Source: an uncultured Opitutaceae bacterium
GTDB lineage: Bacteria; Verrucomicrobiota; Verrucomicrobiia; Opitutales; Opitutaceae
Reading direction: 5' to 3'
DNA length: 64,000 nt
Assembly: GCA_937902925.1 (NCBI GenBank)
Contig: CALFNN010000103.1
Location: 186,001-250,000, forward strand
Under the pieces are notes generated by a model. It saw nothing but the letters and a program-made list of their open reading frames with translations, was not told the DNA's origin and searched no databases. A program made the translations under genes and the position numbers. This document shows, piece after piece, positions 1 through 64,000 of this stretch (its first letter is position 1; every line of letters starts with the position of its first letter).

Positions 1-220
1 TGATCTGGTGCTTGGCGGAATCCATGATCATGACGTTGGCGCCGCCGGGTCCGCCGGGCATTTCCATGCGCGTGAGAGTGTCCTTGACGCTGAGCGAGAG
101 CTGCTGGCTGCGGCCTTCCGGCCCGGTGAGGCTCACGGTCAGCTTGCCTTCGAAGTTGGCGGCGGAGGCGGCCGCGGGAGCGAGCAGCGCGGCGGCGAGA
201 AACAGGGAGAGGTTCTTCAT
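1..220 (-). CDS. Secreted protein, DUF4412-like, 3' part beyond window edge
   Basis: Reading down from an ATG at 220, the first 73 codons are open to the window edge, so the C-terminus is missing. Residues 1-20 form a clear signal peptide (MKNLSLFLAAALLAPAAASA), followed by a beta-rich segment beginning ANFEGKLTV and containing TRMEMPGGPGGANVMIMD. That pattern (FEG start, TR-E-M, then VIMD-type strand) resembles DUF4412 secreted proteins, whose function is unknown. The leader before the ATG is pyrimidine-rich and has no Shine-Dalgarno motif. The family call is by recollection of the pattern only; secretion is well supported. Confidence 0.7.
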   Translation of the reverse strand, partial: MKNLSLFLAAALLAPAAASAANFEGKLTVSLTGPEGRSQQLSLSVKDTLTRMEMPGGPGGANVMIMDSAKHQI

Positions 221-321
221 GAGAGGAGGGACTGGGCCGAGGGTCTAGCGGAACCGGGCTGGGGGGCAATCCCCGGGTTTCGCGGCTTGCCAGCGCCGGT
301 CGATGCCGGTCCAGTGGTGCG

Positions 322-816
322 ATGGCAATCTACGGTTCAATCGCCAGCGTGCGGGCCCAGGCGCCGCGGTCGGAGGGATTTGCAGCGGCGTTCGCCTACC
401 TGACCGAGCTGTTCACGGCCGGCTCCGAGGTGCAGAAACGCGTGCGGGCGGTGGTGGAGGGCGACCGGAACAAGATCGACCTTGCCGCGGGAGCGTTCGT
501 CCTCGAGGAAACCTACGAGACGAAATTGCGCGCGGATGGATTTTTTGAGTCGCACCGCAAGATGATCGACATCCAGGTGATTTTCGAAGGGGAGGAATTG
601 ATGGAGGTGGCCGACGTCGCCGCGATGAAAATCCGGCAGCCCTACAATCCCGACCGCGACCTGATCGTTTACGAGGACAATACCGACGCCGCCCTGCTGC
701 GGGTGCACCCGGGCGAGGCGGCGGTGTTTTTCCCGTCGGATGCCCACATGCCGACGATGCGGGTGCGCGCGCCGGTCAAGGTGCGCAAGTGCGTCGTCAA
801 GGTGCCGGTCGCTTGA
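322..816 (+). CDS. YhcH/YjgK/YiaL (DUF386) family protein
   Basis: A 164-residue protein, close to the usual length of the YhcH/YjgK/YiaL/EbgC family of cupin-like beta-barrel proteins. Typical family segments are visible: LAAGAFVLEETYETK near residues 53-67, then SHRKMIDIQVIFEGEE with the conserved His and Asp, and HPGEAAVFFPSDAHMP with the metal-site histidines near residues 131-146. Relatives are linked to sugar metabolism (sialic acid, 2,3-diketogulonate, the beta-galactosidase small subunit), but the substrate cannot be told here. It stands alone between the secreted protein on the other strand and rlmJ downstream. The ATG at 322 gives the full domain. Confidence 0.88.
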   Translation: MAIYGSIASVRAQAPRSEGFAAAFAYLTELFTAGSEVQKRVRAVVEGDRNKIDLAAGAFVLEETYETKLRADGFFESHRKMIDIQVIFEGEELMEVADVAAMKIRQPYNPDRDLIVYEDNTDAALLRVHPGEAAVFFPSDAHMPTMRVRAPVKVRKCVVKVPVA

Positions 817-859
817 GGGCAGCCGGGCCCGGCCCGAGGCACGCGGCTCGCGACGAGCG

Positions 860-1726
860 ATGAACTACCGTCACCATTTTCACGCGGGCAACTTTGCCGA
901 CGTGATGAAACACGCGCTGCTCGTGCGGTTGATGCGGGCGATGCAGAAAAAGGAAAAAGGACTGCTGTATCTCGACACCCACGCGGGCCGCGGGCGTTAC
1001 GACCTCGCGGCCGGGGCGACCGGCGACTCGCTCGCCCGGGCCCCGGAATGGCCGGGCGGGATCGGGCGGCTGGTCGCGCCGGCGGCGCCACCGGAGGCGG
1101 TGGCGGAGTATCTCGCGCTGGTGCGCGATTTCGATCACCGGGCGGGTGGAGCAGGCGACCGCCTGCGATTCTACCCGGGTTCGCCCTGGCTGGCGGCGAT
1201 GGGGGCGAGGCCGCAGGACCGGCTGGCGCTGTGCGAGCGGCAGCCGGCGGAGTGCGCCGCACTGCGGGAGGAATTTCAATTCACGCCGCGGACCTCGGTG
1301 CAGGAGATGGACGGCTACGTCGCGCTGCGGGCCATGCTGCCGCCACCGGAGCGGCGGGCGCTGGTGCTGATCGATCCGCCATTCGAGGCCCAGAACGAGT
1401 TTGCCCAGGTCGCGACGGCGCTGGGCGAGGGACTGCGGCGGTTTCCGGGCGGCGTCTTCGCGGGCTGGTATCCCCTGACGGAGCGGGCGCACGTGGACGA
1501 GTTTTTTGCCGCGGTGCTGGCGCTGCGACCGCCGCCGACGCTGGTGCTGGAGCTCACCGTTGCCGGCGAGATGGTGCCGATGAAGATGAAGGGCTGCGGG
1601 CTGATCGTGCTCAACCCGCCGTGGCGGTTCGAGCGGGAGGCGGAGCGGGTGCTGGCGTTCCTGGCGGAAGCGCTCGCCCAAGCGCCCGGCGGCGACGGGA
1701 ACGTGCGCTGGCTGGTGCCCGAGTGA
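860..1726 (+). CDS. rlmJ: 23S rRNA (adenine(2030)-N6)-methyltransferase RlmJ
   Basis: A 288-residue protein of nearly the same length as E. coli RlmJ (280). The N-terminus MNYRHHFHAGNFADVMKH is diagnostic, followed by the AdoMet-binding stretch LLYLDTHAGRGRYDL. The catalytic motif appears as LVLIDPPFE (DPPF) around residues 170-178, and the C-terminal half contains the family-typical GCGLIVLNPPW. It methylates N6 of an adenine in 23S rRNA. The start was set at the ATG at 860 because homologues begin with MNYRHxFHAGN; a further 40 upstream codons in the same frame overlap the preceding gene and look non-coding. Confidence 0.95.
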   Translation: MNYRHHFHAGNFADVMKHALLVRLMRAMQKKEKGLLYLDTHAGRGRYDLAAGATGDSLARAPEWPGGIGRLVAPAAPPEAVAEYLALVRDFDHRAGGAGDRLRFYPGSPWLAAMGARPQDRLALCERQPAECAALREEFQFTPRTSVQEMDGYVALRAMLPPPERRALVLIDPPFEAQNEFAQVATALGEGLRRFPGGVFAGWYPLTERAHVDEFFAAVLALRPPPTLVLELTVAGEMVPMKMKGCGLIVLNPPWRFEREAERVLAFLAEALAQAPGGDGNVRWLVPE

Positions 1727-1768
1727 CGGTGCGCGGGGCGCCCACGCGCGGCCGGGTGGGAAATGGGC

Positions 1769-3646
1769 CTACGCGGCGGCGAGATGCTTTTGCAGGACGG
1801 TCGCGAGCAGCTCGAAACGGACGGGCTTGCTGAGGAAGTCGTTCATGCCGGCGGCGAGGCAGTTCTCGCGGACCGTCGTGCTGGCGTTGGCGGTGAGCGC
1901 GACGATCGTGAGCGGTTTGCCGTCGAGTTGCTGGCGGATCTGGCGGGTCGCCTCGAGGCCGTCGATGCCCGGGAGCTGGCAATCCATCAGCACCACGTCG
2001 AACGGCTGGGTGACCGCCGTCGTGATGGCCGTCTCGCCGTCGAGGGCGAAGGTCGGGGTGACGCCGATTTTTTTGAGGAAGAGTTCGATCACCTGGCGGT
2101 TGACCGAGTCGTCCTCGACGACGAGGACGCGGCCGCGAAGATGAGGGGTGACGAAGCGTGGAGCCTCGGCGACGCGCGGCGCGGTCGCCGTGATTTCAGG
2201 CAGGGCGCACGGGAGCACGAGTTGAAAGATCGAACCGCGATTCGGCGTGCTTTGCACCTGGATGGTGCCGCCCATCGCCTGCGCGAGCCGGAGCGAGATC
2301 ACCAGCCCGAGGCCGGTGCCGCCATACTTTCGGCTCATGGAGCTGTCGGCCTGGGTGAACGGCTTGAAGAGCCGGTCCAGGGCGGACGAGTCGATGCCGA
2401 TACCGGTATCCGTCACGACAAAGTGGAGAAGCGCGCGGGTGTCGGTGCGCTCGAGGCACACCACGGCGAGCTCGATGCGGCCCCGCTCGGTGAACTTGAT
2501 CGCGTTGCCCAGCAGGTTGACGAGAATCTGGCGCACGCGGCCGGAGTCGCCGACGATCGCGCCGGGGAGGCTGTCGCCGAGGCGCAGGTCGAATTGAAGG
2601 CCCTTGTCGCGGGCGCGGGCCAGGAGGAGGTCGGTCACGCTGCGGGCGACCGTCGCGGGCGGAAACGGTGCGCGCTCGAGCTCGAACCGGCCGGCCTCGA
2701 TCTTGGAGAAGTCGAGCACGTCGTTGAGCAGGAGGAGGAGCGACTCGGCGGAGTCGGACGCGGTGCGCAGGTAGCTGCGTTGCTCGGGCGACAGTTCGGT
2801 GTCGCGCACGACGCGGAGCATGCCCAGCACGCCATTCATCGGCGTCCGGATCTCATGACTGATCGTGGCGATGAATTCGTCCTTGGCGCGGTTGGCGGAC
2901 TCGGCCTTTTCGCGCGCCTCCTGCAACTCGACCTCGCGGGCCTCGCGCCGGGTATTTTCCTCGGCGAGCGCGGCGGCGAGGGTCTCGCGTTCGCACCGGG
3001 CGACGAGCGCATCGGACAGCGTGCGGTGATTGTGCAGCGTGGCCGCGGCCATGAAGGCGATGAAAAACAGCACGCAGACGCCGAGGGCGATCCCGGGCAG
3101 GTTGCCCGCGACGACGTAGCGCGCGCCGAGCGGGACCATCATCGCCACAAGGTAGGCGATACCTCCTTTCCGCATCGGGAGCAGCATCCGGGCCGAGCCG
3201 GTGGCGAGACCGGCGAGCAACAGCACATGGCTGCGGCCGATAAACCCGGGCTGGAGCAACTCGGGAAACAACCACGGAGTTGCGCCCCACGCTGCGCTGC
3301 TGAGGGTGGTGGCGACGACCAGGAGCAGACCCCAGCGGGGTGTCTCGGCGGGTCCGGGCTGGGTCCGATCGAACGCCCGGGCGAGCCACACCCGGTAGAC
3401 GGACAATGCGAGAATGACGGCCAGCCACGTCCACAAGCCGGTTGTAGTCGAGGTGAGGTCGACGACCGAAACAAAGACGACCGCGGCGGCCGTGGAGGTC
3501 AGCGTGGCCAGCGACAGCTCCTTGTAAGCCATGCGGACGAGTTCATACCGGACCCTGATTTCGATCGGGTGATCGCGGGTGCGAAGCGGCGGCTGGCTTG
3601 ACTCGACCGGAGTGGCGGATTTGGGCGACGAGGCGGTGGCGGGCAT
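1769..3646 (-). CDS. Membrane hybrid histidine kinase with C-terminal receiver
   Basis: A 625-residue hybrid sensor kinase. After a polar N-terminus, residues about 40-215 form roughly five or six hydrophobic segments. A short coiled-coil linker ([20 protein letters not shown]) leads to the HisKA domain with phospho-accepting His near residue 265 ([15 protein letters not shown]). The ATPase domain has an N box ([12 protein letters not shown]), G1 (VTDTGIGID) and G2 ([11 protein letters not shown]). The C-terminal receiver ([14 protein letters not shown]) has its Asp near 555 in [12 protein letters not shown] and the conserved Lys in FLSKPVRF. The signal sensed is unknown, and no separate response regulator lies beside it. 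The ATG at 3646 was preferred; an extension to 3757 is possible but low-complexity. Confidence 0.93.
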
Positions 3647-3765
3647 GATGACGTCAGGCGGCAGGACGGCCCCAGCATGCAGTCCGCCGGGTCGATGGCG
3701 AGCGCAGGTTAGCGCGCCGGCCAGATGCGGGGCAACCGTTCGCGGGCTGCTCGGCAACCCTGGGC

Positions 3766-3793
3766 AAAAAAAAGGCCCGGCGAAAGCCGGGCC
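3766..3793 (-). terminator. Rho-independent terminator
   Basis: A perfect 8-bp stem GGCCCGGC / GCCGGGCC with a GAAA tetraloop, flanked on the left by eight A residues. On the minus strand this reads as a GC hairpin followed by eight T, a classic intrinsic terminator. It lies 24 bp after the stop of the small minus-strand gene ending at 3818, which supports that gene being transcribed. Confidence 0.88.
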
Positions 3794-3817
3794 CCGAGGG
3801 AAAGGCGATGAACCGGA

Positions 3818-4012
3818 TCAAAGTCCGGTGCGTGCGTCCTTGCGGACATCGGCAGCGAGCTGCGCGACGTCGTCGAGCGGCGGGGCGACCTCAAGCGGGG
3901 GAGCCTTGAAGACCGGGCGGCTCCATTGCACGTCCTCGCGCGACATCACCCGGACGAGGGCTGGCGGGTCGCTCGGGAGTTGGGGACGGACGAATGGAAG
4001 TGGCAGGTGCAT
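3818..4012 (-). CDS. Small protein (64 aa) with DVQW-PVF motif, copy A
   Basis: I do not recognise this family. The 64-residue product has a Pro-rich N-terminus (MHLPLPFVRPQLP) and a central block VRVMSREDVQWSRPVFKAP, followed by an acidic/Ala tail. The block matches the neighbouring minus-strand ORF at 4085-4294 (VHVVTRTDVQWGGPVFRAP). Shared residues are mostly encoded by different synonymous codons (CAA/CAG, GTC/GTA, GCT/GCG, CCC/CCG), which argues that the protein is under selection. An intrinsic terminator follows 24 bp downstream. There is no signal peptide or membrane segment. It may be co-transcribed with copy B; a link to the upstream Hsp20 gene is possible. Confidence 0.62.
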   Translation of the reverse strand: MHLPLPFVRPQLPSDPPALVRVMSREDVQWSRPVFKAPPLEVAPPLDDVAQLAADVRKDARTGL

Positions 4013-4084
4013 GGCGTCAGGTGCCGGAGTGGACCATGACGATCGGAAAAAGTGCCGCGGGATTTCCGGTTTCGCAAAATTTCC

Positions 4085-4294
4085 TCAGGCGACGCGGCGG
4101 CGCGGGCGATCTTTTGAGGAGAAATTAACGAAGAACGGGAGCTCGCAGTTCAGTTGTTGTGGCGTCGGGAGGGTCGGCGCCCGGAATACCGGGCCGCCCC
4201 ACTGCACGTCGGTGCGCGTCACGACGTGAACGGATTCGCTCTCGCACCGGGAGGGCGCGGAATGAAGAGGAAAAAAATTGAAGGGAGGATTCAC
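4085..4294 (-). CDS. Small protein (69 aa) with DVQW-PVF motif, copy B
   Basis: Paralogue of the 64-residue protein 72 bp downstream. The GTG at 4294 is chosen because it gives an N-terminus of similar length and Pro/aromatic character to copy A (about 30 residues before the DVQW block); the frame stays open upstream to a TTG at 4354. The shared core is V-x-V-x-[ST]-R-x-D-V-Q-W-x-x-P-V-F-[RK]-A-P. The C-terminus differs (basic, ends RPRRRVA). There is no recognisable domain and I assign no function. Being coding is supported by the synonymous-codon pattern relative to copy A. Confidence 0.58.
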   Translation of the reverse strand: MNPPFNFFPLHSAPSRCESESVHVVTRTDVQWGGPVFRAPTLPTPQQLNCELPFFVNFSSKDRPRRRVA

Positions 4295-4352
4295 GGCGGG
4301 AGGGGGTCGGGCGACGACTGGTGCATCGGCACGGCGACGCACCAGGTTGAGC

Positions 4353-4408
4353 AAAAAAAACGCCCCGGACCGCGGCGGTGGCCGAGAGAGCGCGCGCTTT
4401 TACGCGCG
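4353..4408 (-). terminator. Possible terminator downstream of Hsp20
   Basis: On the minus strand, after the Hsp20 stop, there is a small CGCGCG / CGCGCG hairpin (4391-4408), then a GC-rich stretch with a weak CGCC/GGCG stem, then eight T (4353-4360). The T run resembles the terminator at 3766, but the stem next to it is weak, so read-through into the small genes is plausible. Confidence 0.45.
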
Positions 4409-4446
4409 GACATCCCTGGCGATCCGCCGGCGGCCGGAGCGAAATA

Positions 4447-4845
4447 CTAGGCGACACGCCGGAGCCGCGCGGGCGCACTGGCGGGTTGGCGCTTCGGAAG
4501 CGTCACCGTGAGCACACCCTGGCGGATCTCGGCCTGCATCGCCGCATAGTCGAAGCTGCTGCCGAGCCGGAGCCGGAGTTGATAGTCGCGCTGGGCGCCT
4601 TCGAGGTGCAGGGCCTGCCAGTTGACGCGGACGACGTGCGTCTTCCTCGCGGTGACCGTGAGATCGGCGCCACGGGCCTCGACCTCCACCCCGGATGCAT
4701 CCACACCCGGGACGTAGACGACGAGTTTCATCGCGTCGCGTCGCTCCTGGCAGTCATAGACCGGCTGGCGGAAAGCGGGCGTGGACGCGGGCTCCGCGGC
4801 TGGGCTGCGATCGCTGGGACTGAGGGGATGGATTATCGTATGCAT
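4447..4845 (-). CDS. Hsp20/alpha-crystallin family small heat-shock protein
   Basis: A 132-residue protein with a short disordered N-terminus (MHTIIHPLSPSDRSPAAEP) and an alpha-crystallin domain from about residue 36: LVVYVPGVDASGVEVEARG, LTVTARK, then GVLTVTLPK, which holds the conserved GxLxxxLPK-type strand near the C-terminus. Such proteins are ATP-independent holdases that bind unfolding proteins in the cytoplasm. The ATG at 4845 is preceded by a pyrimidine-rich leader; the frame is open further up but lacks family similarity. The tail is short and basic, without an obvious I-x-I motif. I see no clear heat-shock promoter or CIRCE element upstream. Confidence 0.88.
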   Translation of the reverse strand: MHTIIHPLSPSDRSPAAEPASTPAFRQPVYDCQERRDAMKLVVYVPGVDASGVEVEARGADLTVTARKTHVVRVNWQALHLEGAQRDYQLRLRLGSSFDYAAMQAEIRQGVLTVTLPKRQPASAPARLRRVA

Positions 4846-5169
4846 GGGAGGAAAAACGAACGGAGCGTTCCCTCGGTGGTTTGGAGACCGCCGGGCTTTC
4901 AGAGGGCTAAACGCTTCCGCAGAGGGAGGTTTAGTTCTGGTTGCCCGCGCCGGTTTTTTTATTCCAAACGGAAATAACGACCGGTCGCATCGCGGCACAA
5001 CGCTGCTGGCCCTGCGTAAAGCGGGCCCCAGCGAGGTGGAGGCGATGTTGGGAGGACGCGGTCATTTGAATCGTAAGCGAGCCTGCATATTGCAGCCGGC
5101 GTGCCAAGCAAAAGATTTTTTGTGACCGTGAAGATTGCGTGACGCTGTGCCGGCGGGCAGCGTGGCGGC
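4846..5169. other. Intergenic region between divergent hsp20 and MazG-like genes
   Basis: This 324-bp stretch separates two divergent genes and must hold both promoters. It has an A/T-rich patch at about 4951-4980 (a run of seven T followed by ATTCC) that is unusual for this DNA, and a short CTGCA-TAT-TGCAG inverted repeat at 5083-5095. I cannot assign -35/-10 boxes with confidence, and no ORF in it looks real. Confidence 0.5.
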
Positions 5170-5544
5170 ATGGCCGCCTTCACCGATTCCGCCACGACCG
5201 TTGCCGAACTCAAAGCCCGGGTGCTCGCGTTTGTGCGCGAACGCGACTGGGAGCAGTTTCACTCGCCGAAGAACCTGAGCATGGCGCTCGCCGCCGAGGC
5301 GGGCGAACTGATGGAGCATTTCCTGTGGGCCACGCCCGAGACATCGCGGGCCGTCGCGGCGGACGGCGCGAAGCGCGGCAAGATCGCCGACGAACTGGCG
5401 GACGTTGTCATCTATGCGCTCGAGTTTGCCAACGCCACCGGGCTCGACGTGGCTGCCGCGATCGAGGCCAAGATGGCGGCCAACGCCAAAAAATATCCCG
5501 TCGAAAAGGCACGGGGGCGGGCGGACAAATACACGGAGCTGTAG
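5170..5544 (+). CDS. MazG-like nucleotide pyrophosphohydrolase
   Basis: A 124-residue, all-alpha NTP pyrophosphohydrolase of the MazG/RS21-C6 (dCTPase) type. The metal-binding signature is present: AAEAGELMEHFLW (ExxE) around residues 43-55, and DELADVVIYALEFA (ExxD) about 25 residues later. The N-terminal RDWEQFHSPKNLSMAL is typical of the single-domain dCTP pyrophosphatase group. Its likely role is removal of non-canonical or excess nucleoside triphosphates. It is monocistronic; a hairpin lies 33 bp downstream, although that hairpin has its T-tract on the other strand. Confidence 0.9.
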   Translation: MAAFTDSATTVAELKARVLAFVRERDWEQFHSPKNLSMALAAEAGELMEHFLWATPETSRAVAADGAKRGKIADELADVVIYALEFANATGLDVAAAIEAKMAANAKKYPVEKARGRADKYTEL

Positions 5545-5577
5545 CGATTCCCGGTTCGGAGATCGTGAGGTCGAAGC

Positions 5578-5607
5578 AAAAAAGGCGGATGGCTCGCGCC
5601 ATCCGCC
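5578..5607 (-). terminator. Rho-independent terminator for the DUF5069 gene
   Basis: A perfect 10-bp stem GGCGGATGGC / GCCATCCGCC with a TCGC loop, preceded on the plus strand by six A. It therefore reads as hairpin plus T-tract on the minus strand, 32 bp past the stop of the gene ending at 5639. It sits between two convergent genes and may also slow transcription from the left. Confidence 0.88.
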
Positions 5608-5638
5608 CGGGGGAAACGGTGGAATCGAAGGGGAGGCA

Positions 5639-6085
5639 TCAGGCCTTGCCGCCGTAGCTGATGTAGTCGTCGAGATCGAGCAGGTCGGCGAAGGAACGGA
5701 TATCGTCGCGGGCCGAGCCGTGACCCTTGAGCGTCTCGGCGATCCATTCGTGGCCGGGGGCGCCGCCGGGCCCGAGTTGCTCGAGCCAGGCGGACCAGGC
5801 GATCACCTCGTTGATCGGGCGCTTGGAGGTGGTGTTCACCCACTCGAGGATCTGCACGTCGGTTTTGCCGCTCTTGATCTCGGCGAGCATCGTCTCGTGA
5901 TTGATGCCGGTGAAAGCGAAGAACCGCTGGTCGAGCGGGCAGTTGTAGTGATACTCCGCGGCCTTGCCGGCGAGACTGGCGCGGGCCTTGTCGAGGAGAC
6001 GCGAGAGGTGCGCGTAGCCGCCGAGGCGGACGCGAACGCTGCGGGGCGGATGCTGGGTGAGATCGGGGGCGGACAGGTTGACCAT
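5639..6085 (-). CDS. DUF5069 domain-containing protein
   Basis: A 148-residue protein that fits the DUF5069 family, common in Verrucomicrobiota and Planctomycetota. Recognised pieces are APDLTQHPPRSVRVRLGGYAHLSRLLDKARA at the start (split here: the PPRS-xRVRLGGY and LDKxRA blocks), YNCPLDQRFFAFTG, and the C-terminal DLLDLDDYISYGG. No function is known. It has no signal peptide or membrane segment. It is monocistronic with a strong terminator downstream. The ATG at 6085 follows a pyrimidine-rich leader ending CCC. Confidence 0.85.
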   Translation of the reverse strand: MVNLSAPDLTQHPPRSVRVRLGGYAHLSRLLDKARASLAGKAAEYHYNCPLDQRFFAFTGINHETMLAEIKSGKTDVQILEWVNTTSKRPINEVIAWSAWLEQLGPGGAPGHEWIAETLKGHGSARDDIRSFADLLDLDDYISYGGKA

Positions 6086-6180
6086 GGGATCGGGTGGAGG
6101 TTGAGTAGGAGCCGGAGCGAAATTGTTTCGTCCGAAGAGAATTGAATGCGTTCACCTTTCGCCGAGAGTCAAACCGCGCC

Positions 6181-6543
6181 GTGAAGAATCCGAACGTCGT
6201 CCGCAACTGCTACGTCCTGCCGTGCTGCCTGTTGTTGCTCAATCTCTGCGTCGAGCTCGTGAGCTACAAGGCGAAGATGATCGAGGACGCGCTGCTGCGA
6301 ACGGCGGCGATCATGGGCATGGTGCTGTTCGGCGGGGCGCTGGTGGGGTTCGTGGTCGCGCCGGCGATCGGCACCATTGTGGGCTGGCTGCACCGGACCA
6401 GCCGGCGGAACTGGGGCGGGTTGGGCGAGGTGCTGTTCCTGGGCGCGCTCGGCGTGCTGGTGTTCTGGCTCTACTACCGTGTCTACATCCTCGGCCCGCA
6501 ATCGGTGCTGCCGGCGGCGTGGCAGAATCCGCGGCTGCACTGA
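6181..6543 (+). CDS. Small integral membrane protein of unknown function
   Basis: A 120-residue protein with about three hydrophobic segments: CYVLPCCLLLLNLCVELV near the N-terminus, IMGMVLFGGALVGFVVAPAIG in the middle and VLFLGALGVLVFWLYYRVYIL near the end. A basic linker HRTSRRNWGG lies between the second and third. I do not recognise a family. The GTG at 6181 is used as start because the preceding in-frame codons (from a TTG at 6142) overlap the likely promoter of the divergent DUF5069 gene. It converges on mog with a 16-bp gap. Confidence 0.6.
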   Translation: MKNPNVVRNCYVLPCCLLLLNLCVELVSYKAKMIEDALLRTAAIMGMVLFGGALVGFVVAPAIGTIVGWLHRTSRRNWGGLGEVLFLGALGVLVFWLYYRVYILGPQSVLPAAWQNPRLH

Positions 6544-6559
6544 GCGCCGGACACCGGTC

Positions 6560-7084
6560 TCAATTTTTCGGGCGAAACGCCTTCATGGCGGCTTCGTTCG
6601 TTGCGAGTCGCGCGGCGCCGATCAGGTCGAGACAGTAGGGAATCGCCGGAAAGACGGCCTCGAGATTTTCGCGGATCGCTTTCGGCCGGCCGGGAAGATT
6701 CACGATCAGCGTGCGGCCGCGCGTGCCGGCGGTCTGGCGGGAAAGAATCGCGGTGGGAACGTAGCGCAGCGACGTCGCGCGCATGAGTTCGCCGAAGCCG
6801 GGCAGGATTTTTTCGCAGACGGCGGCGGTCGCCTCGGGGGTGACGTCGCGCGGTGCCGGACCCGTGCCGCCGGTCGTGACGACGAGGCAGCAGCCGGAGT
6901 CGTCGGCCATCCGGCGCAGCTCGGCCTCGATGACCGCGCGTTCGTCGGGGATGATCTTGTAGTCGAGGTCGAAGGGCGTGGCGAGCCACTCGCGGAGCAA
7001 GGCGACGCAGGCCTGGCCGGGCTCGTCGGAGTAGATGCCGGCGCTCGCGCGGTCGGAGATGTTCAGGACGCCGATTTTGATCAT
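6560..7084 (-). CDS. mog: Molybdopterin adenylyltransferase (MogA/Mog)
   Basis: A 174-residue protein of the MoaB/Mog family. The start MIKIGVLNISDRASAGIYSD, the loop VVTTGGTGPAPRDVTPEAT and the C-terminal LIVNLPGRPKAI are all diagnostic. It adenylylates molybdopterin before molybdenum insertion, so it supplies cofactor to molybdoenzymes such as the xanthine-dehydrogenase-like protein encoded at 37.9-42.4 kb, although the two genes are not linked. The ATG at 7084 gives the canonical N-terminus; a TTG two codons earlier is less likely. gluQ lies 43 bp upstream on the same strand, so the two may form an operon. Confidence 0.93.
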   Translation of the reverse strand: MIKIGVLNISDRASAGIYSDEPGQACVALLREWLATPFDLDYKIIPDERAVIEAELRRMADDSGCCLVVTTGGTGPAPRDVTPEATAAVCEKILPGFGELMRATSLRYVPTAILSRQTAGTRGRTLIVNLPGRPKAIRENLEAVFPAIPYCLDLIGAARLATNEAAMKAFRPKN

Positions 7085-7127
7085 GATCAATTCAGAAGCC
7101 AGGAAGCCGGGAACAGGAACAAAAAAC

Positions 7128-7973
7128 TCACGGCTTCACGGGTTCTGAATGAAACTGCCTGATGATCTCAGTCGGCGTTACGCCTCGTTCGCGAAGCGTC
7201 CGGAGGGCGAGGGCGTCGTGCCGTTTGGCGAGGCGCCCGCCGGCGGCGTCGAGCATGAGCGGGCAGTGATGGTAGCCGGGGGCAGCGTGACCGAGCGCGC
7301 GCAGGAGGAGAAGCTGGCGAAAAGTGCTCTTGATGAGGTCGTCGCCCCGCACGACTTCGGTGATGCCGAGTTCCGCGTCGTCGACCGCGCACGCGAGCTG
7401 GTAGCCGGGCAGGTTGTCCTTGCGCCAGACGAGGAAGTCGCCGAAGTCGCGGCCAGCGACGGCGCGTTGCGGTCCGCAGCGGGCGTCTTCGAAGGCGATC
7501 GTCTCGCCATCCGGCACGCGGAAGCGCCAGTTCACGGCGATGGTTTCGCCGAGCGGCGGCAAGGGTGCATCGATGGGCGGACGAAACTGTGGCGGGTAAA
7601 CGGGCTCGTCGTCCGCGCCACCTTCGTGCGGCGCGCCGATGGCTTCGAGCACGTCGCGACGCGTGCGGGTGCACGGGAAGATCCGGCCGGCGGCGTGGAG
7701 GCATTCGAGGGCGGCGCGATAGCGGGGGAGGCGGGCGCTTTGGGAAATCATCGGCTCCTGCCAGGTGAACCCGAGCCAGCGGAGGTCGGCGATCATCGCC
7801 TCGACGAAATCGAGGCGGAACCGGATGGCGTCGAGATCGTCGTTGCGGAGGAGGAGGGTGCCGCCGGCGGCACGGGCACGTTCGGCGGCGAACCAAAACG
7901 TGCGGGCGTGGCCGAGGTGGAGGAGGCCAGTGGGCGAGGGGGCGAGGCGGCCGCGATACGGGACGGAAGGCAC
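7128..7973 (-). CDS. gluQ: Glutamyl-Q tRNA(Asp) synthetase
   Basis: A 281-residue truncated glutamyl-tRNA-synthetase homologue lacking the anticodon-binding domain, as expected of GluQRS. The N-terminus has YRGRLAPSPTGLLHLGHA with the class-I HxGH-type signature; DDAELGITEVVRGDDLIKST and the KMSKS-like AKRHDALALR are also present. It loads glutamate onto queuosine of tRNA(Asp). The zinc-ligand region reads FPCTRTRRDVLEAIG, with only one clear cysteine, so metal binding may be lost. I chose the GTG at 7973, the nearest start to the conserved domain; an in-frame GTG at 8045 would add 24 low-quality residues. Confidence 0.9.
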   Translation of the reverse strand: MPSVPYRGRLAPSPTGLLHLGHARTFWFAAERARAAGGTLLLRNDDLDAIRFRLDFVEAMIADLRWLGFTWQEPMISQSARLPRYRAALECLHAAGRIFPCTRTRRDVLEAIGAPHEGGADDEPVYPPQFRPPIDAPLPPLGETIAVNWRFRVPDGETIAFEDARCGPQRAVAGRDFGDFLVWRKDNLPGYQLACAVDDAELGITEVVRGDDLIKSTFRQLLLLRALGHAAPGYHHCPLMLDAAGGRLAKRHDALALRTLRERGVTPTEIIRQFHSEPVKP

Positions 7974-8068
7974 GTTGAGAATCGAAGGTGGGGCGCTGGC
8001 GGGACGAGGGCAACGCCGGTTTGGGTTTGAACTCCCAACTCGCACCCTTCAGCTCTCAACGCTTTCGC

Positions 8069-8650
8069 ATGTCCCGGTTACTTTGCGTCTACTGTGCCTC
8101 GAGCCGGAAGCTCGATCCGAAATACCACGCGATGGCGGCGGCGCTGGGGCGCGAGCTGGTGGCCCGGGGCTGGGGTCTGATTTATGGCGGCGGCAACGTC
8201 GGGCTCATGGGCACGGTGGCGCAGGCGGTGAAGGAGGCCGGCGGGCGCGTCGTCGGCGTTATTCCCGAATTCATGATCGCGCGCGAGCTGGCGTTCCGGG
8301 ACGCGGACGAACTCGTGACGGTGGACACGATGCGCGAGCGGAAACGCATCATGGAGGAGCGCGCGTCGGCGTTTCTCACCCTGCCGGGCGGGATCGGCAC
8401 GCTGGAGGAGCTGACGGAGATCATGACGCTCCGCTACATCAACCTCCTGCACAAACCGGTGGTGCTGCTCAACCAGGACGGGTTCTACGACGACCTGTTG
8501 CGCTTCTTCGAGAGGATGACGCGTGAGCGGTTCAAATCGGACGGGATGCACCAAATTCTTTCGGTGGCGTCCACGCTCCAGGCGGTCTGGCCGTTGCTGG
8601 AAGCACCGCAGGCGTTCGAGGCGGACGCGATCTGGCAGAGTCGCCGCTGA
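8069..8650 (+). CDS. LOG family (TIGR00730) Rossmann-fold protein, probable nucleotide 5'-monophosphate phosphoribohydrolase
   Basis: A 193-residue protein starting MSRLLCVYCASSRKLDPKYH, with GWGLIYGGGNVGLMG and the catalytic-type PGGIGTLEELTEIMTLRYI near residues 110-128. This is the LOG/lysine-decarboxylase-like fold; bacterial members release the free base from adenosine monophosphate or cytokinin nucleotides and are not true lysine decarboxylases. The ATG at 8069 matches the family N-terminus. The NUDIX gene begins 3 bp after its stop, so the two are almost certainly co-transcribed and may share a nucleotide-clearing role. Confidence 0.9.
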   Translation: MSRLLCVYCASSRKLDPKYHAMAAALGRELVARGWGLIYGGGNVGLMGTVAQAVKEAGGRVVGVIPEFMIARELAFRDADELVTVDTMRERKRIMEERASAFLTLPGGIGTLEELTEIMTLRYINLLHKPVVLLNQDGFYDDLLRFFERMTRERFKSDGMHQILSVASTLQAVWPLLEAPQAFEADAIWQSRR

Positions 8651-8653
8651 CCG

Positions 8654-9199
8654 ATGCACCGACAGGCGGTCCTGCAACTCCTCCGGGCGCACCTCGCGGT
8701 GGCGGCCGACGCACACGAGGCGGCGATGACGGCGGACACGATCCGGTTTGTCGAGGCGCACGAAGATTGCCTGTTGCGCGCGTGCGTGCCCGGGCACCTC
8801 ACGGGCTCCGCGTGGGTCGTGAGTCCCGACCGAACGCGGACGTTGCTGACTCACCACCACAAGCTCGACAAATGGCTGCAGCTTGGTGGACATGCCGACG
8901 GCGACCCCGACCTGCTGGCGGTGGCACTGCGTGAAGCGCGGGAGGAGAGCGGACTGACGCGGTTGCGCGCGGTGGCGGCGGCGCCCTTCGATGTGGATCG
9001 CCACCTGATCCCCGCGCGCAAGACCGAGCCGGAGCACTATCACTACGACCTGAGATTCATGATCGAGGCCGACCCCGCGGAGCCGCTGGTGATCTCGAAC
9101 GAGTCGAAGGACCTCGCTTGGGTCGAGGTCGCACGGGTGCCGGCGCTCAACTCCGAGGAGTCGATGGCGCGGATGGTGCGGAAGACACAGGGGTTTTGA
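8654..9199 (+). CDS. NUDIX hydrolase
   Basis: A 181-residue NUDIX protein. The NUDIX box is readable around residues 78-102: GGHADGDPDLLAVALREAREESG, which gives the G-x5-E-x7-REUxEE core with a replaced first position (GGHADGDPD is the form seen in a subgroup with KWLQLGGHAD). The substrate is a nucleoside diphosphate linked to some other group but cannot be named. It follows the LOG gene by 3 bp. A fragment of a second, closely similar NUDIX gene lies at 11150-11227. Confidence 0.9.
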   Translation: MHRQAVLQLLRAHLAVAADAHEAAMTADTIRFVEAHEDCLLRACVPGHLTGSAWVVSPDRTRTLLTHHHKLDKWLQLGGHADGDPDLLAVALREAREESGLTRLRAVAAAPFDVDRHLIPARKTEPEHYHYDLRFMIEADPAEPLVISNESKDLAWVEVARVPALNSEESMARMVRKTQGF

Positions 9200-9239
9200 G
9201 TGGCTCGGCGGATGCGGTGGGCAACGCCTGGATGAATCG

Positions 9240-10952
9240 TTACCTTTTCGATTTTCCGCGCATGTCTTGCTCCCGTGCTTTCGCTTCGGCGATTTGTCCG
9301 GGGGGCATTTCCTTTTCGATCGCTTCCAGAATTTTTGCGACGGAAGCGCGATCACGATCACCGGCGCTGGCGAGGCTGAACCAAACGTGGGCCTGAATCA
9401 GGTCCCGCGCGACACCTTCGCCGTTGGCATACATGGCGCCGAGATTGAAACGGGCGTCGCGTTGCCCTTGGTCCGCTGCCAGACGGAACCATTTCACGGC
9501 TTCCGCACTGTTTTTCGCCACGCCGTCGCCGTTGGCATACATGGTGCCGAGATTTAACTGAGCTTCGGGCTGTCCCTGATCGGCGGCTTGCCGGAGCCAG
9601 CGCACAGCCTCGGCACTGTCCTTCGCGACGCCGAAACCGCGGGCATACATCAGGCCCAGATTCTTCTGCCCACCGGCGTAACCCTGCTCCGCGGCTTGGC
9701 GAAACCATCGCACAGCCTCGCCGGCGTCTTTTGTCACCTCCTCGCCGCGGGCATACATCACCCCGAGATTGTTTTCGGCCATGACCAACGGCAGGGAGGG
9801 CGACCAGAAATTGTCCACGGGGAGGGAAACGTTTCCCGCCACGTGACTGGCGGGCAGGCATAACGCCGCCGCCGCCAGAAGCGGCCCCGCGCAAAATCGT
9901 CGCCACCAAGCCGTGCGCGACGCCACGATCCAGCCAAGCGGCACCATCGGGAGGAGCAGGACCATCGAACGGCTCATATCCAAGGCCGTGACCAAACCGA
10001 CGAAGGCCGTGGCCGCGACTCCCACCGCGAGGAGAAGCGCCTGGAACCGAAACGGTGCGGCAACCTTCAGCCCGCTTCCTACGATGGCCGCGCCCACCAG
10101 CACCCAGCCGATGCGCAAGCCGGCCCACGCCGCGGACAATCGCTGTGCGACGGGGATCTGTTGCGAGAAGACAAACTGGTTCAAGTAGTCGCCCACCGTC
10201 TGCGAGCCGCTCGTGCCGCCGAGCATCAACCTGACCGCCGAATAGCAGGCCACCAACAGAAACGGGAGCATGGCCTCCGCCTTGAACCAGGCCGCCAGGG
10301 AAGCCGGCGCTTCATCCCCGCCGATTCTCCGGACGAGCAGGGCGAGGGGCAGCCCGATCACAAACCGTTCGTCGATCCATGGCGCCAGCAGGCATGCGAG
10401 CAGAACGACTCGCCGCGAGCGTGCAAAGGCGACGGCGAGCAGCGCGAGGGCCAGCCATGAATCGTAGTAGCCCAACCAGCCCATCGACGTGAAGAACGGC
10501 GCCGTCGCGCCCGCGATGACCGCCAGGCACCAAGCTTCATAGGACGGGCGGGCGGGACCGCCGGAAGACGTCGAGCCGATGACGACCAACATTGCGACAA
10601 GGACGAGGCATCCCAGGTGCGCGAGGCCGAGTGTCAGCCAACCGGGCAGTCGGAGAAAATGGCCCAGCGCCGGCATGAGCAACCGCCACCGCACGATCTG
10701 GTGGACGGGATTCTCGATTTCCGTTTCCAAGTCCCGCGCCTGGCGGAGGACATACCAACCGCGTTCGGAATATCCCCGGAGCATGGTGCGATCGATCGCG
10801 GCAACCTGCGCCGGGCTGACGGCACCGGCCCTGGCCTCGCGGTTGGAGTGATAAAAGGTCACCCAGTTGGGCGAGAAGCGAATGCCGAGGACGATGAAGG
10901 CCAGCAGGCTCCAGCCACCGCGCATCAGCCAGCCGGACAGGGGCAATTTCAT
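9240..10952 (-). CDS. Polytopic membrane protein with four C-terminal Sel1-like repeats
   Basis: A 570-residue protein in two parts. Residues 1 to about 390 are a multi-pass membrane domain with about nine hydrophobic segments, of a glycosyltransferase-like or DUF2029-like appearance but without a motif I can name. From about residue 398 there are four Sel1-like repeats of 36 residues each (NNLGVMYARGEEVTKDAGEA, NLGLMYARGFGVAKDSAEA, NLGTMYANGDGVAKNSAEA, NLGAMYANGEGVARDLIQA), then a basic tail. Sel1 repeats usually form protein-binding solenoids. The ATG at 10952 begins a hydrophobic N-terminus; the upstream in-frame extension looks non-coding. Confidence 0.82.
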   Translation of the reverse strand: MKLPLSGWLMRGGWSLLAFIVLGIRFSPNWVTFYHSNREARAGAVSPAQVAAIDRTMLRGYSERGWYVLRQARDLETEIENPVHQIVRWRLLMPALGHFLRLPGWLTLGLAHLGCLVLVAMLVVIGSTSSGGPARPSYEAWCLAVIAGATAPFFTSMGWLGYYDSWLALALLAVAFARSRRVVLLACLLAPWIDERFVIGLPLALLVRRIGGDEAPASLAAWFKAEAMLPFLLVACYSAVRLMLGGTSGSQTVGDYLNQFVFSQQIPVAQRLSAAWAGLRIGWVLVGAAIVGSGLKVAAPFRFQALLLAVGVAATAFVGLVTALDMSRSMVLLLPMVPLGWIVASRTAWWRRFCAGPLLAAAALCLPASHVAGNVSLPVDNFWSPSLPLVMAENNLGVMYARGEEVTKDAGEAVRWFRQAAEQGYAGGQKNLGLMYARGFGVAKDSAEAVRWLRQAADQGQPEAQLNLGTMYANGDGVAKNSAEAVKWFRLAADQGQRDARFNLGAMYANGEGVARDLIQAHVWFSLASAGDRDRASVAKILEAIEKEMPPGQIAEAKAREQDMRGKSKR

Positions 10953-11149
10953 GCGACGAACGTGAGCTGGAACGAAGTGGCCGGGGTGGCGTGGGGTGAG
11001 GGAGGCGGCACGGGATTTGCCGGACGGGCGTGGCGAGCGTGGGGCGGCCCGCGGGGCGTGGCAAGACCGCCGGCCTTTGGTGGAAAACGAAGTTGTGGAA
11101 AAAAGTTCTCGGATGGTCGGTCGCCGGTGGCGCTCCTCGCGGTCCGCGG

Positions 11150-11227
11150 GCGCGATCTTCCTTACCGTCACAGGCTCGACAAATGGATGCAGCTCGGCGG
11201 GCGCGCCGACGGCGATCGCGATCTAGT
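11150..11227 (+). pseudogene. NUDIX hydrolase fragment
   Basis: The plus-strand frame here reads DLPYRHRLDKWMQLGGRADGDRDLV, split as RHRLDKWMQLGG and RADGDRDLV. It matches HHKLDKWLQLGGHADGDPDLL of the intact NUDIX protein at 8654-9199, and the nucleotides are also clearly similar (aggctcgacaaatgg / aagctcgacaaatgg). Homology begins around 11150 and stops at 11227, where it runs directly into a MATE-transporter fragment in another frame. The rest of the NUDIX gene is missing. It lies inside a 720-bp region (10953-11672) with no intact gene. Confidence 0.7.
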
Positions 11228-11476
11228 GGCGCCGCGCTGTTCCCGCTCTTCGACGGCAGGCAGGTCATCGCGGCGGCATCGCTGCGTGGCATCACCGACG
11301 CAAAGGTGTCGGCGGCGATCACGTTTCTGGCTTACTGGGTGGTCGCGATGCCGCCCGGCTATTTTCTCGGCATGCACGGCGGCTTCGGTGCGGTGGGCGT
11401 CTGGAGCGGGATCGCAACCGGCCTGGCGTTCGCCGCGATCTTCCTGGCCGGCCGCTTCGCCCGGCTGACCCGTTGA
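11228..11476 (+). pseudogene. C-terminal fragment of a MATE-family efflux transporter
   Basis: About 82 codons read GAALFPLFDGRQVIAAASL, RGITDAKVSAAITFLAYWVV, then MPPGYFLGMHGGFGAVGVW, SGIATGLAFAAIFLAGRF and ARLTR before a stop. This is the last two to three transmembrane helices of a MATE/NorM-type multidrug exporter (FDGxQVxAxxxLRG is a family hallmark). There is no start and no upstream remainder of the transporter; it abuts the NUDIX fragment. It is a deletion remnant and unlikely to make a functional product. Confidence 0.8.
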
Positions 11477-11488
11477 GCCGCGGAGCGG

Positions 11489-11509
11489 TTGTCAACTATT
11501 AGTTGACAA
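11489..11509. promoter_or_regulatory. Perfect 21-bp palindrome, operator-like
   Basis: Two exact 10-base arms (TTGTCAACTA and its reverse complement) flank a central T. The symmetry and length fit a site for a dimeric regulator such as a GntR/FadR-type protein. It lies 12 bp after the MATE fragment stop and 164 bp beyond the 3' end of the oligogalacturonate lyase gene. No intact gene therefore starts next to it, and it is probably an orphan from a deleted promoter. Confidence 0.55.
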
Positions 11510-11672
11510 ATGACGTTCCCGCGGCCGGTTGATTGTGCCCGCCCTGTGAAGAGTTGTGCTCGCCGGGTGGAGTGCAGCGAGGCAGGCGCCGATCTCCCGG
11601 GCGCGTCACGAAGCGCGAGTGCCAACGACCCGGCCGGAGGTCGGGCCCTACCACCGCCGGAACAGGAAAGTT

Positions 11673-13013
11673 TTATTCCGCCTTCTTCACCTCGACGGCG
11701 TAGACGTGCATCGGGCCGTGCATGTTCGAGCGGAAGACGATCCATTTGTCGTCGGGCGTGAAGGTGAGATTCGGTTCGAGGCGGTAGTTGTGCTTCCGAA
11801 GGTCCACGAGTTTTTCCACGTCGAATTTGCCGGTCTTCACGTCCTCGCCGCCGACCTTGATGGTTTCGAGCGGAGATTTGCTCGGGGTAAAGAGATAGAG
11901 CCACTGGCTGTCGACTGGCGGGTCGATTTGTTTCGCCTCGGGGAGCGGCGTGCGGTTACCGACGCCGGTGGGGCCGCCGCCATCGCCGGCGAAAAGTTTG
12001 CCGTCCCACGAGACATTGTAGTGCACGGACCAGTTGGGGCGCTCGACGGAGTAGCGGATGCGTTCGCCATTGTAGACGTTGACGCCCGCGAGCCAGAACA
12101 CCGCGGAGCGCGGCGTCTGGAGGTCGTAGTAGATCATCTGGCCGTCGTGGTTGAAGAATTCATGGCCGGCGATTTCATACTGCATCGTGCGCGGATGCAT
12201 CAGGCGGGCGCCGGTGCCGTCGGTGTGAATCGTCCAGATGCGGTCGACCTCGTGCCATTCGCCCTCGTGGCAGAAGAGCGCGAGATTCGGGTCGGTGGGC
12301 GAGCATTGGTCGTGGTTGAGATTGTCGGTGCTGGGAAAAAACGTTTTCACGGCGCCGGTCTGCACGTCGACGGTGAAGAACTGCAACATGCGGGGGCCGC
12401 CGCCGCGTCCGCCGCGGCCACCACGGCGGCCGGGCGCTTGATTCGGAGTTCCGTTCGCGGCGGCGCCGGCGGCGGATGATGGCGGAGGCGGCTGGGCGGC
12501 GGGAGTGGCCGTGGCCGGCGCCGGGACGGGGCATTTGCCAAAGATCAGAGTTTCGTCCGCGTTGACCCCGCCGAATTCGCCGGTGAACGGCAGCGCGGCG
12601 ACCTCGCGGGTGGCCTTCGTGTCGACGTTGGTGGCGTAGATGACGGTGTGACCGTCGACGTTGCGTTGGTAATAAACCGTGCGCGTCTTGCGGCCGACCT
12701 CGATGCCCGCGCTGCTGCCCATGCCGTAGCGGACGTTGGGCGCGACGAGTTCGACCTCGCGGGTCTTGAGGTTGACCGTCGAGAGGCCGCCCGGGGTGAC
12801 GATGATCATCTTGTCGCCCTGGGGCGTGTAGGCGTTCTGGTGAAAATAGAGACTCGCACTGCCGGGCTCGTTCGAGAGGCGGACGATGCGGTGCCCGGTC
12901 GCGGGGTCGATCCACTCGCGCGGCGGCTCGGGCTGATCGGCGGCCAGAGCGCAGGAAGCGGGGATGGAAAGAAGGCAGAAGACGCCGAACGCCAATCGAA
13001 GAGCTGATTTCAT
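11673..13013 (-). CDS. ogl: Oligogalacturonate lyase (PL22 family)
   Basis: A 446-residue beta-propeller-type lyase that cleaves short pectin fragments to unsaturated monomers. After a signal peptide (MKSALRLAFGVFCLLSIPASCALAA, residues 1-25) come ATGHRIVRLSNEPGSASLYFHQNAYTP (in two blocks), the active-site-like HDQCSPTDPNLALFCHEGEW near residues 255-275, and VFRSNMHGPMHVYAVEV at the end. A Pro/Ala/Gly-rich insert with GRRGGRGGRGGG (residues about 170-205) is unusual for the family and looks like a disordered loop. The signal peptide suggests a periplasmic location, whereas classical Ogl enzymes are cytoplasmic. It is monocistronic, with no transporter or regulator beside it. Confidence 0.88.
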   Translation of the reverse strand: MKSALRLAFGVFCLLSIPASCALAADQPEPPREWIDPATGHRIVRLSNEPGSASLYFHQNAYTPQGDKMIIVTPGGLSTVNLKTREVELVAPNVRYGMGSSAGIEVGRKTRTVYYQRNVDGHTVIYATNVDTKATREVAALPFTGEFGGVNADETLIFGKCPVPAPATATPAAQPPPPSSAAGAAANGTPNQAPGRRGGRGGRGGGPRMLQFFTVDVQTGAVKTFFPSTDNLNHDQCSPTDPNLALFCHEGEWHEVDRIWTIHTDGTGARLMHPRTMQYEIAGHEFFNHDGQMIYYDLQTPRSAVFWLAGVNVYNGERIRYSVERPNWSVHYNVSWDGKLFAGDGGGPTGVGNRTPLPEAKQIDPPVDSQWLYLFTPSKSPLETIKVGGEDVKTGKFDVEKLVDLRKHNYRLEPNLTFTPDDKWIVFRSNMHGPMHVYAVEVKKAE

Positions 13014-13127
13014 GGGGTGGGAGGAACTGGGCCGAATGACGCAGCCGGTTGGGCGAGGTTGCGAATGCAAAACCTCCGCCGCGCCGCCATCCCCGGCTCG
13101 CGACGCGAACGAGCGAACCAACGGCCC

Positions 13128-15611
13128 TCAGCGCCAGAGCGGCACGATGTCGTCCTTGCGAACCCAGCCGGTCTGGCCGTTTTCGAACGAGAGCCGCGTC
13201 CAGCCAAGAAATGTTTTGTCGGCGATGGCGACGCTGCCTGCGGGGAGCGGCGTCGTTTTCTGCGTCGTGTCGGCCTCAGTGGGAATGGAGCGGAGCGTGC
13301 CGGTGTGCCAGGCGACGACGACGCGGCGGTCGATCGCCTCGCCGTAGGCGAGCATACTGGCGAGCGCAGCACCGGCGAGCACCACGGAAAACGCCAGGAC
13401 GGACAGCGCGGTCCAAATGACCGTGCGCGAGCGGCGGCCGTAGGTGTTGGCCAGCATCAGGCCGCAGGCGAGGGCGGCGAGCGCCGCGCAGGCGACGAGC
13501 GTCATCTGCCAGCAGGCGGCGGAGGCGAGGCGGGCCAGCGATTGCACCGGGCCGGGTTGGAGAAACGCCGCGAGCGGCGCGGGAGCGAAGCCGGCTTTTT
13601 CGGCCGTGAGCGCGAAGTGCCAGCGCACCGAGGGATCGGCGGGATTCTGCACAAACGCCGCGGCAGCCTGGGCGGCGGCCTCACCGGCGTGGTCCTGTTG
13701 CGAGAGTGCCAGCGAAAGGTTGTGGCGCGCGATCCAGTCGGTCGGTGTTTTTTCGATCGCGGCCCGCCAGGTTTTTTCGGCCGCGGCGAAATCGCCGCGC
13801 CGATAGGCGACGGAGCCGTCCTCGGCGGCCAGCAGCGTGTGGCAGGGCACGAGGAACAGCATCGCGAGCGCGGCGAACGGGAGGAGGTTGCGCGGGAGGA
13901 AAAGTCGCAGCGGTTGAAACCCCGGCACGCGTTTCGCTTCGAGCGCGGCCGCGGCCCGTGCGACCCAATCGGACGGCAGTTCCGTTTTCGCGCCGTAGAG
14001 TGCGCTGTCGGATTCGGCCCAGAGCGCGGCCCAGGCCGGATCGGCGAGCGTGGAGGCGGGTGGCGCGGCGTGGGCGATCTGCCACAGCGCGGCGGCGTCG
14101 TGCTGCCACTTGAGCAGGAGCCCGCGACGGCCGGCCTCGGTGGCGGTGCGCAGCCGGGCCAGCGTGTCGGCGAGGCGCGCGCGGGCTTCGCGACGCGGAC
14201 GGAACGGATCGGTCCGTTGGGCGCGGCGCAACGCGAGCCACGCCCAGAAAAGCAGCAGGGCGGCGAACGGGGCCAGCAGCCAGACAACAAGCGTTTCCAC
14301 GGACAGCGGCGTCATCGCGCCGGCCGTGCCGGGCAGCGGGTCGGACGGGATGCCGGCAGGTGCCGCCGGCACGGTGGGTGGCGCGGTTGGAGCCGGGGCT
14401 TCGCTGTTTGTCGCGGACTGGGTCGCGGACTCGCGGGCCGTCGATGGCGCGGCGGGCGGCGGGACATTGAAAAGTTTCGGCGCGACCGGGGCGGTGATCG
14501 TGAGCGTCGTGCGCGGCGCCGAAAGCGTCTTGTAGGTGCCGGTCTTCGGGTCGAAGTAGACGACGTTCACCGGCCCGAGCGTGTAGCTGCCGGCCTTCGT
14601 CGGCACGAGGACGACGTCCTCGGACAGGGTGGCGTCGAAAAGCCTGCCCTCGGCGGGCGTGCGTTTCGCCTTGGGCTGGACGACCTGAAAATCGTTCGAG
14701 ACCTCGCGCGAGGGCAGGCCGGCGATGTCGGGCCAGTTGCCGGTGCCGGCGAACTCGATGGTCCAGGTGACCGGCTCGCCGACGGCGGCTTTTTCGGGGA
14801 CGATTTTCGACACCAGCGTGAACTGGCCGACCGCGCCGATGAAGCCGGCGGGTGCGGGGGGGAGTTCGCGGACCGTGAGCTGCGGGCGGTTGGACTCGAC
14901 GGAAATCTGCTCGACACTCGGCATCGACAGGAAGCCGAAGCCCCTGCTGCCGGTCTGGAGGTTGACGAGCTGGGTGACGCTGTTGACGGCGAGCGGGCCG
15001 GAAGTCTTGGCGAAGGCGCGGGCGCGGTAGACGACGTTGACTCTGGGTTCGCCACCGACGACCACCTCGGCGCCGTCGGGCTTCGACCACTCCTCGGCGA
15101 CGAGCGGCACGGAATTCCAATCGGGGTTGCCGGCGAGCTGGTTGAAGTTGCTCCGCTTGACGTCGAGCGTGTAGGTGAGCGGAAAGACCTCCCCGGCCCA
15201 GACGGTCGTGGCGCCGGGGACCAGCCGGGAAACCGCGGCGCCGTCGAGTGCGGCGGACCGGACCGCGGGGGCCGTGAACGCGGCCACGCGCTGCGTGCCC
15301 TGGTCGGTCTTCACATCGAAGGCGGGGATCGAGACGGGCGACGAAGAGCCCGACCGCAGGCGATAGGTGAGCTGCACGGAGTTGGTGGTGCGGAAATTGA
15401 TGATCGTCGTGCTGGTGTTCTGGCCGATGCGCGAAAACTGCACGCCATTGACGGCGGGAAGCTGCGGTTCGCCGTCGGGGGCGCAGTTTTCGAAAGTGAG
15501 AACGAGGTCGCCGGGATCGTCGGAGGTTTCCCAATGGACGGACTGGGCGCGGGCGGCGGCGGCGAGCAGCAGCGCGACGGCGGAGAGAACGAGAAGGCGG
15601 ACGAGACGCAT
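13128..15611 (-). CDS. batD: BatD protein fused to a BatE-like TPR/SH3 region
   Basis: An 827-residue protein, last gene of the Bat operon. A signal peptide (MRLVRLLVLSAVALLLAAAARA) is followed by BatD-type beta-sandwich repeats: VHWETSDDPGDLVLTF, the VWAGEVFPLTYTL block, and WTIEFAGTGNWPDIAGLP. A transmembrane helix follows at about residue 440 (VVWLLAPFAALLLFWAWLAL). After a helical cytoplasmic stretch, a second part has a membrane segment, a TPR-like repeat (AYRRGDFAAAEKTWRAAIEK, HNLSLALSQQDHAGEA), two more membrane segments, and an SH3-like end (LSFENGQTGWVRKDDIVPLW), as in BatE. This is therefore a BatD-BatE fusion by domain order. The ATG at 15611 lies 5 bp after the stop of the upstream gene. 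Confidence 0.85.
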   Translation of the reverse strand: MRLVRLLVLSAVALLLAAAARAQSVHWETSDDPGDLVLTFENCAPDGEPQLPAVNGVQFSRIGQNTSTTIINFRTTNSVQLTYRLRSGSSSPVSIPAFDVKTDQGTQRVAAFTAPAVRSAALDGAAVSRLVPGATTVWAGEVFPLTYTLDVKRSNFNQLAGNPDWNSVPLVAEEWSKPDGAEVVVGGEPRVNVVYRARAFAKTSGPLAVNSVTQLVNLQTGSRGFGFLSMPSVEQISVESNRPQLTVRELPPAPAGFIGAVGQFTLVSKIVPEKAAVGEPVTWTIEFAGTGNWPDIAGLPSREVSNDFQVVQPKAKRTPAEGRLFDATLSEDVVLVPTKAGSYTLGPVNVVYFDPKTGTYKTLSAPRTTLTITAPVAPKLFNVPPPAAPSTARESATQSATNSEAPAPTAPPTVPAAPAGIPSDPLPGTAGAMTPLSVETLVVWLLAPFAALLLFWAWLALRRAQRTDPFRPRREARARLADTLARLRTATEAGRRGLLLKWQHDAAALWQIAHAAPPASTLADPAWAALWAESDSALYGAKTELPSDWVARAAAALEAKRVPGFQPLRLFLPRNLLPFAALAMLFLVPCHTLLAAEDGSVAYRRGDFAAAEKTWRAAIEKTPTDWIARHNLSLALSQQDHAGEAAAQAAAAFVQNPADPSVRWHFALTAEKAGFAPAPLAAFLQPGPVQSLARLASAACWQMTLVACAALAALACGLMLANTYGRRSRTVIWTALSVLAFSVVLAGAALASMLAYGEAIDRRVVVAWHTGTLRSIPTEADTTQKTTPLPAGSVAIADKTFLGWTRLSFENGQTGWVRKDDIVPLWR

Positions 15612-15616
15612 GGCGG

Positions 15617-17488
15617 TTACCAATCTTTGCCCGATTTGGGCGCGGCGGGCTTTTTTTCGCCCTCCATCAACTGAAAGAGCTGGGCGGGGGAATCCTGGTT
15701 GCGAAGCTGGTCGAGCTTCTGGAGCGGGATGGTGAGAGTGGGGTCGACGGGTTCCTTCGCCTCGTCTTTCTTTTCGGGCGCGCCGCCGACCTTCTGCATG
15801 TCGCCTTCCTTCGGGGGCGGAGGCGGCGGCTGGTCCTTCTTCTGCATGTCACCGAAGGCGGATTCGCCCGGCGGCTTCTGCTGGTCCTCCGGCTTCGATT
15901 TTTGGTCCTGCGACGAATCCTGCTTTGGCTGCTGCGAGTCCTTCTGGTCCTGGGACGGCTGCTGCTTTTGATCCGGCGACTGCGAAGAATCCTGCTTCTG
16001 CTGGTCCTGGTTCTTTTGATCCTGATTCTGCTGCTGCTGTTTTTTGTCCTGCTGGTCTTTTTTGTCGTCGGGATTCTTCAGCAACGCCTCGAGTTGCTCG
16101 CGGAGCTTCGGCCAGTCGGCCGTCTTGGCGTCGAGGGCGGAGCCGGTGTCGACGGCGGCGAGCGCGTCGTGCACGGGGCCGGGCGGCACCGGCTGCTGCC
16201 CGCCCTGCAGGTGCGAGCCCCAGATGACGGTTTCATTGGCGAGTTCCGCCCAGTCGCGCGCGGAGCGGGCGTCGGCGGCGGAGAGCCGGCCGACGATCTT
16301 GACGAGCGGGGCGGCGGGCGAGGGCGCGGGGGCCGCGGCGGCATCGGCGGCGCGCGCCGCCAAGGGCGAGGCGAGGACCCCGCAGAGCAGGAGGGCGGCC
16401 GTCGTGGCGGCGACGGCGGGAGTGGCCTCCGGTTTGGGCGAGGTTTTCGCGGGCGTGAGCCGGATCGCCCGGGGCTTCGGGCGGACGGGGAATTCGTAAT
16501 AAAAACTCACGAGCAGGCACCACAGGGCGAAGGCCAGGGGCCACTGGAAGCGCTCGACGAGGCGGACGGTATTTTTCTCGACGAATTTTCCCTTCTGGCC
16601 GGCGTCGACGGTTTCCTTGATGAGGCTTGCGAGATCGAGCCAGGAACTCGCGTCGCGATAAACGCCGCCCGTCGCCTGGGCGAGCGATTGCAACGTGCCG
16701 GCCTCGAGCTTGGAAAGGACGACGGCGCCGCGGTCGTCCTTCACGAAGCCGCCGGTGCCGTCGGGAATCATGCCGCCGCCCGGCGTGCCGATGCCGAGAC
16801 CGATCACGCGGATGCCCTTGGCCTTGAGCTCCGGCAGGCGGTCCTTCCAGTCGTCGTCGGTGGCTTCGCCATCGCTGAGGACGACGAGGAAGCGGTCGGC
16901 CGAACCACTGGTGCCGAACGCCTGGATCGCGGTATCGAGCAAGGCGCGATAGTTCGTGCCGCCCTCGGGAAGGAAATCGGGACCGAGATTCGGGAGAAAT
17001 TCCCGCAGGATCTCGTAGTCCGCGCTGAGCGGGCTCTGCAAAAACGCCGTGCCGGAGAAGACCGCGAGCCCGACGCGTTCGCCCTGCAGTTTTTCGAGCA
17101 GCGACTGGATGAGCAGTTTCGCGCGATCGAGCCGCGAGGGCTTGACGTCGGGCGTGAGCATCGAGCGCGAGAGATCGATCGCGAGGAGGATTTCGCGGGA
17201 CTGGTCGAAGACCGGCTCCTCGATCCGGCCCCATTGCGGGCGGGCCACGGCGACGATGGCGAGCGCGAGCCCGAGGCAGAACCAGACTCGGGGACGGGCG
17301 TCGCGGCGCGAGGCCGGTTCGCCGCCGGCCGAGAGATGGAGCGAGTGCGCGCCCGCCTCGGCGCGAAGAATCTTCGGATGGGCGGCGGCGACCGAGCGAC
17401 CGCGGTGGACGATTTCCCAGACGAGCGACGCCGCGGGCAGAACCAAAAGCCAGAGGAGATGGGGCCAGGCGAAATTCATCAGGGACAT
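15617..17488 (-). CDS. batB: BatB von Willebrand factor A protein fused to a BatC-like low-complexity tail
   Basis: A 623-residue protein. The first 350 residues are BatB: membrane segments near 8-25 and 68-84, then a VWA domain with intact MIDAS residues (DLSRS near residue 105, the GGTNY Thr, and LSDGEATDD), and a further membrane helix (WPLAFALWCLLVSFYYEF). After another hydrophobic segment the remaining 240 residues form a TPR-like stretch and a long Q/K/D-rich tract (QQDKKQQQQNQDQK and similar), a PPPPPP run, and the ending LDQLRNQDSPAQLFQLMEG that is typical of BatC. This looks like BatB and BatC joined in one chain. The ATG at 17488 or 17479 (MNFAWPH) may be the start. Confidence 0.87.
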   Translation of the reverse strand: MSLMNFAWPHLLWLLVLPAASLVWEIVHRGRSVAAAHPKILRAEAGAHSLHLSAGGEPASRRDARPRVWFCLGLALAIVAVARPQWGRIEEPVFDQSREILLAIDLSRSMLTPDVKPSRLDRAKLLIQSLLEKLQGERVGLAVFSGTAFLQSPLSADYEILREFLPNLGPDFLPEGGTNYRALLDTAIQAFGTSGSADRFLVVLSDGEATDDDWKDRLPELKAKGIRVIGLGIGTPGGGMIPDGTGGFVKDDRGAVVLSKLEAGTLQSLAQATGGVYRDASSWLDLASLIKETVDAGQKGKFVEKNTVRLVERFQWPLAFALWCLLVSFYYEFPVRPKPRAIRLTPAKTSPKPEATPAVAATTAALLLCGVLASPLAARAADAAAAPAPSPAAPLVKIVGRLSAADARSARDWAELANETVIWGSHLQGGQQPVPPGPVHDALAAVDTGSALDAKTADWPKLREQLEALLKNPDDKKDQQDKKQQQQNQDQKNQDQQKQDSSQSPDQKQQPSQDQKDSQQPKQDSSQDQKSKPEDQQKPPGESAFGDMQKKDQPPPPPPKEGDMQKVGGAPEKKDEAKEPVDPTLTIPLQKLDQLRNQDSPAQLFQLMEGEKKPAAPKSGKDW

Positions 17489-17514
17489 CGGTGACCAGTG
17501 CCGGGCGGCGCCGG

Positions 17515-18534
17515 TCAGGCGAAAACCTCCCGCCGCCCCAGCGGCCGGGCGAACGCCGCCGCGAGGACGAGGGCGGCGAGGCCGGGGACGGCGAGCCACC
17601 AGAAAAGCTCGGTCGTAATGAGATAACTCTTCGCCTGGAATTCGATTTTCTGCGCCTTGTCGATCGCCTTGAACGCTCCCTCCACGGTGTCGGTATCGAA
17701 GGCGCGGAAGAATTTGCCGCCCGTGGCCTGGGCGATTTCGCGCAGCGCGCCCTCGTCGAGATCGGAGTTGATGCGGCGGTAGCCGATCTTGCGGCCCTGG
17801 TCATCGATCACCGGATAAGGCACCAACCCGTCCTGGCCGGCCCCGATGGTATAGACGGGAATGCCGCGCGACTTGGCGAGCTCCGTGGCCTGTTCGGGCG
17901 AGAGGGCGCCGCGGTTGTTCGCGCCGTCGGTCAACAGCACGATGAATGCGCCCTGGCGCTTGCCGCCAGCCTCGCGCTTCGCCTGCTCGAGGCGCGTGAG
18001 TGCCACGCCGAGCCCGTCGCCGATCGCGGTGCCGTCCTCGATCATCCCGATGCGCACGCGCTCGAGCTGGCGGGCGAGCCATTCGTGGTCGAACGTGAGC
18101 GGGGCCATGGTATAGGCGCGGCCGGAAAAAAGCACGATGCCGATGCGGTCGGCGGGGCGCTGCTCGATGAACGCCTGGATGACGGGCTTGATCGCCTGGA
18201 GGCGGTTGAGGCGTTCGCCGTTGCGCTCGTAGTCCTCGGCCCGCATCGAGCCGGAGAGATCGACCGCGAGCACGATGTCGTAGCCCTGCGAATGAACCTC
18301 GCGCTTGTCCTCGACGCGCTGCGGCCGGGCGAGCGCACCGACGAGCAGGATGAGGCCGAGCGCGGCGAACACGACCGGCCAACGCGCCGGCGCGACGAGC
18401 GATGGACGGTGCCACGCAGCGGCGAACGGCACCAGCAGCACGGGGACGCTGCGCCGGCCGCGCATCCACAGGACGAGCGGGATCGCGACGAGCGCGAAGA
18501 GCCAGACGGGATCCTTGAAGATGAGGTGGTCCAT
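17515..18534 (-). CDS. batA: BatA von Willebrand factor A membrane protein
   Basis: A 339-residue protein with the standard BatA layout. The N-terminal DPVWLFALVAIPLVLWM helix and a second helix (VVFAALGLILLVGALARPQ) precede a VWA domain (residues 86-290) with a complete MIDAS: DLSGS at 92-96, a Thr in EDGTAIGDG, and LLTDGANNRG. A C-terminal helix (FWWLAVPGLAALVLAAAFA) follows. VWA proteins of this locus form a metal-dependent surface or periplasmic complex tied to MoxR ATPases and stress tolerance. It ends 27 bp before batB and starts 12 bp after the DUF58 gene, so it belongs to one operon. Confidence 0.94.
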   Translation of the reverse strand: MDHLIFKDPVWLFALVAIPLVLWMRGRRSVPVLLVPFAAAWHRPSLVAPARWPVVFAALGLILLVGALARPQRVEDKREVHSQGYDIVLAVDLSGSMRAEDYERNGERLNRLQAIKPVIQAFIEQRPADRIGIVLFSGRAYTMAPLTFDHEWLARQLERVRIGMIEDGTAIGDGLGVALTRLEQAKREAGGKRQGAFIVLLTDGANNRGALSPEQATELAKSRGIPVYTIGAGQDGLVPYPVIDDQGRKIGYRRINSDLDEGALREIAQATGGKFFRAFDTDTVEGAFKAIDKAQKIEFQAKSYLITTELFWWLAVPGLAALVLAAAFARPLGRREVFA

Positions 18535-18546
18535 TTTCCGTTCGGA

Positions 18547-19446
18547 TCAGCGGCTGCCCGAGCGCATCCGCGCGTGGAAGAAGCGGACGAGCGCATCGAG
18601 GCGGTTCTGGCCGGTATCGACGACGAGGCGGCCCAGGGGATCGGGATAGAGCGCGGACCAGGCGGCCTCGCGTTCGCGGCACCAGGAGGCGTGGGCGGCG
18701 CGCTCGGCGGCACTGCCCTCGAGCGTGACGAGCCGGCCGGCGGCGGGATCGTAGGCGGCGAAACGTTCGTTGGCCGGGAGCGCCTGCTCCCACGGATCGT
18801 CGACGCGGAATCCCATCGTCTGGTAGCGGCGCTGCAGGACGGTCCAGCCCTCGGGCTGGGGCCGCGGCGGAAAATCGCCGAGCCAGATCAGGACGCTGTG
18901 CTTGGGCGCCGCCCGCGCGATGAATCGCCACGGGATGTCCGCGGCGCCGTCGGTCGCGGCGGGCGCGGGCCGCGCGAGCAGGGTGGCCGCGGCGTGGAGA
19001 ATCTGGCCGCGGCCGCGGACGGGTTCGCGAAACAGGTTGCCGGCGGGCGCGGCATGGATGAAGCCGACGCGGTCGCGATTGACGGCGCCGAGCAGCATCA
19101 CGAGGCCGGCCAGCTCGAGCAGCGCCTCGCGCTTCGACTGCGCGCCGGAGCCGAAGTGCAGCGAGGGCGAATCCTCGAACACGATCAGCAGCGTCACTTC
19201 GCGCTCTTCGACGAACTTCTTCCGATAGGGCTCGCCGAGGCGCGCGGTGACGTTCCAATCGATGTCACGCACGTCGTCGCCGAAGGTGTATTTCACGACC
19301 TGGTCGAATTCCATGCCGCGGCCGCGGAAGGCGGAGCGGTATTCGCCGCTGAGCACGTTTTCCACGGCGTGGCGCACCCGCCATTCGAGCTGGCGCAGCA
19401 GCGCGAGCGCGGAGGCGGGAGCGGGCGTGGCGGAGGGGGGAGGCAT
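18547..19446 (-). CDS. DUF58 domain-containing protein (MoxR-associated)
   Basis: A 299-residue cytoplasmic protein. The family core is clear: EYRSAFRGRGMEFDQVVKYT, then FGDDVRDIDWNVTARLGEP and KKFVEEREVTLLIVFEDSPS around residues 35-92. The last segment is a degenerate VWA MIDAS (DSPS rather than DxSxS). DUF58 proteins act with MoxR AAA+ ATPases and the Bat proteins. It sits between moxR (86 bp upstream) and batA (12 bp downstream). Confidence 0.93.
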   Translation of the reverse strand: MPPPSATPAPASALALLRQLEWRVRHAVENVLSGEYRSAFRGRGMEFDQVVKYTFGDDVRDIDWNVTARLGEPYRKKFVEEREVTLLIVFEDSPSLHFGSGAQSKREALLELAGLVMLLGAVNRDRVGFIHAAPAGNLFREPVRGRGQILHAAATLLARPAPAATDGAADIPWRFIARAAPKHSVLIWLGDFPPRPQPEGWTVLQRRYQTMGFRVDDPWEQALPANERFAAYDPAAGRLVTLEGSAAERAAHASWCREREAAWSALYPDPLGRLVVDTGQNRLDALVRFFHARMRSGSR

Positions 19447-19532
19447 CAGCGTGATCTAACTTCGTCCGCCAACGGACGGCTGCCGCTGGCGAAGGCCAAA
19501 GATAGGGAAAAGTCGCAAAAAGAAAAACGTCA

Positions 19533-20498
19533 TCACGTCACGTTGGGCACGGGAGTGCGCTCGACGACTTGGGAAACGATCTTGTCCGCGGTGACCTCCT
19601 CGGCCTCGGCCTCGTAAGTGAGGCCGATGCGGTGGCGCAGCACGTCGGGCGCGAGTTCCTGCACGAGCGCCGGCGACAGATAATCCTGGCCGCGCAGCCA
19701 CGCGAGGGCGCGGCCGGCCTGATAGAGTGCAAGGGAGGCGCGGGGCGACGCGCCGAAATTGAGGTAGCGCTTCGCGGCGCCCTCTTTCTCCGCGAGCGCG
19801 CGCGTGCCGCGCACGAGGGCGAGGATGTAGCCCTGCACCGCGGGCGAGAGATGGATGCGGTCCACCTCGGCGCGCAAGGCGAGTAGTTCCTGGCCGCTCG
19901 ACGCGGCCGAGAGCGACGGCTGTTTCGTGACCTGGCCCCAGCGTTGCATCATCGAGGATTCCTCCTCGGCGCTGGGATAGCTGACGATGAGCTTGAAAAG
20001 AAAGCGGTCGGTCTGCGCCTCGGGCAGCGGGTAGGTGCCCTCCTGCTCGATCGGGTTTTGCGTCGCCATGACGAAGAACGGCGGCGGCAGCACGTGCGTC
20101 TGGCCGCCGATGGTGACCTGGCGTTCCTGCATCGCCTCGAGCAGCGCGCTCTGGACCTTGGCGGGCGCGCGGTTGATTTCGTCGGCGAGGACGAGGTTGG
20201 CGAAAATGGGCCCGCGGTGGGCGGTGAATTCGCCGGTCTTCGGCTGGAAGATCATCGTGCCCACCACGTCGCTCGGCAGCAGGTCGGGCGTGAACTGGAT
20301 GCGCTCGAACTGGACGCCGAGGGCGGTGCCGAGGGATTTGACGAGCAGCGTCTTCGCGAGGCCGGGCATGCCCTCGAGGAGGACGTGGCCGTTGGCGAGC
20401 AGCGCGACAAGGAGGCGCTCGACGACGGCGTCCTGGCCGATGACGGCCTTGCCGATTTCTTCGCGAAGTTTTTGGGACCAGACTGGGCCAGTGATCAT
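19533..20498 (-). CDS. MoxR-family AAA+ ATPase
   Basis: A 321-residue AAA+ ATPase and probably the first gene of the Bat operon. Walker A is EGMPGLAKT (residues about 42-50), Walker B is VLADEINRAPAKVQ, followed by LLEAMQERQVT and the sensor region VMATQNPIEQEGTYPLPEAQ-TDRF. This is the MoxR proper subfamily. It is thought to act as a chaperone assembling or activating the VWA proteins encoded downstream. The ATG at 20498 gives the usual N-terminus; the open frame upstream includes a dispersed repeat and is not coding. Confidence 0.95.
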   Translation of the reverse strand: MITGPVWSQKLREEIGKAVIGQDAVVERLLVALLANGHVLLEGMPGLAKTLLVKSLGTALGVQFERIQFTPDLLPSDVVGTMIFQPKTGEFTAHRGPIFANLVLADEINRAPAKVQSALLEAMQERQVTIGGQTHVLPPPFFVMATQNPIEQEGTYPLPEAQTDRFLFKLIVSYPSAEEESSMMQRWGQVTKQPSLSAASSGQELLALRAEVDRIHLSPAVQGYILALVRGTRALAEKEGAAKRYLNFGASPRASLALYQAGRALAWLRGQDYLSPALVQELAPDVLRHRIGLTYEAEAEEVTADKIVSQVVERTPVPNVT

Positions 20499-20548
20499 GG
20501 ATGACGGAGGAGGAACAAGTTGAAGCCCGCGGACTAGCCCAAGGCAGA

Positions 20549-20573
20549 CCCTTCGGCAAGCTGAGGACAGGCG
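20549..20573. repeat. Copy of a short dispersed repeat (CTTCGGCAAGCTGAGGACAGG type)
   Basis: The segment beginning CCCTTCGGCAAGC and continuing TGAGGACAGGCGGG closely resembles a short sequence I know as scattered through many unrelated bacterial genomes, where it is often translated as VLSLSKG or VLSLPKG in spurious ORFs. It lies 50 bp upstream of moxR. Only one copy is seen in this window, so the call rests on recollection. Confidence 0.4.
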
Positions 20574-20631
20574 GGAGCCGGTTTGACTCCACGGTGAGAG
20601 ATAAGTTTCCCTGAGAGGAAAAGAGGCAGCC

Positions 20632-20799
20632 ATGGCTTTACCAACCCAAATCGACGAACGACAGGCATTGCGGGGACGGCTGGCGGACGATGCGCGGAAG
20701 CGCGGCCGGCGCGGTCCGGCCTCCGGTGGGTGGAAGCACGCGATTTTACGGCGACGCGCGGCCGGTTTCACGAGGCGGGAGATCGAACGCGATGAATAA
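20632..20799 (+). CDS. Possible 55-aa basic protein overlapping the release-factor-like gene
   Basis: A short ORF starting MALPTQIDERQALRG and ending GFTRREIERDE. It has a purine-rich GAGGAAAAGAGG 6 bp before its ATG, one of the few Shine-Dalgarno-like sites here. Its stop overlaps the start of the next gene (GATGAATAA), as in translationally coupled pairs. The protein is strongly basic, with no domain I recognise. It may be a real small protein or simply a leader ORF. Confidence 0.4.
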   Translation: MALPTQIDERQALRGRLADDARKRGRRGPASGGWKHAILRRRAAGFTRREIERDE

Positions 20800-21178
20800 C
20801 GAGATCGAAACCAGACTGGCCGCGCTCGGGATGCGGAGCGCGGACGTCGAGGAACGGTTTATCCTCGGTTCGGGGCGGGGCGGGCAAAAAATCCAGAAGA
20901 CGAGCTCCTGTGTGTGGCTGCGTCATCGTCCGACCGGCGTGGAGGTCCGATGTCAGCAGGAGCGGTCGCAGCTGGCCAACCGCGAGCGTGCCTGGGCCGA
21001 GCTATGTGCGAAACTCGAGTCGAGGGCCCGTGCCGCGGCGGCGGCGCGCCAGGACGAACAAGCCAGGGACCAGCGTCGGCATCGCCAGAAAAGTCGCGGG
21101 CAGAAGGTGCGGATGATTGAAACGAAGAAGCGCCGGGCGGTCATCAAGTCCGCGCGCGGGCGCGTGGGGTTGGACTGA
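20792..21178 (+). CDS. Peptide chain release factor-like protein with GGQ domain
   Basis: A 128-residue protein with the peptidyl-tRNA hydrolysis domain of class I release factors and little else. GSGRGGQKIQKTSSCVWLRH carries the GGQ at residues 30-32. The rest is a basic helix and tail (RQKSRGQKVRMIETKKRRAV). It lacks codon-recognition domains, so it most likely rescues stalled ribosomes or releases peptides non-specifically, like ArfB or the bacterial RF-like proteins. The ATG at 20792 sits inside the stop of the 55-codon ORF upstream, suggesting coupling. Confidence 0.87.
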   Translation: MNNEIETRLAALGMRSADVEERFILGSGRGGQKIQKTSSCVWLRHRPTGVEVRCQQERSQLANRERAWAELCAKLESRARAAAAARQDEQARDQRRHRQKSRGQKVRMIETKKRRAVIKSARGRVGLD

Positions 21179-21255
21179 CCGGGTTGGCGACCGGGACTCG
21201 GCGCATGGCCCGCGAGTCGGCGGCTCCCTGGCGGGAGCACGCCGGCGGGTTTGAA

Positions 21256-21288
21256 GGCGCGAGGGGCGGGAACACGAACCCTCGCGCC
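21256..21288. terminator. Hairpin between convergent genes
   Basis: A perfect 10-bp stem GGCGCGAGGG / CCCTCGCGCC with a 13-base loop, 77 bp after the release-factor-like gene and 4 bp beyond the end of the giant minus-strand gene. No T-tract is seen on either side, so it may act as a bidirectional pause or mRNA 3' end rather than a classic terminator. Confidence 0.5.
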
Positions 21289-21292
21289 GGGA

Positions 21293-24200
21293 TCACGGAT
21301 TCACGACAATCTGCGTGGTGACGTTGACGCCGTCCTGCTGCAGGACGCCCCTGTTGGCCTGGGCGGGCAGGACGGTGCCCTGTGACGTGGTGCCGCTCAC
21401 GAACTTCAATTGCGTGATCCCGCTGACCTTGACCGGCTGGCCGTTGGGCTGGAACAGATCGCCGCCGGTGATGTTGGTTGCGGTGGCGGAGCCGAGGATG
21501 AGCACGGGGGTGGCGGAGTCGGAGGCGGAGATGTCGCCAACATTCACGGGGCCGGAGAACTGGACGCCGGGCGCATAGACGCCGGTGAAACCCGTGGTCG
21601 CGAAGTAGTTCGCATTGCCCGTGCGGACGCTGCCGAATTTGCCATTGGTGCTCTGGATGGCGATGAACGCGATGTCCGCCACGCCGTCGTAAGTCACCCC
21701 CGCCTTGAAGAGACTCGAGTTGACGGCGGTGACGGGCCCGACGCTGAAGACGGTGATGTTGCTGGTTTCGTTGGCGCCGGTGATGACGAGGCCCGCATGG
21801 CCTTTCACGTAGTCGACTCCCGGCTGGTTGTAGTTCGACGCGGGGCTGGGGCTCGAGGCGCCATCCATCGTCACCGACAGCGTGCCTGCCCCGGAGAACT
21901 CGACTTGCACGATGTCATTGGTGAGATCGACAAATGAAATCCGGGTGATTTGCGCGGTGTCGGCGGTGACAGTCGCAGCCGGGCCCTGGAGGAGCACCTG
22001 GTCGTAGGTGTTGCCGTTGGGGTGGACGATGTTCTCACCGACGTCGGAACCGGTGCCGATGACCTTGTCGGTGGTCGAAATGCCGACGATGACCGGATTG
22101 CTGGTGCCGCTGCCGCCGCCGGGGATGGTCGCCGTATAGGTGTAGAGGCCGGCGGTGGGCGGCTGGACGTCGGTGAGGGTGAGGCTGGGGCCGGTCGCGC
22201 CGCTCACGGTGCTACCATCCCGCTGCCATTGGTAGGTGACGTTCGGGTTGCTGCTGCCGACAGAAAGCGTCGCGGTGCTGCCCGGTGCCGGCGCGGGAAT
22301 TTGCGTTCCGGTGGTGACGACGGGCGGCGTGCCGGCGGTGACGTTGAAGCTGCGGTCGACGCTCGGGGCGGCGCTGAAGAAATTGACGTTGCCGGACTGG
22401 GAAGCCCTGACCGTGACCGAACCCGTGCCCGTGAACGACACGATATTGCCCGAGACTGTGGCCGGCCCGCTGACGACGGAGAAAGAAACCGTCAGGCCGG
22501 AACTCGCCGTGGCAGTGAGGGTGACGGTCTGGCCGAGGGTCGCATCGGCGGGCGCCGCGAAGGTGATGGTCTGTGAAGCCGCAAGGATGGTCAGGGTGCC
22601 ACTGGCGTAGCTGAAGGTGTAGTTGGCCGAGGTGCCGCCGCTGACCGTGATCGCATAGGTGCCGACTTGGGAACTGGAGGTGGCACTCGTGCTCGCGACC
22701 GGTTCGGTGAAGGAGGCGGCGGTGTCGCCGTTGCGGAGTCCGGTGTAGCTGACCGTCAAGGCCGGATTCCCTGCCCCGTAGGGACGGGTCTTATTGTCGG
22801 CGGTGGCCGTCAGCGCCGCCTTGGCCACGGTGAGGACGAGCGTCGACGGCACGCCGGTGCCGGAGCCGTTCGTGCCGGTCAGCGACACATTGAACGATCC
22901 CGCCTGCGTCGGGGTGCCAGAGATGACGCCGGTGCTAGTGTCCAGCGTCAGCCCGGTGGGCAGGCCCGTCGCCGCGAAGCTCGTGGGTAAATTCGTCGCG
23001 GTGATCGTGTAGCCGCCGAACGCCGTGCCGTAGGTGCCGCTGGCGGTCAGCGTGCTCGTGATCGTCGGCGTGCTCGTCGCGCCGATCGCGAGCTTCAGCG
23101 CGCCGGCTTGAGGACCCGTCGCGGCGTTGACGCCGTAGTAGAACACGTAGTCGGTCGGGCTCGTGATCCATGTGCCAATCCCGCCGGAAGTCGCGGTCGA
23201 AGCCTGCAGGGTATACACGCCAGAGGCAGAAGTATCGCTGAATACGGCCCAGTAGGTGGTGCTGGCGGCGAGGAGTTGCGTGCTGGTCCAGACATTCAGC
23301 GTGTTGGCGGTGAGACTGGTGGGATTGGTCAGCGTGGTGACCACCGTCGAACCAGGAACACCGGAATTGTCGGTCACGATTGTCACCACGGGCGACGGTG
23401 AACCGGTGACGGAACCGAGCAATGCGGTGACCGTGGTGAGCGACAGCGGCGCACTTGCCGCCGTCGTGAAACGTTGCGCGACCATGTTGGATGTCGCGTT
23501 CGACACGTTGAGTGTCGCGCCATTGACCAAATTGACCGCATCGAAGACATTCGCGACGCCGGCGATGTAGAAATCGCCGGTCGTGAACCCGCCGTCGGCG
23601 AGCGCGTTGCCGGCGAGGTCGGCGATGCCGGTGCCGCTGGCCTTGAGGTCGAGCCGCAACTGGCCCTGGCCGGCGATGGTGTTGACCGCGACATCGTAGA
23701 CCGAAGTGCTGACGGGGTTGACGGACGCGATGGTCCCGGTCGGCGTGCCAGACACGACGGTGAGCGCAAAATCGGTCACATCGACGCCGGTGACGCCTTC
23801 ATTAAAGGCCACGCGGTAGGTAACGCTCGCCGCCGCGGTGTTCACGGTTCCGGGAACCTGGCGCGAGATCGTGTTGAGCGTCGGCGCAGAATAATCAACC
23901 ACGAGGGTGGGATTGCCTACGCTGCTGATCGACGTGTTGGCCGACGCGTCGTAGAGCTTGACGGTAGCGACGCCGCCCGTCGTGACGGCAACCTGCAACG
24001 CGGTTGTCGTGGACGTGCCGACATCGAAGGTCACCGACGTGTCACCGCCGGCGATGGAATTGTCGGTGGCGATGAGGGTGGCACCGATGTAGAGCTCGGC
24101 CTTGCCGCCCGTCGCCTGACCGGCGGTGATCGTCGCGCTGGCGGTGAGATCGGTGTTGGTCGCGTTGAGCGCGTTGGCGACAATCGTGCCGCCGACGGGC

Positions 24201-27200
24201 GTCAGCGTCACCGCGGTTGGCGCGGTAGGCGGCGTATACGTGACAATCAGGGTCGGATTGCCGACGCTGCTGGTGACCGAGTTGCCGGCGGCATCGTAGA
24301 GTCTGACGGTCGCAACGCCGCCTGTGGCAACGGCGGTCTGGAGACCGCCGGTCGTAGAAGTGCCGACGTCGAACGTGACGGACGTGTCGCCGCCGGCGAT
24401 CGAACTATCGGTCGCGATCAGCGTCGCACCGATGTAGAGCTCGGCTTTGCCTCCGGTCGCCTGGGCGGTCGTGATCGTGGCGCTGGCGGTGAGATCGGTG
24501 TTGGTGGCGTTGAGCGTGTTGGCCACGACGGTGCCGCCGACGGGGGTCAGCGTGACGGCGGTTGGCGCGGTCGGCGCGGTGTAGTCGACGGTCAGGGTGG
24601 GATTGCCGACGCTGCTGGTCGTCACGTTGCCCGCCGAGTCGTAGAGCTTGACGGTCGCAACACCGCCCGAGGTGACGATCGCCTGCAACCCTGTCGTCGT
24701 GGACGTGCCGATGTCGAAGGTGACGAGGGCATCGCCGCCGGCGATGGAGTTGTCGGTGGCGATCAGCGTCGACCCGATATAAAGTTCCGCCATCCCACCG
24801 GTGGCCTGGCCCGCGGTGATGGTCGCGGTGGCGGTAAGATCGGTGTTGGTGGCGTTGAGGCTGTTGGCCACGACGGTGCCGCCAACGGGCGTCAGGGTGA
24901 CCCCGGTCGGTGCGGTCGGCGCGGTATAGTCGACGTTCAGGGTGGGATTGGCGACGCTACTGGTCGCCACGTTGCCAGCCAGATCGTAGAGTTTGACGGT
25001 CGCGATGCCGCCCGCGGCGATGGCGAGCTGCAACGCGCCCGTCGTGGATGTGCCGATATCGAAGGTCACGGAGGTATCGCCGCCAGCGATGGAATTGTCG
25101 GTCGCGATCAGCGTGGCGCCAATGTAGAGTTCCGCTTTGCCACCGGTCGCCTGGCCGGCGGTGATCGTGGCGCTGGCGGTGAGATCGGTGTTGGTGGCAT
25201 TGAGCGCGTTGGCGACAACGGCGCCGCCGGTCGGAGTCAGTGCGACGGCCGTCGGTGCAGTGGGCGGCGTCGTGTCTTCCGTGACCGTAAACGTGCTGGA
25301 GGCAGAACTGGCGTTGCCCGCGGCATCGGTCGCCGTCGCGGTGAAGGTGTATACTCCGTCGCCGATGAGCGGGTGGCCGGTGTAGTCGAAGCTCCAATTG
25401 CCACTGCCATCGGCCGTCGTCGTGCCAATCACGCCTGTCCCGACACGCGTCATCGTCACCGTGCTGTTGGCTTCGGCCGTGCCAGCGAACACCAGTGTCG
25501 AATCGCTCGTGATGCCATCTGAGGAAGAAGCACCCGTGTCCGTGGTGATCCCCGTGATGGCAGGCGCGGCTGGGGCGGAGGTATCGAGCACGTAGGCCTG
25601 GCTGAAGACCGTCCCGCTGTTCCCCGCGGTGTCAGTCACACGCACCTTCAGCGTGTTACTGGCCGTCAGGGTCTGGCTACTGAGCGACCACGTGTTCTGG
25701 CCAACGGTTGTCGTCGCGGTTGCCCATGTCGCGCCGTTGTCCAGCGAAACTTCGACAATCTCACCGGCAACCATATTGGCGCTGAGCGTGCCGGAGATCG
25801 TCTGCGCAGTGGCCATGGTGAGGAAATCGGTCGAACTGATTCCCGTGTCAGCGGAGAAAGCTGCGGTCGCGATCGTCGCCGTCGGCGCGGTGCTGTCGAG
25901 GAGGTAGGCCTGGCTGAAGACCGTGCCCGTGTTGCCGGCGGCGTCGGTGACGCGAACCTTCAGCGTGTTGCTGGCCGTGAGGGTCTGGCCACTGAGCGAC
26001 CACGTGTTGGCACCGACCGAGGTCGTCGCCGTTGTCCATGTCGAGCCGTTGTCGAGCGAGACCTCGACGATTTCACCGCTGACCATATTCGCACTGAGGG
26101 TGCCGGAGATGGTCTGCGCCGCGGTGTTGGTGATAAAGTCGGTCGAACTGGTGCCGGTGTCGGCCGAGAACGCCGCCGTCGCGATCGTCGTCGTCGGCGC
26201 GGTGGTGTCGACGGTGACGCTCAAACCGCTGGACGCGACGCTCACGTTGCCCGCCGCATCGGTCGCCTTGGCCGTGAGAGTGTGACTGCCCTCGGACAGG
26301 GCGGAGGAGGTGATCGACCAGTTTCCGCCGGTGGCCGTGGCCGTGCCGAGCACGGTGGTTCCATCCGTATCATAGAGCGTCACCGTGCTGCTCGCTTCGG
26401 CCGTGCCGGCAAATATCGGGGTCGTGACACTGGTAATGTTGTCGGTATTGCTCGATCCGCTGTCGGACCCGGCGGCTAGATCCGGGGCGCTTGGCGCTGC
26501 CGGCGCGGTGGTATCGAGCACGTAGGCTTGGCTGAACGTCGTGCCGCTGTTGCCGGCGGTGTCGGTGACCCGCACTTTCAGCGTGTTGCTCGCCGTCAGC
26601 GTCTGGCCGCTGAGCGACCAGGTGTTGGCACCGACCGAGGTGGTGGCCGTCGTCCACGTCGAGCCATTGTCGAGCGAGACCTCGACGATTTCACCGCTCA
26701 CCAGATTCGCGCTCGTGGTGCCGGAGATCGTCTGCGCCGCGGTCTTAGTGATGAAGTCGGTCGAACTCGCGCCGGTGTCGGCCGAGAACGCCGCCGTCGC
26801 AATCGTCGTCGTCGGCGCCGTTGTATCGAGGACGTAGGCCTGGCTGAAGACCGTGCCGCTGTTGCCGGCGGTGTCGGTAACGCGGACTTTGAGCGTATTG
26901 CTCGCCGTCAACGTCTGGCCGCTGAGCGACCACGTGTTGGCGCCGACCGAGGTCGTCGCGGTCGTCCAGGTCGAGCCGTTGTCCAGCGAGACTTGGACAA
27001 TTTCACCGGCAACGATGTTCGCGCTGAGGGTGCCGGAGATCGTCTGCGCCGCGGTGTTGGTGATGAAGTCGGTCGCACTGCTGCCGGTGTCGGCCGAGAA
27101 CGCCGCCGTCGCGATCGTCGTCGTCGGCGCCGTCGTATCGAGGACGTAGGCCTGGCTGAACGTCGTGCCGCTGTTGCCGGCGGTGTCGGTGACCCGCACT

Positions 27201-30200
27201 TTCAGCGTGTTGCTCGCCGTCAGCGTCTGGCCGCTCAGCGACCAGGTGTTCGCGCCGACGGAGGTCGTGGCGGTCGTCCAGGTTGAGCCGTTGTCCAGCG
27301 AGACTTGGACAATTTCACCGGCAACGATGTTCGCGCTGAGGGTGCCGGAGATCGTCTGCGCTGCGGTTGCGGTGATGAAGTCGGTGTTGCTCGTGCCCGT
27401 GTCCGCTGAGAACGCCGCCGTTGCGATCGTGGTGGTCGGCGCGGTGGTGTCGAGGACGTAGGCCTGGCTGGCCACCGTGCCGCTATTGCCGGCGGTGTCG
27501 GTGACGCGAACCTTCAGGGTGTTGCTCGCCGTCAGCGTTTGACCGCTGAGCGACCAGGTGTTGGCGCCGACCGAGGTGGTGGCGATCGTCCACGTCGAGC
27601 CGTTGTCGAGCGAGACCTCGACGATTTCACCGCTGACCAGATTCGCGCTCGTCGTGCCAGAGATGGTCTGCGCCGCGGTGTTGGTGATGAAGTCGGTCGA
27701 ACTGCTGCCGGTGTCGGCCGAGAACGCCGCCGTCGCGATCGTCGTCGTCGGCGCGGTGGTGTCGATGGTGACACTCAAACCGCTGGATGCGACGCCGACG
27801 TTGCCCGCGGCATCGGTGGCCTTGGCGGTGACGGTATGGCTGCCTTCGGAAAGGGCGGAGGACGTGATCGACCAGTTGCCGCCGGTGGCCGTGGCCGTGC
27901 CGAGCACGGTGGTTCCATCCGTATCGTAGAGTGTCACCGCGCTGCTCGCTTCCGCGGTGCCGGTAAACGTCGGGGTCGTGACACTCGTGATGTTGTCGGT
28001 GTTGCTCGATCCGCTGTCGGAGGCAGCAGCCAGATCCGGGGTGCTTGGCGCCGCCGGCGCGCTGGTATCGAGCACGTAGGCCTGGCTGAACGTCGTGCCG
28101 CTGTTGCCGGCGGTGTCGGTGACCCGCACTTTCAGCGTGTTGCTCGCCGTCAGCGTCTGGCCGCTGAGCGACCAGGTGTTGGCGCCGACCGAGGTGGTGG
28201 CGGTCGTCCACGTCGAACCGTTGTCGAGCGAGACTTCGACGATTTCACCGCTCACCAGGTTCGCGCTCGTGGTGCCGGAGATCGTCTGCGCCGCGGTCTT
28301 GGTGATAAAGTCGGTCGAACTCGTGCCAGTGTCGGCCGAGAACGCAGCCGTCGCGATCGTCGTGGTGGGCGCGGTAGTGTCGATGGTGACACCGAGGCCG
28401 CTGGAAGCGGTGCCAACGTTGCCCGCGACGTCGGTGGCCTTGGCCGTCACGGTATGGCTGCCTTCCGAGAGGGCGGAGGAAGTGATCGACCAGTTGCCGC
28501 CGGTGGCGGTGGCGGTGCCAAGCACCGTGGTGCCGTCCGTGTCATAGAGCGTCACCGTGCTGCTCGCTTCCGCGGTGCCGGTAAACGTCGGGGTCGTGAC
28601 ACTCGTGATGTTGTCGGTGTTGCTCGATCCGCTATCGGAGCCGGAACTCAAATCCGGCGTGCTCGGTGCCGCCGGCGCGCTGGTATCGATGGTGACACTC
28701 AAACCGCTGGATGCGACGCTCACGTTGCCCGCCGCATCGGTCGCCTTGGCCGTGAGAGTGTGGCTGCCTTCAGAGAGGGCGGAGGAGGTGATGGACCAGT
28801 TGCCGCCGGTGGCCGTGGCGGTGCCGAGCACGGTGGTCCCGTCGGTGTCGTAGAGTGTCACGGTGCTGCTCGCTTCCGCCGTGCCGCCAATCGACGGGGT
28901 CGTGACACTGGTGATATTATCGGTGTTGCTCGATCCACTATCGTAGAGGAAACTCAAATCCGGCGTGCTCGGTGCCGCCGGCGCCTGGTTGTCGACGGTG
29001 GCATTGGTGGTATCGGCCGTCGTGGTGGATTGGGCGTTGCTGTCCGTGGCGGTCACCGACACGTTCCGGTTGGTCGTGCCATTGATCGCTCCCGCAACGA
29101 TCGGGTAGGTGGCCGTCCAGGTGTTCGAGCTGTTGCTCGCCGACACGGCGGCGCCGCCGCCGAACTGGCTGAAGTCGACGGTGACGGTCGAAATGTTCGT
29201 GTTCTTGTCGCCGCTCGCGACAGTGTTGTTCCAAGTCGCGGTGACGGTGTCTCCGATCTTGTAGGCGCCGCCGGTGCCGGAGGCGCCGGAGATGGAGATT
29301 TTCGCATCAATTACGATCGGCGCGCTGTTGCTGACCGAAATTGTGGCGCTGGCGTCGGCCGTGCTGGCCGCCGCGGCGACAAATCCGGCCGCTCCGGCCA
29401 AATTGTAGGTCGTGCCTCCCGTCGAGGTCGCGCCGTTCTTGTTCAGTAGAACATTGACCCCCGCCCGGTCCACGGCGCTCAACGTTAGTGTGAAAGCGGT
29501 GGCGGACGAGATCTCGACGTTGGGAGTGGTGGTGAGGGTGTAGGTGGAACCGCCTTCGCCTGTGAGCGTGAATTTGCTGGCGACGATGTCATTGGTGGCA
29601 CCGCTCGTCGCGGCGAAATTAGTGCCTGTCACCACAAGCGCTCCCGTGCTGGCGTCATAGGTGGCGGAGGTGATGGTGGGGGTGAGAGCGGCGTAGGTAA
29701 ACTGGTCGCTTGCACTCGTGGCACTGGTGCCATTGGCGGTGGTGACGGTGATGTCGACCACTCCGGCGGCATGAGCCGGCGAGTTCACGGTGACCGACGT
29801 TGCACCATTGACGACCACCCCCGTTCCGGCCGTGCCGCCAAAACTGACGCCGGTGGCGCCAGTCAGATTGGTGCCGGTAATGGTAACCGAAGTGCCGCCG
29901 ACGGTGGAGCCGCTCGTCGGCGAAACCGAGCTCACCGTCGGGGCGAGGCCGTAAGCCGCGACGACATTGAAAGATCTCAGCGACAGATTCTCGTTGTTTG
30001 AGTTACTTTCGGTAAAATGGACCGTAAACGAGGTGATTTGCACCCCGGAAAACGCGCTGGTCCAGGCGCCGGAGTAATTATCTGCCCCAGCGGTGCCGGT
30101 AACCGGGCTGCCACTCAGGTCGATCGTTCCGCCTCCCAGTTTGTTCGCAGTAAGATAGACATTCCAGACGCCGCTCGTGACGAATTCCTGTAAAGTGACA

Positions 30201-30481
30201 GCACCAAGCTCGAACGAACCCACGGTGCTGTTGTTGGCCGAGACTGTGATCGTGGAGGTGCCCGTCGTCGCGCCGGTGAGAAATGCGCCAGTCCCATCCT
30301 TGTCGACCGAGATGCTGCCACTGACGATATAGTCCGCACTGGAGACGGTGGCGCCGCCATCCGTGAAGGTCCCACTCCCAATATCCTGCAAGCCGGTGGA
30401 GGTGGCAAGTGAACGAGCCACGCCCGCGGCGAGAAACAATGCGATGAACCTGAGAAACGAGAACGGTCGAAGGGTGATCAT
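21293..30481 (-). CDS. Giant secreted Ig-like repeat protein (3,062 aa), probable adhesin
   Basis: A signal peptide (residues 1-26, [16 protein letters not shown]) is followed by a Ser/Thr/Gly-rich beta protein in which I see no cysteine. Order by rough residue number: an N-terminal beta region; an IPT/TIG domain near 180-265 ([20 protein letters not shown]); about 499-2197, sixteen roughly 100-residue Ig-like repeats of three types; a putative-Ig (He_PIG-like) region near 2470-2557 ([19 protein letters not shown]); an MBG/YDG-type domain near 2560-2634 ([18 protein letters not shown]); an Ig-like domain near 2720-2800 ([14 protein letters not shown]); and a C-terminal beta region ending VTTQIVVNP. 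No LPXTG, autotransporter barrel or PEP-CTERM anchor is visible, so the attachment or secretion route is unknown. A tail-collar gene lies upstream on the same strand. Confidence 0.92.
23890..28985 (-). repeat. Array of sixteen Ig-like coding repeats (types A, B, C)
   Basis: Inside the giant gene, three repeat families alternate. Type A ([10 protein letters not shown]...[12 protein letters not shown]) occurs five times including one divergent copy; type B ([16 protein letters not shown]...) seven times; type C ([15 protein letters not shown]...) four times. In transcription order they run A A B A B B B B A B B A C C C C. Type B units are spaced about 312 bp apart and are nearly identical at DNA level, including long shared stretches, so copy number could change by recombination. 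Confidence 0.9.
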
Positions 30482-30555
30482 GGGAAAAGGTGGGAACGCG
30501 GGACGGTTGCCATCTGGCGCGGGCTGTAAGACTAGGGTGATTGGCTGGGTGGATT

Positions 30556-30589
30556 GTTCGCTCGCGCCCGGAGACAGGCGCGAGCGAAC
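30556..30589 (-). terminator. Strong hairpin after the tail-collar gene
   Basis: A perfect 13-bp stem GTTCGCTCGCGCC / GGCGCGAGCGAAC with an 8-base loop, 77 bp past the collar-protein stop and about 75 bp before the giant gene start. No T-tract follows, so the class is uncertain. It may separate the two transcripts or form the 5' leader structure of the giant gene. Confidence 0.55.
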
Positions 30590-30666
30590 GGTTTCGAAAT
30601 CATTTCCGAGCGAAGGGGCGTTTTGTTTTCGTAGCGATCCCGCGCTCGGATGAGGATGGGGGTGGA

Positions 30667-31287
30667 TCAGTTCCGTGACGGGAAAATTCCCTGGAGGGCG
30701 ATGACGAAGTTAACCCCCAGATAAGGGGGGGCGGTGTCGACGGGCAGACTGCTCCCCGCCGCGCCAACCGTAATCGCACCCGTTCCAGTGAGAGTCACGC
30801 CACCGAGGGTTCCGGTCGCTGCCGAAGGCGCAGCATAACTGTTGACCTGGGTCGGCGCCGTTCGGCTGGGCACTTCAGCCTGTCCAGGTATATTCCCAAC
30901 GGGACTCGCTGCCGTTGCCTGCGCTGCGGCCGCCGCGACTGCCACCGCGAGCGCGGTGCCGCCGGCTGGATTATACGTCGCGATGTGGGTATGCGTCGGC
31001 AGCTGGCTTTGGGTCAGGGTGATGGACTCCGAGCCGCCGGCTTCACCGAGATCGACGGGTTGAAGTCCCGGTCCCGCTGAACCATTGCCCGAATGCACCG
31101 GCACGCGACTGCGGAGATCGGGTAGCTGGAAGGTGGTCGTGCCGTTGCCGCCATAAGTGGTGCCGAGGAGGCTGAACAGCGCGGCGTTTTGGTTGATGGG
31201 CAAAAGCTGGCCGTTGCATAGCGCCCAGCCGCGCGGGTTGAAGTTGAATCCGACCATCCTGATCTCTCCGACGAACGGTTGTGACAT
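30667..31287 (-). CDS. Phage tail collar (microcystin-dependent protein-like) domain protein
   Basis: A 206-residue protein of the Mdp/tail-collar type. It begins [20 protein letters not shown] and continues [20 protein letters not shown], then [20 protein letters not shown], all hallmarks. The middle has [15 protein letters not shown] with the HxH of the collar domain, and the C-terminal [19 protein letters not shown] is the usual ending. Stand-alone chromosomal members are not tied to a prophage, and their role is poorly known (surface or extracellular assemblies). No other phage genes are present. It lies between the giant adhesin-like gene and a divergent GNAT gene. Confidence 0.93.
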
Positions 31288-31632
31288 GTGGGAATCTCCT
31301 GTTTTTCTGTTTTCGTTTTAGTTGGGACCCCGGGAATGGGAGCCCAAAAGGGTCAGCTGCGCCGTCGCCTTCGCCTTGGGCTTTCCTAGAGGTAGTTCCC
31401 GGCCGAAATGGCCAGATGTCACCAAAGCGAAGTTACTTGCAGAAAGGGGCCAGGCGATCCGTTTTTTCGTCATATCCGAGCCGCGTTCGCCGCGGCATTT
31501 CGAGTCGAAGGGCAGGTCGATCGGTCGAGACGAGGGCGCGCTCATGCTCGCTTGCGCCGGTCGATCCTCCAGGTTGCCGGACGATGCGGTTGCCAACGAT
31601 GTCGGAAAACGAGATACGTGCGTGACGCAATC
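31288..31632. other. Intergenic region between divergent collar and GNAT genes
   Basis: This 345-bp stretch holds both promoters. It is A/T-richer next to the collar gene (A-rich on the minus strand around 31301-31325). ORFs crossing it are upstream extensions of the GNAT frame or shadows. I see no clear promoter boxes or repeats. Confidence 0.5.
31296..31300 (-). promoter_or_regulatory. Shine-Dalgarno site of the tail-collar gene
   Basis: The minus strand reads AGGAG followed by 8 bases and then the ATG at 31287. It is one of the few well-placed Shine-Dalgarno motifs in the window, where most genes have pyrimidine-rich leaders. This suggests strong or differently controlled translation. Confidence 0.75.
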
Positions 31633-32175
31633 ATGACCGCCCCGCCTTCCTGCACCCTGCGCCCCGCCAGATCGGGCGACACGGCATTCCTGTTCCGGCT
31701 GTATGCGAGCACGCGCGCCAACGAGATGGCGGGAACGGGCTGGCCGGCGGCACAACAGGAGGCGTTCCTGCGCTCGCAATTCGCGGCGCGCAGCCGCGAC
31801 TACGCGGCAAATTATCCCCGCGCCGCGCACCAGATCGTTTTGGTCGGGCGCGCGCCGGCCGGGGCGTTGATCGTGGACCGCGCTGCGGAAGAGATCCGCG
31901 TCGTCGACATCGCGTTGCTGCCGGCGCAGCGCGGGAAAGGAATCGGCCGGCGGTTGCTGGGCGGGCTCATCGCCGAGGCGGGAACCGCGGGCCGGCCGCT
32001 GCGGCTGCAGGTGTTGAAGACGAATCGCGCGGCGCGGCTTTACGCCCAGCTCGGCTTCACGCCCGCCGGGGAGGACGGGCTCTACCTGAAAATGGAATGG
32101 CGCGCCGGCCGCCAAGCGCCGCTCGCAGGCGCTGGAGGGATGGGGGGCGCCGGCGCGCCAAAAAAGTTTGATTGA
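31633..32175 (+). CDS. GNAT family N-acetyltransferase
   Basis: A 180-residue acetyltransferase. The acetyl-CoA loop is seen in VVDIALLPAQRGKGIGRRLL (Q/R-x-x-G-x-G/A) around residues 92-111, followed by LRLQVLKTNRAARLYAQLGF, the typical motif B. The substrate is unknown. The N-terminus MTAPPSCTLRPARSGDTAFL and the FRxQFxAR-type second block are of the kind found next to tail-collar genes. The ATG at 31633 is 33 bp downstream of several in-frame codons lacking similarity. The beta-hydroxylase gene follows after 33 bp, so these two are probably co-transcribed. Confidence 0.88.
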   Translation: MTAPPSCTLRPARSGDTAFLFRLYASTRANEMAGTGWPAAQQEAFLRSQFAARSRDYAANYPRAAHQIVLVGRAPAGALIVDRAAEEIRVVDIALLPAQRGKGIGRRLLGGLIAEAGTAGRPLRLQVLKTNRAARLYAQLGFTPAGEDGLYLKMEWRAGRQAPLAGAGGMGGAGAPKKFD

Positions 32176-32208
32176 GCCGGCGGGCCGGCCCCGGAAAAAT
32201 CCGACGCC

Positions 32209-32802
32209 ATGCAACCGAGTTTCCGCCTCACCCCGCGATTCGATCCCACGCGCCTGCAGGCCGATCTCGACGAGGTCGCCGCCGCCGAGTATGTGCCGCA
32301 CTTCAACACCGGCTACTACGAGGGCGACTGGAGCGCGGTGCCGTTGCGCTCCGTCGGCGGGCGGGCGGGCAATATCTATCCCGATCCCACCGCGAAAACG
32401 GCTTTCGCCGCCACGCCGCTGCTGGCGCGTTGCCCCTACGTGCGCGAGGTGCTGGCCTTCTTCGCCTGTCCCCAGCAGGCGGTGCGGTTTCTCCGGCTGA
32501 AGGCGGGTTCCGTCGTGAAGGAGCACACCGACCTCGACCTCGGTTACGAGGACGGCGAGGTCCGATTGCACATCCCGGTGCGCACGAATCCCGAGGTCGT
32601 CTTCATGCTCGGTGGCGCGCGGGTCGAGATGCGGGAGGGCGAGTGTTGGTATAACAACTTCAACCTGCCCCACAGCGTGGCGAATCGCGGCTCGACGGAT
32701 CGGATTCATCTCGTGATCGACTGCGTGGTGAACGAGTGGCTCGACGCGCTGCTCACCGCGGACGCGGCCAGGGCGGGCGGATCGCCGATGGCGCCGGGCT
32801 GA
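32209..32802 (+). CDS. Aspartyl/asparaginyl beta-hydroxylase domain protein
   Basis: A 197-residue 2-oxoglutarate/Fe(II) dioxygenase-like protein. Key elements are RFLRLKAGSVVKEHTDLDLG with the HxD metal pair near residues 105-107, VRLHIPVRTNPEVVFML, and NNFNLPHSVANRGSTDRIHL with the second His and the 2-oxoglutarate-binding Arg. Family members hydroxylate Asp/Asn or Pro in peptides. Here a peptide substrate is plausible given the Nif11 peptide gene 1 kb away on the other strand. Its last 97 bp overlap, tail to tail, the 3' end of the sulfotransferase gene. Confidence 0.9.
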   Translation: MQPSFRLTPRFDPTRLQADLDEVAAAEYVPHFNTGYYEGDWSAVPLRSVGGRAGNIYPDPTAKTAFAATPLLARCPYVREVLAFFACPQQAVRFLRLKAGSVVKEHTDLDLGYEDGEVRLHIPVRTNPEVVFMLGGARVEMREGECWYNNFNLPHSVANRGSTDRIHLVIDCVVNEWLDALLTADAARAGGSPMAPG

Positions 32803-33773
32803 GCGAGCCGGAGCATTTCGAGCTGCGCATAGGGGCGCTCGAGCCAGACGGCGGCGAGGCGGCGGATCTCATCGGTCGCTTCGCGCTGCTTTTCGGCGGT
32901 GTCGTCCGCGTGGGGCAGGCCGGGGGTCTTGGCGTCGGCTTGCGAGGCGAGTTGCATCCGCGCGAGGTCGGCCGGCGTCCAGTTGCAGCCGAAAAACTTC
33001 CCGAGCGACCCCCACAGGACGCCGGGCAGCTCCCGGAAATTCACGAGGCGGCCGTGACCGAGTTGGGCATGCATCGACGCGGCCACGCAAATCCGCGCGA
33101 GCACGCGGGCGCAATACTCGTCGAGTGACATTTGCGCGACGGCCACCGGGTCGAAATCGAAGAGGCGCGGATCGACGATCCCGGGAATCATCTGGACGCC
33201 GCGCTGCCGGTGCTGAGAGACCATCACCTCGACGGGATCGCGGTAGAGAAAAATCCACGGCACCTCCGGAAACGCCTCGCGAATCAGCGGCAGCTCGAGC
33301 GTGTGCCAGCTGTCGAACTTGATGAAGAGCTGGCGCTCGCCGCCACCGCGCCGCTGGCCGAGGGCGGCGACGAGCCCGCGAAACCACGCGATGCGTTCGT
33401 CCGGTGTGATCCGGGGATCGCGACGGTGTGCCCCCAGCACCTGGTCGATCGGCGGGGCCTCCGAGATGACGATGTTCTGCGGCAGCGCGGCGAGCATCTG
33501 TGCGACGAGAGTCGAGCCGCAGCGGGACAGGTGGAAAATGAATCCGCTCGGCGGCAGCCACGGCTGCTTGTGGGGCAGGTCGGCGAGAATCTCGACGGGC
33601 GTCTGGCGGCGGAAGAGCAGGTGGGCCGGATCGTGCAGCGCATGGGCGATGGTTTGCTCGAAAAACGGATCGGTGAAGCGGACGTCGCCGAGGCGGCACC
33701 AGTCCATGGTCAGGCAGGCGTTCTGCCAGCGCAGGTTGATCGGCGTCCAGCCGGACAGGTCGGAGGCGTTCAC
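32706..33773 (-). CDS. Sulfotransferase family protein
   Basis: A 355-residue PAPS-dependent sulfotransferase-fold protein. The 5'-phosphosulfate loop is FIFHLSRCGSTLVAQML at residues 77-93, and the 3'-phosphate region is WIFLYRDPVEVMVSQHRQRG around 185-204. The start is the GTG at 33773, whose GTGA overlaps the stop of the Nif11 gene, so translation of the two is coupled. It would sulfate a hydroxyl or amine on a peptide, lipid or sugar; the coupling points to the Nif11 product or its partner, which is an inference. It is the last gene of the long minus-strand run and overlaps the convergent beta-hydroxylase gene by 97 bp. Confidence 0.88.
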   Translation of the reverse strand: MNASDLSGWTPINLRWQNACLTMDWCRLGDVRFTDPFFEQTIAHALHDPAHLLFRRQTPVEILADLPHKQPWLPPSGFIFHLSRCGSTLVAQMLAALPQNIVISEAPPIDQVLGAHRRDPRITPDERIAWFRGLVAALGQRRGGGERQLFIKFDSWHTLELPLIREAFPEVPWIFLYRDPVEVMVSQHRQRGVQMIPGIVDPRLFDFDPVAVAQMSLDEYCARVLARICVAASMHAQLGHGRLVNFRELPGVLWGSLGKFFGCNWTPADLARMQLASQADAKTPGLPHADDTAEKQREATDEIRRLAAVWLERPYAQLEMLRLAQPGAIGDPPALAASAVSSASSHSFTTQSITR

Positions 33774-33991
33774 GGGAGGTGCCTTTCGAACCACGCGCGC
33801 TGCGCGGCCTGTAACGCCGCGCGGACCTGGTCGCCGTCGAAGGCGCAGCCGCGGGCGGTGCCGGCGGCCACAACCCGCTCGACAAACGCGTCGGGGTGCG
33901 CGGTGCCGGTGAGGCCGGCGAACAGCGAAGGGTCCTCGAGCACGAGACGGTGGAATTCGGCGAAGCCGGGCGAAGGCGGGGATGAATCCAT
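33770..33991 (-). CDS. Nif11-domain small protein
   Basis: A 73-residue protein with a Nif11-type domain: FHRLVLEDPSLFAGLTG, then DAFVERVVAAGTARGCAF and DGDQVRAALQAA. This domain forms the leader of one class of RiPP precursors, but it also occurs alone. Here only about ten residues (RAWFERHLP) follow the domain, with no Gly-Gly site and no Cys/Ser/Thr-rich core. It is thus either a stand-alone Nif11 protein or a leader separated from its core. Its stop overlaps the sulfotransferase start (GTGA), and the 84-codon gene lies 20 bp upstream. Confidence 0.8.
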   Translation of the reverse strand: MDSSPPSPGFAEFHRLVLEDPSLFAGLTGTAHPDAFVERVVAAGTARGCAFDGDQVRAALQAAQRAWFERHLP

Positions 33992-34011
33992 GGCGGGCGC
34001 GGGGCGGCGGG

Positions 34012-34266
34012 TTACGCGAACGTGGCCGCGGCGGCTTTCAGGTCGGCGATGGTTTGCGCGAGTTCGTTGTCGGTGAGGACGTCGACCGCAGAGCGCGCGG
34101 CGAGCGGTCCCCGCCGCTGGTTCGCGGCGGCGTGGAGCGCCTGGCTCACCGTCGCCGCGAGATGCCCGGCGAGGGTGCGGGCGCGGGGATGGGTGGGAAA
34201 CGAGTCGAGGGTCGCTTGGAACGCCTGCGTCAGGGTGGGCTTCTTTTTCCGGCGGGGAGTTGTCAT
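34012..34266 (-). CDS. Small basic protein of unknown function (84 aa)
   Basis: An 84-residue ORF with a lysine/arginine-rich start (MTTPRRKKKPTLTQAFQATL) and otherwise helical, Ala-rich sequence ending DLKAAAATFA. I recognise no domain. It is likely genuine because it is packed 15 bp after the barrel-like gene and 20 bp before the Nif11 gene with no competing frame. It could be a second small substrate or partner of the Nif11/sulfotransferase pair, but nothing in it shows this. Confidence 0.6.
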   Translation of the reverse strand: MTTPRRKKKPTLTQAFQATLDSFPTHPRARTLAGHLAATVSQALHAAANQRRGPLAARSAVDVLTDNELAQTIADLKAAAATFA

Positions 34267-34281
34267 GAGGAGGAAGAAAAA

Positions 34282-35895
34282 TTATCTCACGTCGCCGAGC
34301 GTGGCCGCATCGCCGAAGCCATAGCGCAGGCCGGTCTTGATGGCGGAGTTTCCACCGAGGCTCTGGTCGTTCGTCCAGCTCACGTTCAACCAGAGGCCGT
34401 CGACCATCTTCTTCTCGACCCCGAGTTCGAGGGTTGTGTCGGAGACGCGGGCGCCGGTGCGGGGCGCGCGCCAGTGGTGGATCGCCTCGGCGAAGCCGTT
34501 GAAGTCGCGGGCGCCGACGCGATATTGGGCCGCGAGATTGAGCGTGTCCTCGATGCCGCTGACCCCGTCGCGGGTGAAGGGATCGTGATAGCGGTAAGAG
34601 CCGGTGAAGAGAAACTGGCTGTTGGCGGCGAGCGAACCGACGCCGGGCAGGCTCAGGTTGAGCCAGGCGCCACCGCCGTCGTCCCGGGCGTCGTTGAGCT
34701 GTCCGGTCGCGCTCTGGAGGCGCACGGCGTAGCCAAACCCCATCGCGGCGGCGTTCCATCGGGCGTTTTGCGCCGCCTGCGTGATGGCGCGATGAGCGTC
34801 GACCTGGCGCTGCTCCACCGGCGGGATGACGGACAGTTTGTTGAGCGCGATCGCCTCGGAATCCTGCTGGGTGCCCCACGTCGTCGGGAACAGCGCCGCG
34901 AGTTTTTCCAGCAACGCGGAATCGCGCCGGGGATCGGCGCCGTCGAAAAACACGCCGCTCAGGCCGAGGCCGAAGAGCGCCGGGGTCGCGGTGGCGCCGG
35001 CGGCAGTCGGGCCGGTTTTCGCGGCGAGCGAGACCTGCAGGCTGGTGAAGAAGCGGGTCCAGTCGGAATGGTTGTAGTCATACAGCGTCACTTTTTTGGT
35101 GCGCAGCATGGTGTAGGGCGTGAAGGCGATGGAGAACCCGGTCTTCAGCGCGCCGCCGGGATCGAAGTTGGAGAGCAGCGAGGTGACGGTCTCGCGCGGC
35201 GTGGCCGGTCGCAGGGTTTGCACGCTCTGGTCGAGCACGGCGGCGCCGGGCGATTCGGGGATCGCGAAGTCGGCACGGCTCAACGGATCCAGTTTTTCCG
35301 GCGCGGGGAGCAGTTGCCGGACGACGGCGGTCAGACCGGGGTCCGCGCCGCCGCCGGCCACCGGCGGGTTTGCGGCAGGTGGTGGCGAAATCGGGGCGGG
35401 CGCAATCAGGGTTGACGTCACCACGGAAGTCGCGGGTGCGATCACCGCCCGCGGCGCGACGGGTGCAGGTGTCGCCGCTGCGCCTGGCGCCGGCAGGACG
35501 GGCGGCGCCGTTGACGCGACGGCGGCCGGGTTGCCGGTGATGGCGGGAGCCGACGGCGCGGTGGTGCGCGTAAACACGAACAGGGTGCCGCCGCCAGGGA
35601 TGGCCAAAGGCTTGGCGGGCACGATGGACTCGCCGGTGGCGACGGGGATGCGCAGCGCGAGCTGGCCGTTGCTGAATTTCTGGCCGATGTCGGAGCCGAC
35701 CCACTGCACCTCGGCGGTGCGGGCGGCGACGGTCAGCGTCTGGTCGCCGCCGCTCGCGGGCGACAGCTCGAATGCCTCCTCCCCGGTGACGAATGCGATC
35801 CGCGCCACCTCGGTGGCGGGCGCCGCTCCCGCGATCGCAGCGAGCGCCGGGGCCAGGGCGGCAGCGAACAAGAATCGGGGAGATCGCGTTGTCAT
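34282..35895 (-). CDS. Secreted, barrel-like outer membrane protein of unknown family (537 aa)
   Basis: A signal peptide (MTTRSPRFLFAAALAPALAAIAGAA) leads to a beta domain (residues about 28-115) and a long Pro/Ala/Thr linker (APVAPRAVIAPAT). From about residue 250 there are alternating amphipathic strands with aromatic ends (KTGFSIAFTPYTML, LFGLGLSGVFF, SQFLFTGSYRYHDPF, LWLNVSWTNDQS, TGLRYGFGD). This suggests an outer-membrane beta barrel, although the C-terminus does not end in Phe or Tyr. I cannot name a family. It lies 7 bp after the 129-codon gene, firmly within the minus-strand run. Confidence 0.65.
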   Translation of the reverse strand: MTTRSPRFLFAAALAPALAAIAGAAPATEVARIAFVTGEEAFELSPASGGDQTLTVAARTAEVQWVGSDIGQKFSNGQLALRIPVATGESIVPAKPLAIPGGGTLFVFTRTTAPSAPAITGNPAAVASTAPPVLPAPGAAATPAPVAPRAVIAPATSVVTSTLIAPAPISPPPAANPPVAGGGADPGLTAVVRQLLPAPEKLDPLSRADFAIPESPGAAVLDQSVQTLRPATPRETVTSLLSNFDPGGALKTGFSIAFTPYTMLRTKKVTLYDYNHSDWTRFFTSLQVSLAAKTGPTAAGATATPALFGLGLSGVFFDGADPRRDSALLEKLAALFPTTWGTQQDSEAIALNKLSVIPPVEQRQVDAHRAITQAAQNARWNAAAMGFGYAVRLQSATGQLNDARDDGGGAWLNLSLPGVGSLAANSQFLFTGSYRYHDPFTRDGVSGIEDTLNLAAQYRVGARDFNGFAEAIHHWRAPRTGARVSDTTLELGVEKKMVDGLWLNVSWTNDQSLGGNSAIKTGLRYGFGDAATLGDVR

Positions 35896-35902
35896 CGGCG
35901 GA

Positions 35903-36292
35903 TCAGGCGAGTTCGACGCGGATCGCGGCGTTCGAGGGCTCGTTCGAGTCGATGCTCAGGATCGCGTTGCCGTCGTCGATGACCTGTTCGTCCTGCACGA
36001 CGTTGAGCGTGAAGCCCAGCGGCTTGACGGCGCCAGCCGGGACGAGCGTGGCGCGGCAGACGAGGATTTTGCCGACCGCCTGCGCGGCGAGCAGCGGAAT
36101 GACGTAGCGGACTTGTGGCGTGTTGTAGCTGTTGGCGTTGCTGGCCAGGATGCTGAGGGTCGCCCCGGTCACGCCGTCGTGCAGCGACAGCGTGAACACG
36201 CCGAAGTTGTTCACGCGGTCGAAGACCTGGACGAAGGGTTGTCCCCCGGCCGGGTTGATCTTGGCGGTGGCTTGGGCGACGGGATCGGCCAT
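35903..36292 (-). CDS. Small protein of unknown function (129 aa)
   Basis: A 129-residue beta-rich protein (MADPVAQATAKINPAGGQPF, then GVFTLSLHDGVTGATLSIL and VIDDGNAILSIDSNEPSNAA). It has no signal peptide, cysteines or motif I recognise. The even beta pattern suggests a small sandwich fold. It is 62 bp downstream of the cytochrome gene and 7 bp upstream of the barrel-like gene. It is part of the same transcription unit by spacing, and its role is unknown. Confidence 0.65.
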   Translation of the reverse strand: MADPVAQATAKINPAGGQPFVQVFDRVNNFGVFTLSLHDGVTGATLSILASNANSYNTPQVRYVIPLLAAQAVGKILVCRATLVPAGAVKPLGFTLNVVQDEQVIDDGNAILSIDSNEPSNAAIRVELA

Positions 36293-36354
36293 GGGGTGCG
36301 GAGTGCGAGGCGGGGGCTCGGGTGCGCGAAAGCTGGGCGACAAGTCCGGGCTGA

Positions 36355-37788
36355 TCACGGGTGCGGCCGGCCGCGCGAGATCGGTTTCACGGGCAGCGCA
36401 TAGTCGGAGGCCCAGGCGCCCCGCGCGTTGGCGCTTTTCACGTTGAAGAAATTCGTCAACGCGATCGCGACCTGGAACGAGAAGTCGGTCGAGTAAGCGC
36501 GCGGATCCATCGAGGTGGCGCAGGGGACGTTCTGGAACCATTTCATCCACGCGTCGGTGCCGCCGGCGAGCGGCGGCTCGGTGTAGCCGTCGGGCACGGC
36601 GGTGTCGGGCACGAGGCTCGTGATCGCGGGATACTGCGCGGCGATGTGGCACGACATGCACGAGGTCGTGTTGAGATCGGCGGGGCCGTTGAGACGGCCG
36701 TTCCAGCCGAGGTGCTGCGGCGGCAGTTGCGGGCCGTCGAAGATGACGGTCTGTTTCAGGTCGGGGTTGACCATCGTCTTGGTCGGCGGAAACGGATTGG
36801 TCTTGTTGACGCGGTTCTCCGGGTCGTTGCCCCACGTGAGACCGGCGGGCACGAGGTTCATGAACTTGTTCCGGTGGTTGAGCTGGCCGTTGTAGACGAA
36901 CGTGCCGAAGACCCAGCCGGTGAGCCCGGGGCCCTCGGCGCGGGCGTCGCGGACGGCGACATCCATCTGGAGCAGGTGGACGTCGGTCACCTCACGGGTC
37001 GCGGACAGCCAGAAATTTTGCGTGATGTAAGCCTTCCACGTGAGCGGATTCTCGAGGTAGGCGATCTTGTCGGTGCCTTGGGGCGCATCGGTGAAGAGGA
37101 GTTTCGCGAACACCGTGCCGACGGGGAAGCCGCCGCCGAAGCGCTTGTCGGTGGCCTTGGGGTCCGGGTTTTCCGGATCGGCCCACATCTTTCCCATCGC
37201 GTAGCCGGCGAAATCGTTCACGAGGGTGATGGCGTAGACGGAGTAGTTGCCGTTCTTGCCGATCTGGTAGGGTCCGAGCTGCTCGGGCGTGACCGGCGCC
37301 TCCTTGATGAGCCCGTGGAAGCCCTCGGTGCCGCCGTTGGGCGGATAGGCGTTGGGGCCGGTGGTCGTGGGATGCAGCCACGGGATGTGATACCACTCGC
37401 GCACCTTGTTCTTGAACGGATCCCAGTCGGGCAGGTTGCCCTCGAACGCGTAGTCGCGGATCGCGAGGATGTATTCGAGGGGATTTTTCTGGAAATCGAT
37501 TTTCTTGAGGAAGGCCGGGAGCTCCGCCGGCAGTTTTTTCGGAAAGTCGGTTTTCAACCGGAAGATCGGCTGGTCGGACCACTTGGTCGCGTATTCTTCC
37601 TGCGAGACCATGAAGCCGAAGTCGGGAAAGCCCTGGCCTTTCTGTTTGCGAGCAAGGAGCGCCTGACTCGTCGCCGCGAGATCGGCGGCCATTGGCTCGG
37701 CGGCGGACGAAAACGGAAACGTGAGACTGACGGCAAGGGCGAGCAGCGCGGTGGACTGCGACAGGCGGAGTTGGCGGGGCGGTTGCAT
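36355..37788 (-). CDS. Monoheme cytochrome c-like protein, paralogue 1
   Basis: A 477-residue periplasmic protein. A signal peptide (residues 1-28, STALLALAVSLTFPFSSAA) is followed by an N-terminal region (GFPDFGFMVSQEEY, VREWYHIPWLHP, EGFHGLIKEAP) and a single heme-binding CMSCH near residue 378 (NTTSCMSCHIAAQYP). The protein shares this whole architecture with the gene at 44203-45615, so the two flank the molybdoenzyme and phosphoesterase genes as paralogues. It probably carries electrons from the oxidoreductase system in the periplasm, although the molybdoenzyme itself lacks a signal peptide. It lies 79 bp after that gene. Confidence 0.85.
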   Translation of the reverse strand: MQPPRQLRLSQSTALLALAVSLTFPFSSAAEPMAADLAATSQALLARKQKGQGFPDFGFMVSQEEYATKWSDQPIFRLKTDFPKKLPAELPAFLKKIDFQKNPLEYILAIRDYAFEGNLPDWDPFKNKVREWYHIPWLHPTTTGPNAYPPNGGTEGFHGLIKEAPVTPEQLGPYQIGKNGNYSVYAITLVNDFAGYAMGKMWADPENPDPKATDKRFGGGFPVGTVFAKLLFTDAPQGTDKIAYLENPLTWKAYITQNFWLSATREVTDVHLLQMDVAVRDARAEGPGLTGWVFGTFVYNGQLNHRNKFMNLVPAGLTWGNDPENRVNKTNPFPPTKTMVNPDLKQTVIFDGPQLPPQHLGWNGRLNGPADLNTTSCMSCHIAAQYPAITSLVPDTAVPDGYTEPPLAGGTDAWMKWFQNVPCATSMDPRAYSTDFSFQVAIALTNFFNVKSANARGAWASDYALPVKPISRGRPHP

Positions 37789-37867
37789 TTTTTTGGATGG
37801 CTGGCGGCGTCGTGGCGGCGGGCGTGGCGCGGGAGTTGATGGGCTGGGTGGGGGAGCGGGGAGAGTC

Positions 37868-40800
37868 TCAGCCGAGATCGGCGACGGAGACTTCGCAGGC
37901 GCGGCGGACTTCCTGCACCGTGGCGGGCGCATCGAGGCGGAAGAGGCCGCTCAGTTTGCGCTCGAGGCGCGAGGCGCGGATCGCGGCCTTGAGGGCGAAG
38001 AAGACGCTGTTGGCGAGGACGAGTGGCGGCTCGCCGACTTCCTTGGCGGAGAAGATGTCGTGCGGATCCTCGGGGATGCCGGCGACGGACTTGAGGTCGC
38101 GCGGGAAGAGGTGCGTGTTCAGTTCGAGCGGAATCGTCGTGATCGCGGGCACCTTGTAGCGCCAGGTGTTGGTCGTGTTGAGCCGGCCCTGCTCGGGACC
38201 GTCTTCCTCGAAGACCAGCTTCTCGGTGAGCAGGTAGCCGACACCCTGCACGAACGCGCCCTCGACCTGGCCGATGTCGATCGCGGGATTCATGCTCCAG
38301 CCCATGTCGTAGACGAGGTCGGAGCTGAGGATTTTCACCTCGCCGGTGAGGACATCGAGTTCCACGACCGAGCACGCGGCGGAGTAGGTGAACCCGACGA
38401 ACGAATCGACGCCGCCGCCGAGCGGCGCGGTCTTGTCGCGTTCGATGCCGGGCAGGTTCGGCTGTTCGCTCTGCGGCTTGAACGTCATCGCCGGCACCGG
38501 CGTGCCGCCGCCGCGAATCTTCGCGGTGAACGTCGCGAGCAGGTTCACGCGTTTCGAGTAGGCGAGCTGGACGAGCTGCTGCCAGATCAGGAGCTGGCGG
38601 CCGTTGACCTCGACGGGCGTGGCCCAGCCGGTTTCGCCGTGGTTCCAGAAATCGATGTTCTGCTGTTTGCACCAGTCGTTGCCGTTTTCCTCCAGCATCC
38701 GGTAGCCGAACTCCGTCAGGCGTTCGCGGAGTTCCTGGCAGGTTTGCTTCACGGCCTCGCAACTGTAGGGCGTGCCCGTCGAGGCGCCGGTGCTGGTGGG
38801 GCTCGGGATGATGCTGGTGTCGACGTTCTCGACGAAGATCAGGTCCATCGGGACGTTCAGCACGTAGGCGGCGACCTGGAGGACCTGCGTCGCGAGGCCC
38901 TGGCCCATCTCGACGCCGCCTTGGTGGACGACGATCGAGCCGTCGGCCTGGTTGATCACGACGATCGCGGCGGCCTGCTCGAGCTGCTTCAAGTTGTAGC
39001 CCGAACCGTATTTCACGGGAATCATCGCCAGCCCGCGCTTGCGCCACTTGTTCTTCTGGTTGAACGCGTCGACCTCGGCGCGCTTCTGGTCCGATTTCGC
39101 GACCTGCTTCAGGTAGGCCCACACCTGCTTCATATAGCAGTAGGAAAGCGCCTGGCCGAAGGGCGTGACGTCGCCGCGGTCGTAGAGATTTTTTTCGCGG
39201 AGCTCCTCGGCCGTGAGGCCGATGGCGAACGCCGCGTCGTCGATCGCGTTCTCGACGATGTTTTTTCCCTGCACGTCGCCGAACGAACGGAAGGCGGTGC
39301 TCGGCGCGGTGTTCGTCCGGCAGACGTCGATCTGGCTTTCGAAATTCGCGACGCGGTAGGCGTTGTCGGTGCGGAGCTGGATGCAGTTCGAGACGATGAA
39401 CGAGCAGTCGTAGAACGCGCCGCCGTCGCCCCACATCTTCAACTGGAAGCCGCGGATGAGGCCCTTGTCCTCCGGCCGCGCGTCGCCGCGATCGACGGCG
39501 ATCTGATACTGGCCGTAGTAGGCGTGGCGTTTGCCGATCATGCTCGTGTCCTCGTCCCGCGGCACCGCGACGCGGACGGGGCGCTTGATGGCTTTCGCGG
39601 CGACGGCCGTCGGGCCGGTCACGAAACGCGCCTGCTCGGTCTTGCCGCCGAAGCCGCCGCCGACCGGCAGCACCTCCACCTCGATGAGGTTGTATTGGGA
39701 GCCGAGCGCCATGGCGGTCGTCTGGTGCATCTCCATCGGGCTCTGCGTCGACGGGTGCATCTTCATCCGGCCCTCGTCGACGGGCAGCGCAACGCACGCC
39801 TGCGTCTCCATGTAGAAATGAACCTGCCCGCCGTTGGTCTGCGTGTTTTCGACCACGAGGCACGGCACGCCGTCGACGGCGGTCTTGCGCACGCCGATCT
39901 TGCGATCGAGCGGATCCTTCGGGCGGGTCCAGTCGAACTGGCTGCCGGGCCGCGTGATTTTCCAGATGTGCGAGACGAAGCTCGCCGATTTCGGCGTGTC
40001 GGGGAAAATGCTCCCAAGCTTGATCGCCTCGTCGAGGCTGGTGATCGGCTTGTTCCACGGCGCGGGCCAGCTCACCGGCCCGTAGGCGAGGCAGGATTCC
40101 GCGACGTAACCCGCGAGCCGGATCGCCTCCTGCTCGCTCGTGGCGAGGACGAGCGCGATCGACTGGCCGACGTAGTTCACCATCTGTTCGGCGAACAACG
40201 GCTGATCCGCGCCCATGCCCTGATAGTTGATGCCGCCGTTCTTGATGTTTTCCGCGGTGACGAGGTCGACGAACGACTTGGCGTAGGCGCTCAGATGATC
40301 GCGCAACGCTGCCGGCGAAACCTTCCGGTCGCCGCCCGGCAGCACGAAGCGATAGTTCGCGAGCGCGCGGCGGCTCTGCACAAACGCACCGTTCACCGTG
40401 AGCGGCGGCACGGGCAGTTCCTGCGTGTAGTGGAGCTGGCCCGAAGTCTGATACATCGCGGTGATCTTGATGTAGGGCTGCGCGACCGGCGCCTTGAACG
40501 CCTGCGTCCGGTAAAACTGCCGGCCATCGCTGACCGGCCAGCGGCCCCACGTGATGAGGCCGCTCGACGCGACCTCGGGCGGCACCGGCACACCCTGTTT
40601 TTGGAGCGCGTTGACGATCGCCTTGTAGAGGAACGAGACCGCGAGCTCGGTGCGGTAGTCATTCGTGAAGCCCTCGTCGGGCAGGCCGGCCATGCGCGGC
40701 GCCCAGCGTTTGAGTTCGGCGCGAACTTCCTGCTCGAGGATTTTCGCGAGCTCGGCCGCATGGTCGAGGCTCAGCTTTTTGCCCTCGAGCGCGGCCTCGG

Positions 40801-42421
40801 TCTTTTCCGCGCGCCACGGAAACGGCGCGATGCCGCCGAAGACCAGCGCGACCTCGTCGACCACCGCCTTGCCGGAAAACGCGAAGCGCGTCGTCGCGTT
40901 GACGATGCTGTGCGCGTTGACCTCGCGCAGCGCGACCTTCTGCGCGAGCACCGAGTCCTTCGCGCCGCCGGCCGGCAGCCGGTAGGCCACGAGAACGATG
41001 TCGTCGGCGAGCTTGGGGTTTTTCACCACCGCCTCGACCAACCCGGCCGCGGGCGTGGTGTGGTGCTTGAACGCCCCGTGCTCGCTGAGTTCGAGCCACG
41101 TGATCTTCGCTTCGACCGCGACGAGCGTGGTGAAGAGATCGGAGGGGAACGGTTCGCCCGTGCCGGCGGCGATGTGCTTCAACACGAGCATGGTGTTGCC
41201 GGCGAGCGAGGCGGCGTTGCGCACGATGCGGCCGGCGGTCCGTCGCGCCATGAAATCGAGCGCGCCAAGCGGCGTCGTCTCGTCGAGCTGGCCGGCTTTC
41301 ATCGCGGCGGCGAGGACGTCGATCAGGTCGTTGTAGGTGTTGCCGGCGCCGATGGTGAGTTCGCCGTCCTTCGGCTTGCCGTGCGTGTAGAGCTCGGGAA
41401 TCAGCCGGAGGTCGACGAAGAGTTTCGTCGCGGGGAACTCCTCCCGGTAGATGCCGTAGGAAGTGTTGCCGTGCACGAGGCGGACCTTCTTGCCGCGGTT
41501 CGCGGTCATGATCTTGGCGAGCTCCGGCAGCGAGGTCGGCGTGCGCCATTCCTGTCCGCCGGCGTCGGACGACACCGGTTCGGCGGGGCCGCGCGCCTCC
41601 GGTGGAAACGGAATCTCCACGTCGCCCGGGCGCTGCGCGGCGCAGCCGTCGTCCTCGAGGCACTTCATCCGGTTCTCCTCGTCGCGCGCGTTCCAGTCCG
41701 ACGCGAACGTCTTCATGCCGGTGAGGATCGCGCGATAGCCGGTGCAGCGGCAGAGGTTGCCGTCGAACGCCTCCTCGATCTCCTTCTTCGTCGCCTTGGG
41801 ATGGTTCGTGATGAACTCGGACATGTTCATCACGAAGCCCACGCTGCAGTAGCCACACTGGCTGCCGTTGTTCAGCGCGAGCTGGTAGGCCACGGGATTC
41901 ATGCCGGTGTGCGTGAGCTCCGAAGGATGATCGGCCACGTCGCCGACGAGATTCACCCTGGGCGCAGCGTCCTTCCGGAGCGCGGCTGCGATGTCGGCCC
42001 CGACGGCCTCGCGCTTCTCCTCGGCCTCTTTCGCGGCCGCGATGTGCGAGGGTAGATCGGGGCCGTCCGCCGGACCGGCGGCGCGCGACGAGGTCGCGGC
42101 GTGCTGCAGGAATTCCGGATTCGGCCGGCGGACCGCGCCGGTGCCCTCGACGGTCGTGACGACGAGCCCGCCGAGCGCGCACACCGGACGGAGGCAGGAG
42201 TTGATGGCCCGGTGCTCGGGAACCTTTTCTTTTTCGTTCCAGCGCGAGAGAATCACGGTGCAGCCGCCGCAGCCGCCCTGGCCGCACGGTTTTTTCGGCC
42301 CGCACAGCGCGATGCCCGGTGAGCGCAGATAATCGATCAGCAGAAGATCAGGCGGCGGGTCTTTGACCGTGACGGGCTGGCCATTGAGGAAAAAGGAAAC
42401 TTCGTTGGGCGCGTGGCTCAT
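37868..42421 (-). CDS. Single-chain xanthine dehydrogenase-like molybdenum hydroxylase
   Basis: A 1,517-residue protein combining all domains of the eukaryotic-type enzyme. First [2Fe-2S] cluster: C46, C51, C54 and C76. Second cluster: C189, C192, C224 and C226 (GSQCGYC, NLCRCTGYR). An FAD-binding domain spans about 305-590 (TSLPELAKIM; GRIVRNAASLAGN), and the molybdopterin domains run from about 640 onward, with PVGGGFGGKTEQ and the catalytic Glu near 1464 in SAKEVGEPPLVLANS. It oxidises a purine, aldehyde or N-heterocycle. An extra segment of roughly 65 residues (about 100-180, HIAAAKEAEEKREAV) separates the two Fe-S domains. There is no Tat signal, so it is probably cytoplasmic. Confidence 0.93.
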   Translation of the reverse strand: MSHAPNEVSFFLNGQPVTVKDPPPDLLLIDYLRSPGIALCGPKKPCGQGGCGGCTVILSRWNEKEKVPEHRAINSCLRPVCALGGLVVTTVEGTGAVRRPNPEFLQHAATSSRAAGPADGPDLPSHIAAAKEAEEKREAVGADIAAALRKDAAPRVNLVGDVADHPSELTHTGMNPVAYQLALNNGSQCGYCSVGFVMNMSEFITNHPKATKKEIEEAFDGNLCRCTGYRAILTGMKTFASDWNARDEENRMKCLEDDGCAAQRPGDVEIPFPPEARGPAEPVSSDAGGQEWRTPTSLPELAKIMTANRGKKVRLVHGNTSYGIYREEFPATKLFVDLRLIPELYTHGKPKDGELTIGAGNTYNDLIDVLAAAMKAGQLDETTPLGALDFMARRTAGRIVRNAASLAGNTMLVLKHIAAGTGEPFPSDLFTTLVAVEAKITWLELSEHGAFKHHTTPAAGLVEAVVKNPKLADDIVLVAYRLPAGGAKDSVLAQKVALREVNAHSIVNATTRFAFSGKAVVDEVALVFGGIAPFPWRAEKTEAALEGKKLSLDHAAELAKILEQEVRAELKRWAPRMAGLPDEGFTNDYRTELAVSFLYKAIVNALQKQGVPVPPEVASSGLITWGRWPVSDGRQFYRTQAFKAPVAQPYIKITAMYQTSGQLHYTQELPVPPLTVNGAFVQSRRALANYRFVLPGGDRKVSPAALRDHLSAYAKSFVDLVTAENIKNGGINYQGMGADQPLFAEQMVNYVGQSIALVLATSEQEAIRLAGYVAESCLAYGPVSWPAPWNKPITSLDEAIKLGSIFPDTPKSASFVSHIWKITRPGSQFDWTRPKDPLDRKIGVRKTAVDGVPCLVVENTQTNGGQVHFYMETQACVALPVDEGRMKMHPSTQSPMEMHQTTAMALGSQYNLIEVEVLPVGGGFGGKTEQARFVTGPTAVAAKAIKRPVRVAVPRDEDTSMIGKRHAYYGQYQIAVDRGDARPEDKGLIRGFQLKMWGDGGAFYDCSFIVSNCIQLRTDNAYRVANFESQIDVCRTNTAPSTAFRSFGDVQGKNIVENAIDDAAFAIGLTAEELREKNLYDRGDVTPFGQALSYCYMKQVWAYLKQVAKSDQKRAEVDAFNQKNKWRKRGLAMIPVKYGSGYNLKQLEQAAAIVVINQADGSIVVHQGGVEMGQGLATQVLQVAAYVLNVPMDLIFVENVDTSIIPSPTSTGASTGTPYSCEAVKQTCQELRERLTEFGYRMLEENGNDWCKQQNIDFWNHGETGWATPVEVNGRQLLIWQQLVQLAYSKRVNLLATFTAKIRGGGTPVPAMTFKPQSEQPNLPGIERDKTAPLGGGVDSFVGFTYSAACSVVELDVLTGEVKILSSDLVYDMGWSMNPAIDIGQVEGAFVQGVGYLLTEKLVFEEDGPEQGRLNTTNTWRYKVPAITTIPLELNTHLFPRDLKSVAGIPEDPHDIFSAKEVGEPPLVLANSVFFALKAAIRASRLERKLSGLFRLDAPATVQEVRRACEVSVADLG

Positions 42422-42473
42422 GGGAACGGAGAGCTGGGAGCGGCATTGCGTGGGCGGGAGCGGGAGGGCGCGT

Positions 42474-42490
42474 CGCAGATGCAATCTGCG
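42474..42490. promoter_or_regulatory. Short inverted repeat upstream of the molybdoenzyme gene
   Basis: CGCAGAT-GCA-ATCTGCG is a perfect 7-bp stem with a 3-base loop, 53 bp before the molybdoenzyme start. It is either a small mRNA hairpin or an operator half of the adjacent palindrome region. Confidence 0.4.
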
Positions 42491-42520
42491 GTTGCGCGAA
42501 AGCGGCGGAAAGGGCCGCGT

Positions 42521-42538
42521 CTACCGGAATTCCGGTAG
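42521..42538. promoter_or_regulatory. Perfect 18-bp palindrome containing TACC-N8-GGTA
   Basis: CTACCGGAA and its exact reverse complement abut with no spacer, 100 bp upstream of the molybdoenzyme ATG, in the only sizeable gap (165 bp) of that part of the run. The outer TACC-N8-GGTA form is the same as the three sites at 46086-46145 upstream of the whole cluster, which suggests one regulator controls both. Confidence 0.5.
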
Positions 42539-42586
42539 GATGGTGGCGGCGGGATCGAGCCGGCTACGAGCAGCGGTGGACGGTTT

Positions 42587-44179
42587 TCATGACCGGGATT
42601 TCTTCGGAGCGGCGGGCTTTTTGGCGGGTTTGCCCGGGGCGGTGCCGATGCCGAAGGCTTCAGCATAGCGGCGGTGGATATAGTCGGAGGCGTCGCCCTG
42701 GGTGTGCGGCAGGCCGTCGTATTCGAGGCCGCCGGGGTGCACGTCCTGGGTCAGGGCATGGGCGCGGTGCAGCACATCGAGCTGGGTGGGATCGAGCGCG
42801 TGGTTGGCGGGATGCGCCGGGTCGCCGGGCGCGGCGGTGACGACGGGGAGGGCGGCCCGCGGCAACGCGGTGGGCGTGTCGGTGCGCGGGGCGGGAAGCT
42901 CGTTGACGAGATGGTCGAACGTGTTGGCGCTCGCATCGCGCTTCGTGAGCGGCGGCGCCTTGACGCCGAGGAGCTTTCGCGCAGTCGCCATCACGGACGT
43001 GTGCTGGTAGGGGGTGGAGTCGACGCGACCGGCCTTGATCCACGGCGAGCACAAGACCGCGGGCCCGCGAAAGCCGAGACGCGAGAAGTCGAAGACGGGT
43101 GCGTAGGAAACCTTGTTGCCGGGCGGCGGCGAGTTGAGGCCGTCCGGATTCGGGCCGGGCGGCGGCACGACGTGGTCGTAGAATCCGCCGTGCTCGTCGT
43201 AGCAGATGACGAGGAGCGTCTTGCTCCAGAGGGTGGAGTTGGCGCGCAACGCCTCGTAGACATCGGCGATGAAGTTGTCGCCGTAGCGGGCGTCCTGCGG
43301 AGCGTGCTGCGAATTCGCCATCGTGCCGTCGCTGCCGTTCATGAACTGCGGGATGATGAAGACGTAGTTCGCGAGCTTGCCGGCCTTCACGTCGGCGGCG
43401 AAGTCGGTGGCGTAGACCTTGAAATTGGCCTTTTGCTGGTTGACCTCGTTGAACTCGAGGACCTCGTTGTCGTCGTGCTGGTAAGTGGCCCAGGTGAGGC
43501 CGGCCTTCTGGATCTGGCCGTAGATCGTCGGGCCGTCGAATTTCTGCGACCACACGTTCATCGCATAGCCGAACGAAGTCGCCGCGTGCAGAAAGAGCCG
43601 GTTGGGCTGCGTCGGGCCGGGCACCTCGGAATACCAGTGGTCGCAAACGCAGAAGGCGTCGGCGAGCGCGTTGATCGAGGGCAGCCGCGCCGGCGGAAAC
43701 GACTGCATCACGACCTGGAGGATTTCATTGGTGACTGGTTTGACGTGGTCGGCGTAGGTGAGCTCGGTCTGGTAGTTGGACACGAAACCGTTGTTCGCCG
43801 GCGGGCTCGACGGGCCCGGGCCGTTCTTGTTGTTGCAGAGCTGGACGTTCGCGGCGTTGAGCGAATGCCCGGGACCCTGGCCGGCGAGCACGGCCCACGG
43901 CGCGCCGTTGTTGACGTAGAACGACGGGTTTTTGTCCGACTCGGGCTGGGCGGGGTTGAGGAGGTTGAACTCCTTGCCGGTGAGCCCCTCGACGCCCTTG
44001 CGATAGCCGAAGATGTGGTCGAAGGAGCGGTTCTCCATCATGAGCACGACGACGTGCTCGATGCGCGATTGGGACGAGGTCGCCGCGGAAGCGGCGGGAG
44101 GCGCGCCGGCCGCGGGACCGGAGGCGGGCGATTTTGGCTTCGCCGTCTTGGGCGAAGAGCCGGGGGAGGATTTCTTCAT
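42587..44179 (-). CDS. Alkaline-phosphatase-superfamily phosphoesterase (phospholipase C/acid phosphatase type, PF04185-like)
   Basis: A 530-residue protein. The hallmark IEHVVVLMMENRSFDHIFGY lies at residues 40-59 (metal/nucleophile region), and VICYDEHGGFYDHVVPPPG near residue 325 gives further metal ligands, followed by FRGPAVLCSPWIKAGRV. Relatives are non-hemolytic phospholipases C and acid phosphatases, usually exported by Tat. Here the N-terminus is a Lys/Pro/Ala/Ser-rich tract without a hydrophobic signal, which is odd. The C-terminal tail is also Lys/Pro-rich (GKPAKKPAAPKKS). It begins 23 bp after the second cytochrome gene. Confidence 0.9.
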   Translation of the reverse strand: MKKSSPGSSPKTAKPKSPASGPAAGAPPAASAATSSQSRIEHVVVLMMENRSFDHIFGYRKGVEGLTGKEFNLLNPAQPESDKNPSFYVNNGAPWAVLAGQGPGHSLNAANVQLCNNKNGPGPSSPPANNGFVSNYQTELTYADHVKPVTNEILQVVMQSFPPARLPSINALADAFCVCDHWYSEVPGPTQPNRLFLHAATSFGYAMNVWSQKFDGPTIYGQIQKAGLTWATYQHDDNEVLEFNEVNQQKANFKVYATDFAADVKAGKLANYVFIIPQFMNGSDGTMANSQHAPQDARYGDNFIADVYEALRANSTLWSKTLLVICYDEHGGFYDHVVPPPGPNPDGLNSPPPGNKVSYAPVFDFSRLGFRGPAVLCSPWIKAGRVDSTPYQHTSVMATARKLLGVKAPPLTKRDASANTFDHLVNELPAPRTDTPTALPRAALPVVTAAPGDPAHPANHALDPTQLDVLHRAHALTQDVHPGGLEYDGLPHTQGDASDYIHRRYAEAFGIGTAPGKPAKKPAAPKKSRS

Positions 44180-44202
44180 GGGAAGCGGAGGGCGGTCGCG
44201 GT

Positions 44203-45615
44203 TTATTTCTCGGGAGCGGGCGCCACCTTCTTGAACGTGCCGCGGTGGACGTGATTACCGTGTTCCCAATACTCGACGGCGTATTGGCCCTGGACGGTGG
44301 CGTTCTTGTAATCGATGAAGTTCTCGATGCTCTTCGAGAGCTGGAGGCTGTAGTCGAAGCTGACGGCCTTGCCCGGATCGAATGGCGTCGCGCAGGGGAC
44401 GTTGCGGAACCAGCGCATCCATGCGGCCGACGCGGGCTCGCCCTGTTTCGCCGGCGGATTGACGGGAGGGTTGTTGAGGAACGGCAGGATCGCGGAGACC
44501 TCGGGATACTCGGCCGTGCTGTGGCATGACATGCAACTCGAGACGGTGCTGTCGACCGGGCCGTTCAGGCGGAAGCCGAAGCCGAGGTGCGTCGGCGGCA
44601 GCTCGTTCTTGTCGGGGTTGATGATCGTCTCCTTGAGCAGAGGATTGGTTTTGGTCTCGGTCGGAGTCGGGTTGCTCAGGTAGACGTTGACCGTGGGATC
44701 GTCGCCCCACTGGATGCCGACGGGCACGAGGTTTTCCCAGCGGTTGGCGTTGTTCATGGCGCCGTTATACATGAAGTTGCCGAACACCCATCCGCCGGTG
44801 GATTGCGCGCGCGGATCGCGCACCATGATATCCATCTGGATGAGCTGGACCGGTGCGGTCACGCGCGAGGTGCCGGCGTCGGCCGCGGCGTCGGGCGTGT
44901 CGCTCGCGTAGACGTAGGCGTTCCACGAGACGGGGTTCTTGAGATAGGGCACTTCCTGTTCGCCGAGCGTTGTGAACAGAACCTTGGCGACGACCGCGCC
45001 GACCGGGAACCCGCGCCCGCCGCGGGTATAGGAAAGATCCGGCCGGTCGGCGTCGGCCCACACGCGGCCGATGGTGTAGCCACCGAGGTCGTTGTAGAAG
45101 CCGACGGCGTAGGCGTGGCTCGTTTGATACTGCTGCTGGGCGAGCATCTGCACGGAGATCGGCCCCTCCTGCGTCAGGCCGTGATAGCCCTCGCGGCCGG
45201 TCTCGCCCCAGTGCTGCCACGGCACGTGATACCAGTGGCGCACCTTGTTATCCTCGAGGAAGAAATCGTTTTCGACGCCGCCGGGGTGGCCGACATTGCC
45301 CTCGAACACATAGTCGCGAACCGCCATCAGGTAGGCGCGCCAGTCCTTCTTGAAATCTATCGCGAGGATTTTCTTCACCGCGGCATCGGGCTGCGGCTCG
45401 ACGTGCGGATAATCCTGGCTGAGGAGGAACACGCGGCCGGTGTAGGTGCCGGGCTCGATCATGTAGCCGAAGTCGGGAAAACGTGGCATGCCGCCACTCT
45501 CGGAATAAACCTCCGTGAGCATGGCGGTCGGTTGAGCAGTGGAGCGGGCGGCGAAGGTCAAGGCGGCGATGCAGGCCGCGAGACCGAAGCTGAGGCGGGA
45601 GGTTGGATTTTTCAT
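44203..45615 (-). CDS. Monoheme cytochrome c-like protein, paralogue 2
   Basis: A 470-residue paralogue of the protein encoded at 36355-37788. A signal peptide (residues 1-27, FGLAACIAALTFAARSTA), FPDFGYMIEPGTYTG, VRHWYHVPWQHWGETGREGY and a single CMSCH near residue 362 (STVSSCMSCHSTAEYP) align with the sister gene, as does the late block WMRWFRNVPCATPFDPG. It is the first gene of the nine-gene minus-strand run. The two paralogues differ mainly in the length of loops. It probably acts as a periplasmic electron carrier or heme enzyme; I cannot say which. Confidence 0.85.
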   Translation of the reverse strand: MKNPTSRLSFGLAACIAALTFAARSTAQPTAMLTEVYSESGGMPRFPDFGYMIEPGTYTGRVFLLSQDYPHVEPQPDAAVKKILAIDFKKDWRAYLMAVRDYVFEGNVGHPGGVENDFFLEDNKVRHWYHVPWQHWGETGREGYHGLTQEGPISVQMLAQQQYQTSHAYAVGFYNDLGGYTIGRVWADADRPDLSYTRGGRGFPVGAVVAKVLFTTLGEQEVPYLKNPVSWNAYVYASDTPDAAADAGTSRVTAPVQLIQMDIMVRDPRAQSTGGWVFGNFMYNGAMNNANRWENLVPVGIQWGDDPTVNVYLSNPTPTETKTNPLLKETIINPDKNELPPTHLGFGFRLNGPVDSTVSSCMSCHSTAEYPEVSAILPFLNNPPVNPPAKQGEPASAAWMRWFRNVPCATPFDPGKAVSFDYSLQLSKSIENFIDYKNATVQGQYAVEYWEHGNHVHRGTFKKVAPAPEK

Positions 45616-46085
45616 GACGGGTGGGAGGGAAAGAGTTGGGGCGCTGGACCCCGGGGACCGGTGTCGCGGGAGATGAACTGCGAGCGGCGCTTACACCGCA
45701 TGGTCGGTCCCCAAAGCATCCCTGGCATTTCGGTCGCGATTCGACCGTGCGCACCAGAACAAGGCACGGGCAGGTCGAGTTTGGGGAGTTCGCGCGAGAG
45801 GCGGCCTCGCGCGACACTGCCGGCATGGAGCCGCCCGAGTGGCGATGGGCAGGGCCGACTGGCCGGCCTCGGCCGCAGCCGCTTTCCTCGTGCTGTCATT
45901 CATGCGAGCGTGACCGCGGAACCGTAGTGGTCGGGAGGGAGGCGGACGTTTCTGATTGAGCTTGGATGAGTGGACCGATTCAGGGCTGAACCCGCGGGCG
46001 TCGCGAATCGCGCGCTGGCGTCGCTCCCGGTATCAAAACGCGATCAATTTGCCCGAGGCTTCGCCTCCGTGGGAATACTTAGTTT

Positions 46086-46145
46086 TACCGTATAAAAGGT
46101 AGCGCCCTACCTTTTAAAAGGTAGGGCGCTACCGTGCGAAAGGTA
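46086..46145. promoter_or_regulatory. Three phased TACC-N8-GGTA palindromes
   Basis: Reading along the plus strand: TACC-GTATAAAA-GGTA, spacer GCGCCC, TACC-TTTTAAAA-GGTA, spacer GGGCGC, TACC-GTGCGAAA-GGTA. Each unit is 16 bp, the spacers are 6 bp and are reverse complements of each other, so the period is 22 bp (two helical turns). The central 36 bp (46098-46133) form a perfect palindrome. This layout fits cooperative binding of a dimeric regulator; a mobile repeat (REP-like) element is the alternative. Confidence 0.6.
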
Positions 46146-46370
46146 GATGCGGGCCTTGACAAGGTGTCGCCCGTTTCCGGAGCGGAGTTCCGGCGGTCCA
46201 AACAAGGCCAAGCGCGTCGCGGCCCGATCGGCCGCGGGACGAATCGTCCTCCGCGACAGCACGGACGCCGGCCGGCGAGGCGGGCGGCGGCGCGTGTGTC
46301 GATGCCGGTTGTTCACCGGCCATCACGGATTCCCTGGCTGGCACTCGCGCCACCGTTCCGTGCCCGGGCC

Positions 46371-46404
46371 AAACAAAAGAGCCGCCCCACAACGGGCGGC
46401 TCTT
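46371..46404 (-). terminator. Probable rho-independent terminator on the minus strand
   Basis: A perfect 11-bp stem AAGAGCCGCCC / GGGCGGCTCTT with loop CACAAC. On the minus strand it is followed by TTGTTT, giving a reasonable T-rich tail. It is 271 bp beyond the MOSC stop, so it may end that transcript or belong to a lost gene. Confidence 0.65.
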
Positions 46405-46674
46405 CATGCTGTCCACAACCTGACACTTTACTATGAACTGTCGGGTGAGACGCGGTGTCGCGTCGCGGCGTTCACCTGCGGATGCGCAAGTAAGCGGATA
46501 AATATCGCACATTAGGCCAGGACGCCGGTGGGCGTCCGCCCCGAGGTAGAGACCTCTCGTCGCGACCGACGAGGTCCTGTGCGTTGGATCGTTGCGGCCA
46601 GGACGACACGAGGCGAAACGGCGCGCACGTTCGGTCGGCCCGGCCTCCCGAGGTGAGCGATGACGGAGCCGCCG

Positions 46675-47496
46675 TTATCTCAGGATCTCCACCGCGTCGC
46701 CGACGCACAGGATGCCAGACTTCGTTTCGTGGATTAGATTCTGGCCAAAATTGACGTCGGTCGGATCGTCGGCATCCCGGCGGTAAGTCGCCAGGGTGCG
46801 GAGCGGCTCCTTGCCGCGGTCGCCGGTGAACTGGTCCGTGGTGGTGATGATGCAGCGCGAGGACTGGCCGGCGGCGCGAAAAACGATCCCACCGATGCGG
46901 AACCGCGGCCAGGTGTCCTCGGCATAGGCGGGGCAACCCGCGATGACGAGATTGGGGCGAAACCGGTTCATCGGAATCGCGTCCTGGCCCCGGGCAAGGA
47001 GACGGTCGTTGAGATCGGCGAGCGACGCTTCGCTGATCGCGAGAAAGGGCGCGCCGTCGGCAAAGCTAAAATCGTCGCCGGGTCGCGCCGCGGATTTCAA
47101 GACGGGCCGGCGAAATGCCGGACCGATGCGAACGAGCCGGCAGGGAAAGTCGAGAAAGGCGCCGAGCCAGGCCGCCGCCGCGTCGCCGCAATCCTCGGCC
47201 TGCAGCCCTTCGCTTTTCCAAACGGCAACCGTGCGAAGGGGCGCATGGGAATCCGGGTTGCGCGAAACGACGACGCGTCCGGCACCCTCGGCTGAGAGCG
47301 TCAGCATGTCGCCGGCGATCGCGGGAGAGATGAGCGCCATCCGCGGAAGCGTGCGCTGCGTCAGGAACCGGCCGAATTCGTCCACCACCAGGAAGCGACG
47401 GTCGTCGACAAGGCCGAGCGCGTCGACGCCGGCCGAATCGAGCGCGCACGCGCGAAGGGATTTTACGGGATGAAGGAAAAGGCCGGAGAGATGCAT
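46675..47496 (-). CDS. MOSC domain protein (YcbX-like)
   Basis: A 273-residue protein with an N-terminal MOSC beta-barrel (MHLSGLFLHPVKSLRACALD, then LVDDRRFLVVDEFGRFLTQR) and a C-terminal MOSC domain. Conserved segments are FRPNLVIAGCPAYAEDTWPR and SSRCIITTTDQFTGDRGKEP, with the cysteine proposed to bind sulfur or the molybdenum cofactor, and VNFGQNLI. YcbX-type proteins reduce N-hydroxylated bases and use molybdenum cofactor. It stands alone on the minus strand. The ATG at 47496 begins the conserved N-terminus. Confidence 0.92.
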   Translation of the reverse strand: MHLSGLFLHPVKSLRACALDSAGVDALGLVDDRRFLVVDEFGRFLTQRTLPRMALISPAIAGDMLTLSAEGAGRVVVSRNPDSHAPLRTVAVWKSEGLQAEDCGDAAAAWLGAFLDFPCRLVRIGPAFRRPVLKSAARPGDDFSFADGAPFLAISEASLADLNDRLLARGQDAIPMNRFRPNLVIAGCPAYAEDTWPRFRIGGIVFRAAGQSSRCIITTTDQFTGDRGKEPLRTLATYRRDADDPTDVNFGQNLIHETKSGILCVGDAVEILR

Positions 47497-47836
47497 GGCA
47501 TGGTTCGGGCGCGCACGTCCGCCGACGATTGCCGTGACGCGTCGGACGAGTCGCAACACCAAAGCAACTGTGCCGCTCGGGAAATGCCGGCAACGGAGGT
47601 CACGGCACCCCCGCGACGGTCCGCCGCAACAGAGTCCGGACACGATGGACCTGGTGGTGAATGGGCGTGCCGGTCCGAGCGATGATCCCCGCTTCGTCAG
47701 ACTATGGGAACCTCGCGGGAATGCGCGCGGTGGTGGTGCCGGAAAAAACACCGTTATGCGAGGGCGAGACCGATATTCGTTAGAATCCAGCCGCCGTGCG
47801 GCGCGACGTGCGGCGCGACGATCGCGGGAAAGACTT
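47497..47836. other. 340-bp intergenic region upstream of the MOSC gene
   Basis: It lies between the end of the TPR gene and the start of the MOSC gene, both on the minus strand. An A/T-richer segment at about 47765-47790 could hold the MOSC promoter. A short direct repeat (GCGGCGCGACGT then GCGGCGCGACGA at about 47798-47821) lies near the TPR end. No credible ORF or terminator was seen. Confidence 0.45.
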
Positions 47837-49060
47837 TCATGGGAGCGCGGGCACGCCGGTCGGTCCCGGGCCGGCAAGGCGGTCGGCGATGGCGGAGAGA
47901 TCGGTGAGGGTGTGGAACGTGCGGGACAGCGGTTCGGCGGAATTGGCGACGAGGCAGCGCTCGTGCGCGGTGCGCCGTGCCCGCGTGAGAATCGCCTCGA
48001 CGAGGGCGGGCCGCTCGCGCGCGAGCACGTGGTTCTCATCGAGAAACTCGGCCAGAAAATGCGGCTGATACGAGGCGTAGAGAATCGCGCCCGTGTAGAA
48101 GAGCTGCGCGGCGGCAGGACGGAACGCAGTCCCGCAACGCCGCTCCCATCGCCGGGCGAGCGCGAGGCCGGCGTCGACGACATCGCCGGCCTCGGCGAGC
48201 AACCCCGCGGCGTCGCGATCCGGCGCGGACAACTCGCGCCCGACGATGGCAAGCAGGGCGTGGCGGGCGCCGAGCGAAACGTGGGCGAAGGCAAGGTGAT
48301 TTTCCGCGGTCGCGACCGTGAGGTCGAGGGCGAGGCACGCGGATGCGCGCGCCGCGGCGAGGTGCCGGCGCTCGCCGTTGCAAAGCAGGGCGCTGGCGCG
48401 GTTGAGGTGGGCGCCGGCGAGGTTCGCGCGATGCGAGATGTTTTCATCGAGAGGCAGCGTGACGAGCGTCGCGATCGCGCGATCGGCAGAGTCGAGAGCG
48501 GCGCGGGCAGACGAATCGGCGTCCCGACGCAGAAAGTCCAGGTCCTCGGGACGGTCGGAGGGGCCGGCCTCGTGGCCGCCGAGCAAAGCGCCCGCACGGT
48601 TGAGATATGCGGCACCGAGGGAATTGCGGAGTGCGTGGTCGGCGGGCGCGGCGACGGCGAGCGGCTCGAGGAGCGAGATCGTTTGATCGTAGGCAGCAAC
48701 CGCGGCCTCGGAATAAGTGCCACGTAATACGTGAAACTTTTGCAGGGCGTTGCCGCGATTCATCCAGGCGATGGCGAGGAGGCGGCCCACGCGCCCGTGC
48801 GACGAACTCAGAGGCCCGAACTCGTCGATTGGCATGCGCTCGCGACCGATGGCATCATCGGGCGATTCCGTTTCGGCGAGGGCAATGAGATGCGCGATGG
48901 CCCGGTTGTAGCAGGCGAGGGCGGCAAAGAGCTCGCCGTGCGACTCGTGGGATTGGCCGAGATGCAGCAGGTCGCTCGCCGGTTTCTCGGGGCCGGCGGC
49001 GTCGCTGTCGGGGGGCGCCACGCGGAGGTCCGGCCTCGGCAAATGCGGCGGAGAGCTCAC
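47837..49060 (-). CDS. TPR-repeat protein of the iron-uptake locus
   Basis: A 407-residue helical-repeat protein. Segments such as LLHLGQSHESHGELFAALAC-YNRAIAHL, RGTYSEAAVAAYDQTISLLE and LRNSLGAAYLNRAGALL have TPR spacing. The start is the GTG at 49060, which forms a GTGA overlap with the stop of the PiuC-like gene, so the two are translationally coupled; homology-free sequence upstream in this frame is not coding. In Pseudomonas the piuA-piuC region also carries a repeat protein. It has no signal peptide. Its function is unknown. Confidence 0.75.
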   Translation of the reverse strand: MSSPPHLPRPDLRVAPPDSDAAGPEKPASDLLHLGQSHESHGELFAALACYNRAIAHLIALAETESPDDAIGRERMPIDEFGPLSSSHGRVGRLLAIAWMNRGNALQKFHVLRGTYSEAAVAAYDQTISLLEPLAVAAPADHALRNSLGAAYLNRAGALLGGHEAGPSDRPEDLDFLRRDADSSARAALDSADRAIATLVTLPLDENISHRANLAGAHLNRASALLCNGERRHLAAARASACLALDLTVATAENHLAFAHVSLGARHALLAIVGRELSAPDRDAAGLLAEAGDVVDAGLALARRWERRCGTAFRPAAAQLFYTGAILYASYQPHFLAEFLDENHVLARERPALVEAILTRARRTAHERCLVANSAEPLSRTFHTLTDLSAIADRLAGPGPTGVPALP

Positions 49061-49737
49061 AACTGGGCCCACTGCCGGAGGAGGTTGTGGTAGACCCCGG
49101 TGAGTTGGACGACCGACGGGTGCAGCGCGCTTTCGACGCCGAGGCGCTGGATCGCGGTGTCCATTTCGAAGAGCATGGTGCGTTGCGCGTCGCGGCGGAT
49201 CAGGGATTGGATCCAGAAGAACGAGCAGAGCCGCGTGCCGCGCGTGACGGGCGTGACGCGGTGCAGGCTCGTGCCCGGATAGAGGATGGCGTGGCCGGCC
49301 GCGAGTTTTACGGACTTGGAGCCGTAGGTATCCTCGACGATGAGCTCGCCGCCGTCGTATTCCTCGGGACCGGCGAAGAAAAACGTGCACGAGAGATCGG
49401 TGCGCATGCGGTGGCCGGTGCCGGGGATGGTGCGGATCGCCCCGTCGACGTGGGTGCCGAAGTTCTGCCCGTCGGTGTAGCGGTTGAACATCGGGGGCAG
49501 AACGTGCAGCGGCAGCGCGGCGGACAGGAAGAGCGGGTTGGCCATCAGCGCGCGGGCGATCTGCTCGCCGACCTGGCGGGCGACGGGATGGTCGACCGGC
49601 AGCTGCTGGTTGTCCTTGACGCGGGCGCCCTGGTGGCCGGCGGTGGCGCGGCCGTCGATCCAGTCGGCGGCTTCGATGGCTTTGCGCGCGGCGGCGAGCT
49701 GGTCGGGCGGGAGGATGGTGGGAATTTCGAGGAGCAT
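49057..49737 (-). CDS. piuC: PKHD-type Fe(II)/2-oxoglutarate hydroxylase (PiuC/YbiX-like)
   Basis: A 226-residue dioxygenase. Metal ligands H96 and D98 (NFGTHVDGAIR) and H159 (PGTSLHRVTPV), with R169 for 2-oxoglutarate, are all present, as is the family start MLLEIPTILPPDQL and the FFAGPEEYDGGELIVEDTYG block. PiuC genes lie next to TonB-dependent siderophore receptors and are iron-regulated, as here. The gene starts 51 bp after the TonB receptor gene and overlaps the TPR gene by 4 bp. Confidence 0.94.
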   Translation of the reverse strand: MLLEIPTILPPDQLAAARKAIEAADWIDGRATAGHQGARVKDNQQLPVDHPVARQVGEQIARALMANPLFLSAALPLHVLPPMFNRYTDGQNFGTHVDGAIRTIPGTGHRMRTDLSCTFFFAGPEEYDGGELIVEDTYGSKSVKLAAGHAILYPGTSLHRVTPVTRGTRLCSFFWIQSLIRRDAQRTMLFEMDTAIQRLGVESALHPSVVQLTGVYHNLLRQWAQL

Positions 49738-49788
49738 ATTGGCGGGGATGAATGGGAACTCAGAGTGGCTTGGAGAACCGCCCCATCG

Positions 49789-52056
49789 TCAGAAACGGTA
49801 GTCGGCGGTGAGAAGATAAGCGCGGGGGGCGCCGGGCATGAAGCGGGCGCCGTTGTTGTTGGCGGCCTGCACGAATTTCCGGTCGAAGAGGTTGTTCACG
49901 TTGAAGCGAAGGGAGACGTGCTTGGTGAGGGGATAGCTCACCATGGCGTTGAACAGCCAGTAGGCCGGGGAAGTGCGCGGGACGGACGGCGTGTTGTTGT
50001 CGCGGCGCGCGACCTCGGCGGAGTATTGGCCGCCGCCGCCGAGGAGGAGACCCGAATGGAAGTGGTAGCTCGTGTAGAGATTGCCAGACCACTTCGGGAT
50101 CAGCGGCAGGGCGGAGCCGGCGGTGTTGCCGCCGGAAGTCGTGCCGGAGTCGATCTCGCTGTCGAGGAACGAGACGTTGGCGAGGATCAGCCAGTGGTCG
50201 GTGATGCGGCGGGTGGCGCCGAGCTCGAAGCCTTTCACAGTCTGCTTGCCGGCGGGAACCGCGCCGAGCACTGGATCGGTGTAAACGGTCTTGTCGTTCA
50301 CCGTCTTGAAGATCGCGGCGGTGGTGGAGAGCCGGCCGTGGTTGAAGTCCCATTTCACGCCGAGCTCGAGGTTTGAGGTCTGCTGCGGATCGGTGTCGGG
50401 GTTGTTCTGGTTGCCCGTGGCGCTCGACAAGGTGAAGTCGGTGCCGGGCGGCGTGAGCGAAACGGCATAGGCGGCGTAAAGGCTGCCGGCGGCGACGGGC
50501 TTGAAGACAAGGCCGGTCTTCCAGCTGACGAGACCGTGCTGGGCATCGACGACGGACGGCACACCGGTGGCGGCGACACTGAGGTAGTGCGTGTGGTAGC
50601 GGTCGGCGCGGACGCTGGCGTCGGCCTGCCAGTGTTCGCTGAAGTGAACGGTGTCGAACGCGTAGAGCGCCGCGGTCTTCGTGACGACGTCGGTATAGGC
50701 GCCGCTGCGGAACGGCGTGAGCGCGGGCGCGGCCGTGGGATCGGAGTTCGTGATCAGGATCGCCGGCAACGTGACGCCGGTGAACGCGGGACTGGAGGCC
50801 GTCTCGCGCGAGAGTTCGAGTCCTCCGGTCAGGTTGTGCGTGAGCCGGCCGGTGGTGAAGTTGGCGGAGAGGTTGGTCTGGTTGGAAAGGATGCTCGTAT
50901 CGCGCTTGTTGGCCTGGCGACTGCGGATGAGCAGCCCGGTGGCGGGCGTGTAGGCGGTGCCATTCTGGCCGGGCGTGGTGACAGAAGCCTCGCGTTGATT
51001 TGCGCTGTAGCGGGTCTGGTTGGAGAGCTTCAGATCGGCGTTGAGGTCGTGTTCAAGGCGCGCGGTGGCGGAGTCGCTGTGCACTTGGTCGGAGTCGGCG
51101 GTGAAGCCGAAGAACGTGCTGCGCGGCACTGGCGGCACGGGAACGGGCGAGATGTAGCCGGGCAGTTGCGCGGTCGGCAGACCGTAATCGGGGAGGTTGT
51201 TTTGCTCGGTGTGTTGATACGCAAACGTCGCGCGCGTCGGAGTGCCGAGGCCGAGGGCGAGCGAGGGCGCGATGGCCCAGCTTTTGTTTTCGGCGTAGTC
51301 GCGGGCGACGGAATCGTTGTCCTGCCAGAGGGCATTGACGCGGACCGCGGTGCCCGTGACAGGGAAGTTTTCGAGCGGCTCGTCGATGTCGAGCGTGGTG
51401 CGGCGGCGACTGCCGGAAGTTTGTTCGTCGAGGCCATAGCTCACCTCGCCCGCGACCAGATTTTCCAGGCGGGGAACCTTGGTCGTGACGTTGACGTAGC
51501 CCGAGGCGCCGCCGCGACCGATATCGGCGCCGGCGGGGCCCTTTGCGACCTCGACCTGATCGAGATTGTAGACATCGCGACTGTAAGCGCCGACATCGCG
51601 CACGCCGTCGACGAAGATGTTGTTGGAGGTGTCGAATCCGCGCAGGTAGAACGCGTCGCCGGACGTGGCGGCGGCGCTGCCGCCCTCGCCGGCGGCGAAG
51701 GTGATGCCGGAAGTGTTGCGCAGGACATCGCTCAGCGTGGCGGCGCCCTGTTGCAGGAAAACTTCGCTCGGGATGACGGCGACGGTCTGCGGCAGGTCGC
51801 GGAGCGGCACGGCGAATTTGGGCGAGGACAGATGCTGGGTCTTCGTGTCCGCGATCACCACCGGATCGAGCACCGTGGGTTCGTCGGGCTTGGTGGCCGA
51901 AGGCGCGGTGGGCGTGGCGGCGACGTCGGCGAGCGCGTTGGGCGCGAGACTTTTCGCCACAAGCAGTGCGGTGAGGGCGGCGACGGATGATGGCGCGGAA
52001 GCGCGGTGCGGGCCGGTGGCGGCGATGGAATCGGAGGGACGGATGGTTGTTTTCAT
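49789..52056 (-). CDS. TonB-dependent siderophore receptor (Fiu/PiuA-like)
   Basis: A 755-residue outer-membrane receptor. A long, somewhat atypical signal/linker region (residues 1-60) precedes the plug domain (LRDLPQTVAVIPSEVFLQQG, LRNTSGITFAAGEGGS, FYLRGFDTSNNIFVDGVRD), then the 22-strand barrel ending NVNNLFDRKFVQAANNN and the terminal YLLTADYRF with aromatic C-terminus. This is the catecholate receptor group. With the hydroxylase and TPR genes downstream it forms an iron-uptake operon. No FecR/sigma pair or N-terminal signalling domain is present. Confidence 0.94.
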   Translation of the reverse strand: MKTTIRPSDSIAATGPHRASAPSSVAALTALLVAKSLAPNALADVAATPTAPSATKPDEPTVLDPVVIADTKTQHLSSPKFAVPLRDLPQTVAVIPSEVFLQQGAATLSDVLRNTSGITFAAGEGGSAAATSGDAFYLRGFDTSNNIFVDGVRDVGAYSRDVYNLDQVEVAKGPAGADIGRGGASGYVNVTTKVPRLENLVAGEVSYGLDEQTSGSRRRTTLDIDEPLENFPVTGTAVRVNALWQDNDSVARDYAENKSWAIAPSLALGLGTPTRATFAYQHTEQNNLPDYGLPTAQLPGYISPVPVPPVPRSTFFGFTADSDQVHSDSATARLEHDLNADLKLSNQTRYSANQREASVTTPGQNGTAYTPATGLLIRSRQANKRDTSILSNQTNLSANFTTGRLTHNLTGGLELSRETASSPAFTGVTLPAILITNSDPTAAPALTPFRSGAYTDVVTKTAALYAFDTVHFSEHWQADASVRADRYHTHYLSVAATGVPSVVDAQHGLVSWKTGLVFKPVAAGSLYAAYAVSLTPPGTDFTLSSATGNQNNPDTDPQQTSNLELGVKWDFNHGRLSTTAAIFKTVNDKTVYTDPVLGAVPAGKQTVKGFELGATRRITDHWLILANVSFLDSEIDSGTTSGGNTAGSALPLIPKWSGNLYTSYHFHSGLLLGGGGQYSAEVARRDNNTPSVPRTSPAYWLFNAMVSYPLTKHVSLRFNVNNLFDRKFVQAANNNGARFMPGAPRAYLLTADYRF

Positions 52057-52081
52057 GGGATGGGAAGTTTGAAAAAGAGCG

Positions 52082-52762
52082 TCAGGCGAGGCGGGAAAAG
52101 CCGCGGCGCCCCGGGCGCGCAGAGCGGCCGCGCGGATCGGGCGGGGAAGATCTCCCGGTTCGCCGCGCAGGGCGGAACTTCGGGGAGGCATCGGACTCGA
52201 TGGCTTTCAGGCCGGAGACGGTGAGTCGCATCAATCGCGCACTCGAAAAGGAAAGAAAAACACGGGCGATTCGCGGAACCTGACTGCGACGCGCGGAGGA
52301 ATCGCCGGGCACCGCAGTGCCGGCCGCGCGAAGTGGTTGCTCGATCCCGCCGGTCGGAGGGCCGACAGCATAGGGATGGGAGTGCTTGCGGGTGGAAAGG
52401 GCGGGCGCCGTGGGCGCGACGAAAGTCACGGGCGCTTCTGCGGCTGGATCGACCGGCGGTCGCATTTCGGCCGGAGCCAGAGCCGTGAAGTCAAGGGAGG
52501 CGAATCCGGTCGTCAGCCCACGCTCGAAGTCGTAAATTCCGCGCAAAATGTGCACCGGCGGCGCGAGTGCCTGCATGGCCGCGGGATAAAAGCGCAGGCG
52601 AAAAATCGGGGTGGAGACCACGACGGTTTGACTCGCGCCGATCGCCTGTGGGGCGGAGGGCTTGGCCGGCGCCGGTTCGAAGCGCGAGATTCCAGCCGCC
52701 GCGGCCAGCGCAATCAGCGTGGCGCATTGGGTCGAGCGCAGGGAACAGGGAGAGGCGAACAT
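52082..52762 (-). CDS. Hypothetical protein upstream of the TonB receptor
   Basis: A 226-residue ORF ending 25 bp before the receptor start. Residues 1-22 (SLRSTQCATLIALAAAAGIS) are hydrophobic and could be a signal or anchor, followed by a Pro/Ala-rich region with VVVSTPIFRLRFYPAAMQA and VHILRGIYDFERG. The last 70 residues are Arg/Pro-rich and may be non-coding read-through, so the true gene could be shorter or absent. I recognise no family. The Pro-rich secreted or anchored character is loosely like TonB-type proteins, which is only a guess. Confidence 0.4.
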   Translation of the reverse strand: MFASPCSLRSTQCATLIALAAAAGISRFEPAPAKPSAPQAIGASQTVVVSTPIFRLRFYPAAMQALAPPVHILRGIYDFERGLTTGFASLDFTALAPAEMRPPVDPAAEAPVTFVAPTAPALSTRKHSHPYAVGPPTGGIEQPLRAAGTAVPGDSSARRSQVPRIARVFLSFSSARLMRLTVSGLKAIESDASPKFRPARRTGRSSPPDPRGRSARPGRRGFSRLA

Positions 52763-53181
52763 CGCGAAGGAGAAAAGGCGGAGGTTGGTGTCAGCGAGAC
52801 AACGAAACTTTCATCGCGACGGTAGCATGCGTCGGCAGCAGGAGGGAATTGGAGTCGTGGCGCATTGTGAGTAAGGAAATCTCTCAGGTCGAAATTGGAC
52901 GCGCTGGAGCGCGTGGAAGACATCGGACTCTCGGAACTTGCGGGGGCGCGCCGATCACCGGCATCGATCCCTGCGTTCGGCGCGCGAATCACTCGCATCA
53001 ATCCGACTGGTGGTGCGGCGTCTCGCGCGTCAATCCACCGTGGCAAGTGCGGCTAGGTTGCGACTCGATCTCAAGTTGCCAAGGAGAATCTTTATTTTCG
53101 TGCGGTTTCCTGAAACGAGCCGCGTTCGGACGGCGACGCGCCTGCGTGCCGCTTCACCTTTTAAGGAGGAAGCGAGCGGCA
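52763..53181. other. 419-bp intergenic region upstream of the iron-uptake genes
   Basis: It has no credible ORF. It must contain the promoter of the TonB-receptor operon if the hypothetical gene is part of that operon. The only signal I see is an imperfect inverted repeat at 53058-53074. There is an A/T-richer stretch at about 53080-53100 (AATCTTTATTTTC). Confidence 0.5.
53058..53074. promoter_or_regulatory. Possible Fur-type site
   Basis: TTGCGA-N5-TCTCAA: five of six arm positions are palindromic, and the form resembles the TGAGA-N-TCTCA core of many Fur boxes. Its place upstream of siderophore-receptor genes makes this reasonable. It is about 1 kb from the receptor start, so the link is weak. 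Confidence 0.3.
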
Positions 53182-53553
53182 CTACCCATGCTTGCGTCGG
53201 TAAGTAGCGAGATACTGCTGCGTGCCGGCGGCGGTGGCGAAGGCGGCGGGTGCCGCACCGTCGAGACCGTAGCAGACCCGCAGGCGGTCGCCGGCGAGTT
53301 GATAAATACACGGGATCAGGCGGCCGGCGTTCGGACCCGCGACTCCCGAAATGACGAGTGTCGCGGGAACGCAGGCGGCGTCGCACGCATAGGTCCCGCG
53401 GTCGGCGACCTGGCCGGCAAAGCGCACGGTGTAGGCGCCGCCGGCGAGTTCGAGCTCGACGCGGAGGGCGAGAAGGTCGGGGGAGTCTTCGCCGCCGAGT
53501 TCGGCGCGAATCATCTCCCAGGTGCCGTCGAGGTTTGGCGGGTATGGCGCCAT
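53182..53553 (-). CDS. TIGR03067-like small beta protein
   Basis: A 123-residue protein with the features of TIGR03067: LDGTWEMIRAELGGEDSP at the start, a middle strand set (GGAYTVRFAG), then GRLIPCIYQLAGDRLRVCYG and AGTQQYLATYRRKHG at the end. The family is lipocalin-like, abundant in Planctomycetota and Verrucomicrobiota, and of unknown function. It lacks a signal peptide. The gene lies 27 bp after rmuC on the same strand and may be co-transcribed with it. Confidence 0.75.
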   Translation of the reverse strand: MAPYPPNLDGTWEMIRAELGGEDSPDLLALRVELELAGGAYTVRFAGQVADRGTYACDAACVPATLVISGVAGPNAGRLIPCIYQLAGDRLRVCYGLDGAAPAAFATAAGTQQYLATYRRKHG

Positions 53554-53580
53554 CGTGCCGGGAGCGGGCGGAGGCCAGCC

Positions 53581-54831
53581 CTACGATTTTTTCACGACGC
53601 CGCGCGCAGCGGTGTCGATGGTGCCGGGCGCATCCAGATCCTTCGCGCCCTTGGCGCCCAGTTCGGCGAGTTTGCGGGCGCCGGGGAGCAACATGCCCTC
53701 GAAGGAGCCGACCGCGGTGTTGTAGCCCTTGACGGCGGCGTCGAGGCCGCGGCCCACCTTGTCGAGGTTTTCGGCGAACGTGGAAACCCGGTCGTGGAGC
53801 TGCCGGCCGAGCGCGCTGATCTCGTCGGCGTTTTTCGAGACCGATTCCTGGCGCCAGCCGTAGGCGGCGGCTTTGAGCAACGCGATCAGCGTGGTGGGGG
53901 TGGCGAGGAGCACGCGGCGCGAGAGGGCGCGATCCATCAGCGTGGTGTCGGCCTGAAGCGCGGCGGTGAGAAAATGATCGCCGGGCAGGAAGAGCACGAC
54001 GAACTCGGGCGCGGGCTGGAACTGCTCCCAGTAGTTCTTGGCGCCGAGGGCATCGATGTGCCCGCGGACCTTCTGCGCGTGCTCGACGAGGCGCGCCGCG
54101 CGCAGGTTTTCGTCGGTAGTGTCGCCGGCGGCGCGGAAGGACTCGAGAGGCGTCTTCGCATCGACCACGATGCGCTGGCCGCCGGGCAGCCGGACCACGA
54201 GGTCGGCGCGAAGGCCGCCGGCAGATTCCTGTTCGGTGAAATCACAATAGGGGAGCATGTCGGCCATCTCGACCACGCGGCGGAGCTGCAACTCACCCCA
54301 GCTGCCGGCGTAGGTCGTCGAGCGCAGCGCGGTCGAGAGCCGCGCAGCTTCGCCCTGCAACTGAAGTTGCGCGGTGCTGAGCGCCTTGAGTTGTTCGCCG
54401 AGCGCGCCGTAGGCGGAGGCGCGGGCTTTCTCGATCTCGGCGATCTTGCCGTCCACTTTTTCGAGGGATTCGCGGAGCGGCTTCACGAGTGCGTCGATCG
54501 CCTGCTTGCGCTGCTCGAGATCGCCGGCCGACTGTTGGTGAAGTTGCGCGAAAGCCAGCCTGGCTTGCTCGAGAAAATCGGTGCGATTGACGCGGAGCGC
54601 GTCGGCGGAGAGCGCCTTGAATTCGTTCGTCAGGCGGTCGTGCGCGGTGCGCTCGGCGTCGAGCTGCGTGGCGAGCCGGGTGTTGAGCGTCGAGAGGCGG
54701 GCGGCCTCGGCGCGGAGCGAGGCGAGTTCGGCGGCGAGGCGGGCATTTTCCTCGAGGCGCGGGCGCAGGAAGAGCCAAACGAGGAGGCCGGCGAACGCGG
54801 CGGCGAGGACGGCGACGACGGTAAAAGACAC
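53581..54831 (-). CDS. rmuC: DNA recombination protein RmuC
   Basis: A 416-residue protein with an N-terminal membrane helix (VVAVLAAAFAGLLVWLFL), a coiled coil (residues about 25-170) and the RmuC nuclease-like domain: GSWGELQLRRVVEMADML, VVRLPGGQRIVVDAKTPL, then VVLFLPGDHFLTAALQ and ALLKAAAYGWRQE. RmuC limits inversion at short repeats and is related to PD-(D/E)XK nucleases. The GTG at 54831 places the membrane helix at the N-terminus; another in-frame GTG at 54924 would add 31 unlikely residues and reach toward the divergent operon. Confidence 0.9.
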   Translation of the reverse strand: MSFTVVAVLAAAFAGLLVWLFLRPRLEENARLAAELASLRAEAARLSTLNTRLATQLDAERTAHDRLTNEFKALSADALRVNRTDFLEQARLAFAQLHQQSAGDLEQRKQAIDALVKPLRESLEKVDGKIAEIEKARASAYGALGEQLKALSTAQLQLQGEAARLSTALRSTTYAGSWGELQLRRVVEMADMLPYCDFTEQESAGGLRADLVVRLPGGQRIVVDAKTPLESFRAAGDTTDENLRAARLVEHAQKVRGHIDALGAKNYWEQFQPAPEFVVLFLPGDHFLTAALQADTTLMDRALSRRVLLATPTTLIALLKAAAYGWRQESVSKNADEISALGRQLHDRVSTFAENLDKVGRGLDAAVKGYNTAVGSFEGMLLPGARKLAELGAKGAKDLDAPGTIDTAARGVVKKS

Positions 54832-54972
54832 GTAAAGATGGTCGGGGCGGAGCCGCCGCAAATCAATCCCGGATGCGTGCCTTGACAGGCCAGATTGCGC
54901 TCTGCAAACACGGAGGTGTTTCACGGCTTATCCCGGCAACCAACTTCAACTTCCGCTCAGCCGCCCGCCGCA

Positions 54973-56124
54973 ATGTTGACCGCCAAAATCCCCGCCGCGC
55001 CCGTCCCGAACGTCGCAGAGAAGCCGCCCGTGCTCGTCGTCGACGACGAATACGGCCCGCGCGAGTCGATCGCCTTCAGCCTGGCCGCGGAATTCGCGGT
55101 GGACACCGCGGAACGGGCGAAGGAGGCGCTTGCGAAGATCCAGGCGCGGCAATATTCGGCCGTCGTGCTCGACATTCGCATGCCGGAAATGGACGGCATC
55201 CGCGCGCTCGAGGAGATGCGCAAGATCGACCCGCACGTGTCGGTGATCATGCTGACGGGTTACGGCACGCTTCTCACGGCGCAGCAGGCGATGGTGGCGG
55301 GTGCGAACCAATACCTGCGCAAGCCGCCGGACATTCCGGAATTGATCGACGCGGTGCGGAAGCAGGCGCAGGCCACGCGGCTGCGGCGCGCGCAGGCGGG
55401 TCTGACCCGCGACGCGTTGGAGCTCAATGCCGCGCTCAAGCGCGAGATCGAGCACAACGAGCCGCAAATCTGGCAGGCGCGGGCGTCGGTCGAGCTGGTG
55501 CACGACCTCAACAACCCGCTGACCGTGGTGATCGGCTATGCGGCGCTGCTGGCGGAGGAGGCGCGAATGCTGGGGCAGCGGGATCCCGAGATGGCGAAGA
55601 AACTGCTCGAATACGCCGGGATGGTCGAGCGCGCGGCCGAGTATTGCCACCACCTGTCCGAGAACTGGCGGATGGCGGCGAAGCAGGCGCCCGAGTTCAC
55701 GAAGGTGGACCTGGTGCAGGTGGTGCACGAGGTGCGGCAGGTGATCTTTTTCGGCAACGTGGCCATCCAGTGCGCCGGTTTGCCGGAGGCGCCGGTGCGG
55801 GGCTCGAAGTTCGAGCTGATGCGCGTCCTGCAGAACCTGTTCAAGAATTCCCTCGAGGCCGGCGCCACGCGGCTGACCGTGACATTCGTCCGGCACGAGA
55901 TGCACATCGAAATGACGGCGGCCGACAACGGCGCGGGCATGGAGCCCGACCGCCTCAAACGCGCGCTGCATGGCGGCTTCAGCAGCAAGACGAACGGCAC
56001 CGGGCTGGGCCTGAGCATCTGCCGTCATCTCGCCGGAACGCACGGGGCAACGTTCGGCGTGGAGTCGTCACCGGGCCGTGGCACGACCGTGCGGCTGGTG
56101 TTTCCCGCGGCGCCGCAGGGATGA
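54973..56124 (+). CDS. Receiver-histidine kinase fusion protein, first gene of the five-gene operon
   Basis: A 383-residue cytoplasmic protein. A receiver domain (PVLVVDDEYGPRESIAF; phospho-Asp D67 in VVLDIRMPEMDG; Lys in LRKPPDIPEL) is followed by a short linker and a kinase domain with His near 177 (VELVHDLNNPLTVVIGYAAL). The ATPase has an N box (LQNLFKNSLEAG), G1 (AADNGAGME) and G2 (TNGTGLGLSIC). The receiver-first order suggests it takes phosphate from another kinase, probably the 7TM protein two genes on, and then signals further. The stop overlaps the ketoacyl-synthase start by 4 bp (ATGA). Confidence 0.9.
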   Translation: MLTAKIPAAPVPNVAEKPPVLVVDDEYGPRESIAFSLAAEFAVDTAERAKEALAKIQARQYSAVVLDIRMPEMDGIRALEEMRKIDPHVSVIMLTGYGTLLTAQQAMVAGANQYLRKPPDIPELIDAVRKQAQATRLRRAQAGLTRDALELNAALKREIEHNEPQIWQARASVELVHDLNNPLTVVIGYAALLAEEARMLGQRDPEMAKKLLEYAGMVERAAEYCHHLSENWRMAAKQAPEFTKVDLVQVVHEVRQVIFFGNVAIQCAGLPEAPVRGSKFELMRVLQNLFKNSLEAGATRLTVTFVRHEMHIEMTAADNGAGMEPDRLKRALHGGFSSKTNGTGLGLSICRHLAGTHGATFGVESSPGRGTTVRLVFPAAPQG

Positions 56125-57329
56125 AGCGGCGCCGGGTAAAAATCACGGGCGTCGGGCCGGTCACGCCGGCAGGAGTCGGACGGGAGGCATTCTGGCAGGG
56201 TATTCTCGAGCCGGTGAGTTACGTCCGGCGGTTTGAAAAGCTGGGCGAGGAATACGGGCCGTTGGTGGCCGCGCATATCGACCGGTTCAACGTGGCGAAA
56301 TTCGTGGACCGGGACCGGCTGCCGAAAGGCATTGGCCGGCACACGCAATTTGCCGTGGCCGGGGCCGTGCTGGCGCTGCAGGATTCGGGGCTCACGGAGA
56401 CGGAGCTGGAGACGCGCGATTGCCTGGTCGTGACCGGGTCCTCGCTGATGGATTTTGGCGGCATCTCGAACTCCACCTACGCCGTCTACTCCCGGGGGCC
56501 GCAGGCGGCGCTGCCGCGGACGATCTTCACGACGACCAACGCGAACGTCACGGAGGCCGTGAGCCGCGCCCTGAACATCGCCCCCCGGACGATGACGCTG
56601 CAGAATTCGTGTTGTTCCGGCCTCGATGCGATCGGTTATGCGGCGGGGGTGATTGCGCGGGGCGAGGCCGAGATCGCGATTTGCGGCGGCACGGAAGCGC
56701 CGCTGCACCGGTGCCCGCTGCTCGAGCTGCGGGCGGCGGGCTTGACCCCGCCGACCGTGGAGACGCCGGAGCGGCTCGCCCGTCCGTTCGATTTGTGGCG
56801 GACCACCGGCGTGGTCAGCGAGGGCGCGTGCATGTTCGTGCTCGAGGCGGAATCGAGTCCGCGGCCGGGTTATAGTTTTGTCTCGGGGTATGCGTTCGCG
56901 AACGACCCCGTGGGCGAGGTTTGCGGCGGCCTGGTGGAGGCGGCGAACCTCGCCCTGGCCGATTCGCGGATGAAAGCCGAGCGGGTGGATGCGATCAACG
57001 CGTGGGGGCCGGGCCACCGCCAGATCGACGCGGGCGAGTCGGACGCCATGCGCCGCGTGTTTGGCGGGATGCTCGGGGAGATTCCCGTGCTTTCGATCAA
57101 GGGCGCGATCGGCAGCGCGCTCGGCGCGGCACCGGCGATCCAGATCGGGGTGGCGGCGCTGGCGCAACGTCACGGGGTCGTGCCCGCCACGGTCAACTGG
57201 CAGTATCCCGACCCGGCCTGCGCGTTCAATGTCCACGGTCGTCCGCGCGCGGTTGACCACGCGGTCACTCTCGTCAATGCCCATGGTGTGGGCAACGTGA
57301 ACAGTTGCATGATTCTCGAACGATGCTGA
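56121..57329 (+). CDS. Beta-ketoacyl synthase homologue lacking both active-site histidines
   Basis: A 402-residue thiolase-fold protein of the FabF type. The nucleophile is kept: C164 in TLQNSCCSGLDAIGYAAG. The first active-site His (normally in HGTGT) is replaced: INAWGPGHRQIDAGE has W295 there. The second (normally KSxxGH) is also lost: SIKGAIGSALGAAP keeps K327 but has S332. The C-terminal glycine loop reads NAHGVGNVNSCMIL instead of GFGG-N. Such changes are found in non-elongating KS domains that hold or transfer acyl chains. No ACP, reductase or acyltransferase gene is near. It overlaps kinase genes at both ends (4 bp and 7 bp), so it probably works with them. Confidence 0.88.
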   Translation: MKRRRVKITGVGPVTPAGVGREAFWQGILEPVSYVRRFEKLGEEYGPLVAAHIDRFNVAKFVDRDRLPKGIGRHTQFAVAGAVLALQDSGLTETELETRDCLVVTGSSLMDFGGISNSTYAVYSRGPQAALPRTIFTTTNANVTEAVSRALNIAPRTMTLQNSCCSGLDAIGYAAGVIARGEAEIAICGGTEAPLHRCPLLELRAAGLTPPTVETPERLARPFDLWRTTGVVSEGACMFVLEAESSPRPGYSFVSGYAFANDPVGEVCGGLVEAANLALADSRMKAERVDAINAWGPGHRQIDAGESDAMRRVFGGMLGEIPVLSIKGAIGSALGAAPAIQIGVAALAQRHGVVPATVNWQYPDPACAFNVHGRPRAVDHAVTLVNAHGVGNVNSCMILERC

Positions 57330-59326
57330 TTTCGCTCGCCCTGTTGGCTTCCGTCGCGGTCGTCGTGGTTGGCGCCGCGATCTTGTGGTCGAATCCCAGC
57401 CGGCTGGTCAACCGGGTGGTCTTCACCTGCTCGGTCCACATCGCGTGCTGGCTCGGTTGCCTGCACCTCGCGACGACCTTCCCGCCGGGATCCGCGCAGG
57501 GCTTGTTCTGGGTGAAGATGGCGAGTGCCGTGGGGGGCTCCGTGCCCATGCATTTTTGGATCGTGAACGAAACCATCGCCGCGGGGATGCAGCGGGCGCG
57601 GCGCCGGTGGCTGGTGCAGTTTGGGTTCTGGCTCGCGATCTCGAGTGCCCTCACCGTGATCTGTTTCACGGAGCATTTCATCCCGTCGCACTCGACGGAC
57701 AAGAACCGCGTGTTCGGGTGGGGCTACTACGCCTACATCGTCGTCGATCTCAGTTTGTATGGGTATCTGATCGCGGATGCGTTGCGGACGATCCGGCGCC
57801 TGGAGGGCGGCCGGCGGATCGAGCTGCAAACGTGGCTGCTCGGCGGCTGCAGCATCGCCGCGACCGTGCTGGCGCTCATGGCCGTGAGCGCGGTCACGCA
57901 CGATTCGCGCTACATCCGCCTGCAGCCGCTGGTCATCCTGGTTTTCTTCACGGCGACGGCGGTCGCCATCACGACGTATCGCATCTTCGACGCGCGCCAG
58001 GTCCTCCTGGTGGCGGTCGAGAAAGTGCTGCTGGTTGGCTTGACGGCGGCGGTCGCGGTGACGGTGGAATGGGCGTTGCGCTCGGTGCTGCCCACGCCGT
58101 TCGACATTCTCACGACGACCGCGCTGGCCTTGTGGACCGCCTGGGCGCTGAGCAACTGGCTGGACCGGGTGTTTCGTTTTTACCCGCAGGCCACGGCGGC
58201 CCGGCAGGCGGCGTTCGCGGCGGCGCGGCGGGAAACCCGCGTGGAGGATCTCGAACGCGCTTTTCTGGCGGTGTTGAAGGGATGGGGCCAGAGCGATCAC
58301 GCCCTGGTGCTGTCGGGAGCGAAGGATTCGTTGCGCGGCAGCGGGGTCGAGCTGCCGGAAGACAGCGCCGTGGCCAAGGCGATGCGACAGCTGCGGTGGG
58401 CGACGCCGGAACGACTCGCACGCGAACGACCGACGCCCGTCCGCCAGGCGCTCGGCGAATTCCTCACCGCGCAGGGGCTGGGGGTGCTGGTGATCGGCGA
58501 AGGGCCCACGCTCACCGCCCTGATCGGCGTCGGTCACGCGGCGTCGCGGCGGCCGTTCACCTACCCGCAGGTCACGCAGCTGATGGAACTGGCTTCGATC
58601 ATCGAGAGCGCGCTGGAGCGGGCGCATTTCTCGGTGAAGGCGCAGCATGCCGAGCAGCTGGCGACCGTGGGACTGCTCGGGGCCAGCCTGGCGCACGAGA
58701 TCCGGAACCCGCTGGTCACGATCAAGACCTTCGTCCAGCTCCTGCCGCAGCACCATCAGGACGCGGCGTTTCGCGAGAAATTCTTCCGGTTGATCGGCGA
58801 TGAGGTGAACCGCATCGACCGGCTGACCGAGCAACTGCTCGATCTGGCGTCGCCCCGGGTTTACCTGGCGAACATGATCGAGCTCCATCCGGTGCTGCAG
58901 TCCAGCCTCGACCTCGTGGCCGCGAAGGCGACGGACAAGAACATCCAGTTCCTGACGGATTTCCGGGCGGCGCCGGACCGGGCGTTCACCGATCCGTCGG
59001 CGGCGAAGCAGGTGATGCTCAACCTTTGTTTCAACGCGATCCAGGCCATCGAGAGCCAGGCAAACGAACGGTGGGTGAAAATCTCGACGCGTAACACCTC
59101 CACCGGCCTCGAGATGGCCGTGGCGGACAGCGGGCCCGGCATCGCGGCGGAGATTCGCGCCCGGATCTTCCAGCCGTTCCAGACGACCAAGTCGTCGGGC
59201 TTTGGACTCGGGCTTGCGATTTGCAGCGATATCCTCGCGAATCTGAACGCTTCCATCTCGGTCGACCCCCCCGTCCCGGGAAGTGGAGCGACTTTTCGGG
59301 TGACCTTTCCATGCCAACCCTCGTAA
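57323..59326 (+). CDS. 7TM sensor histidine kinase
   Basis: A 667-residue membrane kinase. About seven or eight hydrophobic helices occupy residues 1-290 (for example LISLALLASVAVVVVGAAIL and VILVFFTATAVAITTYRIF), like the HisK 7TM sensor group. A GAF-like linker (residues about 310-430) precedes the kinase domain: H458 in ASLAHEIRNPLVTIKTFVQL, N box VMLNLCFNAIQAIE, G1 VADSGPGIA, G2 SSGFGLGLAIC. All catalytic motifs are intact. The ATG at 57323 overlaps the upstream gene by 7 bp. The ligand is unknown; a lipid or acyl compound linked to the KS-like protein is an appealing guess only. Confidence 0.92.
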   Translation: MLISLALLASVAVVVVGAAILWSNPSRLVNRVVFTCSVHIACWLGCLHLATTFPPGSAQGLFWVKMASAVGGSVPMHFWIVNETIAAGMQRARRRWLVQFGFWLAISSALTVICFTEHFIPSHSTDKNRVFGWGYYAYIVVDLSLYGYLIADALRTIRRLEGGRRIELQTWLLGGCSIAATVLALMAVSAVTHDSRYIRLQPLVILVFFTATAVAITTYRIFDARQVLLVAVEKVLLVGLTAAVAVTVEWALRSVLPTPFDILTTTALALWTAWALSNWLDRVFRFYPQATAARQAAFAAARRETRVEDLERAFLAVLKGWGQSDHALVLSGAKDSLRGSGVELPEDSAVAKAMRQLRWATPERLARERPTPVRQALGEFLTAQGLGVLVIGEGPTLTALIGVGHAASRRPFTYPQVTQLMELASIIESALERAHFSVKAQHAEQLATVGLLGASLAHEIRNPLVTIKTFVQLLPQHHQDAAFREKFFRLIGDEVNRIDRLTEQLLDLASPRVYLANMIELHPVLQSSLDLVAAKATDKNIQFLTDFRAAPDRAFTDPSAAKQVMLNLCFNAIQAIESQANERWVKISTRNTSTGLEMAVADSGPGIAAEIRARIFQPFQTTKSSGFGLGLAICSDILANLNASISVDPPVPGSGATFRVTFPCQPS

Positions 59327-61092
59327 TCCTCGCGACGACCGACACTGCGCTGGCGGAAGCGTGGGAACGCCAGCTGCCGGCAGGCCGGATGGGGCTGCGA
59401 CTGGCGGCCCAGACTTTTCCGGGCGGGGGCACGGCGCCGGGGTTTGCCGCGGTGGTCGTGCTGGATGCGACCGCCGAGGCTTCGCTGCCGCCTTCGCTCG
59501 CGCGCTGCCCGACGATCTACGTGGGCGAGCCCCGCAGCCTGCCGTTCGAGCAGGCGCGGATGGCGGGGCGGGCAAAAATTTACCTCTCCTACGAGGAAAG
59601 CACATCGCGGTTGCGCGAGCTGTTGCCGCTCGTCGAGGAAGTCGCGGAAAAACAGTCGCTGATCGAGATGTTCGCGGAAAAAAACCGCCGGGCCGAGCCG
59701 GTGCGCGCGACCTCCCGCCCGGCGCCCACGGATTCCGCCGAGCTGTGGGATTTCCTGGAAGGCGCGGTGGAGAACCTCGACACCCGCGACCGGCTCATCG
59801 CGGAGTTCCGGCGGGCGTCGCGACATCTCCTGCGCGCCTCGCACACCGTTTTTTTCCTGCGTGAGGCCGATGGGTTCCGGGCGGACCGGGGCACTTCGTT
59901 TTTTGCCATCGACGATCCGCTGGTGGATTTTTTCGAGCATCACCCGGCGGTGATCGACGGCACGAACTGGGACGGCCCGGCGGACCCGGTGGCCGAGCTC
60001 GCGGTGCGCAACCGCCTCGCGCTCTGGGGGGCGCGCCTGCTGGTGCCGGTGCACGATAACGGGCGGCTGCTCGGGCTCATCGCGCTCGGGGTGCGGGACG
60101 ACGGCCAGCCTTACGATGAGAGCGACCGGGCACGCGCGGTGTTTTTTGCGCGGTTGTTGCGTCATTTTCTGGCGAAGGCGGCCCATTTCAGCCGGCTGAA
60201 CCATCTCGCCGACCAGGCCAGCCTCGGGGCGAAATACCTGCCGGGCACGCTGGTGCTCGGGGCCGACGAGAACGCGCCGCGCAATGTGCCGCTCGTCGTG
60301 CGCGACATCATCGGCCAGGCGCGCCGGACGCGCGAAGTTTCGCGGGTGATGCCCAGCGAGGGCCAGCCGTTTCGCGCCAGCGCGGGGATCGTGGCGGAGA
60401 CCGGCGGCGTGTGGGCGTGCTGGCAGGAGGCGAGCGCGGAAGTGCACGACGCCGCGGCCCGCCAGCGGGCGGGACGGCGCGGGGTGTTGCGCGAACTGGG
60501 CCTCACGTTGAGCCACGAGCTGGGCAACGCGCTCGTGTCGCTCGCGACCTTCCGCTTCAGCACGCCGGAGCAGCCGCTGCCGGCAGCGATCATCGAGACG
60601 GTCAAGAGCGACGTCGTCAAACTAGAGGCGCTCAACGACCATCTCGCGCTGATGCAGACGCTGCACGAGGCGGAAAGCGAACTCGTCGACATGCGCGAGC
60701 TGGCGCACTCGATCGGACATTCGCTCGGGTTGCGGGTCGAGGTCGGTCCCGACGCCGTGGTGCTGTCGGCGAACAAGAAGCTGCTCGATTTTGCCGTGCG
60801 TTCCCTGATCCGCACGGTCACGGAGAACCGGGGCGAACTCGGCGCGCGCGAGCTGACGTTGCAGGTGCGCTCGACCGGCGTCGGCGCGGAACTCACGGCG
60901 CTGCTGTCGCTGAAAGGAAAAACGCTCGAGCTCGAGGGCATCCTGCCGGAGCCGTCCGAGGGCGAGGTGCCGAACCTCGGGCGCCTCGGCGTGTTCCTGG
61001 CGAAGGAAATCCTCCGGCTTCACCATGGCGAAATCCACGCGGGACCGGGCCTGGAGGGGACCGAGATCCTGATTTCGGTGCGGCGGTTGTGA
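59311..61092 (+). CDS. GAF-domain histidine kinase-like protein with degenerate ATPase domain
   Basis: A 593-residue cytoplasmic protein. Residues 1-125 resemble a receiver fold (LVILATTDTALAEAWERQL; VVVLDATAEASLPPS) with an Asp that may not be functional. A GAF domain follows (about 180-330, ALWGARLLVPVHDNGRLLGL), and a dimerisation domain has His near 402 (LTLSHELGNALVSLATF). The ATPase domain is poor: the N box is replaced by RSLIRTVTENRGEL, and no DxGxG G1 box is seen (LSLKGKTLELEG). It may dimerise with, or be phosphorylated by, the partner kinases rather than act alone. It overlaps the upstream gene by 16 bp. Confidence 0.8.
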   Translation: MPTLVILATTDTALAEAWERQLPAGRMGLRLAAQTFPGGGTAPGFAAVVVLDATAEASLPPSLARCPTIYVGEPRSLPFEQARMAGRAKIYLSYEESTSRLRELLPLVEEVAEKQSLIEMFAEKNRRAEPVRATSRPAPTDSAELWDFLEGAVENLDTRDRLIAEFRRASRHLLRASHTVFFLREADGFRADRGTSFFAIDDPLVDFFEHHPAVIDGTNWDGPADPVAELAVRNRLALWGARLLVPVHDNGRLLGLIALGVRDDGQPYDESDRARAVFFARLLRHFLAKAAHFSRLNHLADQASLGAKYLPGTLVLGADENAPRNVPLVVRDIIGQARRTREVSRVMPSEGQPFRASAGIVAETGGVWACWQEASAEVHDAAARQRAGRRGVLRELGLTLSHELGNALVSLATFRFSTPEQPLPAAIIETVKSDVVKLEALNDHLALMQTLHEAESELVDMRELAHSIGHSLGLRVEVGPDAVVLSANKKLLDFAVRSLIRTVTENRGELGARELTLQVRSTGVGAELTALLSLKGKTLELEGILPEPSEGEVPNLGRLGVFLAKEILRLHHGEIHAGPGLEGTEILISVRRL

Positions 61093-61937
61093 GCCCCGTG
61101 CGCAATTTTGCCGAGATGGTGGCGGCGTGGGCCGGCCGCGAGCCGACGATGGAGGCCCTGGTGCTGATTGGGTCGCAAACCCGCGAGGCGGACGATGCGG
61201 TGTGGCGCGCGGACGCGCAATCCGACTGGGATTTTCAAATCGTTACCTCGCGGCCCGAGATGTTTTTCGATTCCGCGTGGACGCGCGGATTGGAGGGCGG
61301 CACGCTGCGCGCCTACGCGCTGCGGGAGGCGCGACTCGGCGATGTCCCGAAAATCAATGCGGTCTTCGCGGAGGGCGAGGCGGATTTTGTCATCCTGCCG
61401 GCGGGGCGCCTGGGACAATTGCGGCAGGCGACCGAGGGAGGTCAGCACCGGAGCGCGGGTGAAGTCCGGCGCCAGTTGCAGAGCCTCGCGATCGTGATCC
61501 GGCCCGGCTGGCGTTTCCTCCACGGCGCGGAGGCCTGGGAACCATTTTATCGTCAGATCGTGGCGGAGGTGCCCGATCCGAGGCTCGACGATGCGGCGGC
61601 GCGCGCGCTGGCCGACGGTTTCGTCTGCGACTGGGTCTGGGTGAGGCGCAAGCTCGAGCGCGGCGAGCTGACGGCCGCCCAGCGCGTGCTCCATCGCGAA
61701 CTGGCCGAGACGAATTTCCGACTGCTGCACGAACTCAAGCTGCGGCGCGGCGAGCGCAGTTTTCCGGAAGCCCGGCGGATCGAGCGGGTGGCGGCGGCCG
61801 CGGACCTGGCGGCGGTGACCGTGGACGCCACGTGCGCGCCGGCCGCCCTCCACGCGGCCGCGGCGAAAAGTGCGGCGACCTGCCGCGAGCTGATGCGCGG
61901 GCTCGTCGGCGGCGCGTGGCGCTGGCCGGACGTTTAG
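61089..61937 (+). CDS. Aminoglycoside 6-adenylyltransferase-like nucleotidyltransferase
   Basis: A 282-residue protein of the AadE/ANT(6) type. The nucleotidyltransferase motif is LVLIGSQTREADDAVWRADA followed by QSDWDFQIVT, with GS and D-x-D intact. Further on, DFVILPAGRLGQL and ETNFRLLHELKLRRGE are typical of the helical half. Classical members adenylylate streptomycin; chromosomal members often have unknown substrates. The GTG at 61089 makes a GTGA overlap with the upstream gene, and it is the last gene of the operon. A drug-resistance role is unlikely from this context. Confidence 0.85.
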   Translation: MSPVRNFAEMVAAWAGREPTMEALVLIGSQTREADDAVWRADAQSDWDFQIVTSRPEMFFDSAWTRGLEGGTLRAYALREARLGDVPKINAVFAEGEADFVILPAGRLGQLRQATEGGQHRSAGEVRRQLQSLAIVIRPGWRFLHGAEAWEPFYRQIVAEVPDPRLDDAAARALADGFVCDWVWVRRKLERGELTAAQRVLHRELAETNFRLLHELKLRRGERSFPEARRIERVAAAADLAAVTVDATCAPAALHAAAAKSAATCRELMRGLVGGAWRWPDV

Positions 61938-61944
61938 TCCTGGT

Positions 61945-62925
61945 TCACGCCTGGGCCGTGAAGAGCTCGGCGATGACATCCTCGAGCGGGATGTCCTCGA
62001 TCGTGATGTCGGCGACGGGGCCGGTGTGGAGAATCTCCTGCGAGACGGCGACGACGTTCTCCCCCGGCACGCAGAGGGTGAACTTGCCGTCCTCGGCGCG
62101 CTTGGTCTCGCCGTGGCGCGACTGCCACGAGTCGGGAAACGCGGCGCCGGGCCCGGGCAGGAAGGTGATGATCTTCTTGCGCGCGCCGCCCGCGTTTTCG
62201 AGGCGGTCGAGCGCGCCGTCGTAGATTTTCACGCCCTTGTGAATCACGATGACGCGTTCGCAGAGTTCCTTGATGTCGGCCATATAGTGGCTGGTGAGGA
62301 GGATCGTGACGCGGTGGCGGCGGTTGTATTCGCGGAGGAACTGGCGCACGGCGCGCTGCGAGACGACGTCGAGGCCGATGGTCGGCTCGTCGAGAAAGAG
62401 GACGCGCGGCCGGTGGAGCAGGGCGGCGATGAGCTCCATCTTCATCCGCTCGCCGAGCGAGAGCTCGCGCACCATCACGTTGAGCTTGGCGCGGACATCG
62501 AGCAGGTCGACGAGTTCATCGAGGGTCGCCTGGAACTGGTCGGGCGGAATGCCGTAGATGGCGCGGAAGAGGTTGAACGATTCGATCGCCGGGAGGTCCC
62601 ACCAGAGTTGGTTTTTCTGGCCGAGCACGAGCGCGAAAAGGCGGCGATAGGCATTTTCGCGCTTGGTGGGATCGTAACCGGCAACGCGCGCGGTGCCGCT
62701 GGTCGGGTAAATGAGGCCCGAGAGCATCTTGAGGGTGGTGGTCTTGCCCGCGCCGTTGGGCCCGAGGAAGCCGACGAACCCGCCCTCGGCGATCGTGAAC
62801 GACACGTCGCGGGCCGCGGCGATTTCCTCGAACTCGCGATGGAAGATGCCCCTCACGCCACCCCAGAAGCCCGGGCGCTTCTTGTAGGTGCGGAACACGC
62901 GCGTGAGGTGCGAGACTTCGATCAT
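61945..62925 (-). CDS. ABC-2 type exporter ATP-binding protein
   Basis: A 326-residue ATPase. Walker A GPNGAGKT is near residues 55-62, the Q loop reads VLGQKNQLWW, the signature is LSLGERMKMELI, and Walker B is VLFLDEPTIGLDVVSQ. An insert before Walker A (KKRPGFWGGVRGIFHREFEEI) and a C-terminal domain (residues about 235-326) are typical of the group that pairs with two ABC-2 (DUF990-type) permeases. No permease gene is adjacent: downstream lies the convergent nucleotidyltransferase gene 7 bp away, and upstream a methyltransferase. The ATG at 62925 has the usual pyrimidine leader. Confidence 0.92.
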   Translation of the reverse strand: MIEVSHLTRVFRTYKKRPGFWGGVRGIFHREFEEIAAARDVSFTIAEGGFVGFLGPNGAGKTTTLKMLSGLIYPTSGTARVAGYDPTKRENAYRRLFALVLGQKNQLWWDLPAIESFNLFRAIYGIPPDQFQATLDELVDLLDVRAKLNVMVRELSLGERMKMELIAALLHRPRVLFLDEPTIGLDVVSQRAVRQFLREYNRRHRVTILLTSHYMADIKELCERVIVIHKGVKIYDGALDRLENAGGARKKIITFLPGPGAAFPDSWQSRHGETKRAEDGKFTLCVPGENVVAVSQEILHTGPVADITIEDIPLEDVIAELFTAQA

Positions 62926-63013
62926 GGGAGCACGGAGCAAAGCGCGCCGCGCGCCGGGCGCAAGCGGGACGTGGACCGTCGGACGGATCCGCCGCGGGCC
63001 ACGGCGAAGACGG

Positions 63014-63769
63014 CTATTTCCACAGGACGACGAAGGGCGCCTTGCGCCGATGGTGGGCCATGAACCGGATGAGCCGCAATTTACCGAGCACGTAGCGGAA
63101 AAAAACATCGGCCTGGCCCGTGGCGCGACCGTAGGCCGGCCGGTAGAGCCGGCGGACGACGTCATGCGGTCGGGGAAGAAAAACATGGCGACGGAAGCCC
63201 GCCTCGCGCCCGAGCCGGACGATGTAACCAGCCGGCATGTCCTTTTCGTGGACGCCATATTCGCGGACAGCGCGGACCGATGCGTCCGTTTCGCTGTGGC
63301 CGTAGCCGGGCTCGAAGGCGATCAACATGCCGCCGTCGCGGAGCGAGCGGTGGGCGCAGCGCAACGCCGCGCGTTCGTCCTCGGCATGGTGGAGCGAGTC
63401 GTAGAACAACGCGCAGTCGAACGGCTGTGGCGCGGCGAATTCCTCGTAGTCGGCGACGACGAAAGTGGCGCCGGCCACGCGCTGCGCATCGCGCTGGGCG
63501 CAGGCTGCCGCGATGGCGTCGGGCGAAATGTCGACGCCGGTGACGGCGTAGCCACGGCGGGCGAGGAAGAGCGAGAGCCAGCCGACGCCGCAGCCGAATT
63601 CGACGACGCGCTGCGGCGGCGAGTGGAGGAGGTGGAACAGCGCCGTCATGTTGGCGAGGTTGACCTCGCAGTGGTCGTCGGTGAACGGCTTGCCGGTCGA
63701 GTGGGCGATGCCGGCGGGCCCGATCCGGGCAAAGTATTCGCGTTCGCCTTGCTTGGGATCGGTTTGCAC
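63014..63769 (-). CDS. Class I SAM-dependent methyltransferase
   Basis: A 251-residue methyltransferase. Motif I is VVEFGCGVGWLSLFLARRG near residues 55-73, followed by the acidic end of strand 2 (VTGVDISPDAI) and motif II/III (FVVADYEEFAA, FDCALFYDSLHHAEDE). The C-terminal part contains FLPRPHDVVRRLYRPAYGRA. This is like small-molecule or sugar methyltransferases, but the substrate is unknown. The GTG at 63769 is the nearest start; in-frame sequence upstream reads across the end of the next gene and is not expected to be coding. Confidence 0.85.
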   Translation of the reverse strand: MQTDPKQGEREYFARIGPAGIAHSTGKPFTDDHCEVNLANMTALFHLLHSPPQRVVEFGCGVGWLSLFLARRGYAVTGVDISPDAIAAACAQRDAQRVAGATFVVADYEEFAAPQPFDCALFYDSLHHAEDERAALRCAHRSLRDGGMLIAFEPGYGHSETDASVRAVREYGVHEKDMPAGYIVRLGREAGFRRHVFLPRPHDVVRRLYRPAYGRATGQADVFFRYVLGKLRLIRFMAHHRRKAPFVVLWK

Positions 63770-63827
63770 GGGACCGTTTAAGCCATGATGGACGCCGGGT
63801 AGTCGAGCCCGGTGTGGTTGCAGGCAA

Positions 63828-64000
63828 TCAAGGCGCGAGGCCGGAAGCGGAGGCGAGTTCGAGGCGCCGCAGCTCGTTCTCGGCCAGGCGCACGGGCAGC
63901 GCGGCAAAACTGTCTTCCAACTGCTCCGGCGTGCGCGAGCCGATGATCGGGACGACCGGAAACGGGCGCGACCAGAGATAGGCGAGCACGATGGCGCTCG
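63828..64000 (-). CDS. Aldo/keto reductase, C-terminal part (5' end beyond the window)
   Basis: The last 56 codons of a gene entering from the right. The frame reads AIVLAYLWSRPFPVVPIIGS, then RTPEQLEDSFAALPVRLAEN and ELRRLELASASGLAP before a stop. This is the C-terminus of an aldo/keto reductase: the A-x-AYLW strand, the P-x-PIIGSRTPEQLE cofactor-binding loop and ELxRLE helix are characteristic. These NADPH-dependent enzymes reduce carbonyls. The substrate cannot be told from this part. Confidence 0.85.
   Translation of the reverse strand, partial: SAIVLAYLWSRPFPVVPIIGSRTPEQLEDSFAALPVRLAENELRRLELASASGLAP

Follow-up and report, generated by a model that had tools for sequence, protein, structure and literature searches.

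The window is a 64,000-nucleotide stretch of an uncultured Opitutaceae genome (C103:186001-250000 within a 6.0 Mb draft genome). It contains five consecutive open reading frames on the forward strand, listed together with their two flanking genes in Table 1. Neighbouring frames overlap by 4, 7, 16 and 4 bp, which confirms the layout of five overlapping genes proposed in the initial annotation, in both place and strand. A Pfam scan found no DNA-binding response regulator among the five products. The RmuC-like flanking gene is present at many, not all, loci of the window's family and the ABC-transporter ATPase-like gene is conserved across it; neither is part of the system described here. Elsewhere in the window, an ORF of 800 aa on the reverse strand (49789-52191) has the look of a TonB-dependent receptor.

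Table 1. Genes of the operon and its flanks, with positions in the window
Gene and product	Position	Strand	Basis of assignment
RRHK, REC-HisKA-HATPase protein, 383 aa	54973-56124	+	Pfam REC 1.2e-26, HATPase 2.5e-21
KS, ketosynthase-like, 402 aa	56121-57329	+	Pfam ketoacyl-synt N+C, E 1.8e-25 / 2.9e-14
HK7TM, membrane sensor kinase, 667 aa	57323-59326	+	Pfam HisKA_7TM (weak), HisKA, HATPase
GAFHK, degenerate kinase, 593 aa	59311-61092	+	Pfam GAF (weak); motif comparison; AlphaFold
NT, predicted nucleotidyltransferase, 282 aa, GTG start	61089-61937	+	AlphaFold model and Foldseek
RmuC-like flanking gene	53581-54924	-	Named by look of sequence
ABC-transporter ATPase-like flanking gene	61945-62925	-	Named by look of sequence

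Conservation of the operon was followed within the window's family and beyond it, in genomes that are mostly MAGs and with a limited number of candidates scored per genome. With the single KS protein as query, 11 of 36 other family genomes yielded orthologues, their identity lying at 45-64% before a drop to about 30%. In a profile search through 252 family genomes, an orthologue scoring above 300 bits was detected in 83, and the next match reached 263 bits. The set of family loci comprises 32, including the window's own (L039-L050, L115-L134), and in these the KS is accompanied by kinases in every case where the contig extends far enough, and mostly by NT as well. Because the ORFs are conserved in the 31 further loci, and most junctions, where measured, are short gaps or overlaps, the five-ORF arrangement is not a product of chance. 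In one genus (L048, L116, L117, L129) RRHK and NT have changed position or orientation around an intact KS-HK7TM-GAFHK core.

Across the same 252 genomes, KS was found in 83, GAFHK in 93 and both in 77; KS and NT co-occur in 76, all three genes in 75, and none of the three in 149. Two genomes, G004 (one contig; L237) and G033 (L238), carry RRHK-HK7TM-GAFHK and lack both KS and NT, so the kinases do not strictly depend on the KS, which counts against a tight system. Many other mismatches correspond to genes at contig ends or to broken genes. Of 17 loci with NT, nearly all of them in genomes where no KS was detected, the majority continue from NT through kinases to the contig end; at L222 and L223 (G208 and G030) no kinase or KS was found beside NT. 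In G066 (L121), G062 and G058 the KS match is interrupted by a stop codon, which may reflect a pseudogene or an error of assembly. In addition, a second HK7TM-like kinase scoring 315-578 bits is located next to the operon at L047:1984-4083, L134:2681-4726, L131:5490-7556, L133:12113-14194 and L122:13400-15496.

Outside the family, the association of KS with kinases extends over the phylum. In 20 loci of other families, picked by KS score, the membrane kinase adjoins the KS without exception, and most of these loci also have a third kinase and a REC-kinase. Scanning of named genomes yielded 153 confirmed KS relatives, and in the best 80 of the 153 loci the membrane kinase (HKa) follows the KS in 78, a third kinase (HKb) is present in 68, a REC-kinase nearby in 69, the gene of a FadL fatty-acid porin in 35 and an NtrC-type sigma54 regulator in 25; these loci and the 20 above are partly the same records, and some gene absences are due to contig ends. 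Linkage of the KS to membrane kinase, third kinase and REC-kinase is therefore a feature of most Verrucomicrobiota loci sampled. Conserved linkage to all four partners had been put forward as support for a system; it holds for the three kinases and fails for NT, which none of the 80 named loci contains and which was detected solely in the window's family. The opposite outcome, that homologues of the KS would reside mostly in fatty-acid or polyketide loci with kinase neighbours in this genome alone, is contradicted by the phylum-wide linkage. Region-wide synteny as a cause was rejected as well, since the genes flanking the operon in the family are missing from the named loci (RmuC 0/80, ABC 1/80).

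The relatives usually retain the KS and the membrane kinase along with a third kinase that is intact, in the scanned examples with HisKA, HATPase and PAS domains. At L197, from the cultured Pontiella sulfatireligans, KS, kinases and FadL are present together with a sigma54 regulator located some kilobases downstream. The version in the window's family is one without FadL and regulator, with a degenerate third kinase and with NT gained. Lineages represented among the named loci are mostly of Verrucomicrobiota; of the KS relatives at L186, L199 and L208, two come from Omnitrophota MAGs and one from a MAG labelled Armatimonadetes. At L186 the KS is joined by HKa, HKb and a sigma54 regulator.

The KS belongs to the FabF superfamily and is homologous to FabF over its whole length, although its score with the NCBIfam fabF model (200.7 bits) is under the cut-off of 493.75. 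In a maximum-likelihood tree, Verrucomicrobiota KS sequences form one group (support 96/98), separate from FabF and polyketide synthases, and those from Omnitrophota and Armatimonadetes are placed outside it; two rows with long branches leave the deep order of this tree unsure. In the window's genome, the segment G000:C37:41298-92863 harbours five KS matches in very long frames, probably type I polyketide synthase genes.

Residues of the active site were compared in 131 KS sequences (32 from the family, 20 from the phylum and 79 from named loci, the last two sets partly overlapping). The KS of the window keeps the cysteine as Cys164, has Trp295 and Ser332 at the positions of the two catalytic histidines, and carries a new residue, His388, at the position of FabF Phe398. 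The active cysteine is invariant (131/131), and the equivalent of the second catalytic histidine, FabF His340, is absent from every sequence, mostly replaced by Asn. At the position of the first, FabF His303, Trp is found in 31 of the 32 family sequences and His or Tyr in most sequences outside the family, with Tyr in 34 of the 79 from named loci. An equivalent of Glu309 is present in all 131, that of Asp265 in 122, and that of Lys335 wherever it could be aligned, while His or Arg replaces Phe398 and the GFGG loop is changed to HG. Similarity to FabF (KAS II) in whole-length homology, the cysteine and the Lys335, Glu309 and mostly Asp265 equivalents is accompanied by loss of its Cys-His-His triad. 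Many relatives carry Cys-His-Asn, the catalytic set of KAS III, and by these residues could be active enzymes.

In FabF, the acyl chain is taken by Cys163, and His303 and His340 contact the acyl carbonyl (PMC7138838); a ketosynthase in which one catalytic histidine is replaced (Cys-Asn-His) is a non-elongating transacylase (PMC8456789). Considering these roles along with the residue changes, chain elongation by the KS of the window is unlikely, and formation of a thioester on it is plausible. Non-elongating KS0 domains of trans-AT polyketide synthases likewise keep the cysteine and have a replaced catalytic histidine (PMC8456789); the window protein differs from them in being free-standing and associated with kinases, with no ACP gene in the operon.

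Both RRHK and HK7TM carry the H, N, G1 and G2 motifs of active histidine kinases. In RRHK, the receiver Asp67 and the H-box His177 were identified, and the REC Asp and Lys, H-box His, N-box Asn and G1 Asp are each conserved in 31 of 31 family sequences, the invariant Asp67 qualifying the domain as a receiver with a phospho-accepting aspartate. In HK7TM the corresponding histidine is His458, and its H, N, G1 and G2 residues are conserved in 31/31; its HisKA_7TM match is weak (27.1 bits, cut-off 28.6).

The fourth product, GAFHK, gave no HisKA or HATPase match in the Pfam scan and a weak GAF match (20.3 bits, cut-off 22.4). It is composed of a receiver-like N-terminal domain (Asp52), a GAF-like domain, DHp-like helices with His402, and a relic of an ATP site without N, G1 and G2 boxes. 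In the family (n = 27) the phospho-accepting histidine is present in all sequences, the N-box Asn in none, and G1 is deleted in all; in homologues from the phylum (n = 84) the corresponding counts of retained residues are 84, 82 and 78. An AlphaFold model (pLDDT 84.6, pTM 0.45) has histidine-kinase folds as matches among solved structures, with the arrangement of domains uncertain. The earlier label of a GAF kinase-like protein was thus right as to the relation with kinases and has to be amended as to the ATP site, which is gone. A phospho-accepting histidine on kinase-like helices and a dead ATP site are the hallmarks of the phosphotransferases Spo0B and ChpT. By its conserved histidine, kinase-like helix region and lost ATP-binding motifs, GAFHK may be of this type, unlike them adding receiver-like and GAF-like domains.

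For NT, neither Pfam nor a sequence search of the PDB returned a match. Its AlphaFold model (pLDDT 94) aligns in Foldseek with LinB (TM 0.67-0.71) and ANT(6)-Ib (TM 0.62), and the predicted fold is that of a LinB/ANT(6)-type nucleotidyltransferase, in agreement with the initial annotation. Motif residues include Gly28-Ser29, Asp46, Asp48 and Asp99, and the three aspartates, invariant in 29 sequences, are by analogy with LinB and ANT(6) the putative catalytic carboxylates. Dissimilar to these enzymes are the low identity in structure alignments (13-16%), the lack of a Pfam match and the position in an operon with kinases.

In scanned relatives, the regulator has the architecture REC-Sigma54-HTH_8, and FadL belongs to the Toluene_X family (E <1e-56). 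FadL adjoins the REC-kinase in 13 of the 20 phylum loci, and NtrC and FadL occur together in 19 of the 25 regulator-bearing loci by a stricter FadL count. Neither is present in 42 of the 80 named loci, some of them cut by contig ends, and FadL is missing from all 32 family loci; control of fatty-acid functions is therefore not universal in these systems. The window's genome contains one FadL-family gene elsewhere, along with several sigma54 activators. Promoters were scored over 200 bases upstream of FadL with a sigma54 consensus having a GG-N10-GC core and a threshold. A site was found in 22 of 32 cases, against an expectation of 0.7 based on random 210-base segments drawn from these loci; the count of sites, like any p value resting on it, is inflated by kinship of the genomes. 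On the opposite (KS) strand of the same intergenic regions there was no excess (4 found, 3.9 expected). For the family, a sigma54 promoter ahead of RRHK was rejected (0 found, 1.8 expected).

We propose that the operon represents a conserved signalling system in the form it takes in the window's family, and that in this system a KS sensing acyl state feeds a phosphorelay, a reading that we regard as evenly poised. Acyl-ACP or acyl-CoA would donate acyl groups to Cys164 of the KS, giving a thioester that the KS cannot elongate, and the adjoining membrane kinase would read the acyl-loaded or empty state of the KS. Phosphate would then pass between three sites: the membrane kinase, the REC-kinase's receiver and, in the degenerate third kinase GAFHK, His402, which would make GAFHK a phosphotransfer protein. 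In the relatives, the relay would end at the NtrC-type regulator and switch on FadL; in the window's family, where this output is missing, NT may be its substitute. We infer the steps from KS to kinase and from kinase to kinase, as well as the role of NT. An acyl or thioester ligand is indirectly supported by the invariant cysteine and by the linked FadL porin of the relatives. The sensor interpretation offered at first is accordingly sustained in part, by the conserved kinase linkage, and weakened by the restriction of NT linkage to the window's family.

More tentatively, and at somewhat less than even probability, the KS may derive from a ketosynthase that came to sense the pool of acyl thioesters, in which case histidine kinases would read its covalent acylation state as the signal. 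We know of no earlier description of fatty-acid status coupled to two-component signalling through the acyl state of a KS, and an open-access literature search found no account of the KS-kinase arrangement. If true, a KS-fold protein coupled to kinases would be a new link between lipid metabolism and signalling, present in a large part of Verrucomicrobiota. The altered residues of the KS and the sigma54 promoter of FadL make the proposal testable, and the family's degenerate kinase and added NT show how rewiring of such a relay may come about.

The main rival, which we think unlikely yet worth serious weight, is that the KS is an enzyme making a lipid signal that the adjacent membrane kinase detects, in the manner of CqsA/CqsS, with FadL moving the signal across the outer membrane. 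A synthase gene lies beside a membrane kinase in CqsA/CqsS and Lqs (PMC3285556, PMC3376566), photopyrone quorum signals are reported to be made by a ketosynthase (PMC4578411), and in rhizobia FadL has been linked to long-chain AHLs outside the cell (PMC9938287). The Cys-His-Asn set of many relatives would also suit such an enzyme. However, a condensing reaction shared by all is improbable with Trp at the first histidine position throughout nearly all the family and Tyr in many named loci, and no other biosynthetic gene of such kind was recognised by eye in L095, L097, L098 and L099.

Less probable again is that the KS works as a transacylase that acylates a kinase or NT, or as a scaffold that only holds the kinases together. 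An invariant cysteine without an intact Cys-His-His set agrees with this, and a KS of such type does act as a transacylase (PMC8456789), but a pure scaffold leaves the conservation of the cysteine and of the Asp265 equivalent unexplained. That an ordinary biosynthetic KS happens to lie among kinase genes is highly improbable: its membership in the FabF superfamily would allow this, and both the linkage in nearly all phylum loci sampled and the separate position of the KS group in the tree reject it.

AtoS-AtoC is a sigma54 two-component system of acetoacetate and short-chain fatty-acid metabolism, and in the one relative tested (L098) the regulator and membrane kinase score best with the AtoC and AtoS models of NCBIfam. 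The scores are below cut-offs (455 against 714 for AtoC, 327.9 against 646 bits for AtoS), and membership was rejected; the relatives have KS, kinases and FadL in addition, and the window operon has no sigma54 regulator. Residues 343-663 of HK7TM match the model of PrsK, and the regulator of relatives that of PrsR, of the PEP-CTERM system PrsK/PrsR; membership was rejected here too, with 88.6 against 300 bits for HK7TM and 366.2 against 502.6 bits for the L098 regulator. CqsA/CqsS and LqsA/LqsS share with the window operon the gene of an acyl-handling enzyme beside that of a membrane kinase, CqsA being a PLP enzyme and the window protein a KS.

Finally, most of 37 loci without FadL (L138-L204) share a conserved CGGCACG-N5-TAGCT motif, set at a near-fixed distance upstream of RRHK. 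In these related genomes, 34 of the 37 loci pass the sigma54 score, compared with 3.6 expected by shuffling, and the loci with the motif are mostly from Chthoniobacterales and Spartobacteria.
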